Of a stretch of DNA of 64,000 nt, positions 1 to 64,000 are shown piece after piece. The notes under the pieces were generated by a model. The model worked only from the letters and a program-made list of their open reading frames with translations, made no database searches and was not told the origin of the DNA. The first letter of the stretch is position 1. Each line of letters opens with the position of its first letter. The position numbers were made by a program, and so were the translations under genes. The stretch is taken from contig JAWZYU010000019.1 of the NCBI GenBank assembly GCA_038380435.1, forward strand, positions 18,129,801-18,193,800, read 5' to 3'. Source of the stretch: Ryuthela nishihirai (taxonomy: Eukaryota > Arthropoda > Arachnida > Araneae > Heptathelidae).

Positions 1-1106
1 CATGCTTGTTGTCACAATAAGCACATGCATATATTTATAACATAATTGGACAATCCTTTTTTGCTTAAGGCGCCATTACAGAATTTTTAGCGCAAACCCC
101 TTGGGTTTCGCGAACCACCAAAATGGGAACCACTGTTGTATGAGAAACAATGACAAGCCCATTACAGCTTTCAGGTTATGTCCGTCCTTTGTGTATGGGG
201 AGTAACTTTTTTCCCTTAAAAAAATGCATGATTTGGCATCATTGCCAGGGAGATAACATCCCCCATGTGTTTACTGATAATATGGGTATCCGAGTACAGT
301 AGAACTACGATCAATCTACCTGCATGTGGCTCGGGAACATCGAAATATCGGATATTTGACAGAAAATGTAGATAATTAAGAAAGTCTGGGGAAAAAATGA
401 AAATGTAATGTAATCCTGAGTAATTAAGGGAAACGTAAACAAAAAAACCATGTTAATAAGGCATAATGATAAAATTATAATGAGAGAGTTATTCCTCATA
501 GTGAATAGCTGTCAAAGAGAATTAACATCATCTTAACACTGTAAAGCAGCTGCTACAATGAAGCGTAATATAATTCAATCAAATGTTCTCCTTTTGTATA
601 ACAGTGATTTCAGCTGTAAATAATCGGAATAATTTTTCCGTCCATGACGAAAACTTTTAAGAAACTTTTTAGGGTGCAATTAATCAGGAAAAAGGAGGGC
701 ACCATTGCGAAAGTAAATATCTTATATTAAATTTTACTGAAAAAAATTAATGCTAAAATTGAAACTTTATTGATTGTAATCTACTGTTTTTCCTCTAAGA
801 TGTTTTTACCACTATCATGAAGGAGTTTGGAGGAGAAGGGTTAGGAAAAGTAGCTCTATCACTGTGTGGCAGCTGTAACAAAATTCTACACTCAACACTG
901 ACCGGTTAAAACAATAATTTATAGTCGTTTAATCGAGGTCGCATTGTTTGTCAACAACCTGTCCCCTCCTAAAAAGCTATCCTGGCTAACCCCCTGCTCA
1001 GAACACACCTTCCCTTCCGTTAATGAAATCAATTAAATATCTTCTTACCTAAGGATTGTAAATAATAATTTAGGATAACTCATAAAAAAATGCCAGGCAG
1101 TAGTTC
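1..1106. other. AT-rich stretch, no gene recognised
   Basis: No coding region, repeat or RNA gene can be supported here. The only open frames are short, low-complexity and AT-rich. Confidence 0.5.
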
Positions 1107-2462
1107 CCACAGAGCAGTGGTTCTCAAACTTTCCTATACCACTGACAACAAAGGTGTAGACTGTCAACCTAACACGGACCACCTACTTTGGCACCTCTTC
1201 CATTCTAGTACCAAAATGTAGGAAAAATGATTTAACAACTCATTAAAATGCATTGTCATCATAAAAACTTGTTATTAAAGTTATTTCATTGTAGAAAAGT
1301 TAAAAATAAATAAGAAAAAAGTGCTGGTTTTTATTATATTTCAAACCACAAAAGAGCATGGCAAACATTAAACAGAAAAGAACAAACCACATTATCAAGT
1401 TTTAGAACTAGGCATCTCAAATCAATGAAAATACTTGATGGCACAAAAGTCTGTACAAAATGTAATGCAAAAGAATCAACACCAAACCACATCTTTCGAT
1501 ATATAGGAGTCAATAAGAAAATAATTCAAGATGATGAACAAAAGTTAATAAGTGAATTAAAAAAATATAACCTCATGGAACTGTTTAAGACTAAGGGATA
1601 AGAAACAACAACAGCATAATTATTTTTAGAATTAAAATAGTATTAGCACATTTCAAGAGAGTAAATAAACGAATAAATTTTTTATTCTCCGTTTCAATGT
1701 GAAGAATGATGTTGCTTGCAATCTTTGACCAGTTTGGTTACATCAGGTGCAATGGAAGATATTTCAGTTTTAAGTCAGGGTCAACATTAAGCCTGTTCCT
1801 TTTGACACTTTTTTGTCCAACCAGGGCAGAAAATCCTATTTCACAATCGTACGTTGTGGGAAACGGTAGCAGGTGCTTGGTGGCATTGTTGGTGAGTTCA
1901 GGGTACTCTGATTTCACATGGATTCAGAAGTGTGTGAGGGATTTCTCACTAAACGCGATTTTCAGTGCTCCATCAGATGTCAATTCAATAAGCTGATCAC
2001 ACATACGAGCTGAAAGGCCGAAGGACTCAATCACAGATGCAGCACTGAAAAGATTCCTAATCCATTCCTTACTTTCATCAGGATCTGGAAAATATTTTTT
2101 ATGCTATCTTGCAGAGTTGTTATGTGGTTCTGAAATAATTGTACTAATTCATCATCGATTAGTTCTCCTGAACACTGCAAAAAAAAATCAAGTGCAGAAA
2201 ATGAATCATACTCCCAACGACCAAGCCGTTTAACTCCAAAGTTCACATTTCTGTAGAAATGCTTTTATTTTATCTTGCACTTTAAAAATGGTTACATCGC
2301 GCACCTGAAGTGACAGATTTAGGCTGTTCAGAATGCTGAAAACATCGCTGAGATATGTCAGCTGCGCTAGTCACTTGAAATCGTGGAAAAGAGATTTACT
2401 TACTTTATCAGTGTCATGAAGGAAGATCTTGATCTCATCCCTCAGTTCGAAAACTCTTGAAA

Positions 2463-2754
2463 GCACTCCGCAAAATTCCCCTCCCTGCTCACGGTCAGTA
2501 AGGAACACCGAAGACCCCCGTCCGTCGGATGGGACGTTAAGCCGTGGCTCCGTGTGCGGGAGAACCATACCTTTTGCACGTTAAGGAACACGCTAGATGG
2601 ACTTGACGGGAGGCTACCATCTGTCTCCCAACAGCTGTTCCAGTGGGTCCCTTCCCGAACCTTCTCTGAGCCTTCGGGGTCCATGTGACCTGGCCATTTA
2701 GCCCATGGTGTGCAAAAAAAGTGCCGCTCAGAGATAAAACAACTCAACCCAATT
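2463..2754 (+). mobile_element. SINE-B, 5'-truncated, inside the hAT
   Basis: Matches the full SINE-B at 45148-45545 from its 'CGCAAAATTCCCC' segment to the 3' end, including GGATGGGACGTTAAGCCGTG and TTTAGCCCATGGTGTGC, and ends in ACAACTCAACCC. It lacks the tRNA-like head. It separates the two halves of the hAT transposase. A short TTGAAA repeat (2457-2462 and 2755-2760) may be the target duplication. Confidence 0.88.
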
Positions 2755-3593
2755 TTGAAACCTCTTTCCCCCTTGACAACCACCGTACTTCGGTGTGGAA
2801 AAGTAAATTTTTATGCACACTTCCCATTTCTTCGCACAATACAATAAAAAGGCGAGAGTCCATTGACCGTAATTTAATTAAATTAACCACTTTAACTACT
2901 TGTTTCGATACAAGATCCAGTTCAGAAGGCATTCCTTTTATCGTTAACTGTTCTCTGTGGATAAAACAGTGAGTTGAACTACACTCTGGCACTAACTATT
3001 TTATCTTTTCTGTAAAACCCTTTCTTTTCCCAGACAAAGCTGGCGCACTGTCAGTACTGACTCCGACACATTTTTTCCAATCCAAATTGTGTGTTATGAA
3101 ATAATCATTAACCATACCAAAAATATCATCTCCTGTACTGTGAGTTTTTAAAGATAAACGAAACGAAACGTCATCATGAACTTCATTTTGGTAAATGTAT
3201 CTTACATATACTAAACGTTGACACAAGTTTTCTACGTCCGTGCTTTCGCGCAACTGTAAAGCAAAATCACTACTACCACGCACACGTGTGATTAATTGCT
3301 CCTCCACATTAGATACCAAAGATGTTATGCGACACTGAATTGTATCATTCGACAAAGGAATCTTGTCTATTGCTCGCCGTGCCTTTTTCCCCAAGCAAAA
3401 TATTCACCACCAATTTATCCGCTGGCTTTACAAGAGTTTCAGCGACGGTATGCCCTTGACGAGTTTTTGCTACAAGTAAAGCCACTTGGAATGATGCATC
3501 TGTAGTTTTCCTCTCTTCCGCACCCGTAGCAACAGAAGTCATTGATTTCTGTGATGACAGAATCACTTTACGTTTGTTTTGAAAATATTCAAC

Positions 3594-3752
3594 AACCGGG
3601 TTCGAGCCCCGGGTAAGGCATGGATGTGTGTCGTTTTTCTGCTGAGATCCTGCCATCCTCTCAGATCTTCTACTATGGCATATAAACTGACCAGGCTCCT
3701 GTCAGACCTCTGTGGCAAGCAGCTGCTTGAGGGGGTATTTAATTTTTTTTTT
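3594..3752 (+). mobile_element. SINE-A, 5'-truncated, inside the hAT
   Basis: Starts at the Pol III box B-like GGGTTCGAGCC of the tRNA-derived head and runs through GGCAAGCAGCTGCTTGAG to a T-rich end. The same sequence recurs near 18.7, 20.6, 25.5, 40.7, 53.4, 53.8 and 60.1 kb. It interrupts the hAT transposase just after the BED finger. Confidence 0.85.
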
Positions 3753-4162
3753 ATTTTGTGGGCCAAATCTGCATGTTTTGTTTTAAAATGCCGGAGAAAG
3801 TTTTGAAGGTTTCATCGCGTCGTTAGACAAAGTGTCATAGCACAGAACACAAAGAGGGTTAGGTGCAAGTTGGTCACCGGTCCAATAAAATCCCATTTTC
3901 AGATAATCTTTATCATATTTCCTGTTTACGCATTTCTTTTGTTTTTTCGCGATAACAGAGCAACTGGCTTGAAAACGATCGTCAATGATTTTAGTTTTAA
4001 CAGGCCCATGTGGAGTCGTATCGATTCCACTTATATTCCGTTTCAATAAAACACAATATGATAAACAATAATAATGCCCATGGTATACAATATTTAGGTA
4101 AACCCCACACACACAAAACACATAAGAATAACTAACTGCCGAAAGCAAAGGGCTACTCACTA

Positions 4163-4348
4163 CTGATGTGATTGCTCAAAAAAGTATCCGAACGCTATAT
4201 AGCTGATTACAGAATTCAGAAAAAATACCTGGCAGCGTCATGTGACACGAAGGTTGCCAGTTCACTAATTTCTCAAAAAATCGCTGCCAGATATTTTTTC
4301 TGAATTCTGTAATCAACCATAGCGTTCGGACACTTTTTTGAGTGACTG
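4163..4348. mobile_element. Small inverted-repeat element (Tc1/mariner-type MITE) inside the hAT
   Basis: About 65-bp arms are inverted: 'CTCAAAAAAGTATCCGAACG' near 4173 and its counterpart 'CGTTCGGACACTTTTTTGAG' ending near 4342. The arms also share GATTACAGAATTCAG and CTGGCAGCG. The right end is followed by TA (4349-4350) and the left begins beside TA (4161-4162), which fits a Tc1/mariner-type target. It has no coding capacity. It lies within the hAT, so it is younger than that element. Confidence 0.7.
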
Positions 4349-4703
4349 TACTTGCACATCCTTCAGCACATTTGACCTTGATGGCCCGAACCTCATGGCG
4401 GTGGAGTAGGTACACTCCCAGCTTAGTGCGATAGACCACTGTACACGCCGCTTATCTTAAAGTTGCACTACTTGCGTGTTACAAATACAGATTTTCTACA
4501 GAAAATTGGGAAAATTTCGCGGACCACCTAGGACCTAGCCACGGACCACAGTTTGAGAACCACTGCCATAGAGTGTGGCTTGTCGTGTCCCGAACCTGAG
4601 AGGTCTGCAATAAAAGATATTCACTTGCCATTATAAGGCTGCCACTAGTGGCTGATTCCATAATGACAGGATTTAGCATCCACAATCGAGGATAACTGAT
4701 CAG

Positions 4704-4775
4704 CAGCCGGTAGCTCAGCTGTCAGACCACTGGCATGTCACCAGGAGGACGTGGGTTCAGATCCCACCCAGCTTA
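4704..4775 (+). repeat. tRNA-like segment, probably a SINE head
   Basis: GGTAGCTCAGCTG resembles Pol III box A, and GGGTTCAGATCC resembles box B, at tRNA-like spacing with a matching T-arm (GTGGG/CCCAC). The anticodon arm does not fold well: no pyrimidine-U before a plausible anticodon and weak stem pairing. It is followed by an A/T-rich tandem 'TGTTATTACTGTGTTCTGATT'-like tail. A functional tRNA is unlikely. Confidence 0.4.
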
Positions 4776-4937
4776 AGACAATTTTTCCTCCATGTCACGT
4801 TAACCTACCACATAATACTGTTTAAAATGTTGTTACTGTGTTCTGATTTAAAATGTTATTACTGTGTTCTGATTTAAAATGTTATTAATGTGTTTATTAT
4901 ACAACAAACATTTTACAGTGAAAAATTAAACAGTGAA

Positions 4938-5011
4938 GAATGCTCACAAAAATTAGGGGATATTTCAAAATGAATATAAAGCGATGAAATATCTCCTAAT
5001 TTTGTGAGCAG
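4938..5011. mobile_element. Short foldback element, mariner-MITE-like
   Basis: TGCTCACAAAAATTAGGGGA (4941) is inverted at 4984-5010 (TCCTAATTTTGTGAGCA), leaving a loop of only about 16 bases. A TA follows the right arm. It is probably a tiny non-autonomous relic. Confidence 0.55.
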
Positions 5012-5435
5012 TATAGATGTATGCATGAATTTTGACTCTGCGTTTCTTGACTATCTCTGCCATTTGCTTTCTTTCTTATGGGAAAATTATGCTTATTTAG
5101 GCGGCTATTTTTCAGATTACCAACCCCACATAAATCGGGAGCCGACCGGAACAGGAAAATGAGTCTCATTGTTCCCTGCATTTAGCAAACGCAACAAGTG
5201 AAGATCAGAAATATTCAAAATTCTGAACAATGCAAGTGAAAAACAATTAACGAGTTAAAAAACGTCTGCTTCTTAAGATAACAGATTTGTCGTCGTTATT
5301 GGCAAAGTGAGTATTGTGCTATTTTGGTTTCCGTAATTCGTTTATTTGCATTTGCATTAAGAAGAAAACACTTGCGATATTTTAGTGATTTATAGTATAC
5401 AATTAGCGACTTATTTTGATTGGATAATCTGCACA
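5012..5435. other. Upstream region of the tail-anchored ORF
   Basis: No repeat or gene recognised. It should contain the 5' UTR and promoter of the ORF at 5436 if that ORF is expressed. No convincing TATA box at a fixed spacing was seen. Confidence 0.3.
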
Positions 5436-5963
5436 ATGGCAGAAAGAGCACATGGTACGCGAGAAACGACGCTACAACGCGTCTTTCAGTTCCTTCGCAG
5501 ACAGCGAGGAAAATCAAGAAGAAGATGGAGATGTTTGAAATGCAGTTTATGCTGCTGCATTAAGGGTGAATCATCAGATAATGATGATGAAAGGTATGCT
5601 CCCTCACAATCCAGTGAAAGAGTAGATGAAGTGGAGGAAGAAACTGTTGAAATGGAAGAGGCAAGAAAAGATCCTCACGTTTCAAGTCTTTCACTCGCAT
5701 GTAGTTCCAGCAATATGACAGAAGAGTCCGGTTCCCATAGATGGGAATGTCAATCTCCAGCAGATTCTGCACAAGAGGGAGTTTGGGAACTGGCAACGGA
5801 ACATGGAATTATCTTGAGACGAAAAAAGAACGTTATTTATGTTCCGAAGAGCAGAGGCTTTTCGTGTTACTTGGGAGATATCATTTCTTTTGCAGTTTTC
5901 GCTTTTATGGCCTGTGTCATAATTGTCAACATCTTGGTAGATCGTATCCGACACAGAAAATGA
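5436..5963 (+). CDS. Putative tail-anchored membrane protein, unknown family (175 aa)
   Basis: I do not recognise the family. The ATG at 5436 is chosen because it has A at -3 and G at +4, a strong animal start context. The open frame extends 17 codons upstream but only from a GTG. The protein has four visible parts. Residues 11-45 are basic, with a cysteine cluster (C33, C36, C39-41) that could be lipid-modified or bind metal. Residues 46-80 are strongly acidic. Residues 81-127 are Ser-rich with a few acidic positions. One hydrophobic helix at about 146-168 (ISFAVFAFMACVIIVNILV) ends six residues before a basic tail (RIRHRK). A single C-terminal helix with no signal peptide suggests a tail-anchored protein of the ER or mitochondrial outer membrane, cytosol-facing; that is inference. 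It is the only long ORF here without transposon motifs. The frame has no intron and an A-rich tract follows at 6046-6081, so a retrocopy is possible. Confidence 0.6.
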   Translation: MAERAHGTRETTLQRVFQFLRRQRGKSRRRWRCLKCSLCCCIKGESSDNDDERYAPSQSSERVDEVEEETVEMEEARKDPHVSSLSLACSSSNMTEESGSHRWECQSPADSAQEGVWELATEHGIILRRKKNVIYVPKSRGFSCYLGDIISFAVFAFMACVIIVNILVDRIRHRK

Positions 5964-6039
5964 TAATGATGAAGAACTAATAATGAAGGAAAGATAAAAG
6001 AAAATATAATTAGATCAACAACAAAATGTGAAAAGAAAG

Positions 6040-6085
6040 AGAAATAAGAAAAAAAAAAGAAAAAAAAAAAGGAGAAAAAAAATGT
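6040..6085 (+). repeat. A-rich tract 3' of the ORF
   Basis: Two long A runs (about 6049-6059 and 6061-6070) separated by G begin about 80 bases after the stop at 5963. It could be a decayed poly(A) tail of a retrocopy or a simple A-rich repeat. No AATAAA lies between the stop and this tract. Confidence 0.5.
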
Positions 6086-6235
6086 CTCCCCTAAAATCCA
6101 TCCTCAGACGTCCCCGAATCGTAGGAGACGGGCAACATCCAATATCTGTTGATTCCTTTCTAGAATTCATTTCATCTTTGAGGTAAACCTCAGATAATGG
6201 ATGGCTAACATGAGGCTCTGGTACAACCCATGTTA

Positions 6236-6560
6236 TATAAATACATATTATACATACATATATATATGCACACACTGCATATCAAACATACATACATATC
6301 TCGTACATAGATATATACATACATACATGCATATCTCGTACATAGTTATATACATACATACATGCATATCTCGTACATAGATATATACATACATACATGC
6401 ATATCGTACATAGATATATACATATATACGTGCATATCGTACATAAATACATATCATACCTGAATATATGTTATATACACATATGCAATACATACATATA
6501 TACATACATACGCGAATATGTACACATACATACATATATACATACATATCACATATGCAT
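6236..6560. repeat. TACA-rich microsatellite with an embedded ~35-bp minisatellite
   Basis: CATA/TACA units are interspersed with GCATATCTCGTACATAGA, which recurs about every 35 bases at roughly 6295-6440. Open frames here are low-complexity (Tyr/Val/Cys/Ile) and not coding. Confidence 0.85.
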
Positions 6561-7614
6561 TTCACACTGATGCATCCTAAGACTTGTATACAGAAATGGA
6601 TGTCGCTAATCATATATTTAATTCTTATATTGTTAATTATAATACTTTTACGACAAAATTAAATAAAAATTAATACTATTTTTAACGAAAAATATTAGAA
6701 ACTGAAAGTTCGTGGGGAACATCATTTATTAAAGATAAGAATGCATAGAGAAGTATCAGAAGTGGCATGGTGCTTGTTTTTAATCACTAAGAGTGTTTAA
6801 AAGATTGCAATTATAATAAAAAGTTTTGTTTTGCTTTTTTTTTTTTCCATTATTGCAAGAATTGTTTGAAATATAAATTATTCTTAGCACGGAATTATCT
6901 CTAGAGCTTGTATTAGAAAAGATTGGCCAAACGGCATCCAGTCCCCATGTTAAGACTCACAAAGGGGTGGGGTGTGTGCCCTCCCCCCCACACCTTTGGC
7001 CTGAGTATGATTAGATTGCGTAGGTTTATTTTTCACTTTCGAAACAGTAATTTTTAGTGCTTTTAAAAAGAAACTTTTAACTCTAAGTTAAATTAGTTTC
7101 AGAGAAGTATTTTAATTGAAATATTGAGTTATTTATGCATAAATTGAAATATTTTGAAAAGTTGCAAAACTTTCGTTATAGGAGTAAAGCATTTTGAAAG
7201 GCTGATGCAATGTCCTTGTATCTTCTATCTGTCATTAGTAATATGTCCATACTTAATAGAAAATATATATAATACGGCATGAGACTTTAGCAAAAATTAT
7301 AAAGCTTTATAATATTTATGTTTTGCTTAATTACATGTCGTAGATAAATCGTAGATAATTTGTTATATATTAGATAATCGTAGATATTTTGTTGTCACAT
7401 ATCATATAGTTAGCAGATAATAACATCTCTAATATATAATTATTCATAAGTGCTTAATTCCTCTCACAATAAATCAATCTCACATGAGGCCAGACTCGAA
7501 CCTCGAGCCCACTCCTGCTTCTGGTCCCAACAGACGCCATCCCCTCTTCAACGTTTACACTCCTATACTTCAATAGTGTTACGAAGTGAGAGAAATAAAA
7601 TTTGTGGTGATATC
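6561..7614. other. AT-rich stretch; weak tRNA-like T-arm near 7490-7520
   Basis: No gene supported. On the minus strand, GAGGTTCGAGTCTGGCC near 7490-7506 resembles a tRNA T-arm, but no matching box A or cloverleaf was found; it may be a SINE scrap. Confidence 0.35.
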
Positions 7615-7774
7615 GTGATTGATAGAATATGTAGGAAAGAGATTAGGAGAAAGATCGAAAATTAAAGCCACAGATAGAAAACGTGAGGGGGAGTGTGATT
7701 GATAGAATATGTAGGAAAGAGATTAGGAGAAAGATCGAAAATTAAAGCCACAGATAGAAAACGTGAGGGGGAGT
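7615..7774 (+). repeat. Perfect 80-bp tandem duplication
   Basis: The 80 bases from 7615 (GTGATTGATAGAATATGTAG...) to 7694 are repeated base for base at 7695-7774. No divergence was seen, so the duplication is very recent or an assembly effect. Confidence 0.95.
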
Positions 7775-8180
7775 CAGATTGAGATGATAGAGGGATTGAA
7801 GGAAATGTTAGGTGAGAGAAGGAGAAGGATTGGTAATTGGGAGAGACCTATGGAACTTCAAAAGGAATTCGCAATATACCTTATAGCATTATGCCATTCA
7901 ACTATAGATGGAAAGGGAATTTTAACATCTTGTGTTTGTCCATTGCACTGAGGGAGATTTTCTCAGCTTGTTGGCTCCTCCCCTTCGTTAAGAAAGGTCA
8001 CCTTCACTGTCTAACAAAATGGGCATAGAAGGAAATGGTAGTAATCTTCACGTGCACACAGGAATCCCCTCAGCTGATGAGAAAAGAATCTGTCACGTGG
8101 TCTCTTTTCATCACTCTGCCTTGAGACTTAAGATTTGGCCATTGAGAATAATGGACAAGGGAAAACTACACTCAGATACA

Positions 8181-8753
8181 CACTGGTGTCCATAAATTAA
8201 GGAAAATCCCTAAGTTAAGTCAATAGGAAGCTAACGTCAAAACTCTGTAACTTCTAAAATAAGTTTTTGGTTTTGAAAAATGTGATTGTAGATAAAGATC
8301 TCAATCAAATAAATTAATATTTCGATTTTCAAAAATATTCATTCAGTATTTAATGAGTTATGGAAGTTTGAGTATTTAACAACAGCAATGCCAGTCTTAA
8401 GAAACTTATACAAAACTGAAGAATAGTGAAAGAATTCTTTGCACAAAGTTCTAAAATACAAACTTATTTTATTAAACGCTTTGTTACAATACTGATTACT
8501 AAGTTTTAATTAACTTTTGAAGTCAATTTTTGTGGCTGACATTGTTTTACTGCTAAATATTCAAACTTCCATAACTCATTAAATGCTGAACGAATATTGT
8601 TGAAAATCGAGATATTGATTTATTTGATTGAGACCTTTATCTGCAATCACATTTTTCAAAACAAAAAGAAAATATTTTAGAAGTTATAGAGCTTAGATAT
8701 TAGCTTCCCATTGACTTAACATAGGGATTTTCCTTCATTTATGGAAACCAGTG
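8181..8753. mobile_element. Foldback/MITE with ~200-bp inverted arms
   Basis: The left end CACTGGTGTCCATAAATTAA (8181) is inverted at the right end (ATGGAAACCAGTG, ending 8753, followed by TA). The arms extend about 200 bp on each side. For example, CATAACTCATTAAATGCTGA near 8570 is the inverse of sequence near 8345-8365. The arms are partly diverged. There is no transposase. TA at the right border suggests a Tc1/mariner-type origin. A more decayed relative lies near 41.9-42.3 kb. Confidence 0.8.
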
Positions 8754-8755
8754 TA

Positions 8756-9660
8756 TTTGAAGGATGTTATTCTCATTAATAATAGTAGTAGTCTTCATTT
8801 TCATTCATATTACTCACGATACACTACAATTATTGATAAGATATTTTCGGAAATTCACAACACCACAAGAGTTCAAAGACTCGCACGTGTGATACCAGGT
8901 CAATAAACACATAAATGGACATTAAATGCAACATTTTTAATATATTACAATATTAATACTTTCTATCATGCTCACATCAATAATATAGAAAGTAACAGAT
9001 TTACTGAAATAACTGTATTCGCAATAATTATTTCATTCAAATTTTTAACGTCTGAAAGAGAGATCAAAAGAAAGAAGAAAAATGTTAGAAGATCAGAAAT
9101 ATAGGAACAGTGCCTCTAATTTTAAAATTTTTCCTATATCTTAATATCATAAATCCAATTTAATAGTTTTCGTGAAAAACGTAAGTAGATTTATTTCATC
9201 TTTTACGATTTCTGGTAAACTATTGAATATTTTTGGCGCCAAATATATATAATATTTTTGGGTAATGGTTTTCCTCAGAAGTGGTACAATAATATTAATA
9301 TGTGTACTTGTTCCCATATTTTGTATTACTATTTTAATGTCACTTTCTCTGTAATTATTTTAAATATAAGATTATATTATAAACATAAATTTTCAGTAAT
9401 GGTAAAATTAGTAGATCATTATAAAAACATTTAACGCTATCATATCCTCTTTTTCTTAATATACATCAAATTACTTTGTTTTGGATACTAACCAAATGAA
9501 TTAACGTTGCTGTAAACACATTCCTCCCCAATATATTATTCCGTAATATAAATATGAGTTAATCCAAGCATTATATACAAACTTTAAAACTGCAAAATTA
9601 ACAAAATATCAAATATAAAGGAATTTTGGAATTATTTCACTAATCTTTTTGTCAAATATT
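8756..9660. other. AT-rich stretch, nothing recognised
   Basis: No gene, RNA or clear repeat could be supported. Confidence 0.4.
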
Positions 9661-9689
9661 TGATATGTTCATCCCAATTCAACCGACTG

Positions 9690-12245
9690 TCTATATCATC
9701 ATCATCATTCTCAAGCAGCCACCATTCTCAAACATATGGAGGTCCAACCAGATTGTGCAATTTAGTTCTCCAAACACGCCTGTCCTGAGCCTACCGCATC
9801 ATAGGTCTCTCCCTCTTTCTGCGGCCTTTAGGAATTTATCACCATTCTGTAGTTATGTATATGGGCAACATGACCAAACCTGGAGGGCCTTAGGGTGCCT
9901 TTGCGAAGTTGGGGTCCCTGCTCGATTGGTGTCTCTGGATGCCACAGTAGGCTGCAGCCCCGATGGAGAGGCCTGTTGTTGAGGGCCCTGCTGACTGGGA
10001 TTGGGGTTCCTGGTCAAGCGAGCTCATCGACACAGCCTCTGCGAAGTTGAGGGTACCAGCTGGCTGGTAATGCTGGGGTGCTGTCAGGTGGCAGCCCTGA
10101 TGGAAAAGGCGAGGTTGAGGGCCATGCTGAACGGGAGTGGGATCCCCTATTAGGCTGGCTCATCGATGGAAAGCCATCTAAGAGTCTCCACCACGGCAGC
10201 TTGCCCCAGTAGAAAAAGTTATGAATTTATTATTTAAAGCTTGGCATTATAAATTCAAAATTTACCATCAAAGTTCAATTTCTGTTTATGTTTGGCAATT
10301 TATATTTGGAGGAAATTTTACTGATATGTTTGGCTTTGACGTTTAGGCAAAGCTCAAAATTTGAAAAGACCTCTCACTCACCTCGATGATTAAACAAACA
10401 GACATAGCATGAATTATCAGTAAGGTCTTGCTCGTTAAGAAAGGTCCTTTCTCCGCTGTATGTTTTGCATTAATTGATTGAAGGACTCTCTAGATAAAGA
10501 TAGGAGAAACATGGCATCACCCAAAAAGATGTAGTGCTATCTCTGAATAGCGGAACGTTGGGTGTTGCCATACAAATACTACAATTGTCCTTTCTTTAAC
10601 CTCATCATTATTTACAGTTTAACCACCTAATGCCAAAGATACTTCGTAAGCATCTAGAATCAAAAGCATTAAGTTTCTGTTATTCTTCCTTATCTCCTGC
10701 AGTTCTTTCTTTCTGAAATAAGCTCAAGTGCCTTATTACTCAGATAATTCTGCCTCTTCTGCTCCTTTTTTCCTAAAAGAGTACTGTTAGTGTGCAAAAA
10801 AAGACTGTTTAAAATGATCCCATTCTTCCTCAACTTCAGTAGTAAGCAAACCATGACTGTCATAATGACTAAGTAATCTATCATGGTAAGCTTTGGCTAT
10901 AACTGGGTCTTTCAGAGCTTCAGTATTAAAAGTAAATTTTTTAACCCTAGCACAACACTTTTTAAGTTTAAGTTGCAAGACACTTTTAACAAGGTAATGG
11001 TCAGATCCAATTTCAGCTCCCCTATATGCCCTGGTATTCCTAACAGAACTAGCCCATTTGCTGTTAATTAATATATAATCAATCATATTCCTATGCATCC
11101 CATCAGGTGAAACCCACGTGTACTTATGTATGTCGCGGTGTTTGTAATAAGTGTTAGTTATTCTGAAACCATTGAGTTTCAGTACCCACCTGTAGGAGAC
11201 GTTGCCCATTGCCATTGCAGCTACCAATACCAAAAGCGCCAATCACCCCTCCCCAAAGGTCAGAGTCAGTACCAACTTTGGCATTGAAGTCACCAAGAAC
11301 AAGGGTAATATCTCCTTTCTTGACAGAATTCAAAATATCTTGAAGTTGTCCGTAAATCCTATCCTTCTCATCCTCATCGGCATCCTCAGTGGGGTGTAAC
11401 AGCAGATAACATTCAAGTCTTTAACGCTTGTCTGAAATTTTGCTGTAAGAAACCTTTCATTAATGCACTCATACCCTAAAAGAGCATCACTGGCGTGTCT
11501 GCTGAGAAATAGACCTATGCCTTGGTTGTCCCTCCCTGAAAAGGGAAATTTAAGATATTTTTAAGTATCTGACCTATATCTGTCCATCTGGTCTCTTGCT
11601 AGCCGAGAATATTTAAGTTGTAGCATGGTGTGAGAACATCAAGAGAATAATCTCTGTGCAGAGACTTCGCATTCCAACTACCTCTGGAGAGAAAATGGTT
11701 AGTGGGATGTTTAAAGAAACTGTTTATTAAGAGCGGGAATGGTGGTATTCATATTGTAGAAGCAAGAGTTCAAGTACCTGCGATGGCCTCAGGTTGAGAT
11801 TATCCACCAACTGATAAAACATATCCTGTGAATCTGTTAACTTGGTGTTGTCAATCCACAATCAAATAGAAAACACAACAGAAGATTTTCCCTCAACAGA
11901 AGCCCACCAGTGCAGCAAATTCAGGATTCATAATCAAGCTCAGAGTCATTACTCCATTCAGGTTGGTATATATGGACCACCAGGACACTCTGTGGTTGAC
12001 CATTCCTCAGCAGGGTAGAAAAAAAAGAAAAGTTGACATAGTTACCCAAATCAGTAGAGCACACTAATCTGTCAACCCTCGCCTTCTGTTCCCTTCCACA
12101 AGAGAGTATCTCTTTTGAAAGGTACTAACGGTCCGAACCACGAGAATGTTGGTCGGACATTTGGTGCTAGGCCTGGCCGTTCTGTTCACCATCACAGGGG
12201 ATTAGTGCATTGCTCTCCTTCCTGTGACTACCTAGCTGCCATCTA
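9690..12245 (-). mobile_element. LINE-A copy 2: full 5' end, internal deletion, GC-rich insert
   Basis: Minus-strand copy of the LINE at 55565-59145. The 3' end (9690-9890) carries a CATCATCAT tail and matches the last 300 bases of that element. A 690-bp foreign block (9890-10578) follows. From 10578 to 10660 the LINE resumes, then jumps from the C-terminal region directly to the linker between endonuclease and RT, so about 1.5 kb is deleted including the RT core. 10690-11500 holds the end of the endonuclease and linker (LNGFRITNTYYKHRDIHKYT, GSDHYLVKS). 11700-12245 matches the 5' region of copy 1 up to the same endpoint (CTACCTAGCTGCCAT). Frameshifts abound. Confidence 0.85.
9890..10215. repeat. 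GC-rich insert of two related ~140-bp halves within LINE-A copy 2
   Basis: Much more GC-rich than its surroundings. Two halves (about 9900-10035 and 10036-10170) share TGCGAAGTTG, GTTGAGGGCC, TGCTGA and GAGCTCATCGA-like segments in the same order. No coding signature seen. The following 10216-10577 is ordinary AT-rich sequence of unknown origin. Confidence 0.55.
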
Positions 12246-12384
12246 ATACATACATACATACATTTGGAAATAATCTCTATAGAGAAAAGGATACAAAACC
12301 CATCTTTGTGGAATACCAGGTAGCTATGTTAAACGAATCGATACAATCCTTGCCGACTTACATGCATGATTCAGTTTTATTATA

Positions 12385-13150
12385 AAGAGCATTCTTTATG
12401 GTAACTGCATTAATTATATGCCATACATCTCATAATTAACCAGAAAATTTGACGACCAACAGAGTCTAAAGCTTTTTTAAAATATATAAAGCTAGTAACC
12501 AAAGGTTTCTGAAACTCTAAACCTTTCTCAAAAGTCTGTCTAATTGAAAACATTTGATATGTACATCCCCTATCACTTCTGAATGCACAGCGTGTATAAT
12601 GCAGTAGTCCAGCAACCAAATTCATAATGCTTTTAAGAGAATAATTAAAAGAACGTTACCTAGAACAGAAAGTTGACTGATTCCCCTATAATTATCACAA
12701 GAACTGCAATCATTTTTTTAAATATAGGGATAATAATAGCTCTGGTAAAATTCTTAGGAACCATGCCTTTATGATAAAAAGTATTTAAAATTTCAGTTAT
12801 CCATCTGGTAAACCGAAACATTCCCAGCTCTAAGCATTTCCGTAGTAATTTCATCTACCCCTGGGGATTTATTTAGTCTTAATTTAGAGATGGCCAAAGT
12901 GACTTGGGACTGTGATATAAGTCCAGCATTGAAGCTAGTAATGCATCTATCATAATTATAAACAATGGGATAAAATGACCACATTGTTCAGAGCAGCACT
13001 GAAATGCTCAGCCTACCTTGCCATGACAGGATCCGTCACCTTCATTGGCCTTGCCATTAGAGGATCCTCACCTTAATGTCCTTGCCATGACTGAATCCTT
13101 ACCTTTAATGATCTTACCATGTTTATCCTTCAATCTCTTTTAGAACCTAC
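12385..13150 (-). mobile_element. LINE-A copy 3: RT fragment
   Basis: Minus-strand match to about 56560-57255 of copy 1. It includes LEFQKPLVTSFIYFKKALDS (RT, including the Asp-containing palm strand, altered here) and KLRLNKSPGVDEITTEMLRA. Near 13020-13125 a roughly 45-bp piece (CTTGCCATGACAGGATCC-like) is repeated three times with variation. The frame is broken. Confidence 0.8.
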
Positions 13151-13578
13151 CTAATTTAGACCCAGAAACTAAAAGAATTTTTTGGGAACGCAGTTGAAAT
13201 TCTTCTCATGCATTTTTGCTCAAGCAACAAAAATGTTATGCTTAAAAGTAAATTTTATTGTGCTAGGAAAAAGAAAAAAAAAACAGATGTTGTTAATGCA
13301 AAGTATGTTCTATTCTCTCTTGACCTCGCAATTTATGCATTTACTTAATAAATATTTAGATATATAATGTAAACATTAATAATTATACCACTGAATAAGT
13401 AGCCTTCAAGCAAATCTTAAACTGCAATAGTGTAAAAAGAAATTTTGTCTATTTTACGCTTATAACGTCCAGTTTAACAATGGCAGACAATTTAAAATCA
13501 AAAGCTCCGGATGCGAAATAAAGCCGAATAATGTTTATCCTTTTAACTATTGCAACGTTTTTGATTTATGATGGCCAA

Positions 13579-13945
13579 TGAGTAAGTAGAAGAGTGCTGG
13601 CTCTATCAATTCAACCAATTAGTAAGCAGAGTGGTACCGGCTCTACCAATCCAACCAACCAGTAAGGAGGGTGGCGCTGGCTCTAAAAATGCAACCAACC
13701 AGTAAATAGAGTGGTGCCTGCCCTATCAATCCAACCAAGCAGTAAGTAGAGTTCCGTTTGCTTTACCAATCTAACCAAGCAGTAAGTAGAGTTGCGATTG
13801 CTCTACCAACTAACCAACCAGTTGGTAGAGTGATGCCCGCTCAACCAATCCAACCAACCAGTAAGTAGAGTGATGCCGGCCCTACCAATTCAACTAACCA
13901 GTAAGCAGAGTGATGCCGGCTCTATCAATCCAACCAATCAGGCCC
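13579..13945. repeat. 40-bp minisatellite, about nine copies
   Basis: Units like CAGTAAGTAGAGTGATGCCG followed by GCTCTACCAATCCAACCAAC recur every ~40 bases with 10-25% divergence. A related single piece (AATCCAACCAACAGAGGGCG) lies at about 21303-21323. Confidence 0.88.
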
Positions 13946-13964
13946 GAATTTAGGGAGGAACGTT

Positions 13965-14100
13965 GTCCTACCGTTTAAAATGGACTAATTGCCACAATGG
14001 TCTAAATGGCCAGGTCACAAGGACCCCGAAGGTTCAGAGAAGGTTGGGGGAGGGGACCCACTGGACAGCAGTTTTGAGACAGAAAAACAATGAAAGTATC
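13965..14100 (-). mobile_element. SINE-B 3' fragment
   Basis: Minus-strand match to the last ~130 bases of SINE-B (AAATGGCCAGGTCACAAGGA, then GGGGAGGGGACCCACTGG). Both ends truncated. Confidence 0.7.
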
Positions 14101-14291
14101 GGTTGCAGAGGCTCCTTAATTGCTATGCTACTACACCACTACTAAGTGGAATGAAGGCGAAAAAATATTAAGCATATGTGTTACACGCATTTTGAATTGA
14201 ATGCGATACCGTATCTAAATTTCTTTAAAATGTCTGAGATCAACTGCCCGAAATAGTTCTATGCTTCAATTGTTAGCTCTAGGGGTGTAGC

Positions 14292-14581
14292 CAGTGGCGC
14301 ACTCACGATTTAATCTTGGGGAGGATGGGCCCGCTGGCCCGGCTAGGGCAAACGAAGTATCGCTCGGTCCGCCCGATTCGTTCTCCTTGTGTTCACAGCG
14401 GCCGTGATTCCCGAAAGCTATTGGGCATTCCCACCTTATGTGACCGCTAATTCATAAGTAGTATAAACATAAATATAAAAAATGAATTTTAATTAGGAAA
14501 ATTTTCTAGTGTTTTTTATCCTTTTTCTTTGGGAGGTACCAGGGCCCCTTGACTCCCCCCCCCCCTCTGGATGGGCCACTG
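14292..14581. mobile_element. hAT MITE with exact 8-bp target duplication
   Basis: Ends are CAGTGGCGCACTC and GGATGGGCCACTG, inverted with a mismatch. GGTGTAGC lies immediately on both sides (14284-14291 and 14582-14589), an exact 8-bp duplication. 290 bp, no coding potential. Confidence 0.88.
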
Positions 14582-14619
14582 GGTGTAGCTATGGGGAGCA
14601 GCAACTCCCCAAAATGAAT

Positions 14620-15240
14620 CGTAGTTGGCAAAATTCGAAGCGATTTTGTAAAATTAAAAGCGATTTTGTAAAATTCAAATGAGTGGAGAAAATTTAGATT
14701 TTTTTGCTGTAAAATTAAAGGGAGTTAGCAAAATCTAAGGTAGTTGTCAAAATCGAGGCAACTTGGGAAAATCTAGGACAGTTGGTAGAATTCGAATTCA
14801 TTTGGTAAAATACAGGTGAATTAGCAAAATCTTGGGGAGTTTGCAAAATTCGAATCCACTTGATAAAATACAGGCGAGTTCTAAAAATTGGGATTGTTTT
14901 TGGGAAATTAAGGAGAGTTGGCAAAATCTAGAGGAATTGGGAAAATTGGGAAGCACTTGGCAAAATAATGCAAGTTTGCAAAATCTAGAAGAGTTCTTAA
15001 AATTTGAAGTGACTCGGCAAATTCAGGGAAGATGTAAAAATTTGGATTTGTTTTCTGTAAAATTAATGCGAGTTGGCAAAATCGAGGCAACTTGGCAAAA
15101 TCTTGAACAATTGAAAAAATTCAAAGCGCTTGGTAAAATACAGGTGAGTTGTAAAAATTGGGATTGGTTTTGTAAAATTAAGAGGAATTGGCAAAATCTT
15201 GTGGTGTTGGCAAAATTCGAACCCACTCGGTAAAAAAAGG
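14620..15240 (+). repeat. TTGGCAAAAT array 1 (~23-bp monomers, higher-order units)
   Basis: About 26 degenerate monomers of 21-25 bp carrying TTGGCAAAAT or close variants. A distinctive longer monomer, TGTAAAAATTGGGATTGG then TTTTGTAAAATTA, recurs at about 14880, 15034 and 15150. That gives a higher-order period near 116-154 bp. Stop-free frames here (Lys/Asn/Trp/Gln-rich) follow from the repeat and are not credible proteins. Confidence 0.85.
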
Positions 15241-15291
15241 TGAGTTATGAATTAAAAAATATAATCTATTTTCCTAACAGGAAGAATATAA

Positions 15292-15640
15292 CCTAAAGCA
15301 TATCGATGGTGCAATCAGTCACTGAGTTCGTATTCACTTCAAAAGAAGATAGGGCGTCAGTAATCATGTTTAGGTAAATCGGCGGTACTTGGGTTCCGCA
15401 ACAGCCTGCTTCTTCACTTTCTGGAGATCTACCGACCTTCCAGGGTCAAGGTCAGCTCTTGTGGCTCTATCCTTTCTCCCCCATAGTGGGGAAGTACTGC
15501 TGTTCTACTAAGTTACAGATATCCTGCGGCTTTGTCCAAAGGAAGTTTCCCCTAAAATGTTCAATGAAGTGAAATTAACTTCCTTTGAAATGAATACGAA
15601 CTCATTGACTGATTGCACCATCGAAATGCTTTAGGTTTAT
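15292..15640. mobile_element. Inverted-repeat element, ~55-bp arms (copy 1)
   Basis: AACCTAAAGCATATCGATGG at 15292 is inverted at the right end (CCATCGAAATGCTTTAGGTT, ~15620-15640). The arms continue through TGCAATCAGTCACTGAGTTC. The interior is unrelated to known proteins. A shorter copy lies at 25665-25795, again directly right of a TTGGCAAAAT array. Confidence 0.8.
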
Positions 15641-15729
15641 TTCTACTTTTTACGGCTCTAGAGGAAGACAGAGATTTTAGATTTTTTAAAATTTATTTAT
15701 ATATATTGTTTGTCACTAAAAACACCTAC

Positions 15730-16560
15730 CTTCAATAACTTTCATTTGATATATGACTCATAAACATCGAGCACATTTTCCTCTCTTTTGGAGTCATGTT
15801 TGAGGTATCCCCTGAGATCGAAGACGTCACAAATTTTAAGATATTACACGTTAAAGTCAAACCCTGCGAAAATATGGTAATAGGGGGGGGGGGGGTAATA
15901 GGTCGATAAAATTCGAAATAATTTACGCGCTTTCATTTGATACCTAACACGTAACTGTAGCCATCGATTCGCAAAATATAGTAGAACGACTTTCACTCTT
16001 CCAGTGTTTTCGGGAGGAAGAAATCATGGGGTGGAGCCAATTGTTTATAGCCTATGACCAGTGTCGTCTTAACAGTATTGGAGGCTTCTGGGCAAAGCAA
16101 TGCACTGGGGCCCCTACGTGAGTAAAAATGTAAACGGTCAATAAAATTAAGCCTATAGATTTATTGTTACTTTTAACAAAATCAATGTTTAAACATAAAA
16201 AAAAACATGCTGTAAAGCGAGGATTAATCAACACAAACTTTTGCGAAATTTCGAATTGTGGGGGCCCCTGGGCAATTATGCAGTGTGCCCATGCGTTAAG
16301 ACGACCCTGCCTATGACATTCCCTGAGTCACAAGCTTTCATTTGACACATAGCTTGTTACTTTCCGCAATCGCGTTTAGGAAATAAAGGAGCACAATCAT
16401 TTTCAAATTTACCCTCTCCCTTTTCAGGTGGGTAGAAAGCACGGGAAATCAGTTTTTTATAGCTAATGACTCTCCGCGCGTCACAAGCTTTCATTTGGTA
16501 CATAAATCATTAAGTTTCTTCATTGCGTTCGAAAGATATGGTGGAACAACATTTTGTCAA
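15730..16560 (+). repeat. Four ~150-bp modules starting CTTTCATTTG
   Basis: CTTTCATTTGATAT (15738), CTTTCATTTGATAC (15928), CTTTCATTTGACAC (16338) and CTTTCATTTGGTAC (16487) each begin a similar block with a purine-rich ATATGGTGGAAC-like part further on. After removing the 251-bp MITE plus its 8-bp duplication, the last three starts are about 150 bp apart. Confidence 0.65.
16059..16309. mobile_element. hAT MITE with exact 8-bp target duplication
   Basis: Ends CAGTGTCGTCTTAAC and GTTAAGACGACCCTG are inverted. CCTATGAC is repeated exactly at 16051-16058 and 16310-16317. The subterminal GGGCCCC and TGCCCAGGGGCC parts are also inverted. 251 bp, non-coding. Confidence 0.92.
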
Positions 16561-16609
16561 ATCCACAAATCGACCAACGGACAAATGTCAAAGTCAAAAG
16601 GAATAGGAA

Positions 16610-16985
16610 GATAAGTAAAAATGGGATTGGTTTTGTGAAATTAAGCAGAGCTTGTACAATGGAGAAAGCTTGGCAAAATCTTGTGAAGTTGGCAAAATTT
16701 GACGGTACTTGGTAAAATTTAGGAGAGTTAATAAAATAAAATGGGGATTTTTATTTTGAAAATCATGGCAAAATTAAAAAATCGTCTCGATTTTGTAATT
16801 TTGCCATGATTGATGAACCCAAAATTGATGGAAGCTGCCAGCCCCCTCCCCCTCCCCACATCCAGCACCCCACTGAAAGAAATTCTGGATACGTCAGCGA
16901 CAGGAGATACATAATTAAATTTAAGTAAAGTACTTATTTTCTTAGTTGGCAAAATTTGATTTTCGAGTTGGAAAACTTTCGTGTT
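16610..16985 (+). repeat. TTGGCAAAAT array 1b, interrupted, with a 25-bp-arm hairpin
   Basis: Starts with the long monomer (GTAAAAATGGGATTGG, 16616) and several TTGGCAAAAT units. It is interrupted at about 16762-16920 by a hairpin (AATCATGGCAAAATT inverted at ~16797-16811) and a hAT-like end (TCTGGATACGTCAGCGAC near 16886). It then ends with TTGGCAAAATTTG (16948). Confidence 0.65.
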
Positions 16986-17039
16986 CCACCCCCAACCATA
17001 GTCACTTCGCTACTCCCCTGCATAGACCCTCTGTAAACA

Positions 17040-17415
17040 AGATAACAGGAAGCTTGGTGCCTTTGATTTTAAATTCTTACCCAGTATCTTGGACATTAGG
17101 TGGTTCAACTTTAGGCAAAGAAATATGAAACCTCCTTTGAGTAGTATATTGTGCAGAGAGAGACTCCATTGGTTTGGCCATGTTGCCCGTCTGAATAACT
17201 ATAGATTAGCGAATAGGGTTATGAACACTGTGTCTAAAGGTCTCAGAAAGAGAGGGAGATCTAGGATGCGGTAGGCAGACAATGTCAAACAGGACCTTTT
17301 AAGAATTGGTCTAGAGTGAGCAAATGCAGCTCGGGATTGATGCCTTTGGAGAATTAAATTGCAAAATCTGGTTGCACCGCTGTAACCATGGCTGTTTGAA
17401 GATTCTATATGTATG
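17040..17415 (+). mobile_element. LINE-A copy 6: 3' fragment with TGTA-type tail
   Basis: Plus-strand match to the C-terminal coding end of LINE-A: CRERLHWFGHVARLNNYRLA, then LRKRGRSRMR followed by a stop (TAG) where Trp is expected. The 3' end is ACCATGGCTG followed by a short GTATGTATGTATC tail. Confidence 0.85.
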
Positions 17416-17716
17416 TATGTATCATGTTAAAAAAATGGGGACATAAATAACTTGCTTTAAAATTTTACTTTCCTTAATTTAGTTTATATCGTTCTTCCAT
17501 AGCAAAATGTTGATTTGAAATGCTCATTTGTTCAGTATGAATTCTGTACTTATTACAGAAATAGGAAATTAAATGCATGATGGTGTTTTACAAAAATTTA
17601 AGTGCTTTAATTTTTGTATAACCTTCACAAGAGAAGTTTAAATTTCGTGGAGTTTCAATGTATTTTATTATAAACTTTAAAATATATATATCAACTATAA
17701 AAAAAATTCAAAACTT

Positions 17717-18405
17717 CAGTAAAGAATCACAGGATATGTCCTGTAGACATGGAACTCATGAAATAATAAACTGAAAAAAATTGGTTTTTGCCATGAGTGG
17801 GATTCGAACTCACGTCTCCAGGAAACATGTCTGTTATACTACCACTACACCACCGATGGCTAACCCTTTCCTCCGCTCGTGTGACCTTATAAACTTTCCG
17901 GATTTTTTTGTTTTATTCCCACAGTGACGCCATCTATCGGGTAAGTGTACAACTCTGCTGCCTGATACAGTTTTTGTCACTCATGATCACGGCGTTAAAT
18001 CAATAAATCAGTAGTAAAGAATCACGGGATATGTCCTGTACATGTGGGTTCGAATCCCACTCATGGCAAAAACAATTTTTTTCAGCTTATTATTTCATGA
18101 GTTCCATGTCTACAGGACATATCCTGCGATTCTTTACTACTGACTTATTGATTAACGCCATGAGCGTGAGTGACAAATATTAATACCATCTGTATGAGAT
18201 ATCAGAGTTGTCCACTTCTTGGATAGATGGCGCTACTGTGCGAATCAAATAAAAAAAATCCGAAAAGTTTATAAGGTCACACAAGCTGAGAAAAGGTTAG
18301 CCATTGGTGGTGTAGTGGTAGCATAACAGGCATGTTTCCGGGAGACGAGGGTTCGAATCCCACTCATGGCAAAACCAATTTTTTACAGCTTATTATTTTA
18401 TGAGA
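17717..18405. repeat. Two inverted copies of a tRNA-like-containing ~320-bp repeat
   Basis: A minus-strand copy (17717-18035) and a plus-strand copy (18041-18405) meet head to head, forming a large foldback. Each contains GATAGATGGCG(C/T), AAGTTTATAAGGTCACAC and a roughly 70-nt tRNA-like segment (GGTGGTGTAGTGGTAG... TTCGAATCCCACTCATGGC). In both, the ends carry GACATATCC-GATTCTTTACT, so the unit looks circularly permuted. The tRNA-like part has near-complete acceptor pairing (GCCAT/ATGGC) and resembles tRNA-Gly in its 5' half. The anticodon arm does not form, so it is a tRNA-derived repeat rather than a gene. Confidence 0.75.
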
Positions 18406-18480
18406 CATTCAAAACTGTTTATCAACCTCAAAACTCTAAATTGTGATACCTTTTGTCTTCCTAATATAGTTTATAAAATT

Positions 18481-18506
18481 TAATTGGTATATGTGTATAC
18501 CAATTA
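18481..18506. other. 11-bp-arm perfect hairpin
   Basis: TAATTGGTATA (18481-18491) is exactly inverted at 18496-18506 with a TGTG loop. Confidence 0.8.
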
Positions 18507-18667
18507 AATTGTATTAATTGGTGGTGCAAAAATTGTGTTAATTGGTTTATGTAAAATAATCGGAATGACAAAAAAGAATTAATTATTATTGATATATATG
18601 TGCCGAATGTGAGACATTAACTGTCTGGGCCTAAAGAGTAACTTGATAAATAAATGAAATAAAATAA

Positions 18668-18732
18668 ATACCCCCTCAAGCAGCTGCTTGCCACAGAGGT
18701 GTGACAGGAGCCTGTCAGTTTATATGCCATAG
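18668..18732 (-). mobile_element. SINE-A 3' fragment
   Basis: CTCAAGCAGCTGCTTGCCAC and GACAGGAGCCTGTCAG in minus orientation; truncated 9 bp before the foldback at 18741. Confidence 0.85.
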
Positions 18733-18740
18733 AAATAATA

Positions 18741-18985
18741 GGGATGCTAACAGCTGAACCATGACCTGAAACGGGCGAAATCCTTTTTGCTTCGCGCAAG
18801 TGCTAAGGATGATAAAACATGTCATAATCTGAAAAGGGAAATCCAGTTGTTTCAAAAAAAGAATGCCTTTTATGGTACAAGGATTTTGCCTTTTTTCCGG
18901 GGTATTACGTATTATCATCCTTAGCTCTTGCGCGAAACAACAGGATTTCGTCCGTTTCAGGTCATGGTTCAGCTGTTAGCATCCC
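18741..18985. mobile_element. Foldback/MITE with 74-bp inverted arms
   Basis: GGGATGCTAACAGCTGAACC at 18741 is inverted at the right end (18966-18985). The arms run about 74 bp through CCTGAAACGG and GCTAAGGATGATAA, with only a few differences. The central ~95 bp are unique. Confidence 0.88.
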
Positions 18986-19316
18986 TCCGCTTCGTTCTTA
19001 ACGCATCAGGATGTTGTGTTATTCTAAGTTTGAAAAATTCTCGTTTGTATGGCCTCTTCTGCATTAACAAAAACACCAGTTTTGTTCGTTACGAGACATC
19101 TGATAGAAAACGTAACGTAAGACGTAACGTAAGATAGTCGTTCTCAAAACATATTCGAACTAGTTGAAGAAAAATCTTTACGCCTACTGAAATATGAGTA
19201 TTCAAATTAAGATCAGTGATATTTTGCATAGCCACTAGTCTCGTTTTATATTGTTAGCTTCTTCTGTAGCAAACAAGTGTCCTAAAGACAATATGTTCAT
19301 TCTTGCATGTGAACAA
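18986..19316. other. No feature recognised
   Basis: Ordinary sequence; a tiny duplication AACGTAAGACGTAACGTAAG lies near 19110. Confidence 0.35.
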
Positions 19317-19800
19317 ACACACACACACACACATGCGATAACATATACACATAAAGATGAAACACATACAGACACTTTAACACACACACACAGAGAGAGA
19401 GAAACAAACATGAAGACGTATACACATACAGAGAAACTATGTGCATACAGACATCTTAACACATACGCACACGCACGATAACATATACATATAGAGAAAC
19501 AAACATATTAACATACACGAACATACACACACATATATATATCTTAACACATACGCACACAGACATCTTAACACAGAGTGAAACAAACACACGCACACAT
19601 GCACAATTCGCTGAAACAGACACATAACACACACAGAGAAACAAACATGAAGACACAGTTACAACTTAACATATATGCACAAACACCTACACGTACAGAC
19701 AATTCGTAGAAACATACATATTTACACACACACACACAGAGAAACAAACATGCAGACAGACATATTAACATATGATTCGCAGAAAGACATACACATACAT
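19317..19800. repeat. CA/ACATA-rich microsatellite field
   Basis: Repeated ACACAC, CTTAACACATACGCACAC and GAGAAACAAACATG blocks. Long Cys/Val frames on the minus strand are translation of this repeat. Confidence 0.9.
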
Positions 19801-20561
19801 ACGCACAAGACAGTGTGCTTTACTGCAATTTGGTACCCTGTGTACTAAAGAATCTTTCTCAAACCCAAACAGTATAACTTTCATGTAGGTTCTGGTATCA
19901 AAGTTGTTGTGCTTTCCTGCAGTGCAGCACCCCATAGGCTAAAAATCTTTCTCAAACCCGTTCATAACGTGTTTTTTCACAGATGTGTTCCATGGGTAGT
20001 GATCATTATCTCTATAGATTTAAATGTGAACCATAGAGTGCGTATCTCTTTGTATGAAATCGCTTATAATGAGACAATATTTCCTCTAAAAGTTGGAAGT
20101 TGTTAGTATGAACGGAAAAAGTGACGATATATACGCTATGTGATCGTTAAAATCAAACGTTAGCAAGGAATTTAATATATCGTTCCCTAGTTAGCGAGTC
20201 CGAAATTATTGTATCTTTAAAAAATAAATACGACTTCGCGCAGCTAATTGTCATTTAATTTTAATCCAAAAATGCACAGTAGAGTGCATTTCTGGGTGGC
20301 CAGTGCACACCCTCCACCTTCTGCCCACGCTACACAGCAGTCAGCGACGCATTTATACTCCCTAAGCCAACGAGATATCTTGGGCCGGGCAAAGACCTCG
20401 ACAGTAGCGGTGAACCGATGCTATATCGCCCGTACCTCCGACGGGCCACGACAGCATTCTGTTACCAAAATATTAGAGAATTATCATGTTATGTCAAATA
20501 GTATCTAACTTCAAAGATTTATAACTTTTAAAATACGGATTTAAAGGAAAATAAAAATAAA
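19801..20561. other. No feature recognised
   Basis: Contains an open frame at 20248-20508 (+) with no motif or codon evidence for function. Confidence 0.35.
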
Positions 20562-20675
20562 TATCCCCTGAAGCGACTGCTTGGCACTGAAGTCTGACAG
20601 GAGTCTGACAGCTTATACGCCATATTAGAAAAGGGATACGAGACCTCAGCAGAAAAACAACACAAACATGCAAAT
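20562..20675 (-). mobile_element. SINE-A fragment
   Basis: Minus orientation: GACTGCTTGGCAC, CTGACAGGAGTCTGACAG, CAGCAGAAAAACAACAC. Confidence 0.8.
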
Positions 20676-21583
20676 ATAACTAAAAATAAAGATCATAAAT
20701 CTATTGAAATATCAATTTTTCTGTAATGTCCATTCATTATGGTATGGAAGTTGGAATATTTAAATCATAACTTGCCTTTAATATTTTTGCATAACTTTTT
20801 TAGTGCAAAATTAAGTCTCACGAAGCTAAGAAGCTTGTTCGCATGAATACAAATTCAAAATAAATAATCCGCATGAATGCAAATTCAACAATAAATAATC
20901 CTGTTTTATAAAATCTGAAATTGTATAATATTAAAATAATCGTTAAACATGCTTCTAAAATATATATTTGTTAAATGGTTTTAACCAGGCCCGGATGTAG
21001 AAAAAAAAGGCAAGAGGGTACAAGAGCAAGCCGAAATGAACCGGAAAATCGTTCTAATATGCATTTTCTCTGTCGCTTTTCTGGCGTTTAGTAAATTTCC
21101 TGAAAAATGCGTTTGAGATTGTAGGTTTAATGCTTTTTTTTTTTCCTTTGTTCCATTTACTAAATTATGAAAAGTGGTGGGCAGCGTGTAAGAGTTAATC
21201 AGCACATAATATTAATAAAACATAAATAAAATAATCATTGAAATCTTAAAAAAGGATATCTGGAAAAATATTTAATTTTTCCAGAAATGCACCAAGATCT
21301 ACTAATCCAACCAACAGAGGGCGGCACCATTAACGAGCACATTCATTCCTGAATAATGCCTGAAACACGAACTTCCGTTTAAAAAGGACAATCTCTGTTC
21401 AACTTAAGATAATGTGTTTGCTACTTCTATGTTAAAATAATGCGAAAACAGAGAGAAATTGAGATAACATTTTATGCAATTCTTTAAAACAATATCGGGA
21501 TAAGAGGATAAAGATCTCACAACCTTGCGCGATTCGATTTGCCTGTAACTAAGTATTGTAGTTAGTCATCAAAATTTATAAGT
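20676..21583. other. AT-rich stretch, possible decayed foldback pieces
   Basis: A roughly 60-bp piece near 20700-20770 (CATTATGGTATGGAAGTTGG) is weakly like the arms of the foldback at 8181-8753. Nothing else supported. Confidence 0.3.
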
Positions 21584-24076
21584 CAGTGGTTCTCAACCTT
21601 TTATGCTTCACATACTCCCTGGAAATGTGTATGTAACTGGCGTACCCCTTGTATAGATAGATAAAACTATAGTTATAGTATAACAATGGGAATAAAATAA
21701 AACATATATATCAGTGGTTCTCAACCTTTTATGCTTCACGTACCCCCTGGAAATGTGTATGTAACTGGCGTACCCCTTGTATAGATAGATAAAACTATAG
21801 TTATAGTATAACAATGGGAATAAAATAAAACATATATATCAGTGGTTCTCAACCTTTTATGCTTCACGTACCCCCTGGAAATGTGTATGTAACTGGCGTA
21901 CCCCTTGTATAGATAGATAAAACTATAGTTATAGTATAACAATGGGAATAAATTAAAACATATATATCAGTGGTTCTCAACCTTTTATGCTTCACGTACC
22001 CCCTGGAAATGTGTATGTAACTGGCGTACCCCTTGTATAGATAGATAAAACTATAGTTATAGTATAACAATGGGAATAAAATAAAACATATATATCAGTG
22101 GTTCTCACCCTTTTATGCTTCACGTACTCCCTGGAAATGTGTATGTAACTGGCGTACCCCTTGTATAGATAGATAAAACTATAGTTATAGTATAACAATG
22201 GGAATAAAATAAAACATATATATCAGTGGTTCTCAACCTTTTATGCTTCACGTACCCCCTCGAAATGTGTATGTAACTGGCGTACCCCTTGTATAGATAG
22301 ATAAAACTATAGTTATAGTATAACAATGGGAATAAAATAAAACATATATATATCAGTGGTTCTCAACATTTTATACTTCACGTACCCCCTGGAAATGTGT
22401 ATGTAACTGGCGTACCCCTTGTATAGATAGATAAAACTATAGTTATAGTATAACAATGGGAATAAAATAAAACATATATATCAGTGGTTCTCAACCTTTT
22501 ATGCTTCACGTACCCCCTGGAAATGTGTATGTAACTGGCGTACCCCTTGTATAGATAGATAAAACTATTGTTATAGTATAACAATGGGAATAAAATAAAA
22601 CATATATATCAGTGATTCTCAACCTTTTATGCTTCACATACTCCCTGGAAATGTGTATGTAACTGGCGTACCCCTTGTATAGATAGATAAAACTATAGTT
22701 ATAGTATAAGAATGGGAATAAAATAAAACATATATATCAGTGGTTGTCAACCTATTATGCTTCACGTACCCCCTGGAAATGTGTATGTAACTGGCGTACC
22801 TATTGTATAGATAGATAAAAGTATAGTTATAGTATAACAATGGGAATAAAATAAAACATATATATCAGTGGTTCTCAACCTTTTATGCTTCACGTACCCC
22901 CTGGAAATGTGTATGTAACTGGCGTACCCCTTGTATAGATAGATAAAACTATAGTTATAGTATAACAATGGGAATAAAATATATATATATATCAGTGGTT
23001 CTCAACCTTTTATGCTTCACGTACCCCCTGGAAATGTGTATGTAACTGGCGTACCCCTTGTACATATAGATAAAACTATAGTTATAGTATAACAATGGGA
23101 ATAAAATAAAACATATATATCAGTGGTTCTCAACCTTTTATGCTTCACGTACCCCCTGGAAATGTGTATGTAACTGGCGTACCCCTTGTACAGATAGATA
23201 AAACTATTGTTATAGTATAACAATGGGAATAAAATAAAACATATATATCAGTGGTTCTCAACATTTTATGCTTCACGTACCCCCTGGAAATGTGTATGTA
23301 ACTGGCGTACCCCTTGTATAGATAGATAAAACTATAGTTATAGTATAACAATGGGAATAAAATAAAATATATATATCAGTGGTTCTCAACCTTTTATGCT
23401 TCACGTACCCCCTGGAAATGTGTATGTAACTGGCGTACCCCTTGTATAGATAGATAAAACTATTGTTATAGTATAACAATGGGAATAAAATAAAACATAT
23501 ATATCAGTGGTTCTCAACCTTTTATGCTTCACGTACCCCCTGGAAATGTGTATGTAACTGGCGTACCCCTTATATAGATAGATAAAACTATAGTTATAGT
23601 ATAACAATGGGAATAAAATAAAACATATATATCAGTGGATCTCAACCTTTTATGCTTCACGTAAAAATACGTCACGTACCCCCTGGAAATGTGTATGTAA
23701 CTGGCGTACCCCTTGTATAGATAGATAAAACATGTATATCAGTGGTTCTCAACCTTTTATGCTTCACGTACCCCCTGGAAATGTGTATGTGACTGGCGTA
23801 CCCCTTGTATAGATAGATAAAACTATTGTTATAGTATAACAATGGGAATAAAATAAAACATATATATCAGTGGTTCTCAACCTTTTATGCTTCACGTACC
23901 CACTGGAAATGTGTATGTAACTGGCGTACCTCTTGTATAGATAGATAACACTATAGTTATAGTATAACAATGGGAATAAAATAAAACATAGATATATAAC
24001 ATATATCTAGAAACTTTTGAGCTCTCACGGCATACCACAAAAACTTTTACAGCATATCCCACGTTCAGAACCCCTA
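21584..24076. mobile_element. hAT-like element whose left terminus is amplified into a 19-copy, 128-bp satellite
   Basis: Each unit begins CAGTGGTTCTCAACCTTTTA, a typical hAT terminus, and includes two GCGTACCCC/CGTACCCCC motifs and an AT-rich end. Units start at 21584, 21712, 21840, 21968, 22096, 22224, 22354, 22482, 22610, 22738, 22866, 22993, 23121, 23249, 23377, 23505, 23633, 23740 and 23868. Spacing is 128 bp except for 130, 127 and one rearranged 107-bp unit (23633). After the last unit the sequence ends in ACGTTCAGAACCCCTA (24061-24076), a diverged inverse of the left end. The flanks TTATAAGT (21576-21583) and GTATAAGG (24077-24084) share six of eight bases. Units are nearly identical. 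It is non-coding; the recurring 68-codon minus frames are products of the repeat. Confidence 0.85.
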
Positions 24077-24084
24077 GTATAAGG

Positions 24085-24537
24085 TATCAAAAGATATCTC
24101 ACTGTGGCAAGTGGGTTCATAATTATTGGAAAAGTCGTAAATATTTTATGTTCAACCAAAATTAAGATACTTATATATCAATTACTAATCAGTTTAGAGA
24201 TTTGCGGTTTGGGCCATTTTGAAATTTTTAGTACAACCTTTAAGGTAATAAAAATCCAAACAAAAAAGAGAGTCTTTAATTTAGTCTATTTGTTTTTATT
24301 TTATTGAAATAAATATTAACCTTGAATATTTTAAAAAACTGCGCGTCTAAAATTATGCAAAATATTTATGACACCCTTCAATCTTTGAGCCGAAATTTGA
24401 ACTTGGAAAAGGCTTTTTCTAATGCTTTTTTTTTTGTCTTAAAAATGGTTTTATTGATTTGCAGGGTTAATAATAGTCGATTAATTTTTGATTAATAATT
24501 GACTTAATAATAAACCTCATAGATAAAACCATCTGAC
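24085..24537. other. No feature recognised
   Basis: AT-rich; no gene, RNA or repeat supported. Confidence 0.35.
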
Positions 24538-25435
24538 CAGGGGCTTTGCGGGGGGGGGGAATCGAAAATTTTCCAACTGGAAAATCAGATTTTGCCAACT
24601 GACAAAATAATGTCTGTCAGATTTGTACCTAGATTTTCGCTCCGTAGGGGGTGGGGGGGGTAGGGAATTTTCACAAATCTCCTTCATTTTGTCATGTAAC
24701 TTGAAATTTTTAACACATTTTCACAGACATATTTTCACAGAAATAATCCCAAAATTTTCCCAACTTCCCTTGATTTGGTCAACTTTCCTTAATTACACGA
24801 AACCAATCCCAATCTTTACATCTGTCCTAAATTGGCCAAGTCACTTCAAATTTTTCGAACTCCCCAAAATTTTGCCAAGTTTTCTCGATTTTGTCAGCTC
24901 TTCTTAAGTTCATAAAAACAATCCCAATTTTCGCAACTCGCCCGTATTTTACCAAGTGGATTCGAATTTTGCCAACTATCCTAGATTTTGCTAAGTTTCT
25001 TCGATTTTGCCAACTCACCACAAGTTTACAGAAAAAACTCCCAATTTTCACATCTCACCTAATTTTTGCAATCACTCCCGAAGATTTACCAACTCTCCTA
25101 GAATTTGCGAAGTTGCCTCGATTTTGCCAACACGCCATAATTTTACAGAAAAAAGATTCCAATTTTTACATCTTACCTGATTTTTGCAGTCACTCTGAAT
25201 TTCGCCAATTCTTCTAGATTTTGCGAAGTTCTCTCAATTTTGCCAACTCGCCATAATTTTACAGAAAAAAAGATTCCAATTTTTACATCTCACCTGAATT
25301 TTCCCAACTCTCCACGATTTTCACGAGTCACTTCGAATTTTGCCAACTTCCCAAGATATTGCCAAGTCACTCCGAATGTTGCTAACTCCCCAAGATATTG
25401 CCAAGTCACTCCGAATTTTCCCAACTGCCCCTAGA
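24538..25435 (-). repeat. TTGGCAAAAT array 2 (inverted relative to array 1)
   Basis: Begins CAGGGGCTTTGCGGGG (24538). It then has AATTTTCCAACTGGAAAATC, which is close to the inverse of the right end of array 1b near 16960. Monomers read ATTTTGCCAA on the plus strand. The long marker monomer (TTTACAGAAAAAA... CCAATTTTTACATCTCACC) recurs at about 24790, 24905, 25022, 25140 and 25256. This is a higher-order period of about 116 bp made of roughly five monomers. Confidence 0.85.
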
Positions 25436-25455
25436 TCCCTATCCCGAAAGGAAAA

Positions 25456-25657
25456 AAATACCCTCTCAAGCAGCTGCTTGCCACAGAGGTCTGACAGGAA
25501 CCTGTCAGTTTATATGCCGTACTAGAGGGTCTGAGAGGATGGCAGGACATCAGCAGAAAAACAACACAAACATCCATGCCTTACCAGGGCTCGAAACCAG
25601 GTCCTTTAGATCAGGAAAAAAGCGCGCAAACCACTCTGCCACAGAGAGCCCTAAAAA
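25456..25657 (-). mobile_element. SINE-A, most complete copy
   Basis: Read on the minus strand it starts with GGGCTCTCTGTGGCAGAGTG, a tRNA-like head with a box A-like TGGCAGAGTGG (25631-25641) and a box B-like GGTTTCGAGCC (25588-25598). The spacing suggests a tRNA with a long variable arm, Ser/Leu-type. The body follows and the 3' end carries CTGACAGGTTCCTGTCAG and CAAGCAGCTGCTTG, both self-complementary. It finishes in a short T-rich run. No protein is encoded. Confidence 0.88.
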
Positions 25658-25664
25658 GTAGAAA

Positions 25665-25795
25665 ATAAACCTCAAGTATACCGATGGTGCAATCAGTCAC
25701 TGAGTTCGTATTCGCTTCGAAGGAAGTAGGGCGCCGATTTTCCTACTCGGCAAGAGATTGCACCATCGATATACTTTAGATATATAGCTTCTGCT
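25665..25795. mobile_element. Inverted-repeat element, short copy 2
   Basis: CCGATGGTGCAATCAGTCAC (25680) is inverted as GATTGCACCATCGATATACT (~25766). It is the same element as 15292-15640 with most of the interior lost. AAAAAGTAGAAAATAAACC on the left and CTGCTTTTTAGGG on the right extend the symmetry. Confidence 0.75.
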
Positions 25796-26924
25796 TTTTA
25801 GGGCCCTATAGGAAGATAGGTAGTTGTTAAAAATATTAATTTATATTTTTTGAATTATTCACACTCTAATAAAGGGAATTCGAACTAAGGAATGATTAGG
25901 AATATGCAAATGGCAATTATATTAGCACCTGTAAAATACGAAAAACAAAATTTATTCATATCTTAAAAATTTAGCATTTCCTCTACCTGGAGTGGAGACG
26001 TAGCTCTTAGGCTAAGCCTCTTGATATTCACATTTCGCGATCCAAATTCTTAATTCCTGGCATATACAGATTGTTTCCAATACCTTTTAAAATTTTGTCA
26101 TTTTTCAAAATTTTCCACCTTTAGAGAATGCCATTAAAACTAGTGAGAGATTAGGAAAGCGCGATTCCTAATATTTCTTTAATGCATATCCAAATGAAAA
26201 ACGATTTTTCGTTTATCAGCATAAACAGAGACGTTGAGAGACGTCTAGAGATTGATGACGAGGTGAAAACAATCGGTAGTTGTTCAAAAACCAGTAAAAC
26301 ATGAATTGTTGCGATTGATTTAAGAAACATTACCTCCTTTTGTTTCTCAATCTAAAAAAATTGGAAATTTTAATCTAATAAAAAAATTCTTAATGGACTT
26401 TTTAGTTGGAATTTCCTCATTTGTTTAACCTTGATAAATTTATGTTTACAATTTTAGCGTATTAAAATCGTTACCCAACATTGAATTTCGTCAGCGCAAC
26501 ACCCATTTTCAGGGATTTTCTGCTTAAACAACCAAAAACGTTATGATCTCAAAATCGAAATTGAAACTGAGTAAAATAATAATTTGATAAACAGGTTTTA
26601 GGTGATTGTATTAGAAATAAGTCCCCAGAACATTTCTTCACAGTTGAATTTGCATTGTAAAATATATTTACTCTGTTAGTCTGTAAATAAATTGAAATTG
26701 TGTAAATCACAGGCTTACACAAACACACGCGAAAAAAAAGAACTCTCCTGAAGCAGTGGCAATATTCCGTATATTCCGATATATTTTATATATGTAATAA
26801 TAGTTATGTAATATTCGGATAACAAGGTTTATTCTTTTCACGAAGAGGGCTCATGGGTGAGAGGGGAATCACTCCCCCCCACCTTCAATACACCAGTGGT
26901 ATAATGCAATTAATTTTTTATTCA
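25796..26924. other. No feature recognised
   Basis: AT-rich. The first ~60 bases (GGAAGATAGGTAG...) match the sequence right of the element at 15640. Nothing coding. Confidence 0.35.
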
Positions 26925-27013
26925 TGGTGATGAAAAGAAATATTTTTATTCATGCTGATTGGAAAAGAAATATTTTTATTATTGGTGATTGGAAAAGAAA
27001 TATTTTTATTCAA
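26925..27013 (+). repeat. ~31-bp tandem repeat, three copies
   Basis: GGAAAAGAAATATTTTTATT with a TGGTGATT/ATGCTGATT linker repeats three times. Confidence 0.85.
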
Positions 27014-28290
27014 GTAGGTTACTTGTAAATATTTTAATGAATAATTTGAGTACCAAATGTCATTTAGACACCAAGAGTTAAATTTTAAAGGCAATTTTTT
27101 GAATGATGAACAAAGAGTGAAGTCACATTTGAAGCAAACTACTAAACAATATCTGTTTGACGCAACAGTATCTGTCTCCGTTATTATCGAAAGAAACATT
27201 GTTCAGTATTTTTCTTAAACATTTCCTTCTGATCCAGCATTGCTGACGGCAGACATGTTGAGTGTTTCCTCAGCTAGAACTTATTTAATGATTGGAGGAA
27301 GGCAACGAACGCAGGGAGTTAAGAGGTAGGAATAGATTTACGAAAAACACTTTAAAAAATTTAGAATTATAATGCTGATATGAATAATTATTAGTATTAA
27401 CGGTCCATTGCTAGTTATTTTTCGCCATTATTATTTGAGAAGAGAAGGCTTTTTTTAAAGCAGTTCTGATGGTAGCTAGAATATTTGAATGAATTGTAAA
27501 AATTTTAGAATGTTCTAATTGAATCCAGTTAATTATTACAATTTGTCAAACAAAATGGTTTATCAATATTTAGTCGTCAGCTTAAAGAATGTTAAAAAGA
27601 TCAATTTAAACATGCTGCACATTAATTGTTACTTAATAGCAATAGGCTCTCATAATTATTTTAATTTGTATTTAGATGTAGTACCAAAATCTCACCACTT
27701 CTATCCATCACTTGCTAAGTCGGGTTTGACTCGAGCGAATTATTTCTTTAGCAAGTATTAATTTTCCACTGGTGTTTGTAAGCCCGAATATTATGAAAGG
27801 GAAGTGGTGTGAGAGATTGTGTTACGCCATGTTAGGTAATTGAATTACAGGTGGAGCACGCGACCATAACAACACTGCAACATACTACTACTAGGGGCAC
27901 AATAGTTAATTTCGCCGCGTTTAATGTTTATTGCCTTCAAGGTAGTTCCTCTGTATTATCTTAGTCATTTTAACGTTGACAAAAATTGGCGTAAACGGCG
28001 TTATGCTTAGGAAAGACAATTAAAATTTCTCACATGCACATCTATAGAGCACGTGAGGCTTAGCAAGTCATAATCGTTTTAGTTGAAAATATCTTGTTTG
28101 TGTTTGTCAGCTTTATTGATAGTTTTTTTGTCACCTTTATCAGTAGATCTTCTTGACCCCTTTAATGCATATGTTCCTGTCAACTTTATTCCTAATTTTT
28201 TCTTGTTTACCTTATTGCAAATTGTTCTGGGAGGGTTTTTTTTATCTAGTTGTTCTCATCACATTTATTCGTAGTTAGTGAAAGGACAAA
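27014..28290. other. No feature recognised
   Basis: AT-rich sequence; open frames at 27519-27761 and 28083-28274 (+) have no recognisable domain. Confidence 0.35.
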
Positions 28291-29430
28291 ATTACCAAAA
28301 GCGACTGAGAATGTGGGGCCACACTCCATAAACCTGTCATATATAAAACAAGTATGGACAGAAAGTAACGCGAGCAGGGGGATCGAGATTATGAGGCTCC
28401 AGAAATCGGTCCTTTAAACAAAAAATGCATATATATGGTGAAAAAAAAGAAAACAAAAAAATGGCTAGAAAGGGATCGAGATTACGGTGCTTCAGAAATC
28501 GGTCCTCTGAAAAGTGAAAGAGGTAAAAATTACCAAAAGCGATTGAGATTGTGGGGCCACACTCCAGAAACCTGTCATATATAAAACAAGTATGGACACA
28601 AAGCAACGCGTGCAAGGGGATCGAGATTATGAGGCTCCGGAAAACGGTCCTTTAAAAAAAATGCATATATATGGTGAAAAAAAAGAAAACAAAAAAATGG
28701 CTAGAAAGGGATCGAGATTACGGTGCTTCAGAAATCGGTCCTCTGAAAAGTGAAAGAGGTAAAAATTACCAAAAGCGACTGAGAATGTGGGACCACACTC
28801 CAGAAACCTGTCATATATAAAACAAGTATGGACACAAAGCAACGCGTGCAAGGGGATCGAGATTTTGAGGCTCCAGAAATCGGTCCTTTAAAAAAATATG
28901 CATATATATGGTGAAAAAAAAAGAAAACAAAAAAATGGCTAGAAAGGGATCGAGATTACGGTTCTTCAGAAATCGGTCCTCTGAAAAGTGAAAGAGGTAA
29001 AAATTACCAAAAGCGACTGAGAATGTGGGGCCACACTCCAGAAACCTGTCATATATAAAACAAGTATGGAAACAAAGCAACGCGTGCAAGGGGATCGAGA
29101 TTATGAGGCTCCAGAAATCGGTCCTTTAAAAAAATATGCATATATATGGTGAAAAAAAAAGAAAACAAAAAAATGGCTAGAAAGGAATCGAGATTACGGT
29201 TCTTCAGAAATCGGTCCTCTGAAAAGTGAAAGAGGTAAAAATTACCAAAAGTGACTGAGAATGTGGGGCGACACTCCAGAAACTTGTCATATATAAAACA
29301 AGTATGGACACAAAGCAACGCGTGCAAGGGGATCAGATTATTTGATTCCAGAAATAGGTTCTTTATGTAAAAAAAAAATGTGTAAATGGGATCGAGATTA
29401 CGGGGCTGTTGAAATAACATAAACTGTTAG
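28291..29430. repeat. 238-bp satellite, five units, each of three related ~79-bp parts
   Basis: ATTACCAAAAGCGACTGAGA begins units at 28291, 28529, 28765, 29003 and 29241; the last is degenerate. Within each unit three parts are similar. They are AGCGACTGAGAATGTGGGG...CCAGAAACCTGTC, GGATCGAGATTATGAGG...CCAGAAATCGGTC, and GGATCGAGATTACGGTG...TCAGAAATCGGTC. Minus-strand frames (DRFLE...RNLDP) span units but change frame because 238 is not a multiple of three. Confidence 0.88.
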
Positions 29431-29439
29431 TCAATGACT

Positions 29440-31090
29440 ATAAGGTTATTTCTTACAGAATTCGAATCGCAGGTTTGGAGTTTTAATGTAGTGATAAAAT
29501 ATATTTTTATAGTACACTAAAACCAAATGAACAAACGATGAAAAAATTAAATTTTTATATATCTCCCCCGATTTGTGCGTTGTACCTGGTAATTCCGGAT
29601 GAAAACTTGAGTAGTATGGACAATGTAATTGGGAAGATATAATCTTAATAGGAATACTTCTGGGGAATTTCTGTAGCTCATTTCCGCAGTCGAAATATTA
29701 CTGGACCTTCCGTCATTTCAATGAACGTGCAATAATTTTTTTTCCTCATTTCAATAAATAAGATAGAGAAGAATCCTGGGAGCTGTTTCTATTTTATCAT
29801 AGGAGCATCTGTCTTCGTAATATCGAAATTTTTGCTGAGTAGAAAGATTTATTTTTAAGTGTACTAAGTGGCCCATTGGCGTTGTTAAGGAATTGCTTTA
29901 GTAATTCCGTCGTTTCGTAATTTTCGTCGGCCGTTTGAGCTATATACCATAGGACTCCTTTATTTTTTTTTCCGCGTGAGGCCCCTGGACCTCTAGATCC
30001 GATACATTTGATCACTGACTCAGTACAGAACGTTTGCTCTCTGGAACAATAATTTGGCTACCAGCTACTCTTCCAGTTAAGGCTAATTTAGTAGACGGTA
30101 ACAGCTACTCCAGGGGAAAATAAGTAAAAGTTATAGAATAATTAACAAAAACAGGGCTCTTGCACATCACTTTGAGCATAGCCAAATTACGAGTGATTTT
30201 TATGGTTAAGCACAAGTAGCTCTGTTAGTAGGATTTGTAATAAAAATATAATTTTTTTGTTTCTTTAGATTTATTTATTCTCCTCATCTCTTAGAGCTGG
30301 AAATAAGTTCTCTAGTTGTTTTCTTTCAAATAAGTCTCGTAGCTACCACTGTTTTAATTCGGCTTTGATAATTTTTTTAATTTCTTTATTAATTTTTCTT
30401 TTTATTCTAATAAAAACGTCTCCTCATTTATCAATCCTTAAAACTTGAATATGGTCACAGAAACGAGGATTCTGTTGGCTCGGAAAACAGCCCCCCCCCC
30501 CCCAGCCAGCATTGGAATGGTCAATATCTTAAAGGGACCCCTATCTGCTTCTACGCTGGAATGGCTAGTGTGGGTAAAACACAGTTTTCGATTAAGATAT
30601 AGTTTTTTATCGATATTATAATGTATTTTTGAAGTTGCAGAAGCTGCGAAATTACCCTTTTTCTCCCACGTGGAGACATCCACGAACGCAATTGGTGAGC
30701 TGAAGAAGTTGAGAGAGGGGACTTTTAGTGAATTGGAAACACATCTATCCACAGAGCATCACGAATTCTTCAACTCTCTACATACCGAGACAGAGTCTGC
30801 AGATCTATCGTGCCGGTGCACTGAGCACTACAACTTCGAATGCCACTACGTTTACTTTTGAGTTTTATCTGATATAAAGGACGATTGCTTCTGTACGAAT
30901 TTTAGGGCAAGAAGGCTGGAAGGAATTCTGGTTAAGGAATTTAATATTTGTGTAAATAATGTCAATGTCATTAATTGGCGTAAATGTTTGTATTAATTTA
31001 ATAAACATTGAACATTGTTTTATAAATACTATCTCAAGTGTTATTCTGTGTTCGTTGCTCATTATGTCATTGTGGGATTGATTCAGTTTC
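29440..31090. other. No gene supported; one uncharacterised frame
   Basis: AT-rich. At about 30670-30861 (+) an open frame (ELKKLREGTFSELETHLSTE) has balanced composition but no ATG start, known domain or splice evidence I can defend. A C13 run lies near 30490. Confidence 0.35.
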
Positions 31091-31094
31091 GTGG

Positions 31095-31260
31095 CCAGGG
31101 TAGCTCAGCCGGTATTGCTGTATACAGTTCCCCGGTTCGATGGGTTGCTTTAACTCTGAACGGCAATTTTTACAGACAATAGGCTAAATTGTGCAGGTCA
31201 TAAGGACCACGAGGACTCGGAGAAGGTTGACGAAGGAGACCAATTGGTCAGCCATCACTT
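31095..31260. mobile_element. Scrambled SINE-B remnant
   Basis: A tRNA-like head (GGGTAGCTCAGCCGG, box B-like CGGTTCGATGG) is on the plus strand. The next part (CAGGTCATAAGGACCACGAG) is the SINE-B 3' region on the minus strand. It is a rearranged or double insertion. Confidence 0.5.
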
Positions 31261-31721
31261 CCTATAACGGAAGGCCAGTGGACCGAACCATGACGTCACC
31301 ATAGTTAGTTCTTAGCTCGCACTTCGTCAAATATTTTTTTCTCATTTTTGAGCTGTTCCTTTAGTTTTCTTCAGAGCAAAGTTTTTTCAAAAATCTTATT
31401 TCAATTTTTCGTATTTTTGAGAACCATTTGCAGTTTTATAATCATATTATGGAAGAATACGATGTGAATATTTCTAGCAAGGAACTGAATTAGTAACTTT
31501 TATGGTCACTTTTCTCCTCAAAATTATTAGAAACAGATCTTTGAAATTAACTTTTAAGGAAAATTAAGAGTATCATTTTGTGCAAGAGAGCATGTGTCTA
31601 CCGCAAAATTTAGTATAATATAATGTTTTTATTTTTATTCTCGATAAACGTTAAAAAAAATCTTACAATAACAATACTTATATTTTTTAAACAATGTGAA
31701 GAAATTTAAAAACACAAAATA

Positions 31722-32935
31722 TACCGAAGAGCCAAAACATTATGGCCACTGGCCTAATATCAGGTTAGTCCTCCACGTGCGGCCAAAACAGCTCTTTCCC
31801 GGCGAGGCATGGACACTACAAGATTTCAAAAAGTGTCTTGTGGTATCTGGTACCAATACGTTACCAGCAGATTCTTTAACTCTTTAAGATGCGTGGTTGA
31901 GCCGCCGCAGATCGCTTATTACTGTTCCAACACAAACCACAGATGCTCGATTGGATTGATAGCTGGGGAATTTGGCAGCTAGGGCAATACCTGGAAGTCT
32001 TCATGTTCCGAGAACCATTCTCGAACAATCTGGGCAGTGTGGCATGGTACATTATACTGCTGAAAGCAGGCACTACTAGAAGGGCTATACCGTTGCCATG
32101 AAAGGATATACCTGGTCTGCAATGATGTTTGGGTAGGTGGTAGACGTCATAGTTTCCTGCACACGAATGACTGGAGCCAGGGTTTCCCAACAGAACATTG
32201 CCCAAACCATTACACTATCTCCACCGGCTTCTTTTCGTCCCATGGTGCATCCTGGTGCCAACACTTCCCCAGGTAAATGACACACACTTTCCGGGCTATC
32301 CATATGCTGCAACAGGAAAGGAGATTCATCGGACCAGACTATCTTCTTCCAAGCATTCAAGGTCCAGTTTCGATGATCGCGTTCCCATTGTAGGTGCTTT
32401 CGATGGTGAACCGAGGTTAGCATGGACACTCGTAGAGGCCTGCGGCTAGGCAGTCCAATTTTCAGCAAGGTTCGATGTATTGTGTGTTGCGAAACATTAC
32501 TCCCATCACCAGCATTCAAATTACGGGCGAGTTGCGACACAGTATCCCTTCTGTTGGCTCGTACCATACAGGATAGCCTTCGCTCACCTGTGGCATCGAT
32601 GAGCCATTGGCCCAAACCTTGCTGGCAGTTCGTGGGTTTTCTCTCCTCGGACTACTTTTTGAAGGTACAAACCACGGCTGTCCGTGAGTACCCCTCAAGC
32701 CTTGCCATCTCGGTAATGCTCTGATCCAGAAGTCTGACCATTACAATATGGCCTTTGTCAAACTCACTGAAGTCACTGCTTTTCTCATCTGAGAAACAAG
32801 AAAACACTGATTAACAGAGATCAGTATCAGGTGTTATTTATACCGTTTCATGACCTTCACATGCACTGTCGTTTACCTGCAGTTGCTTCGATTTGCATAA
32901 AAATACGCTGGTCATAATGTTTTGGCTCTTCGGTG
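31722..32935 (-). mobile_element. Tc1-family transposon, copy A
   Basis: Inverted ends ACCGAAGAGCCAAAACATTA (left) and TAATGTTTTGGCTCTTCGGT (right) are flanked by TA (31720-31721 and 32936-32937). The 1.2-kb length is normal for Tc1. The same ends are found on copy B at 50747-52118. Confidence 0.92.
31900..32790 (-). pseudogene. Tc1 transposase, copy A (broken)
   Basis: Minus-strand DDE transposase. The helix-turn-helix part is DTVSQLARNLNAGDGSNVSQ and HTIHRTLLKIGL. The first catalytic Asp is in IVWSDESPFLL. The second is lost: the motif reads QQYNVPCHTA where QxDN is expected (about 32030). The catalytic Glu survives in NPIEHLWFVLE. Two stops follow directly. Frames are broken near 32085 and in the N-terminus (about 32620-32790). 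A mutated second Asp means the copy cannot encode an active enzyme even if the frame were intact. Confidence 0.88.
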
Positions 32936-32939
32936 TATT

Positions 32940-33470
32940 TATATATATATTACACTTTCGTTATGTAATAATACATTACAAAACAAAGTGTAATTGTGAT
33001 ACAGAACGTTATGAGCAAGGCAAACAGGGCGCACTCTTCAATTTTGTTAAATTGGTACTTAAATCTTGATTAATATAACTCGATAAATATTAAGACATTG
33101 CTTTCTTATCGTTATACAGAATCACAAAAGAATTTTACAAATCGTGTTCCTTACTACATAATATACAGTACAATGCACTGTACACATAAAAATCGCAGTA
33201 AAATATCTACTGATGAATTATAACTATGTAAGGATATACTATTTTTACATTCGAAAACATAATGTCAAACATCACTTCAAACTCAATGATAAATGTGATT
33301 TTCTCAGAATAGAAATGTGGTACTTATGGGAACTGTTCAATTGACAGTTAATAAAATATTCCAAAAATGCTGCATTTGTTTTTACAAATTTGCTGTACCC
33401 AAGTTCCTGATTATTCTCGATAATAAAAGAATTTTAAAATTATGTATCACATTTTTCAATTTAATTCCCA
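32940..33470. other. No feature recognised
   Basis: AT-rich spacer between Tc1 copy A and a LINE-A fragment. Confidence 0.35.
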
Positions 33471-33474
33471 GGAA

Positions 33475-34405
33475 AATAATAATGCATATCTTAATACATC
33501 CCCTACCACTTCTGAATCCACATTGCTCATCACGTAATTCTCAGTAAACAAGATTCTTAATTCTATTAAGCACAATCATGCAAAGTACTTTACCTGAAAC
33601 AGAGAGTAGGCTGATACCTCTATAGTTATCACAAAAACTGCAATCACCTTTTTAAATATTGGGATAATAATAGTTATGGTAAAATCCTTAGACACAATGC
33701 CTGTGTCATTAAAGATGTTCAAAATTGCCTTCAGCCATGTGATAACAGAAACCATGTGTTCCCATCACTAAACATTTTTTAAATTATTATTCTTTGATAA
33801 TTTGCAATAAATGCAAGTAAATTTTATCATTTACAGGTGATCCGCAAAACTTAAAGCTTATCTGCAGGATAGAGAATCATTTCAGTACCAATTTCATCAA
33901 CCCCTGCGGATATAGCGGCGGGGGTAGCTCAGTCGGTAGCGCGCCAGGCTCGTAATCTGTAGTTCCAAGCTTCGAGTTCCAGCTGGGTCAGCGTTGAGAT
34001 TTATCTCCGCAAAATTCACGGTCAGTAGGGGACACCGATTGGCTTGGAGAGGCCGCCGTCTGTTGGATGTGACGTTAAGCCGTGACCCCGTGTGCGGGAG
34101 AGCCATACCCTGTGCACGTTAAAGAACACTCTGGATGGCTTTAACGGGAGGCCACCATCTGTCTCCCAACAGCCGTTCCAGTGGGTCCCCTCCCCCAACC
34201 TTCTCTGAGCCTTCGGGGTCCTTGTGACCTGGCCATTTAGCCCATGGTGTGCAAAAAAGTGGCGCTCAGAGGTAAAACTATTACAACTCTGCGGATATAT
34301 GTAGTTTAAATTTAGAACTAGCCAAAATAACTTAAGACTATTATATTCTGGCCACATTAAGAGCCGTAATGCATCTATCATCATTACAAAGACTGGGAGT
34401 AGAAC
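33475..34405 (-). mobile_element. LINE-A copy 4: RT/linker fragment split by SINE-B
   Basis: Minus-strand match to about 56740-57160 of copy 1 (CATCCCCTACCACTTCTGAA, CTTTACCTGAAACAGAGAGT). It resumes after the SINE with TTTAAATTTAGAACTAGCCA and ATGCATCTATCATCATTACA. A foreign ~120-bp stretch lies at about 33770-33890. Heavily decayed. Confidence 0.8.
33915..34288 (+). mobile_element. SINE-B, nearly full, inserted in LINE-A copy 4
   Basis: Exact 11-bp target duplication CTGCGGATATA (33904-33914 and 34289-34299). The head has GGTAGCTCAGTCGGTAGCG, the body GGATGTGACGTTAAGCCGTG, and the 3' end GGTAAAACTATTACAA. Confidence 0.93.
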
Positions 34406-34639
34406 AAACCCAGGGACGGACTTTGACCTTCTGAGGCGCTAAGTGATTCAAATTTAAGGGGCCCAAAAAATTCGAAGGTCGAAATATATTTATAATTATT
34501 CTGATTGAGGGAAACAATGGAAACATTATTCTATCATTGGTAACAAAAGTTTGCAAAATAGATTAAATATCAAAAAAATTTGTAATGTAGTAAAACTTTA
34601 AATACATTTCTTTGAGGCCCCTCATATGATCAGGCTTTA

Positions 34640-34955
34640 AGCCGTAGCTTAGTTAGCTTATGCGTAAGTCAGGCCCTGCTTGCGGTTCCCAGATTCGATT
34701 CCCCACTGTGTCTGCACTAAGAATTTCTCCTCTAAATCCCTGCTCATGATAAGGAAGAGGACACCGATGGATTGAAAAATGTCGGCATTCGTCAGATGTG
34801 GCTTAAACCAGTACTCAGGCGATGCATGTTCAATAACATTTGGTTGACAGGAGGCTTCCCTGTGTCTTCTAACAGCTGTCCACGAAACCGTTTCCATTTC
34901 ATCCGCCTTTTAGCGCTTTTGTGGGTAAAAAATGTTCAGTTTAGAGGTATAATCC
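34640..34955 (+). mobile_element. SINE-B, old degenerate copy
   Basis: GCCGTAGCTTAGTTAGCTTA head, box B-like AGATTCGATTCC, and central/3' parts recognisable only in outline (GAGGACACCGATGGATTG, TTTAGAGGTATAAT). Just upstream (34395-34620) CAGGGACGGACTTTG and GGGGCCC/GGGCCCCT-like pieces suggest one end of a hAT MITE. Confidence 0.6.
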
Positions 34956-35109
34956 CAAACATTTAGTCAAAATTATTCGAGTTGTAGCCTTGCTCGCTTC
35001 TAAAAGCTTCGTTCCAATGTTTAAGAGATGGAACAAAAGTGACGCCTAGATTTTATTAAATACAATAAAATATACAAAGTGTTTCACCAAATGTGTTAAT
35101 ATTTGAATT

Positions 35110-36395
35110 TATACTTAAGAATCTGGTTGACAGTCAACTGCATGATGGACAATGTGGATTCAGAAGTGGTAGGAGATGAGTTGATCGCATATTTTCACTC
35201 AGGCAGATTCTTTTGAAATATTTAGAGTTTCAGAAACCTTTAGTTGCTAGCTTTGTTGATTTCAAAAAGGCTTTCGATTCTGTTGATTGCCATAATTTGT
35301 GCTTCATTGTGAGATCGAATGGCATACCAGATAAGTTAGTTAACGTAATGAAAGCTCTCTATAATAACACTGAGTCGTGTGTGAGAGTTGGTAAGTCTTG
35401 TAGCAATTGGTTTAGCATTACTTCTGGTATTCGACAAGGGTGCATTTTGTCTCCTTTTCTCTTTAGTTTGGTTATTGATTATGTTATGCGAAATTCTTTA
35501 CAAGGGAAAGTATTTGACCTTAAATGGTCTAGAGATTTCAAAAATATCTGATTTAGGTTATACAGATGATTTGGCCTTGTTGGCTAATGATGTTGATGAA
35601 ATGAATTCTTTCATTAGGATTGTTGATGAGATGAATTTTTCATTAGGACTGTTGATGGGACTGGTAATAGAGTTGGTTTGGTGATAAACAGCGATAAAAC
35701 TAAAGTGATGAAAAGTGGTCTGGCGGTTAGTGCTTCAGTCGCTCTGAATGGTTGCGCCCTTGAGCAAGTGTCTCAGGTAATTATCTTAGGAGTTATGTAA
35801 AAGATACTGGTGATGTACGGCATGAGATTAACAGACGAATAGGGATTGCCTCTCGGATTTTTATGAATCTATGGAGAGTGTGGAGAACTAGGCGTATACA
35901 CCTAAAGACTAAAATTAGACTGTATAATAGTTTGGTTCTTTCTAGGGTTAGTTATGGTAGTGAAACTTGGATGCTTTGTAAACAAGATAACAGGAAACTT
36001 GATACTTTTGATTCTAGATGCTTAAGCAGTATGTTGGGCATTAGGTGGTTCAACTTTGTAACTAATGATGAGGTTAGGCAAAAGAGTCAGCAACCTCTTT
36101 TAAGCAGCATATTGTGCAGAGAGAGACTCCATTGGTTTGGCCATGTTGCCAATATGGATAATTGTAGATTAGCTAATAGGGTTATTAACAGTGTGCCTAA
36201 AAGGGCTCAGAAAGAGGGGGAGACCTAGGATGCGGTAAGCAGACACTGCCAAACAGGACCTTGTTAGAATTGGTGTGAAGTGGCCAGATGCAGCAGATGT
36301 AGCTTAGGAGAGATATGCTTGGAGAACAAAATTGCACAGTCTGGTTGGACCTCCGTAGCCCATGGCTATGGAGGATGTTACTAATAGATAGATAG
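35110..36395 (+). mobile_element. LINE-A copy 5: RT to 3' end, 5'-truncated
   Basis: Plus-strand RT begins mid-domain (GQCGFRSGRG-equivalent, 35145) and contains LEFQKPLVASFVDFKKAFDS (catalytic Asp), GIRQGCILSPFLFSLVIDYV and the active-site box as YTDDLALLAND (35568). It continues through YGSETWMLCKQDNRKLDTFD and CRERLHWFGHVANMDNCRLA to a 3' end with GATAGATAGATA (36386-36398). Frameshifts near 35550, 35680 and 35790 and a stop near 36227 break it. A ~25-base piece near 35600-35640 is duplicated (ATTGTTGATGAGATGAATT). Confidence 0.9.
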
Positions 36396-39300
36396 ATAAA
36401 ATGTAGTGGGAAGGTTAGAAACTCTTCAACTTTGGGCTTCCTGCTATCCCAAACAAAGAATAGGAGGTGTAAATCACAATGCAAGAAAATATATTTAAAT
36501 TTTTTTTTTAATTTTAAAAAGTTCCTACTTTTGAAGAGTAAAACTTTCTGTGGTCCAATACTCTTGGATTCCAATTACCTTTACTTTCTGCACCAAAATG
36601 GACTTCAGAAACAAAAATCAATAGATATAACAAAATATAAAAAGTAATAGAGTCACAGCTTTTCTTCACCAAAAATAACCGTGAGGTTATCACTTGAGAT
36701 GCTTGCCAGTAGAGAAAGTTTGTATAAAACTCATATTTCTTCAACAGCCAATATTACACATTGTAGATTAAATTCATCTTTATTTTTTTCAAGAGCGAAA
36801 TCCCCAGCAAAAGGGGAATTCAAATGGCACAAAGTGAAGGGGTTTTTTTTGTTAATTTTGAAGAGCTTTTCATGTAAAGCAGAGTGATCAAGGTTAATCC
36901 TGAAAAGATCTGTTTCTTCTGCTCAAATGAAATGTTTGAAGTTGCGGGGGGGAGGGGGGGCTATAAAAATGTCTATGGTAGAATGTGCCAACATTTTTGC
37001 GATTATTTTGAAAATGTTTAATCTATTCAGAATAAATTATTCTATTTTCTCTAAAGCAGAAATATTTGTATGCTATGATGTTATATATGCTTGTGGTTTT
37101 CTGTTAGCTCTCTCTAGCAGTTTTATCTGCCTCTTCGCATCCATGGATTCCTCTGGCTAGAATTCACTGGAACACAGTTTAGTTTTTATTTTCTTCAATA
37201 TGCTTATTGCATTGCCAAAATATTTCTATAATTAATAAACAGTTAGAGGTAGAAAGTGGATCAGCTGGAAGAGCTTGAAGTGAAGACCTGCTTTCTGAGA
37301 GAATCAGAATTTTTTCTGAATGAAAATTCAATGCCGATTCAAGTGGCTTAAAGATAGTCCAAAATTCGCCATTCATAATACACTGGCGGAAATTGAAAAA
37401 AAGAACATCATTAAAATTGAAGGGTAATCTATAAAATTTATTTAGTAGAAACAACTTGTTGAGAAAGGATAGTGATCACACGTGTGAAGTGATTCAATGT
37501 TTGTTTTACCTTTTAATGAGTATTACATTTTACAGAAGGTACATTTTAATAAGATGTTGAACCTCCTCGAGCAGCAATACAAGCTTCCAATCTGGCATGC
37601 AATCGGTCGTACAATTGCTGGATATCACGCGCCATTACATGCGCTTTCAACTTGGACGCGTAATTCAGTGATGCTCGTTGCCTGCCGTGGTCCGTGGAAG
37701 AGTTTGTCCAATCCAGTTCCAGACATGCTCGATTCGAGATAAGTCCGGAGAGCGTGCTGGCCAAAGAAGTTGGTGCACTGCCTGAAGAGCATATTCAGTT
37801 GCCCGGGCAGAGTGTGGGCGTTATGTCACTGGATTATCGCATTTGGGATTACACTCAAATATGGCAGGACGACTGGCTGTACGATCCGCTGCGTATGTAT
37901 TGCTATTCAGTGTACCTTGCACAAACACCAGACATGTACGAGAGTGATAGCTAATTGCTACCCACAAGATGATGCCCGGCGTGGGCCCTGTGTGTCACTG
38001 GCGGATTCACGATGGAAGAAGCCGCCCATCTTGTCACCTTCGAACGCGTAAACGACCCATCAGATGCTTCTAAGCAGAATCGGTTTTTATCAGTGAAGAC
38101 CACAGACTGCCATTCTTCCCTCCAATGAACTCGTTCTTGACACCACTGCAAACGTGTTCGACAGTGACGAGGTGACAGTGGTAACCATGCCAGCGTCATG
38201 CATGCCTGTAGTCCTGCTTCCAAAAGACGATTGCGTATGGCTCTTGTAAGACACCTTTGGTACGAGAGAGGATCGAATTTGTGATGTCGTAGCTCTCCGC
38301 TCTGCCACCGCCACCCTACTGATACGGCGATCCTCTCATGCATCCGTAACTCTGTGTTGCCCGGAACCACATATGCGAGTGTGCGAATGCTCTTCTGACC
38401 ATCGGAGCCACCATCGTACCACTGCCGATACCTCTCGTCCAAAGCGGTGTGCAATTTGATGAAAAGACCAACTTGCTTCCAAAAGACCCACTATACGACC
38501 TCGCTCAAACTCCGCTAACTGAACAAACGTTGCACGCCTGCATCGTCCACGCATGGTAGCTACTTCAAAGGGCACTGAACAAAACGACACAAGACGAATA
38601 ACTTCTTTCTTCACGCCCTTGTCCTTAAATATGTGCTGCATATATTTGCATGTTGTAGTCCTCAGTGACATCATTATTTCACATACTGACTTTCAATCTT
38701 GGATCACGGTTTTTGCTGCCCTTAAATATTAACATATTATATTATGACGTTCTTAAAGGAATTTCTTTTAGGTGTTCTTTTTTCAATTTCCGCCAATGTA
38801 GATGCTGGGTTATACAACGATAATCTTTCTTTAATACTGATACCAGGGATGCAGAAAGCACAGGATACTTTTCCATTTTCATCACTTCGAGAACCATCAG
38901 TAAAGATGTGGCAAATATCAGCTTATCTGTTGCCAATATACTGCATGGTAAGAGCCCATAGTTCTTCAGATGGGAGTGTTGTTTTGAAATCACGTCAGGG
39001 ATGTAAGGTAAAATATCTTGTCTAGATATATTCCAAATGGGGAAATCGGGTATGCTGTCTCCTGCAACCTTTCTGTTAGTCAGATTTGAAAGGAAAGCAT
39101 TATTTTGATGCTTCTAAAAATCCTCGACCTTTTACAGTTGTTCAAAACTTTATATACAATTAGATTTTAATTAGTTTTGGTTTTCATTCTTGCTGCACTT
39201 TTAAAATGAGTGGAAATCCTTCTAACGCTGAGTGGAGGTGTGGCAGCTTCAGCAAGGGAGAGAAGGGTTCGAGAACCACGAAGTTGTCCGAGGCAACATC

Positions 39301-40390
39301 TTATAGTTTTATTTTGACAGGTTTCAAGCTTTCTGCAGAAAGAATCGGAAGTACTAACGTAAAGCTGGCTACCATACTCAAGAATCTGGCGTATTACAAT
39401 TTTGTAGAAAATAAAGAGAGTTTTAGATTTAGCTCCCCATGATGTGCCAGTTAGATATCTCACCATATTTAATCTGCTATTAACTTTTTGAGAGACTAGA
39501 TTAATTTGAGGTTTCCAAATTAAATGATATTCAAGAAGAACACCAAGGAATTTGTGTTCAACAACTTCAATAGTCTCATTGCTAATTTGTAGTCTTAATG
39601 GGAAGTGCTTAGATCGTGGTCTGGAAATAATTAAACTCTTAGTTTTATCATGTGAAACCGAAAATCCCCATTCATCCAAAAACTTGTGGATTTGATTGAC
39701 TGCCATTTGTAGGTTCTTTTGAAGGATGTCAGGATCTTTGCCAGTAACACAAACAGCCAAATCATCAGCAAAAGTTGAAAATTTAATATTTTTGTTTAAG
39801 CATTTAAGTCCTGAAGCATGATGTTGAAAGCACAGGGCTGAGAACGCTGCCCTGTGGTAAACCCTCAGAAACAGGGATAAGAGAAAAAAATTCAAAAACA
39901 ATTGTCATTGTACTTGAATTTTTCTATCTTTCAGAAAATTGTTTATGTAATTAAATATATTGCCAGCTATTCCTAATTTTAAAAGCTTAAAATTGAGCCC
40001 AAGATGCCAAACACTCAAAAGCATGTTGGATATCGAAGAAAACCATAGCCACTTTTTGTTTTATGGAAAGAGCATTTTGTGTCTCAGCAATTAGTTGAAG
40101 TAAATTATCTTGGGATGACATTCCTCTCCGAAAGGCCGTTTGGAAAGGAGATAATAGTTCAGAGGATTCAAGAAACCAGTTGAGTCTGTGAAGTATCATG
40201 CTTTCAAAAACTTTTCCAAGACAGAGTCAGTGAAACAAGTCTGTAGAAGGAAAGTAAATTAGGTGGTTTCATAGGATTAACAACAGGTATCCGGGATTGT
40301 GACTCTGTTCCAACGCTCATTAAATAGTTTCAATAAATATATGAGTGATTTAATAATAGTATTGGTGATGTCATCTAGCCCGCAACTAAG
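36396..40390 (-). mobile_element. LINE-B: Jockey/I-like retrotransposon with RNase H, split by a Tc1-like element
   Basis: Minus strand. RT pieces, in order: SSELLSPFQTAFRRGMSSQD and FFDIQHAFE (40000-40200), then FSTFADDLAVCVTGKDPDIL with the FADD active site (~39770), and HKFLGVLLEYHLIWKPQIN (~39530). RNase H follows: HIFTDGSRSDENGKVSC (~38870-38920) up to NPAS at 38799-38810. The frame then resumes beyond the inserted element as MNGEFWTIFKPLESALNFHS and KILILSESRSSLQAL (37270-37378). The 3' end near 36400-36470 (GGGATAGCAGGAAGC on the minus strand) meets the tail of LINE-A copy 5. 5'-truncated at ~40390 inside the RT. Stops and shifts present. Confidence 0.85.
37381..38798 (-). mobile_element. 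Tc1-like element C nested in LINE-B
   Basis: Inverted ends CACTGGCGGAAATTGAAAAA (37381) and TTTTTTCAATTTCCGCCAATG (ending 38798, minus one base in the match) are flanked by TA (37379-37380, 38799-38800). Minus-strand transposase pieces are: helix-turn-helix FERGRIVGLLEASWSFHQIA; LSYQRCLTRAIRNRLLEAGL; first Asp region WQSVVFTDKNRFCL; and LLWPARSPDLSRIEHVWNWI with the catalytic Glu. The C-terminus is IQQLYDRLHARLEACIAARG. Frames break at ~38340, ~37950 and ~37770. Tcb/Tc1-like by these motifs. Confidence 0.9.
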
Positions 40391-40394
40391 TTAT

Positions 40395-40530
40395 CAAGTG
40401 ATGTGATGTGATAAAATGTGATGGGAAGGTTACAAACCCTTCAACAATTAGCTTCCTGCTATCCCAAACTAAGAATAGGACAAATAATATGTATAGAATA
40501 AAAATTTGAAATTTCAGTGGTAGCTTTTTA
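40395..40530 (-). mobile_element. LINE-B second copy, 3' end only
   Basis: Minus strand: TTTGGGATAGCAGGAAGC and AAGGGTTTGTAACCTTCCCA match the LINE-B 3' end near 36400-36470, ending in a short TCACATCACATCAC tail. It is inserted at the truncated 5' side of the main LINE-B copy. Confidence 0.7.
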
Positions 40531-40639
40531 AGAGATCGTCGACAGCAATAATCTACCCATCTATCTGAGAAAGTTGTGGAAAATGCAAGTTTTTAAATTT
40601 AAGAATTAAAAGACGAATACCTTTACGTAGAAGTTCTGT

Positions 40640-40745
40640 GAGGAAAGCAAGATCTCAGAAGAGAGACAACACAAACAACAATGACTTTATCCAGGGCTTG
40701 AACCCAGGTTCTTTCCATCAGTAGCCAAGCATGCTAACCATTCAG
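40640..40745 (-). mobile_element. SINE-A head fragment
   Basis: CAGGGCTTGAACCCAGGTTC (box B in minus orientation) plus GAGACAACACAAACAACAAT; the 3' part is missing. Confidence 0.7.
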
Positions 40746-40749
40746 AGAT

Positions 40750-41295
40750 ATATTTATATTCTTATACATATATTCATTTTATATATTAAACTTTTTGTAC
40801 TTTATATATCTTGTGTACTAGCTTATCTGAGCATTAAAAAATTATGTCTGAATAAGACCCATATAGAAAAATTTTATGTGTTTAAAAATGGCATATTTGT
40901 CCTGAATATATATACTATTTTGAACTGCACGTAATGTTCTCAAAACTTTTTTTATCAGGAAACTAATAGGCTAACCTGTTTAATAAGTCAGTAAATAATT
41001 CCAAACAAATTTAATTTTTATTAGTACCTAAAGTGTTCTATGTTATGGATGTGTATAGTGCATGCTTTTGAAAATACCAGAATTATACCACTGTTTATTT
41101 AATTTACAGGAGCAAATACATTTTTAATACATATATGAATTTTCAATTGTTAAATAGTCTAAATTCTAGGGAAAGTGTCCAATTATTCTTTACAGATTCA
41201 AATGAGAACCTTTACAAATCTAGCAGGAATTAAATTGCCAATGTATGTTTTCCTAATTAACTTTAAAAAAGTGATTCTGGGGGCCATAAAGAACC
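40750..41295. other. AT-rich stretch, nothing recognised
   Basis: No gene, RNA or clear repeat supported. Confidence 0.35.
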
Positions 41296-41299
41296 TTTG

Positions 41300-41660
41300 T
41301 ATCAGGGCTCAAGCTTATGGTGATATTCCTCTGAATGCAGTATTCACCTTGTTTCAATCATACTGCTAAACCATGTATCTAATCAATTCTGAAGAACAAA
41401 AGAGTCCACTGGTACAAAAAGGCGTTCCTGCGATCATGGGAGCTTTTTAGAGAAAGAGAGATGCTGGCAATTTCTTTCCAATGCATCACAGACATGTTCA
41501 TTAGTCTGGATCAGGTAGCAACTCCATACATTCAGAACCTCCATGTTCAAGATATTAGTCCACCAGGAGAGCTCTATGTATGGGGGCATTATCATCCATT
41601 GATATTAAATCTTGAGCCTACTGCACCTGCAAATGGACGAATGTAAGCTTCAATGCATTT
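41300..41660 (-). pseudogene. Tc1-like transposase relic
   Basis: On the minus strand near 41550-41625, DNAPIHRALLVD is followed by a stop and YLEHGGSECMEL, matching the second-Asp (DNAxxH) block of Tc1 transposases. NEHVCDAL near 41480-41510 matches the IEHVWD block with a frame change. Terminal repeats not found. A possible unrelated QDNA motif on the plus strand at ~42372 is too weak to call. Confidence 0.6.
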
Positions 41661-41664
41661 TTTA

Positions 41665-41800
41665 AAGGATTTTACCATAACTATTATTATTCGCATTTTT
41701 TAAAAAGATGATCACAGTTCTTTGATAACTATAGGAATATCGGCCTCCTTTCTGTTCCAAATAAAGTTATTTGCATGATGCTCATTGTGTTTAATACACT
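41665..41800 (+). mobile_element. LINE-A fragment
   Basis: AAAGGATTTTACCATAACTA through ATAACTATAGGAATATCGGC to AAATAAAGTTATTTGCATGA matches the plus sense of LINE-A RT (56840-56960 inverse). Truncated both ends. Confidence 0.75.
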
Positions 41801-41880
41801 GATCATCACTGTTTAATACACTGATCATCAGTGTTTAATACACTGATCATCAATACACTGATCATTTAATACCTTGATCC
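41785..41880 (+). repeat. Short tandem repeat (GTTTAATACACTGATCATCA)
   Basis: About four copies of a 17-22-bp unit containing ACACTGATCAT. Confidence 0.85.
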
Positions 41881-41884
41881 TAAC

Positions 41885-42300
41885 ATAGGATAACCTTATT
41901 GATAACAATAAGGCTATCCTATGTTAGGTCAATAGAAAGATGAATTCGAAGTTCTATATTTCAAAAATAAGCTTTTTATGGGAAAAATGCAATTGAAGAT
42001 TAAAGACCTTAATCAAATATGTCTAAAACTCATTGTTCAGCAATGTTCACTTAATATTTAAAGAGTTCTAAAAGCGTGAATGTTTAAAATAACAGCACCA
42101 TTGATAACAATTTACCTCAGAAGTGAATTAAAGCTTAATAAATATTATTTCAAGCCATCTAATTAAACAATTTAGAAGTTTATATCAATAATTCTTTCGA
42201 TATTCTTGAATTTTGTGCATTGTTACTGTTAATATTCAAATTTCCATCTCTTTAAATAACAGGTGAATATTGTTGACAATCACAGGATGAAAGGTGAGGA
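41885..42300. mobile_element. Decayed relative of the 8181-8753 foldback
   Basis: CCTATGTTAGGTCAATAGAA, TTAAAGACCTTAATCAAAT and AATATTCAAATTTCCAT resemble both arms of that foldback in order. A strong small hairpin (ACATAGGATAACCTTATTG and its inverse) sits at 41885-41925. Confidence 0.55.
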
Positions 42301-42749
42301 CTCCTTGAACATTGTTGCAGGTCAAGCATACTCTTAAATGATAATCTTGTTCTCCGTTAATGATAACATCTTTAAACAAGACAATGCACAACTCGGACGA
42401 CCTCAATCTACTCACTCACGTGGCCAGCCAACCCCCAGAATTCAACACCTGTTGGATATTGGGCTCATTCATCAATACTCTGGTTCCTGTTATCCAACCA
42501 TAGGGTGCTTTACAGTTAGATTGGTTGAAAATATCTTCAGAGTTACAATTTAGTAGCGTCCAGCTTATGTCATCTTCTAGCATTTGATCCCAAGGGAACT
42601 CCACACGGCATAGTAGGTAGTCATTGTTCAATCCCCACTGATTGCATATTGAGTTAGTTTCATGTCAAATACTATCGTGAATTAGGATATTTTATCATCG
42701 GGTTGCCCTTGTTCGTGTTAATTTGGGTTGTTTTTTATCTCCAAGCAAT

Positions 42750-43075
42750 ACTTTTTTTTGCACCTAATGAGCTAATTGGCCAAGTCATAGAGACTCAGAG
42801 AAAGTTGGAAAAGGGGATCCTCTAGACAGCAGTCAAGAAACAGATGGAAGCACCGCGTCAAAGCTATTCAGCGTATTCTCTTTTACCTGCACTGAATATG
42901 GCTCTCCTGCACACGTGGCCACGGTTTAATGTCCCATACGAAGGGCAGCGGCATTTCCAAGCCGTTGGTGTCTCCTTTCTCGCCAAGGACAGAACGGGAA
43001 TTAGCAGAGAAAATTCTCAATGTTGCTCAATTGGGGCTCGAACCTGAGAACTGCAGATTATGAGCAGAACCCCTC
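42750..43075 (-). mobile_element. SINE-B, old copy
   Basis: Minus strand: TTGGCCAAGTCATAGAGACT, GGCTCTCCTGCACACGTGGC, CAATTGGGGCTCGAACCTGA (box B). It is recognisable along its length but diverged. Confidence 0.7.
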
Positions 43076-43079
43076 CCCC

Positions 43080-43800
43080 CTGTCATGTGAAACAACTCAT
43101 TTTACAGAAAAAGTAGCAAATGTGTTATAGATTTTTTAGCAGAGGAAAGCAATGTTGCCTCGAATCTTCTGTTGTATATTACACAACATAGTTTCCCAAA
43201 ATGTAGTCCGTGGAAAAAGACACTAACCCATAGAAAATATATAAATAATCGCATGATATTATTGTCGCTCAACATTCATGAACGTGACAAGATACGAGTG
43301 ATTCTCACTTCATATTTCGTCTCTTCTACTTAGTTTTCTCTTCTTAATTATTTAAAAGCTATAAAGTGCACACATAATAAATTATTTATTGCTCTAAGAT
43401 TAAATAAAGACTGAAAATTTCTTCTTTTTTTTAACATTTGTTTGCAATTTTGGGCCACAAAAAATGGTACTGAAAAACCTCTCCTTATGTGTATAAAAGG
43501 CTGCTATAAAGGCAAAACCTCAATGAAATATTAGTACACATGAAAAGATCCCCACAGAAAATTTGACTATTTTTCAAAATCTGTTAAAATTTCTCTTTGC
43601 TAAATATTTATTTTAAAAAAGGGTCTTAATAAAACGAAATTAAATTTGAATGCAAATGTAATGAACTATGTCGGCACTTTATTTTCATTCCAAGGCCACA
43701 CTCTAAAATCAGAGACCAAAATTAAATTAAATATTCGAGTAGCAAGCCAGGGATACAATTTATAATTCTTGCTTGAATCGGTCTACAAATGAAATTAAAT
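43080..43800. other. AT-rich stretch, nothing recognised
   Basis: No gene or repeat supported. Confidence 0.35.
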
Positions 43801-43803
43801 ATA

Positions 43804-44398
43804 CCGCATTTTCTCTATTATAAGACGTCATCGATTGTAAGAGGCAGCCCTGAAATAGTAATAGGTTTTCGGGAGGTAAAATATTATAATAGGAATCGTT
43901 TATATTAAAACATAAAACTTGCTTTATTTCGATCAACAAAGAAAATCAACACGAAACTGAAAATTTCCTAAAAGAAGTTCTCTAATCATCATCACTCACA
44001 GATCCAGTTTTCCAATCCAAGTCTACAGATTCTCCCGAATTGCTTTTTCAGCGAGGATAGTCAACGTCAGAATATTCCTAAAGAATAGCATCGTCTGAAT
44101 AGTCAAGGGCGTTTTCCAATGTTTTTTCTCTAATCTTTTTACAAGCAATTAAGACCTATTTTGCAAAATTTTGAAGCCAATGCTCTCGTTATCTTATCAG
44201 AAGGGGTCAATGGAAGGTTTTCAGATAACAACCAAACCTGATATTTCTTACTTGAATAATATTTTTCGAGCCCATTGGCACCCCGCCAAATACGATTGGG
44301 GGCTTACAATCCTCTTTTACTCCATTCTTAAACGCTATCGAATGTAAGAGACGCATTAAGAAGGGAAAAAAAGTTGCGTTTTATAAAAGGAAATACGG
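43804..44398 (-). mobile_element. Pogo/Tigger-like element, internally deleted
   Basis: Ends CCGCATTTTCTCTATTATAA and its diverged inverse TTTTATAAAAGGAAATACGG are flanked by TA (43802-43803, 44399-44400). The interior on the minus strand retains an acidic tail-like frame with stops (LDYSDDAIL, EYSDVDYPR, ESVDLDWKTGSVSDDD). Such a tail is common at the end of pogo-type transposases. The 595-bp size means most of the transposase is gone. Confidence 0.7.
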
Positions 44399-44400
44399 TA

Positions 44401-45136
44401 AGCGAGACACACATAATTATTGCACATAGTGTTTTCATTTAGTTTATGAACATGTGATTACACATCAAAATGGGCACAAAACTGTTCCAGCTTTTATATA
44501 CGTATCTATAAAAATTTTAAAAGTTTTTCCGTGTTAAATGAAACACTTTCTTAAAACAACTTTTCCGTTCTAATGTAACAATTTCCGTTTTCACGAAAAG
44601 GAAATCCGCGCAATCTTTATCTGAGACCCGGCCACTATTTATCAATTCTCTCCTCTTGTCCGGCTGTAATTCAATCGTAAACTGCTATTGAGGCGTTATG
44701 AATATGTTCTATACCGTATTACAAAATATTCAACCATTAAAATCAACGACTAATACATAATTAAGAAAACATTAAACACAAAACTGTTTGAATTTTCTCA
44801 TATCAGTGAAGGAAATGAACTTTCTGTGAATCCAAATGGAATAATTATTCCCTGTTAATTACATTTATTTTAATTATTTTAGTTTAATACAAATTTTCAA
44901 GCTTTATATTAAAAAGCGTTTTTTCATCTTTATCAGAATTATTATCTCTTTACAGTTGACCTTTCATGGCGGAATACAAAAGAAATCCAGTTGATGCAGA
45001 GATCAAATGCTTTTGCAGATCTCTGCAATTCAATCCCCTGTCTTATGATTTATGATATAAATAAAATTATGGGGAAAAAAGGTGTTTCATTTCTTTTATT
45101 ATTTATTCAATAAACAACAGCTCAACCGATTCTCCT
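44401..45136. other. No feature recognised
   Basis: AT-rich spacer between the pogo-like element and SINE-B. Confidence 0.35.
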
Positions 45137-45147
45137 CTTTCAGAAAA

Positions 45148-45545
45148 GGGGGCGGTGGTGGTGGCTCAGTCGGTAGCGCGCCAGGCTCGTAATCTGTAGT
45201 TGCCAGGTTCGAGTCCCAGTTGGGTCAGCGTTGAGATTTTTCTCCGCAAAATTCCCCACCCTGCCCACGGTCAGTAGGGGACACTGTTGGGCTTGGAAAG
45301 GCCGCCGTCCTTCGGATGGGACGTTAAGCCGTGGCCCCGTGTGCGAGAGAGCCATACCCTGTGCACGTTAAAGAACACGCTGGATGGCCTTGACGGGAGG
45401 CTACCATCTGTCTCCCAACAGCTGTTCCAGTGGGTCCCCTCCCCCAACTTTCTCTGAGCCTTCGGGGTCCATGTGACCTGGCCATTTAGCCCATGGTGTG
45501 CAAAAAAGTGCCGCTCAGAGGTAAAACAACCCAACAACCCAACAA
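45148..45545 (+). mobile_element. SINE-B, best full-length copy (tRNA-derived)
   Basis: Exact 11-bp target duplication CTTTCAGAAAA (45137-45147 and 45546-45556). The head is tRNA-like: GTGGCTCAGTCGGTAGCG... CAGGCTCGTAATCTG...GGTTCGAGTCC. It most resembles elongator tRNA-Met with the CAT anticodon changed to CGT; that parentage is inference. The central block has GGATGGGACGTTAAGCCGTG and TGTGCACGTTAAAGAACAC, like a central domain I remember from other animal SINEs. The tail is ACAACCCAACAACCCAACAA rather than poly(A). Non-coding; moved by a partner LINE. Confidence 0.93.
45162..45216 (+). promoter_or_regulatory. Internal Pol III promoter of SINE-B (box A, box B)
   Basis: Box A TGGCTCAGTCGG at 45162-45173 and box B GGTTCGAGTCC at 45206-45216 both match the tRNA consensus, at tRNA-like spacing. 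Confidence 0.85.
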
Positions 45546-45556
45546 CTTTCAGAAAA

Positions 45557-45878
45557 AATCAGAAACCACTTACTAACGGTGTCATCTCGATCTCACTGAC
45601 TAAAAAATTTAAAAAAATAATTACGGTTTCTTAAATATTAAAAAACAGGGTTCTTTAAACATTAAAAAATTAGGGTTTCTTAAACAGTCCATATTTTGTC
45701 ATCTCCGATGCTTATTGTTTTTGATTTATGCCCCAGAGATTACTTTGATTTCATTAATGATACGAAAATATTTTCATTTCATTAATGATATCTTTCCTTT
45801 TTCATCACAGAAGCTCTAACTGCTGCAGTGTTATTGAACCTAACCTACATAGCCAGTAGGTGAGTCCTTTGCATGGGC
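45557..45878. other. Spacer with short AT repeats
   Basis: TTTCTTAAATATTAAAAAAC-like units repeat at ~45625-45690. No gene. Confidence 0.35.
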
Positions 45879-46010
45879 TAGTTTACATTGGCCTGGATTA
45901 CTGGCGCCAATAACTGACTGACCAACTACCTGGCTGAATGTAAACGTCTAGCCTTTCTATGCATTCATGAAAAAACCCAAATTATTGGCGGCAATGTAAA
46001 CTACCGTTAA
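45879..46010. mobile_element. Small MITE, Harbinger-like ends
   Basis: GGCTAGTTTACATTGGC (left) and GGCAATGTAAACTACC (right) are inverted, enclosing TGGCGCCAATAA and its partner TTATTGGCGG. No coding potential; the target duplication is unclear. Confidence 0.55.
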
Positions 46011-46389
46011 GTGTTTGCCTGTTATTTTAGAAACCAGAGTAAATCTGAAGAGGCTGCTAAGTTAAGGCCGTCCCTTGGGTTGTAAAGCACTTGCTATCGT
46101 TAAAAAATGAAAATTTAATAATAGTATATTGAAATACAGATGATATCTTTTAAAGGACTCTAGGATATCTGCATAGATATTGCCTCGATTTTGGGAATCG
46201 AATTGCGAATGGAAATATCAAGAGATAAATAAACATTAATTTTCAAGTCACAAAATAGACATCTTTTATTAAACCCCACAATATATAATGTGGCGACATT
46301 TCAATTCAGTTAATCCGCTCCCAAGTGGATATTAGTATGACATATGCTTTAAAGTTCGGCATTCAAATTACTTTTATTTTCCAGATTGG

Positions 46390-46715
46390 CTTCATGTAAA
46401 GCAACTACTTTCATTATGCTAACTAACTTGTCAGGCATTCCATGTGATCTAACAATCAACCCAAATTATGACAAACAATACAGTCAAAAACCTTTTTGAA
46501 ATCTTTAAGTTAGTAACCATGGGTTTCTGAAACTCTAAACACTTTTAAAAAAAACTGCTGAATCAAAATATTTCATTTATACATCTCCTACACTTCTTGA
46601 ATCCACACTGTTCATCATGTAGTTGTCCATAAACCAAATTCTTAATTCTATTAATTATAATCAGGCAAAGAACTTTACCTAGAACAGAAAGTAAACTAAT
46701 TCCCCTATAATTACA
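46390..46715 (-). mobile_element. LINE-A fragment (RT)
   Basis: Matches about 56560-56880 of copy 1: CTTTCATTATGCTAACTAAC, GGTTTCTGAAACTCTAAACA, CCTAGAACAGAAAGTAAACT. Decayed. Confidence 0.8.
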
Positions 46716-47412
46716 CTGATTTACAAGGTTTTTTTATAACATGAACAATTGTAGCTGCCTTTAACTATTTTTCAGGTGCTGATTTCAGATCTAGCCTTAA
46801 AAAACGGCTAGCAGATCACGTTTTTATGTTATTGGCCATTTTGACTCCTGTTAAGATCTTCCTATAACAACACCTCCAGGCAATTGGGAGAATATTAGAT
46901 ATTTTACTTTTTGTGGCTGGCAACACTGGTTGCCAAGTGAGAGAAAACATGTAACAGTACCTTAACCTCAGACCGCCATTCTTGTTTTCATTATAAGAGG
47001 TACACATGCTGTAAGTTGAAGAGTGAATTTTGGCGTTTAAATGGTACAAAGGCAGCGTCGCGGATGTGTTAATGTGGCAAATAAGTTTTGTTATGTGTGT
47101 GGAAATTATATTTTAAAAATCCCAGGGTCGTTCTTTGACATAGATTGCGAAGAAAGCATATAACTTGTATTTTGGATGACGTGTTGGAGATCAGGACAAA
47201 ACATGGGTTCCACTTGAGTGCTGCATTTTGTGCGTTGTTGACCTGAGTGAATGGTTGAAAGGTAAGATAAAAATCCATGCCCTTTGCAGCTTCAATTGTT
47301 TGGTGTGAGCCAACTAGTCACTTGCATGATTGCTATTTTTGTTTAACTAGAGTGTCGGGCTTTTCAAACAAAAGCAAAATATAATATCCAAATGTTTCTT
47401 CAGCCATAAGGT
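46716..47412. other. Spacer with a duplicated scrap of the next gene
   Basis: GATCTTCCTATAACAACACC at about 46854-46873 matches the start of the decayed protein gene at 47430 (GATCTTCCTATACCAACACC). A second, more ruined copy, or a tandem piece, therefore lies here. Otherwise featureless. Confidence 0.5.
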
Positions 47413-48650
47413 CAGTTCCTCATGGAGAAGATCTTCCTATACCAACACCTCCAACCAACTGGGAGGAGATGGATTCACATTCATCAGAGGAAGATTTTGA
47501 GGCACATACATATCCTGATCCTACATACATCCGTAAAACGTTAGACGAGCCTCATCTGATTCAGCAAAATGAACTAAATGATCTTGTTCGAGACCTAGGA
47601 TTTTTCAAACAAAAAGCTGAGGTTTTAGGTTCAAGAGTGAAATCTTCTAGCCAAGGGTACCAGAGTTTCTGTATTCAGAAAGAGAAATTTGGCTTTCTCT
47701 GCTTATTATGAGATGCAAGATGGTTTGTGTTTCTGTACATATTATTTCAGGGCTGATGGAAGAAATTGAAACAACTCACGACCCTAAGAAATGGCGTCTA
47801 TTTATAGATTCGCCAAAATTAAGCTTAAAAGCTGTCCTTCTGCATAAAGGAAACTAAAAAACTTCCATTCCAGTGACATACGCTGTGAGAATGAAGGAAA
47901 CTTATGAAAACATGGAAAAAATACTGCTCTAAAATATGACCAGTTTAAGTGGACAATATGTTTTGACAGAAAAGTCATATAGCTCTTGCTCCGGGCTTCA
48001 AAGATCTTCACAAAATTTTCCTGTTTTCTGTATTTGTGGGACAGTAGGGCCAGAAAGGAAACTACAAAACTGACCCAAAGAGACTGACCCAAAAAGATTT
48101 TTTTTATTCCTAGAAAGAGTAATGTGAGGTATAGCCTCTAGTTGACCCCTCTGATGTTCTGCTCCCACCACTACACATCAAACTGGGGCTTATGAAAAAC
48201 TTTGTAAAGGCTATGGACAAAAATGATTTTTGCACTTGAAGGAAAATTTTCCAAAACGAAGTGATGACAAACTCAAAGAAGGGATCTTTGTTGGTCCTCA
48301 GATCAGGAAGCTACTGAATAACACTGTCTTCGAAGAAAAACTGAATATGAAATAGCACGCTGCATTGAAATATTTCACGTCTGTGATCCAGGGTTTTTTG
48401 GGGAATCACAAAGAGGAAAACTGCAATCAGTTCATTCAAAAGCATCTCAAAAACTATGAAAATCTTGGCTGCCGAATGTCTTTGAAGATCCACTTCTTGC
48501 ACTCGCATCTCGACTTCTTTCCCAAGAACTTGGGAGCTGTCAGTGATGAGCAAAGGGAAAGATTTCACCAGAATATCCGAACCATGGAGGAGAGATACGA
48601 AGGCAGGTAGGACCCAGCAATGATGGGTGACTACTGCTGGTTCTTTCAGA
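47413..48650 (+). pseudogene. Decayed member of a repetitive protein family (ERFHQxIxTMEERYxGR)
   Basis: Plus-strand pieces in order: PHGEDLPIPTPPTNWEEMDS; PHLIQQNELNDLVRDLGFFK and QKAEVLGSRVK; LPPLHIKLGLMKNFVKAMD (about 48160-48220); EIFH...FLGNHKEENCNQF; SLKIHFLHSHLDFFPKNLGA; and SDEQRERFHQNIRTMEERYE, then GR-stop-DPAMMGDYCW. I recall this order from a widespread uncharacterised family found in many copies in arthropod, cnidarian and fish genomes, probably part of a mobile element. Its biochemical role is not known to me. At least five frameshifts and a terminal stop (TAG after EGR, where Trp is usual) make it non-functional. No flanking terminal repeats identified. Confidence 0.75.
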
Positions 48651-48659
48651 AGTAAGACA

Positions 48660-49029
48660 CTTCAACACATAAAAGACAAAAACGAACTTCTTGTAAGTAT
48701 AAAAGATCCTTACCCATGTTTTCTTATTTTGCGTTTCAATATTATTTCATTTGTTACTTTATATTCATTGGTCTACAACTATGGAGTTTCTAATTTTTTT
48801 CACTGCAATCATGTAATTATTAACGATTTTTAAGTTGCAATTTAATAAAGTAGTCACATTTATTTTCATTTCCCAGATATGCGTATTCATTGAAATTTGA
48901 AATGCATCAATCCTATTTTAGAAAAAAAACTGTACGTGCTGCAGATTTTTCGCAGCCATATTTGAATTTAGCAGCCCAAAATTAGTTAAAAATATTCTAT
49001 TTAACCAATATTATGAAAAAAAAGTTAAA
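48660..49029. other. No feature recognised
   Basis: AT-rich spacer. Confidence 0.35.
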
Positions 49030-49090
49030 ATTTGTTGTCTAGTGTTATCACAAGGACTACGATAATCTTTTTTTAAAAATGTGGATAATA
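49030..49090 (-). mobile_element. LINE-A scrap cut by the mariner
   Basis: TATCACAAGGACTACGATAA then CTTTTTTTAAAAATGTGGAT matches 56870-56930 of LINE-A copy 1. The match stops at TA (49089-49090), where the mariner begins. Confidence 0.6.
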
Positions 49091-50389
49091 CGAGGAGCGT
49101 CTTAACAGGCATCTGCAGAACAAAAATCATTGGACTTACCTCAACAAACTTTTGTTGTCCTTCCAAGTATTCCGCTCTAGTATCTACGCAAAGTTGCAGA
49201 CGTCTATGCAATTCTGGAACGTTTCGTGGATTGGGGTATACTCCGCAATTCTGAATGAACACATTTTGCAAAGTCTCTGCACTCTTGAAAAAGGCTAACC
49301 AGCAAGTTATTTTTAATTTTCAGAAACAACTAAAAATCTCACTGGTGCAAGATCGGGTGAATATGCAGGATGGGGTAGCTGATTTTATCCTGTTCGTGAT
49401 AGGCCGTAACTTACGGGTTTTGTGAGCACTGCCATTGTCATTAAGAAGGAGAACCCTTAACACTCCCATTGTTGGACGCTGCTCCTTCATCTCCTTAACA
49501 ATTTTTGGCAAAACAATGTTGGTGTAGTATTGACTATTTACAGTTATTTTTTCAGGTAAAGTGTTCACGGCTACCACTCCTTGGAATTAAAAAAATTGTG
49601 AACATCCTCTTCCATTAGCAAAAGTCATGTCAGAGGATTTGAAGATGTGGTTCATCTTCCGCGTCCCAAACACAATTGTCGATCTTTATGGAATTGTAGA
49701 GTAATAGAACACATCTCATAGGACTGTGACAATGTTTGTCAACAGTTTGGGGCCACTAGGTTAAAATATTGCCAGCATCTCCTTATACAAATCGACTCTA
49801 TCCCTATTTTGCTGTTCTATCATTTTGTGGGGTACCCATTTCGAACAGATCTTTCGGAACTGTAAATGTTGATGAATAACTCTTTGCATGCTGCCAATCG
49901 ATATACTGACATCTAAACTTATTACCTGAATTATGATGTGGGGGCTCTCCTTAATGTGTTCACGCACAGCAGCGATGGTTCTCTCGTTCACGGCCACCTG
50001 CGGTCTTCTTGCACGAGGGAGGTCTTCGAAGCTCTGCCGTCCTTCTCTGAATTTGCACATCCATCCCGTAACAGAGCCTGTGAGCAGGCATCATCCACAT
50101 GTACTTGTGATAAATCGGCATGAATTTTTTTCACGTCGTCCCCAAACTGTATCCTTGTAAAAATGTAAAATCTTTCCCCGTGTTCAGTAAGCTCCATAGC
50201 AACGGTACACAGATTTCGCAGACCGAACTTTACGCGCCGCCAGCGAAGAGAGAAATGGTAATACGGTCTTTGTTTTTGACATATAACGACAAGTTTAGAC
50301 AAGCCTTCAAACAAGTCATAGCTTGTTAACTTCGGAGTAACGAGTGAAAATCTACAGACACATGTCAAAAGCTTTTTAAACGTCCTCCG
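49091..50389 (-). mobile_element. Mariner-family transposon, decayed
   Basis: Candidate ends CGAGGAGCGTCTTA (49091) and TTTAAACGTCCTCCG (ending 50389) are imperfect inverse repeats beside TA; 1.3 kb is normal for mariner. The right end may instead belong to the adjoining CCTCC-rich element, so that border is tentative. Contents are described under the transposase. Confidence 0.65.
49150..50197 (-). pseudogene. Mariner transposase (SETMAR/GVQW-like), broken
   Basis: Starts at ATG (50197 on the minus strand) with MELTEHGERFYIFTRIQFGD, DVKKIHADLSQVHVDDACSQ, then frameshifts into MCKFREGRQSFEDLPRARRP and QVAVNERTIAAVREHIKESP (helix-turn-helix and linker). QRVIHQHLQFRKICSKWVPH follows. The block with the first catalytic Asp is not found. 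VVAVNTLPEKITVNSQYYTN leads into LLLNDNGSAHKT (second Asp), and after another shift HPAYSPDLAPVRFLVVSEN (third Asp). The order is normal for a DD34D mariner, but with a missing first Asp and several shifts it cannot be active. Confidence 0.85.
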
Positions 50390-50391
50390 TA

Positions 50392-50490
50392 CAAAAAGGA
50401 GAATATATGTTTTTTTTTTAATTTCAGGAGGACATGAGGCAAAAATGGAGGATATGTCTCCTTTTCGGAGGACATATGGTAACCCTACTC
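50392..50490. mobile_element. One end of a CCTCC-rich transposon
   Basis: On the minus strand TAGGGTTACCATATGTCCTC then GTCCTCC repeats (at least three). The first bases resemble hAT-type termini. No second end recognised. Confidence 0.35.
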
Positions 50491-50744
50491 TTTCTGTACC
50501 CGTCCCTCTTTCTTTCGATGCTTCCAGTTAAAGGCAGATTTGCTCTTTTGTCTCTTCTCATAATAAGGCCTATAAACTCTCTCTCTCTTTCTAATATTCA
50601 TTAGCAGTTTTATGTATCTTGTAATTTGCGCTAAAAGAGAATATCTTCATTTGAGTTGGTCTGGTGAAAGAAACTTTTGCTTCAAGAACTTCGATCCTCT
50701 TTTGTGAAAGTGGTGGCATCGTCCAATTATCCAACGCTATGATG
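50491..50744. other. No feature recognised
   Basis: Contains a CTCTCTCTCTTTC run near 50578; no gene. Confidence 0.35.
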
Positions 50745-50825
50745 TACACCGAAGAGCTAAAACATTATGACCACCTGCCTAATATGATATTGATCCTCCA
50801 CGCGCCACCAAAACAACTCTTATGA

Positions 50826-50940
50826 TGTTTTGGTGGCGCGTTTTGTGGATGTGCAAATTCAGAGAAGGACGACGGAGCTTCGAAGCCCTCCCTCGCGCAA
50901 GAAGACAGCAGGTGGCCGTGAACAAGACCCAGCGAGGCAT
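50826..50940. other. Filler DNA: inverted 15-mer plus mariner fragment
   Basis: CGCGCCACCAAAACA (50801-50815) is exactly inverted at 50826-50840 after a 10-base loop. Next (about 50851-50930) comes GTGCAAATTCAGAGAAGGAC through GGTGGCCGTGAAC. That matches the mariner transposase segment at 49995-50072 in inverse orientation. Copy A lacks all of this. Confidence 0.85.
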
Positions 50941-50949
50941 GGACGCTAC

Positions 50950-51960
50950 AAGATTTCCAAAGGTGTCTTGTGGTATCTAGTACCAACACATTATCATCAG
51001 ATCCTTTAACAGTTCTTATAGTAAAGGGGTTGAGCCATTGCAGATCGGATATGCTGTTCCAACACAAACCACAGATGCTCGATTGTATTGATATCTGGGG
51101 AATTTGGAGGCCAGGGCAATATCTGGAAGTCTTCGGCATGTTCTGCGAACCATTATCGAACAATCCGAGCAGTGTGGCATGGCACATTATCTTGCTGAAA
51201 GAAGGCACTACTAGAGGGGAATGCCGTTGCCATGAAAGGATGTACTTGGTCTGCAATGATGTTTACGTAAGTGGTAGACGTCATAGTTTCCTAGACATGA
51301 ATGATTGGACCCAGAGTTTCCCAGCAGAACATTACACTTCCTCCAGCAGTTTGAACAGCAGAAGAACATTAGACTTCCTCCAGCCCAAAACTTCCTCCAG
51401 CCTCCAGCAGAAGAACATTACACTTCCTCCAGCCCAAAACATTACACTTCCTCCAGCCCAAAACATTACACTTCCTCCAGCAGTTTGTTTTCATTCCACG
51501 ATGCAACCTGGTGCCCAACACTTCCCCAGGTAAACGACGCATATGCACCGGGCCATCCATGTGGTGCAAGAGGAAACGAAATTCATCGGACCAGACGACC
51601 TTCTTCCAATCATTCAAGGTCCAGTTTTGATGCCTGTTGAAAGCCCCATTGTAGGCACTTTCAACGGTGAACCGAGGTTAGCATGGGCACTCGGAGCAGC
51701 CTGCAGCTATGCAGCACCATTTTCAGCAGGGTTCGATGTACTGTGTGTTGTGACACATTACTCCCGTCACCAGCATTCAAATTGCAGGCGAATTGCGCCA
51801 CAGTATCACTTCTGTTGGCCCGTACCATACGGGATAGCCTTCGCTCACATCTAGCATCGATGAGCCGTGGTCAGCCCACACCTTGCCGTCTCAGAAATGC
51901 TCTGACCCAGTCGTCTGACCATTAGAATTTGGTCTTTGTCAAACTCGTTTAAGTCAGCTG
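50950..51960 (-). pseudogene. Tc1 transposase, copy B (broken)
   Basis: Minus strand. All three catalytic positions are visible, in separate frames: WKKVVWSDEFRFLLHHMDG (first Asp, ~51570), FFQQDNVPCHTARIVR (second Asp, ~51195) and NTIEHLWFVLE (Glu, ~51085). A stop follows IVR, and the stretch between the first two blocks is replaced by the ACACTTCCTCCAGC expansion. Compared with copy A, the second Asp is retained. Copy B is therefore damaged by rearrangement and A by point change. Confidence 0.88.
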
Positions 51961-52309
51961 CCTCTCCCATCTGAAGAACAAGAATAACACGGATTGACAG
52001 AGCTCAGTATCAGGTGTTATTTATACCGTTTCAGACCTACACACGCGCCGTCGTTTACCTGTAGTTGCTTCGATTTGCATAAAGACGCGCTGGTCATAAC
52101 GTTTTGGCTCTTTGGTGTATAATTTCAGGACAATATTATACACCAAAGATATCCAAAGATTTTTCATTATATATGCCAGTATATAATAAAAAAGTATATA
52201 ATAAAAAGCAGTATATAATTAAAAAATCTGAGTTTAATAAATTTATCGACGCTTCTTTAGTTGAAAGGTAGGAAGTCACTCTTAACATTATTAAATAAAA
52301 AAAATTAGT

Positions 52310-52800
52310 GGACCCAGGTTCAAGACTTATTCAATATACTTCAAAATATTTTCTCTACATTTGATATCAATGTTAAGAGTGGTTTCATACTTTTCAAAAA
52401 CTCTGAGTTTTGTCTTCATAGAAATTTCTCTCTTTATAAGGATCTTCATCATTTTCATAAATTGTCATTCCCAATCTTCAATTTCTTTATCACATTTATC
52501 ATTTGATGTTATGATGCTTCCTAAAATATATTAAATTTTCTGCCTATTTTAAATATTTATTCGCCTTCACTTTAATTTCGTATTTATAAATACTTTATTT
52601 TTCGAGAATACCCATACACTTGTTTGTTTTTTTTACCAATATTTCGACTCATCTTTGCTTACTTTAAAAAGCGAAATCTTGATTTTTTTTGGTAATAAAT
52701 CCATGTCGTCAGCATATAGTATGTTACTCGAAATCTGTCCTCCATTATTCAGCCCTGGTAACTTGTTTATCAGAATTTTTTTCACTCTACAAGCCAACCA
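52310..52800 (-). pseudogene. LINE-C reverse transcriptase relic
   Basis: On the minus strand NNGGQISSNILYADDMDLL carries the RT YADD box (about 52690-52750). YILGSIITSNDKCDKEIED follows (~52470-52530), equivalent to the YLGSxI block of LINE RTs, then ISMKTKLRVFEKYETTLN (~52370-52425). The order and spacing fit a LINE RT, but the sequence differs from LINE-A and LINE-B. Several stops. No ends found. Confidence 0.72.
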
Positions 52801-53409
52801 GTCAGGTTAAAAACATATTCTTACTTAACTTCTTAATTGTAATCAAATCACTTCAGTCATTGTTTATTCTTATTGCTATAGATTGATCCGTTGATCATCA
52901 CATTCTGCCGCCAAATTTTCGAAACTACAGCATAAATAAATCGTTAACAATATTCATCAAAAGTTTCTCATTTCACAATTTTATGGCCCTCTAACGCTGA
53001 ATTTTAAAAACAACAGATTCAGAAAATGGTAGTCCTAATATTTCATTAGTATCTAGCTAACCCAAAATGAAATTTTCAGTTATCTCGAAAAACAAAATAA
53101 CTGAATGTCTACAAATGGAGAGACAGAGAAGCGACAAAGTGAAAACATTCCCTCTTTTTTTTTAAATGAACTGTAAAATTATTAAATCTATACTTACTGG
53201 CTACCAAAGGAAAATTAATATTCAGGCAAATCAGAACAACCAAGGCCTTAATTATTGCAAAACGTTTTCTACCTTACATACAACTTATAATTCATTTTCC
53301 ATATATCAGTTGGGAAAAAGGATTTTATGTCATTGATAGATAAAAGTGAATTCGTCACTTTATCCTTAAATTCTTTGGGACATTTCTCTTCTTCAATACA
53401 TAAAAGAAA
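52801..53409. other. No feature recognised
   Basis: AT-rich spacer. Confidence 0.35.
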
Positions 53410-53560
53410 ATTCCCCTCAGGCAGCTGCTTGCCGTAAAAGCCTGACAGGAGTCTGTCAGTCTGTTTTTCTGACGGATTCATGTCAGACGTTTAGTCACAG
53501 AGAAGGATGACAGCATGCAGCATGTCTGGACAAAAGCACAACACAAGAAAGGAAACTGGT
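53410..53560 (-). mobile_element. SINE-A copy
   Basis: CCCCTCAGGCAGCTGCTTGC, CTGACAGGAGTCTGTCAG, and degraded upstream part; head lost. Confidence 0.8.
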
Positions 53561-53727
53561 TTTTGCATATTTGGCACTATTTAGCATAATTGGAATAATG
53601 ATTCATTAAAAGTATAGATATTTATTTGCAATTCCTGCACCTCGCTCTCAACAAATGGAACTATCGGAACACAATCAAGCGTAAATTGTAATGTGCTCTG
53701 GTACACAAATCAATTTAAAAATCTTAC

Positions 53728-53890
53728 CGCTTCAGCAGCTGCTTGCCAAAGAGTTCTGACAGCAGCTTGTCTAATGCGTCATGGAGAAGCACTGTCAGCA
53801 AGATGAGTTTTCAAGAGAAAGTGAACACACACATACATGCCTCGAATCCGGGTCCCTTTGACCAGTAGCCAAAGGCACCGGGACGCCACC
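53728..53890 (-). mobile_element. SINE-A copy, with head
   Basis: GCTTCAGCAGCTGCTTGCCA at one end, GCCTCGAATCCGGGTCCC (box B, minus) and CCAGTAGCCAAAGGCACCG toward the head. The tail hairpin is decayed. Confidence 0.75.
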
Positions 53891-53894
53891 TATC

Positions 53895-55488
53895 AATTAA
53901 CAGAAAATTAAATTCCGTGAAATATTTGATTTCATCCTTATTTTAATCATTATACAGCAGTTGTTTCGCTTGTTAATGAAGAATAATAAAAGTTTAAAAT
54001 CTATATTTTATAGACCAGCCCTTTCTTTTAATGACCGCTTTGCATCTTTTTCACGTGGAATGTTTTAATATCAAAAGCAATATTTCTATAACAATACGGT
54101 TAGAAGAAAATAGCTAAACTTCAATTAACTCGTGCTTATCTGAAAGGCTCTTCTTGAAAACTTCCTAATTAATTCTTTATCTCAAGTTATCGATAAAATT
54201 AAGGTCCAACGACTGTCCACATCACTCCACTACCAATCCCCCCTCCCCCAGATAATATTAAAAACGTCTTAGACGAAAAACAATAGCTTTATGGTCACTA
54301 AATCACTAAATTTTCATTCACTTTTTTTCAGTAAAATTTTAAATGACGTATTTACTTGCACAACAGCGCCCTTCTCGTTTTTGTCTGATTAAGGTACCGG
54401 AAAATGTTTTTATAAACGGTTTCGTCGTGGACGGGAAAATTATTGAAAATATTTACAACAGAAATCAAGGATTTATAGAAGAATATTTTATTAAAATAAT
54501 TGTATTATATTACACTTCCGCGTATCAGTTCCTTTACAATATTAAGATGATGTTAACTCTCTTTGACAGCTATTCACTCTGTGGAGTAATTCTCTTGATA
54601 TAATTTTATATTTATGATTAGGTCTTATTAACATGGTTTTCTGTTCCCATTTCCTTTATTGTTCATAATGAAACTGTATTTTAATTTTATACCAATTCAT
54701 TTTTAATTATTAACATTTCCTCTCAAATATCCAATATTTCGACTTATCCGCTTCTCCCGTATCATCGATAACCACCTGCCGGATTTTCTCACCCACTGAA
54801 TGACGCCAAGTAACACTCCTTTTTCCTTCAGAAAAAAATTTAGTGAAAAACATTTTTAATCTTTACGTCTCAAAAGTGCCTTTAAGATTTTCACGTTTTG
54901 GGCACATTGTGTAACATCGGTTTGCCCAAAAACGTTTCTTGAGAGGGAAACACTTCTTCATCGTACTCAGTCACAAATATTATCAGTAATGGCTCGAGGC
55001 ATTTTAACGCCTCGAGAAATCACTCGAAATAAGCCCTTTTTACGACCTTGAGAATATTTTTGGCAAAGAGAGTTTTTTTTAATCTTCAAAAGAAAAAATC
55101 CTTACGATTTTCGCAACCAGAGCATTTGCCCTGTTCCAGACAGTCTAGAGCAACCCTACATAACAGACATCAAACATATTTATAAAACTTTTCAAGGAAC
55201 GTAAAAATACTTTCTTACATTCCTTGAATAATATTTTTAAAAACCTCGGAATAAGTCATTTTAAATTAAGTGTCTGTCAGTGTAACATCACCTAGTGTTG
55301 TCATTTTTCTACTATTAGATTAAGAATTAATTGTATCTGATTTCAGGAAAAGCAAATCCCATCGTCAGATTTGACGATTTTCAACGATTCAAAATCCAAA
55401 CTTTTTTCAGCCAATCTTAAAAGGTAAAGAATTAATGCAGCAAACAACTTGTTTGGAAATGAGCTACGTCTTCTGAATTAAGCGATAG
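53895..55488. other. No gene supported; one uncharacterised ORF
   Basis: AT-rich. An 86-codon ORF with ATG at 54343-54603 (+) follows a polypyrimidine-AG (CTTTTTTTCAG, ~54320) that could be a splice acceptor. It has no recognisable domain, so it stays uncalled. Nothing else recognised. Confidence 0.3.
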
Positions 55489-55491
55489 GTG

Positions 55492-55493
<2 letters not shown>

Positions 55494-55578
<85 letters not shown>
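55494..55578 (-). repeat. (TGATGA)n / (TCA)n microsatellite tail of LINE-A copy 1
   Basis: About 28 uninterrupted TCA triplets directly abut the LINE 3' end. The long Ser frame reading through it is not a gene. Confidence 0.95.
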
Positions 55579-58500
55579 AGCAGCCATGGGCTACGGAGGT
55601 CCAACCAGACCGTGCAATTTAGTTCTCCAAGCAAGTCTATCCTGAGCTACATCTACTGCATCTGGCCACTGCACACCAATTCTAACAAGGTCCTGTTTGA
55701 CATTGTCTGCCCACCGCATCCTAGGTCTCCCCTTCTTTCTGAGGCCTTTAGGCACACTGTTCATAACCCTATTCGCCAATCTATAATTATTCATACGGGC
55801 AACATGGCCAAACCAACGGAGTCTCTCTCTGCACAATATGCTGCTTAAAGGAGGTTGCAAACTCCTTTGCCTAATCTCATCATTAGTTACAAAGTTGAAC
55901 CACCTAATGCCCAAGATACTGCGTAAGCATCTGGAATCAAAAGCATCTAATTTCCTGTTATCTTGTGTACAAAGTGTCCACGTTTCACTACCATAACTAA
56001 CCCTAGAAAGAACCAAACTATTATACAGTCTAATTTTAGTCTTTAGGTGTATACGCCTATTTCTCCACACTCTCCATAGATTCTTAAAAGTCCCGGCAGC
56101 AATCCCTATTCGTCTGTTAATCTCATGCCGCATATCACCAGTATCTGTTACATAGCTCCCGAGATAATTAAACTGTGACACCTGCTCAAGACTGCAACCA
56201 TTCAGATTAACTGAATCACAGCCTGCCTGACCAATTTTCATCACTTTAGTTTTCTCTCTGTTTATAACCAAACCTACTCTACTACCAGTCTCATCAACAG
56301 CTCGAATGAAAGAGTTCATCTCATCAACATCATTTGCCAAAAGGGCTAAATCATCAGCATTAATCTAAATCAGAAATTTTCGTATCTCCAGCCCATTTAA
56401 GGCCAAAATCTTTCCCTTGAAGTGAATTTCGCATAACATAATCAATAGCCAAGCTAAAGAGAAAAGGAGACAAAATGCACCCTTGTCGAACACCAGAAGT
56501 AATGCTAAACCAATTGCTACAAGCCTTACCAACTCTCACACACGACTCAGTGTTATTATAGAGAGCTTTCATTATGTTAACTAATTTGTTAGGTATACCA
56601 TATGATCTCACAATCAACCACAAATTATGATGATCAACAGAATCGAAAGCCTTTTTTGAAATCAACAAAGCTAGCAACCAAAGGTTTCTGAAACTCTAAA
56701 CATTTCTCAAGAATCTGCCTAAGTGAAAATATCTGATCCACGCATCCCCTACCACTTCTGAATCCACATTGCTCATCACGCAATTGACTGTCAACCAGTT
56801 TCTTAATTCTATTAAGCACAATCATGGGAAGAACTTTACCTGGAACAGAGAGTAGGCTGATACCCCTATAGTTATCACAAGAACTGCGATCACCTTTTTT
56901 GAAAATAGGGATAACAATAGCTCTGGTAAAATCCTTAGGAACCATGCCTTTATCATAAAGGATATTCAGAATTTCAGTCATCCAAGTGGTAATCGAAACA
57001 TTCCCAGCTCTAAGCATTTCCGTAGTAATTTCATCTACCCCTGGGGATTTATGAAGTTTAAGTTTAGAAACAGCCAAAATAACTTCAGATTGTGTTATAG
57101 GGCCAACATTAAAGCCACCAATGCATCTATCATCATTGCAAACAATGGGAGTAGAACTAACTACATTGTTTAGAACATCACTGAAATGCTCAGCCCACCT
57201 AGCCATGACAGAATCCTCCCCTTCTATAACCTTACCTTGTTTATCCTTCAATCCTTGTATGCCTGTCCGTTTTCTACCACACAAAACATTAACTATCTGG
57301 TACAGCTCTCTGCTGTTGTGCTGTCTAACTGCTTCCTCGGCTTTGTCAGCCAAACCATCAAGCCAAAGATTCTTATCAGCAGCTAACTGATCCTTTACAA
57401 GTTTATTAAGGTCTCTGTAATGCTTTCTATTAGGACAAGTAGGGTATTGATTAAGGGCATTCCTGCAGTTCTTTCTTTCCGAAATAAGCTCAAGTGCCTT
57501 ATCACTCAGATAATTTTGCCTCTTCTGCTCCCTTTTTCCTAAAAGAGTACTGTTAGTGTCCAAAAAAGCCTGTTTAAAATGATCCCATTCTTCCTCAACT
57601 TCAGTAGTAAGCAAACCATGACTGTCATAATAACTAAGTAACCTATCATGGTAAGCTTTGGCTATAACTGGATCTTTCAGAGCTTCAGTATCAAAAGTAA
57701 ATTTTTTAACCCTAGCACAACACTTTTTAAGTTTAAGTTGCAACACACTTTTAACAGGTAATGGTCAGATCCAATTTCAGCTCCCCTATATGCCCTGGTA
57801 TTCCTAACAGAACTAGCCCATTTGCTGTTAATTAATATGTAATCAATCATATTCCTGTGCAGCCCATCAGGTGAAACTCATGTGTACTTATGTATGTCGC
57901 GGTGTTTGTAATAAGTGTTAGTTATTCTGAATCCATTGAGTTTAGTTACCTGTAGGAGACGTTGCCCATTGCCATTGCGGCTACCAATACCAAAAGGGCC
58001 TATTACTCCTCCCCAAAGGTCAGAGTCAGTACCAACTTTGGCATTGAAGTCACCAAGAACAAGGGTAATATCTCCTTTCTTGACAGAATTCAAAATATCC
58101 TGAAGTTGTTCATAAAACCTATCCTTCTCATCCTCATCGGCATCCTCAATGGGGGCATAACAGCAGATAACATTCAAGTCTTTAACGCTTGTCTGAAATT
58201 TTGCTGTAAGAAACCTTTCATTCATGCACTCATATCCTAGAAGAGCATCGCTAGCATGTCTGCTGAGAAGCAGACCCACGCTTTGGTGATGCTTATTGTC
58301 GTCCCTCCCTGAAAAGAGAAATTTAAGATTATTTTTAAGAATCTGACCTTTACCTGTCCATCTGGTCTCTTGCAAGCCGAGAATATCTAAATTATAACTG
58401 TGGAATTCTTGTGTGAGGACATCAAGAGAAAAAGCTCTGTGCAGAGTCCTCACATTCCAACTACCTATGGAGAGAAAATGGTTAGTGGGATGTTTGAAGA

Positions 58501-59145
58501 AACTATGTTTATTGAGAGAGGGAATGCCGACAATATCAAACAGCCCCTAATCGCAGACATGGGGCAAAGACCCGTTCCCCCACCACTAAAGGTTGAAGCC
58601 ATCTACACTCAAAGACTTCCTCCAATGTAGAATTTGACGATGCCAATAGAAGCAAAGAGTTCAGGTGCCTGCGATGACTTCTGCTCAGGATTATCCACCA
58701 GCTGATAAACATATCCTGTGAATCTATTCACTTGGGGCTGTCAACCCACAAACAAACAGAAAACATAGCGGAAGATTTTCCCTCTACAGAAGCCCACCAG
58801 TGCAGCAAAATCAGGATCCATAATCAAGCTCAGAGCCATATATCTGTCCAGTCCAATGGGTTTATATGGTCAGCACCAGGACCCTGTGTGGTTGACCACT
58901 CCTCAGCAGGGTAGAAAAAAAAAAGAAAAGTAGCCATAGTTGTCCAGATCAGTAGGCCACACTAATCTGGCAGCCCTCCCCTTCCGTTCACTTCCACAAG
59001 AGAGTATCTCTTTTGAAAGGTACTAACGGTCCGCACCACGAGAAGGCGGGGTCGGACATTAGGTGCTAGGCCTGGCCGGTTCTATGCATCATCACAGGGG
59101 ATTGGTGCATAGCTCTCCTTCCAGTGACTACCTAGCTACCATTTA
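55565..59145 (-). mobile_element. LINE-A copy 1, longest copy (RTE/CR1-like, single ORF)
   Basis: About 3.6 kb from the 5' sequence ending ACTACCTAGCTACCAT (plus-strand 59130-59145, the same endpoint as in copy 2) to the microsatellite tail. The shared 5' endpoint of two copies marks the true element start. A 5' UTR of roughly 650 bp precedes one long coding region with endonuclease, RT and a C-terminal region, without RNase H. Clade is uncertain: the ORF resembles proteins often misannotated as 'craniofacial development protein 2-like'. Confidence 0.9.
55591..58480 (-). pseudogene. LINE-A endonuclease-reverse transcriptase, frameshifted
   Basis: The AP-type endonuclease starts at HFLSIGSWNVRTLHRAFSLD (58480 downward) with NLDILGLQETRWTG (Glu of the active site) and TLVLGDFNAKVG (Asn/Asp block). 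A frameshift near 57880-57750 separates it from the linker and RT. That part has SPGVDEITTEMLRAG, AIVIPIFKKGDRSSCDNYRG, QCGFRSGRGCVDQIFSLRQI and ASFVDFKK. A shift at ~56650 follows, then GVRQGCILSPFLFSLAIDYV. The active-site box is intact in letters (ADDLALLAND) but one base is missing immediately before it, at ~56360. The C-terminal part ends GRPRMRWADNVKQDL. No ATG precedes WNVRTL in frame before a stop. Non-functional but only lightly damaged: three shifts in ~950 codons. Confidence 0.9.
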
Positions 59146-60057
59146 CAGACCTATAGGTGTCATAAGTATCATATTATAGAATAGCCGTTTTTCCTGGGCG
59201 AACGTGTGGACTAGTGGGCGCGCATGTGTGACGTCATCGGCCGCAGAAAATGCCGGTTTTCCTGTGGTTCCGTGGATACTTGATCAATCAGTCTCAAATT
59301 TGGTGGGGATGGTCCCACTTAGTTCTGTCCCTGTTGGGGTAACAGATTGGTTCGTAGCTGCCGTGGGTCGAGAGTGATCCATCGAATAGCATCTGATATT
59401 TCTGGGGGTAATGTCGTCGCCTACCTTGTGAATGGAATAGTTCGTTGTGAGTAGTTCGGTGGAAAGCTGTGAATAAAATTATCAATGGACATATGCTTGG
59501 CGTGGCTTTGACTAGTCTATCTATATAACACAGAGAAGTTCTCAGCAGAAGGATAAACATGTGGAAAGAAACATTCAGGCCTTATCGGGGGATCGAATAC
59601 TCATCGGGATCAAATACCTACCTTGCCCCTTGGCCAGTGGTTAATTTTCTTAATCAAATGAATTTTAGAGAGAAGACAGATGAAGCTCAGCCTTTTATAC
59701 TCCTACGCCTCAAGAGATGTACCACTACAAAATCCGCTTACTAAAGAAGACTACTACTACTTGAACAAGTCCAATGGCCTCTTAATCCTCTAAATCCTTT
59801 ACTCCAAAATCTTTCCAAATTCAATTTGTGGTCCGAAAAAAAAGTCACTCTGTTTGTTGACAGAATCGTTAACTTCCGTTATTCCCTCTCACAGGTCCAG
59901 AGAGACCTAGGTCACAAGCAAACTTTGAAACTCTAGCCAATGTAAAAACTGATTATCGTTAATATTTACCAAAGATTTTAATGCTAATTTAACAAAAATC
60001 TATATAAAAATTTACCTCTCGAAAAAGCAGAAGTCCGATAGTAACTTGTTAATTTAA
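59146..60057. other. No gene supported
   Basis: 59170-59250 is GC-richer (GTGGGCGCGCATGTGTGACG) and may be one end of an unrecognised element. No partner end or coding sequence found. Confidence 0.35.
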
Positions 60058-60155
60058 TACGCCATAGAGAAGGTTTATGAGTAACACGAGACCTCAGCAG
60101 AAAGACAACACTAGAAAAGAAACATCTATGCCGTATCCGAGGCTCGTCTGTTAAA
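60058..60155 (-). mobile_element. SINE-A fragment
   Basis: ATACGCCATAGAGAAGGTTT, GACCTCAGCAGAAAGACAAC and CCGTATCCGAGGCTCG; both ends lost. Confidence 0.7.
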
Positions 60156-60185
60156 AATTATATCTTTTGATAAATTACACCACTA

Positions 60186-60243
60186 GCCATTTAGCCCATT
60201 GTGTGCAAAAAATGTGAAGCACCGAGGTAAAATAATGCAACCT
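60186..60243 (+). mobile_element. SINE-B 3' end fragment
   Basis: CCATTTAGCCCATTGTGTGC and CGAGGTAAAATAATGCAACC match the last ~60 bases of SINE-B. Confidence 0.75.
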
Positions 60244-60377
60244 AAATTTAACATGAAAAATTCACAAGTTGTTCAAATTGCATAAACGTAATTCTACTCC
60301 TTGTGGGTGGGGCAATTTTTTTCATAAAAGAAGCATATGTTTCAGATTCCTTTCGCCTCCGTTCCAGTTATTAGCCA

Positions 60378-60645
60378 CCCTAGATCCCTCCTCCCCCCTC
60401 TCCCTAGATCCCTCCTCCCCCTCTCCCTAGATCCCTCCTCCCCCTCTCCCTAGATCTCTCCTCCCCCTCTCCCTAGATCCTTCCTCCCCCTCTCCCTAGA
60501 TCTCTCCTCCCCCCTCTCCCTAGATCTCTCCTCCCCCCTCTCCCTAGATCCCTCCTCCCCCTCTCCCTAGATCTCTCCTCCCCCCCTCTCCCTAGATCCC
60601 TCCTCCCCCCTCTCCCTAGATTCCCTCTCTCCTCTCCCTCCGGTT
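60378..60645. repeat. Polypyrimidine minisatellite, 23-26-bp unit, 11 copies
   Basis: Unit CTAGATCCCTCCTCCCCCTC plus TCC; CTAGAT recurs 11 times. One strand is almost purely C/T between the CTAGA marks. Confidence 0.95.
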
Positions 60646-61394
60646 TTGTGTAAGACGTTATTAAGACTCCGGTAAACAGGATAAAAGAATCTGGCTAATA
60701 GGACCATACTGGACCCCTTAAATAGATATTAGGACACAAACGCTAAAACTGATCAACAGTCTTTTATTCTTTTTTCGTCTGCTGCCTTTTAATTGGCAAA
60801 GTACAGAAGATGAGCTTCGTGCCTCGTGGGCCACGAGGAGAAAAAACGCCATTATTGTTGATTCTAGCATGACGTCACATAATGGATAATTCAATTTGAC
60901 CTTGTACAACGCAGATCAAGTTTTTTTATAAAACAAAAATAATAGTGTTTAAAATTAGATCCATGTTAGTATGACCTTGTGAGGACAGAGTAATATGTGT
61001 TTAGTGTGAGTGCTTTTTTAAATGCCCATTTGTTTTATTCGCAAGTGTAAAACCCACTAAATAATCTCCTAAATTCCAGACCATTTCATTTTCTTAACGA
61101 ATCAAAAAGTTTCCTTTTAGTTAGAAATTATTCCAAGCAATCGTCACAATGTAAAAGACGTAACGAGAGTATCGATTATTTCAACACTTGAATGAATCGT
61201 CACAATATCTTCCCCAATCAATTTAGGCTTTGTTGTTCTGTTAACCTTCGCAGTCACCCGGAAGCGCTTCCTGAGGAAGGAGTCCCCATGTCAATGGGAC
61301 GCCGGAGGGGGCAAAGCAGCATTCCAAAAGTTAGGTAAGATTCATTTCATGAGCATTGCTGAGGCGAATTTACACTCTTTTATATATAGCGTCG
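60646..61394. other. No gene supported
   Basis: A GGCCACGAGGAG/CCTCGTGGGCC hairpin lies near 60822-60840. Nothing else recognised. Confidence 0.35.
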
Positions 61395-61845
61395 TTTCAT
61401 GGTTACACTTGAGGTCCGGGTTAGAATCCCCAGTGGGTTTCGCTTTGGGTCTCAGGGATGTTATTTTAACAAAGAAAGTTAATTTTCAATAAAAGTTTCA
61501 CTTATTCCAATTCTTTTTCTAATTATTAGTCTTAATTTAAGTGAAAAAACAATAACTCATTTCTGTGTCAAATTAATATTCTTAGTTTAATAAAGTAGAA
61601 AAAGTATTTGATTCGATTTGCCGCCTGTATTGTGTAGGATATTGCACTGTTCCGCGGGAAGGTAGAAATCCGGGTTAGAATCCTGAGTGTATTCTGCCCA
61701 ATGTTTGCGTTATTTACTTAACACACAGCTGTTATTTCAACAAATAATATAATTTCCAAACAGATCTAGATATTAGATTTCATTTAAGTAACGAAATGAA
61801 TTTCTCGTATGAAATTAATGCTTGTATTTTGTCAAATTAGAAAAG
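61395..61845 (+). repeat. Old ~270-bp direct duplication
   Basis: TCCGGGTTAGAATCCCCAGT (61417) and TCCGGGTTAGAATCCTGAGT (61671) begin similar stretches. Both continue through a TGTTATTT(T/C)AACAAA and end in (T)GAAATTAAT/TCAAATTAAT-TT-TTAGT-like parts. The first motif resembles a tRNA T-arm, so this may be a tRNA-like repeat. Confidence 0.5.
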
Positions 61846-61981
61846 CTAAACTTTTTTTGGCTCTTAAGGAAATGAAATTTGCTTTTCATGCCTCAAAGGA
61901 CAATTCCGAGCAATCGATAAAGCCATATTTATTCACATGGCGTCGCGCAGAATTTTTAAAACATCGTTCATGTGAAAAAAA

Positions 61982-62041
61982 AAACGCGACTATTAAGTTT
62001 GTGGAAAAAAAATTTTTTTCACAAACTTAATAGTCGCGTTT
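61982..62041. other. Near-perfect ~60-bp palindrome
   Basis: AAACGCGACTATTAAGTTTG (61982) is inverted exactly at 62022-62041. The arms are 22 bp without a mismatch, then continue with A7/T7; only two extra bases sit at the centre. Confidence 0.95.
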
Positions 62042-62049
62042 CATTTTTA

Positions 62050-62990
62050 CAAAAAAACCGAAACTGAAACTGGAATAAGTAATGAACTATTCTTTTCCAT
62101 ATTTCTAGCAATTTCGCCTAAATTGTCATTTTTAGTTTTCCATGTTAATAAAACTATAAACGTCTTCCCTCACCGAATCTTACAAAGCATTACTCTCATA
62201 ATGTTATTGCTCTTTTTTAATATAGAAAAATGAACTTAAAAGTGCTACTCTATTAAGTTTTAGCAATATCAATTTTTTTTATCAGATTGTTTAGACGTTC
62301 TCGGTCATTAAATAATCTCTACCTTCTGGCCATCAGCCTAATTCGAACATTAACGGATAATTATGTGATCCTGTTAATATCAGATCCAAACAGCTTTGGA
62401 AATATATTGGGTAATAGGCATCAGTTTCTCATTGGTTGAATGCTTTAAAGCAATCAACCGCAGATATCATGAAAACAAACAAAATATTAATAGAAATGAA
62501 TTAGTGCAAAGGCAAACAACAGAAATGTGTCTGTCATTTTCGAAAGAGTTTTCGAGTCTTTGTATCAAAGGTTTAACGCCTAACGCTTAACTAGGAGAGA
62601 CAATCAGACAATGCGCATGCGCAGCAGATGCTCTCACACATGAGCAATTGAGTGAAAAGCTTCCGAGCCTTCTTCGACTGCTGCGGCGCAGTTGTCACTC
62701 GGGTTACGTCTTTCTAGATATTTAAGAAAAGGAATCTGGCAATTGCAAATCAACTTTCTTTTTCGAGGGAGGAAGTAAGAGACGGGAAATGCTTTCTCTC
62801 TCGCACACTAATAATGCTAAGTTTAAAAAACAGAATGTTTGTTACATTTTTTTGCCATTTCACTGAACGTGTTAAACTCACATTGTAGTTTTCAGATTAG
62901 GATTGTTGATTAGGGTTATATGTTTTCGCACGAAATGTTTTACAAAATTGAGAGATGAAGTATATTCCCAATGGTCTGTCCGCATCTGTC
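62050..62990. other. No gene supported
   Basis: An open frame at 62396-62590 (+, ATG) has no recognisable domain. AT-rich otherwise. Confidence 0.35.
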
Positions 62991-62995
62991 TCAAT

Positions 62996-63850
62996 GGTCC
63001 ACACTTGTGCGTTTTACGTGCGCTAGACGCACACGCTGCGACACATGCGCCTCAAATCAGTTGAACGGCGCCGTTTTCAGTGACGCATGCAGTAGCGCAC
63101 ATACTTCCACCAGTAGTGGATTTTTGTTCAACATTCCGTGCAATTTCGTAGTTTGTCTAGAAGATTTCGTTCTGTTTTTGTAATTATTGACCTTGTGTTT
63201 TTTGTTCACCATGTCGTCTGAACAAACATTGGCCATTATTGAAGATTATAGGTTAAATAATTCATCAGAGATAAAAATTATTAAATTAATTTAAATAAAT
63301 AAAAAAATTAAATAATTTATCAGATTATAGGTTTAAATATTCATCAGAGACATGAATATTGAATCATCGGTAGCCAAATATCTAAGTGTGATCGCTAATT
63401 TCCCTTCAGCTGGTATTGCCTCTCTTAAACGATTATTTTTTTTTGCGATCTTCGGCTCCACCATTCCCAAAAGCATATAGAAGTTTGTTCTAGACATTCG
63501 CGTAAAGTTCTTAAAAAGAACGTTTTCATTTGATTCCAATTCCCTCATTATCCCAAAATTCCGCGTTTTAAAATAATCTTTCATCCATATCGATCGCGGG
63601 TATTTTTCACGACTTTTTCAGCACTAAAATTGCAGCACTTATATCCGCTAACATAGCAGCATAAGTTACGTCCATTGCAACATCACGTCTACACTGGTGA
63701 AAAATTGAAAACTATTTGACGCACAAGTGTAGACAGTTGAAGGCATGCGTCCAAGGCATTCCATCTAAGGCATGCGCTAGACTACTCGGTGTTGAAAAGA
63801 GAAGTTGAAAGTGAAGTTGAAGATGAAAGCGCACAAGTGGGGACATAGCC
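62996..63850 (-). mobile_element. Harbinger-like element, internally deleted
   Basis: GGTCCACACTTGTGCGTTTT (62996) and the inverse of GCGCACAAGTGGGGACATAG at the right (ending ~63850) form imperfect terminal repeats. The enclosed minus frame is a Harbinger nuclease N-terminus. Flanking trinucleotides AAT/ATT do not match, so the outer borders may be off by a few bases. Confidence 0.65.
63333..63600 (-). pseudogene. PIF/Harbinger transposase N-terminal fragment (HARBI1-like)
   Basis: Minus strand: LFKNFTRMSRTNFYMLLGMV, EPKIAKKNNRLREAIPAEGK and LAITLRYLATDDS match the conserved region before the catalytic domain of Harbinger nucleases (the FxNFxRM...LLxxVxPxIxKxxTxxReaIpxxexLaitLRyLAtG pattern). 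After DDS the match stops and the catalytic Asp/Glu part is absent. It is a remnant, not an enzyme. Confidence 0.85.
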
Positions 63851-64000
63851 ATTCAGGCATTTCTTTGCATCATTAGTGAGCTCCGTGGAAAACTTCACAT
63901 GGCATTATTGCGTAATATCAACAGACGTTAAAGTTTCATTTATTGTCTTAATTTATAGTACACTATATTTAAACTTTTTTTCATCTATCTGGCAACTGAC

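Follow-up and report, generated by a model that had tools for sequence, protein, structure and literature searches.

How does a small transposon that lacks a transposase come to hold 19 tandem copies of what looks like its own left end, closed by a single right end? The question arises at 21584-24076 of a window of 64,000 nucleotides (the whole stretch analysed here, C19:18129801-18193800) in the 3.11 Gb assembly of Ryuthela nishihirai, which comprises 1680 contigs. An earlier note on this DNA had read the locus as an array that grew inside a transposon from one end. Comparison with other copies of the same insertion bears out the note's description of the array and its ends and argues against growth of this kind, since a base found at position 68 in 21/21 single-unit sister copies occurs in 1/19 window units, and the units are of a type found genome-wide.

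A tandem array bracketed by the two ends of one element

The array (21584..23995, plus strand) consists of 19 head-to-tail units, each opening with a hAT-type end, and is followed by one right end. The left terminal inverted repeat CAGTGGTTCTCAACC, seen first at 21584..21598 (plus strand), begins every unit; it is exact in 13 of the 19 and within one mismatch in all of them. Units start at 21584, 21712, 21840, 21968, 22096, 22224, 22354, 22482, 22610, 22738, 22866, 22993, 23121, 23249, 23377, 23505, 23633, 23740 and 23868 (plus strand), a spacing of 128 bp with one exception each of 130, 127 and 107 bp. The 107-bp unit (23633..23739, plus strand) is rearranged and carries a private 26-base motif. 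TRF agrees with this parse, reporting the array at 21583-23731 and 23725-23995 with a period of 128 bp and matches of 96% and 95%. Judged from the assembly alone, the array may contain an assembly error.

The last unit continues into an 81-bp right end present in single copy (23996..24076, plus strand), which finishes with GTTCAGAACCCCTA and is of local type, as in the sister copies described below. Its tip reads TAGGGGTTCTGAACG on the reverse strand (at 24076). The window contains this sequence once, even with two mismatches allowed, so a right-hand terminus follows the last unit alone and the two ends of a single element enclose the array, as the earlier note had proposed. The flanks TTATAAGT (21576..21583) and GTATAAGG (24077..24084), putative left and right target-site duplications, agree at 6/8 positions and share an identical TATAAG core.

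Other repeats lie nearby. Inverted copies of a TTGGCAAAATC-rich tandem region at 14600-15220 and 24750-25440, about 10 kb apart, flank the array region on both sides, most of the arms listed being 70-83% alike. Further tandem arrays occur at 28288-29365 (238-bp period, 4.5 copies, 95%) and at 60378-60632 (23-bp period, 10.7 copies, 93%).

The repeat unit represents the left end of an abundant hAT MITE family

The 3.11 Gb genome contains 103,281 exact copies of the tip CAGTGGTTCTCAACC (52,269 forward and 51,012 reverse). This exceeds chance by far, because a reversed control of the 15-mer gives only 0 and 1 occurrences. If every tip represented 128 bp the total would come to about 13 Mb, an arithmetical figure in which the tips of single elements are included. 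High copy number and head-to-tail arrays of 3-63 units at several of the loci read make the unit a satellite, in keeping with the earlier note's view of a terminus turned satellite.

We searched the genome for the right end, allowing up to three mismatches to the window's own 32 bases, and obtained 294 + 288 places. Of these, 69 were read, the window array excluded: 51 hold one unit, 12 lack a recognisable left end and 6 have at least three units. Elements with a single unit and the same right end, which the earlier note had proposed to look for, are thus the commonest form among the places read; the window's own site accounts for 5 of the 51. Most single-unit elements measure 175-310 bp; some are longer, and one has 122 bp. 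Forms of about 200 bp that carry 8-bp duplications are frequent. The family's right end is mostly GTTGAGAACCCCTA. Unshifted duplications match at 8/8 positions in 21/51 elements and at 7/8 or better in 34/51. In a first set of 25 elements the target-site pattern is NTNTARAN, and the two flanks of an element match on average at 6.04 positions against 3.94 for mismatched pairs, the own-pair mean being lowered by mis-anchored left flanks at L013 and L015.

Tips of hAT elements follow the rule YARNG. The present family has terminal inverted repeats at both ends (left CAGTGGTTCTCAACC, right TAGGGGTTCTGAACG on the reverse strand) and 8-bp duplications at the level of the family, the window copy itself reaching 6/8. 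At one locus (L047), the family's left end lies about 230 bp from a broken open reading frame that matches the hAT dimerisation domain PF05699 (E 5.6e-05, 23.3 bits, cutoff 21.4), which places the unit at the hAT terminus lying 3' of the transposase gene. L047 yielded no right end, so this relative is incomplete, and we count it as an end-sharing coding relative through its left end alone. Together with the terminal repeats and the NTNTARAN duplications, it upholds the assignment to hAT, with the unit forming the left end of an abundant MITE family. Over the first 118 bp, single elements have the same majority sequence as the young arrays of the window, C32 and C1_85. Viral contigs and bacterial and archaeal genomes gave no exact match to degenerate unit patterns, and phages no blastn match to the unit.

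The window holds a second hAT-like element at 1115-4565, with perfect 16-bp terminal repeats CAGTGGTTCTCAAACT at both ends and flanks CCACAGAG/CCATAGAG that are 7/8 alike. We considered it as a parent of the array and rejected it: what it has in common with the unit is the tip alone, 16-18 bp with one mismatch. Its minus-strand open reading frame pieces resemble, as we take it, ZBED-type hAT transposase. Two of the pieces were scanned without a Pfam match at 0.001, and one, rescanned up to E 1, gave DUF6062 alone, at 0.11.

Sister copies of the host repeat carry the same insertion with one unit

The element in the window is an old, transposase-less hAT MITE, about 209 bp long with one unit, which sits inside a host repeat. 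Alignments to two sister loci (L014 and L032) place this repeat approximately at 20459..25546, an extent in which one alignment ended with the fetched stretch. Three loci from the first right-end matches, L014, L032 and L033, carry the window's insertion: each has one unit, flanks like those of the array and almost the same imperfect duplication. A genome search with the 300 bp left of the array returned 25 matches, or 23 copies after two split ones were merged. The MITE is present in 23/23: 21 copies have one unit, the window has 19 and a copy on C14 (L092) has 24. None of the 23 copies found by this left-flank search is an empty site, and the MITE insertion therefore probably preceded the spread of the host repeat.

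The right flank GTATAAGG recurs at sister copies, and the left flank TTATAAGT in some of them (L032, L033, L090, L091 and L092). The 6/8 'duplication' around the array, correctly noted earlier, is therefore an old feature of the site. By their flanking sequence, the window groups among the single-unit copies in a poorly resolved tree, in which L033 has a long branch (its left flank is mostly interrupted) and from which L032 and L108 were left out. This same-site comparison with true single-unit sisters covers one insertion site.

Both edges of the array are resident and its middle is of genome-wide type

Four positions in the unit distinguish the sister copies from the window array. Position 68 is A in 21/21 single-unit sister copies (20 from one parse, and L033, mis-anchored there by a loose pattern, from two others) against 1/19 window units, namely unit 16, which could be a local remnant. 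In single-unit elements at other sites (n=42) it is G in 36 and A in 3. Position 106 is A in 7/21 single sister copies and in 0/19 window units. The pair 29A and 33T occurs together in 5/21 sister copies (L032, L033, L089, L091 and L095); in the window, 29A is carried by units 1 and 9, and 33T by units 1, 5 and 9. Position 29 lies in a CpG context, and positions 33, 68 and 106 do not.

The first and last units combine the two types. Both carry G at 68 and 106. At 29 and 33, unit 1 has A and T where the last unit has G and C, yet the last unit ends in CATAG; its end, CATAGATATATAAC, is also found in L032, L033 and L089, and with one change in L091. These four sister copies, with the CATAG end just past the unit, all carry 29A, 33T, 68A and 106A. 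From the contrast between edge and inner bases, we conclude that both array edges are resident and that the middle is of the genome-wide type. The 5' part of unit 1 (21584..21616, plus strand) is of the local type, its 29A and 33T common to five sister copies. A left switch then falls at 21616-21651, between unit positions 33 and 68. The genome-wide, or 'foreign', tract occupies 21651..23973 on the plus strand, opening at position 68 in unit 1 and reaching position 106 in unit 19; a right switch follows at 23973-23991, between unit positions 106 and 124.

Judged by their bases, the window units match arrays on other chromosomes better than they match sister copies of the same relic. Two window units, 2 and 4, have exact counterparts on C32, as units 6 and 8 of the array there.

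Young units lie within old ends

The inner units of the window differ from the consensus by a mean of 1.7 substitutions over about 120 bp, two of them by none; a slightly different parse, which treats the window array as cut at the left, gives 2.17. Single elements differ by means of 7.0 (n=19) and 7.2 (n=42), and the 21 sister copies by 4-11. The array is thus young or homogenised, as had been suggested from its low divergence. Inner units elsewhere give 1.55 (C32), 1.67 (C1:85.6 Mb) and 3.2-3.3 (a C14 array, read to 63 units). Between the window and C32 arrays unit divergence is 3.3%, similar to that within the window (3.5%) and within C32 (2.7%).

The right halves of seven array elements carry 16 substitutions in 219 bp, about 7%, and the outer element is therefore old. 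Over the 32 bp of the right end, array elements (n=4) average 3.0 substitutions, against 2.5 in 26 single or left-less elements. Young inner units within old outer ends indicate a fresh source of units, because neutral homogenisation lowers the differences between units and not their distance from the ancestor. Given the majority sequence common to single elements and young arrays, the family source seems to have hardly changed while single copies drifted by about 6%. In five of six rankable arrays the last unit is more diverged than the inner mean; the three-unit L065 shows the opposite, its last unit being the least diverged, and the ranking takes L084 as one unit, though eight are seen in another parse.

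Arrays at other loci change length in place

The second expanded sister copy (L092 and L109, C14:21989469-21996500) has 24 units, of which 18 carry 68A. Its left block holds further shared changes, 32A in 17/24, 100G in 16/24 and 105A in 11/24 units, a pattern that fits growth from the resident unit followed by homogenisation. Units 19 and 21-24 are near the family consensus, and with the local left block they make L092 itself a mosaic; neither the right end nor the right host flank was found in the stretch read.

At a second site, arrays with alike flanks at 0.22, 0.71 and 0.75 Mb of C1 hold 6, 3 and 15 older units. On C14, a 63-unit array (L036, L040 and L046, C14:64203700-64215702) contains an 18-unit block duplicated almost unchanged, with a mean difference at a shift of 18 units of 1.65% against about 4%. 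In-place length change is common among the arrays read.

Several further features were seen at these and neighbouring places. The insertion site on C1 is repeated within 2 Mb (0.22-1.97 Mb; L001, L002, L004-L008, perhaps L042 and L044), with arrays of differing lengths whose older units are mostly 121-129 bp long. The flanks of the 63-unit C14 array, CTTTAGAG and TTCTAGAC, each fit the target pattern and match each other at 5/8 positions, as if derived from two insertions. L045 (C1:6853000-6857000) has two arrays in opposite orientation, of 9 and 15 units, with right-end sequence between them. At about 6.876-6.902 Mb of C1, tip matches in a single orientation extend over about 26 kb or more among the matches listed, which suggests a very long array.

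Origin of the window array

The reading that we favour, at a probability of roughly 60%, is that foreign units replaced the middle of the resident MITE by ectopic recombination or conversion and were later reshuffled in place. Four other origins have to be weighed against it. Growth in place, in which replication slippage or unequal exchange would have multiplied the resident's left end, draws on the one left and one right end that bracket the array, on length changes elsewhere (the 18-unit block on C14, the 3-15 units at the C1 site) and on L092, which looks local with 68A in 18/24 units. The window's bases contradict it: all 21 single copies have 68A, and those most like the window add 29A, 33T and 106A, whereas 18, 17, 16 and 19 of the 19 window units lack 68A, 29A, 33T and 106A, respectively. 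The inner mean of 1.7 is moreover nearer the consensus than any sister copy (4-11). Barring reversion or near-complete later conversion to the genome-wide type, these site-specific bases largely refute growth in place, which we consider unlikely. We find it slightly harder still to credit that a young MITE or array-bearing element transposed into the resident's AT run, lost its inner right end by recombination and then grew. The inner units are indeed young, and the inner junctions fall at the tip, mostly directly after ATATATAT, a sequence that suits the measured target preference and fits the hAT target pattern at most positions. Such an insertion predicts a wholly local unit 1, whose positions 68 and 106 are in fact of the foreign type. 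An exact search for ATATATAT directly behind a right end gave 15 places, some of them clustered on C130 and C204. Among the seven isolated matches, the four that were read proved to be ordinary single MITEs in unrelated AT-rich DNA and not MITE-in-MITE intermediates, so that nested insertion as the founding event gains no support from them. At up to two mismatches the pattern of this search matches 79,772 places, presumed to be mostly array junctions.

That the array is ancestral at the site and the single-unit copies are contractions is very unlikely. Contraction would join the start of unit 1 to the end of the last unit, which is how the single copies look, and arrays do change length; it would be required, however, in 21/23 copies across several flank groups (of the poorly resolved tree), only 5/21 sisters share the 29A and 33T pair of unit 1, and the inner units are young, with 1.7 substitutions against 4-11. 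Least probable of all, in our estimation, is that arrays move as units, excised and reinserted by hAT transposase, and that the window element is one such transposed array. In its favour, both ends of the element survive in several arrays, the genome contains related transposase sequence, and a duplication of 7/8 surrounds the 15-unit array at C1 0.75 Mb, so that transposition may have occurred at that locus. For the window this origin is refuted by an insertion common to 21 single-unit copies, with a duplication of 6/8. The right halves of seven arrays also differ, measuring 209, 211, 301, 394, 198, 199 and 214 bp from the start of the last unit to the end. Duplications match at 6 of 8 positions in the window, 2 in C32 (where the first tip is altered), 5 in C14, 5 at C1:85.6 Mb, 6 in L065, and 6, 5 and 7 at three copies of one C1 site; at least 7/8 is thus reached in 1/8 array elements (1/6 sites) against 34/51 single elements. 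Counted by site, 1/6 against 34/51 gives a one-sided Fisher p of 0.027, which is approximate as some of the 51 share a site. The earlier note's suggestion that array pieces might be mobilised is accordingly not favoured.

Replacement of the resident's middle could have proceeded as follows. A break or stalled copying inside the resident unit would have been mended with an array at another locus as template, through ectopic recombination or gene conversion and possibly via a circular intermediate. Several units may have been imported at once, or a few that then multiplied, and copying would have rejoined the resident sequence at a later point, so that the first and last units became hybrids. 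Unequal exchange afterwards could have carried the variants of unit 1 to unit 9 and made the private 107-bp form. The base pattern is what suggests the import step; its route, and the number of units per event, we infer. Integration of a circle by a single crossover predicts equal switch points, and the two intervals, 33-68 and 106-124, do not overlap; for the final state this variant fails unless later conversion followed.

No donor array was identified for the window units. The private 26-base motif of the 107-bp unit, sought in the genome with up to two mismatches, matches the window alone. Rare variants shared between the window and all other young arrays number 7 with 3.8 expected (p 0.056); by pair, the window with C14 (p 0.04) and C32 with C1_85 (p 0.02) stand out, and four other pairs are not enriched. 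Since the private motif is unique and variant sharing is at most weakly above chance, most of the variation in the window array probably arose after its arrival. We also considered shared rare variants as a sign of exchange between arrays. With old arrays the window shows enriched sharing (p 0.001), but so, to the same degree, do single elements (p 0.0016). Mutable sites would account for this, and we conclude nothing from it on exchange.

More tentatively, single-unit MITEs may in general act as homology landing pads, into which a satellite of their own tip is copied and not transposed; we regard this as possible, and likewise that the copying takes the form of conversion, template switching or circle integration. 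If true, landing pads would explain the one common junction and the near-identical units at unrelated arrays, each of which has its own old right half and flanks. The window locus suggests that tandem repeats can spread by copying into existing relics.

Comparison with known systems

Movement of satellites between chromosomes is often inferred from similarity alone. The window offers one insertion in 23 found copies, 21 of them unexpanded, so that seeding, growth and reshuffling can be separated at a single site. As the genome contains about a hundred thousand tips, a comparison of this kind could be attempted at other sites.

A parallel by description is found in Atlantic cod, where the non-autonomous hAT elements gadMor-hAT-1784 and gadMor-hAT-8043 carry tandem units of 167-169 bp; the repeats reach several thousand bases, one terminal inverted repeat is preserved, and they are tied to inversion breakpoints (PMC12368964). 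The window element resembles them as a non-autonomous hAT element with tandem units, a likeness of description and not of unit sequence. It differs from the parts of the cod account examined here in having same-site single-unit sisters and foreign inner units (PMC12368964). In Xenopus, Xstir and miDNA4 are satellite-bearing MITEs; Xstir is derived from the terminal inverted repeat in one review and from internal MITE sequence in the other, and miDNA4 is a Tc1/mariner MITE with an internal satellite (PMC9659126, PMC12628747). As in the sections of these reviews that treat them, the window's monomer occurs singly or in arrays of variable length, and MITE, array and composite forms coexist. The window element is of hAT type and has a transposon tip in each unit.

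The same asymmetry, one terminus repeated and the opposite one single, is seen in Helitron arrays, where many 5' ends accompany one 3' end (Xiong et al., as cited in PMC12628747). Unlike in rolling-circle Helitrons as that review outlines them, the ends and 8-bp duplications here are of hAT type, so that this route is not directly applicable. The transposon hobo belongs to the hAT superfamily. It has expanded to 16 tandem copies (McGurk and Barbash, as cited in PMC12628747) and is thus, like the window element, a hAT element amplified in tandem; the review's wording has copies of the transposon, whereas the window repeats the left 128 bp alone.

Satellites from MITE ends and growth in place have been reviewed (PMC9659126, PMC12628747), and the portions of the literature covered by our search hold no report of same-site single-unit sisters with diagnostic bases. 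Related in process are the intermediate arrays of Cg170/HindIII in oyster and Rsp-like repeats in 1.688 arrays of Drosophila (PMC12628747, PMC7919458), arrays which, in the passages that describe them, are proposed to recombine with, or to have inserted into, existing repeats. The window is like these cases in that respect and unlike them, so described, in offering a fixed site at which 21 sisters are unexpanded and diagnostic bases tell resident parts from foreign ones.
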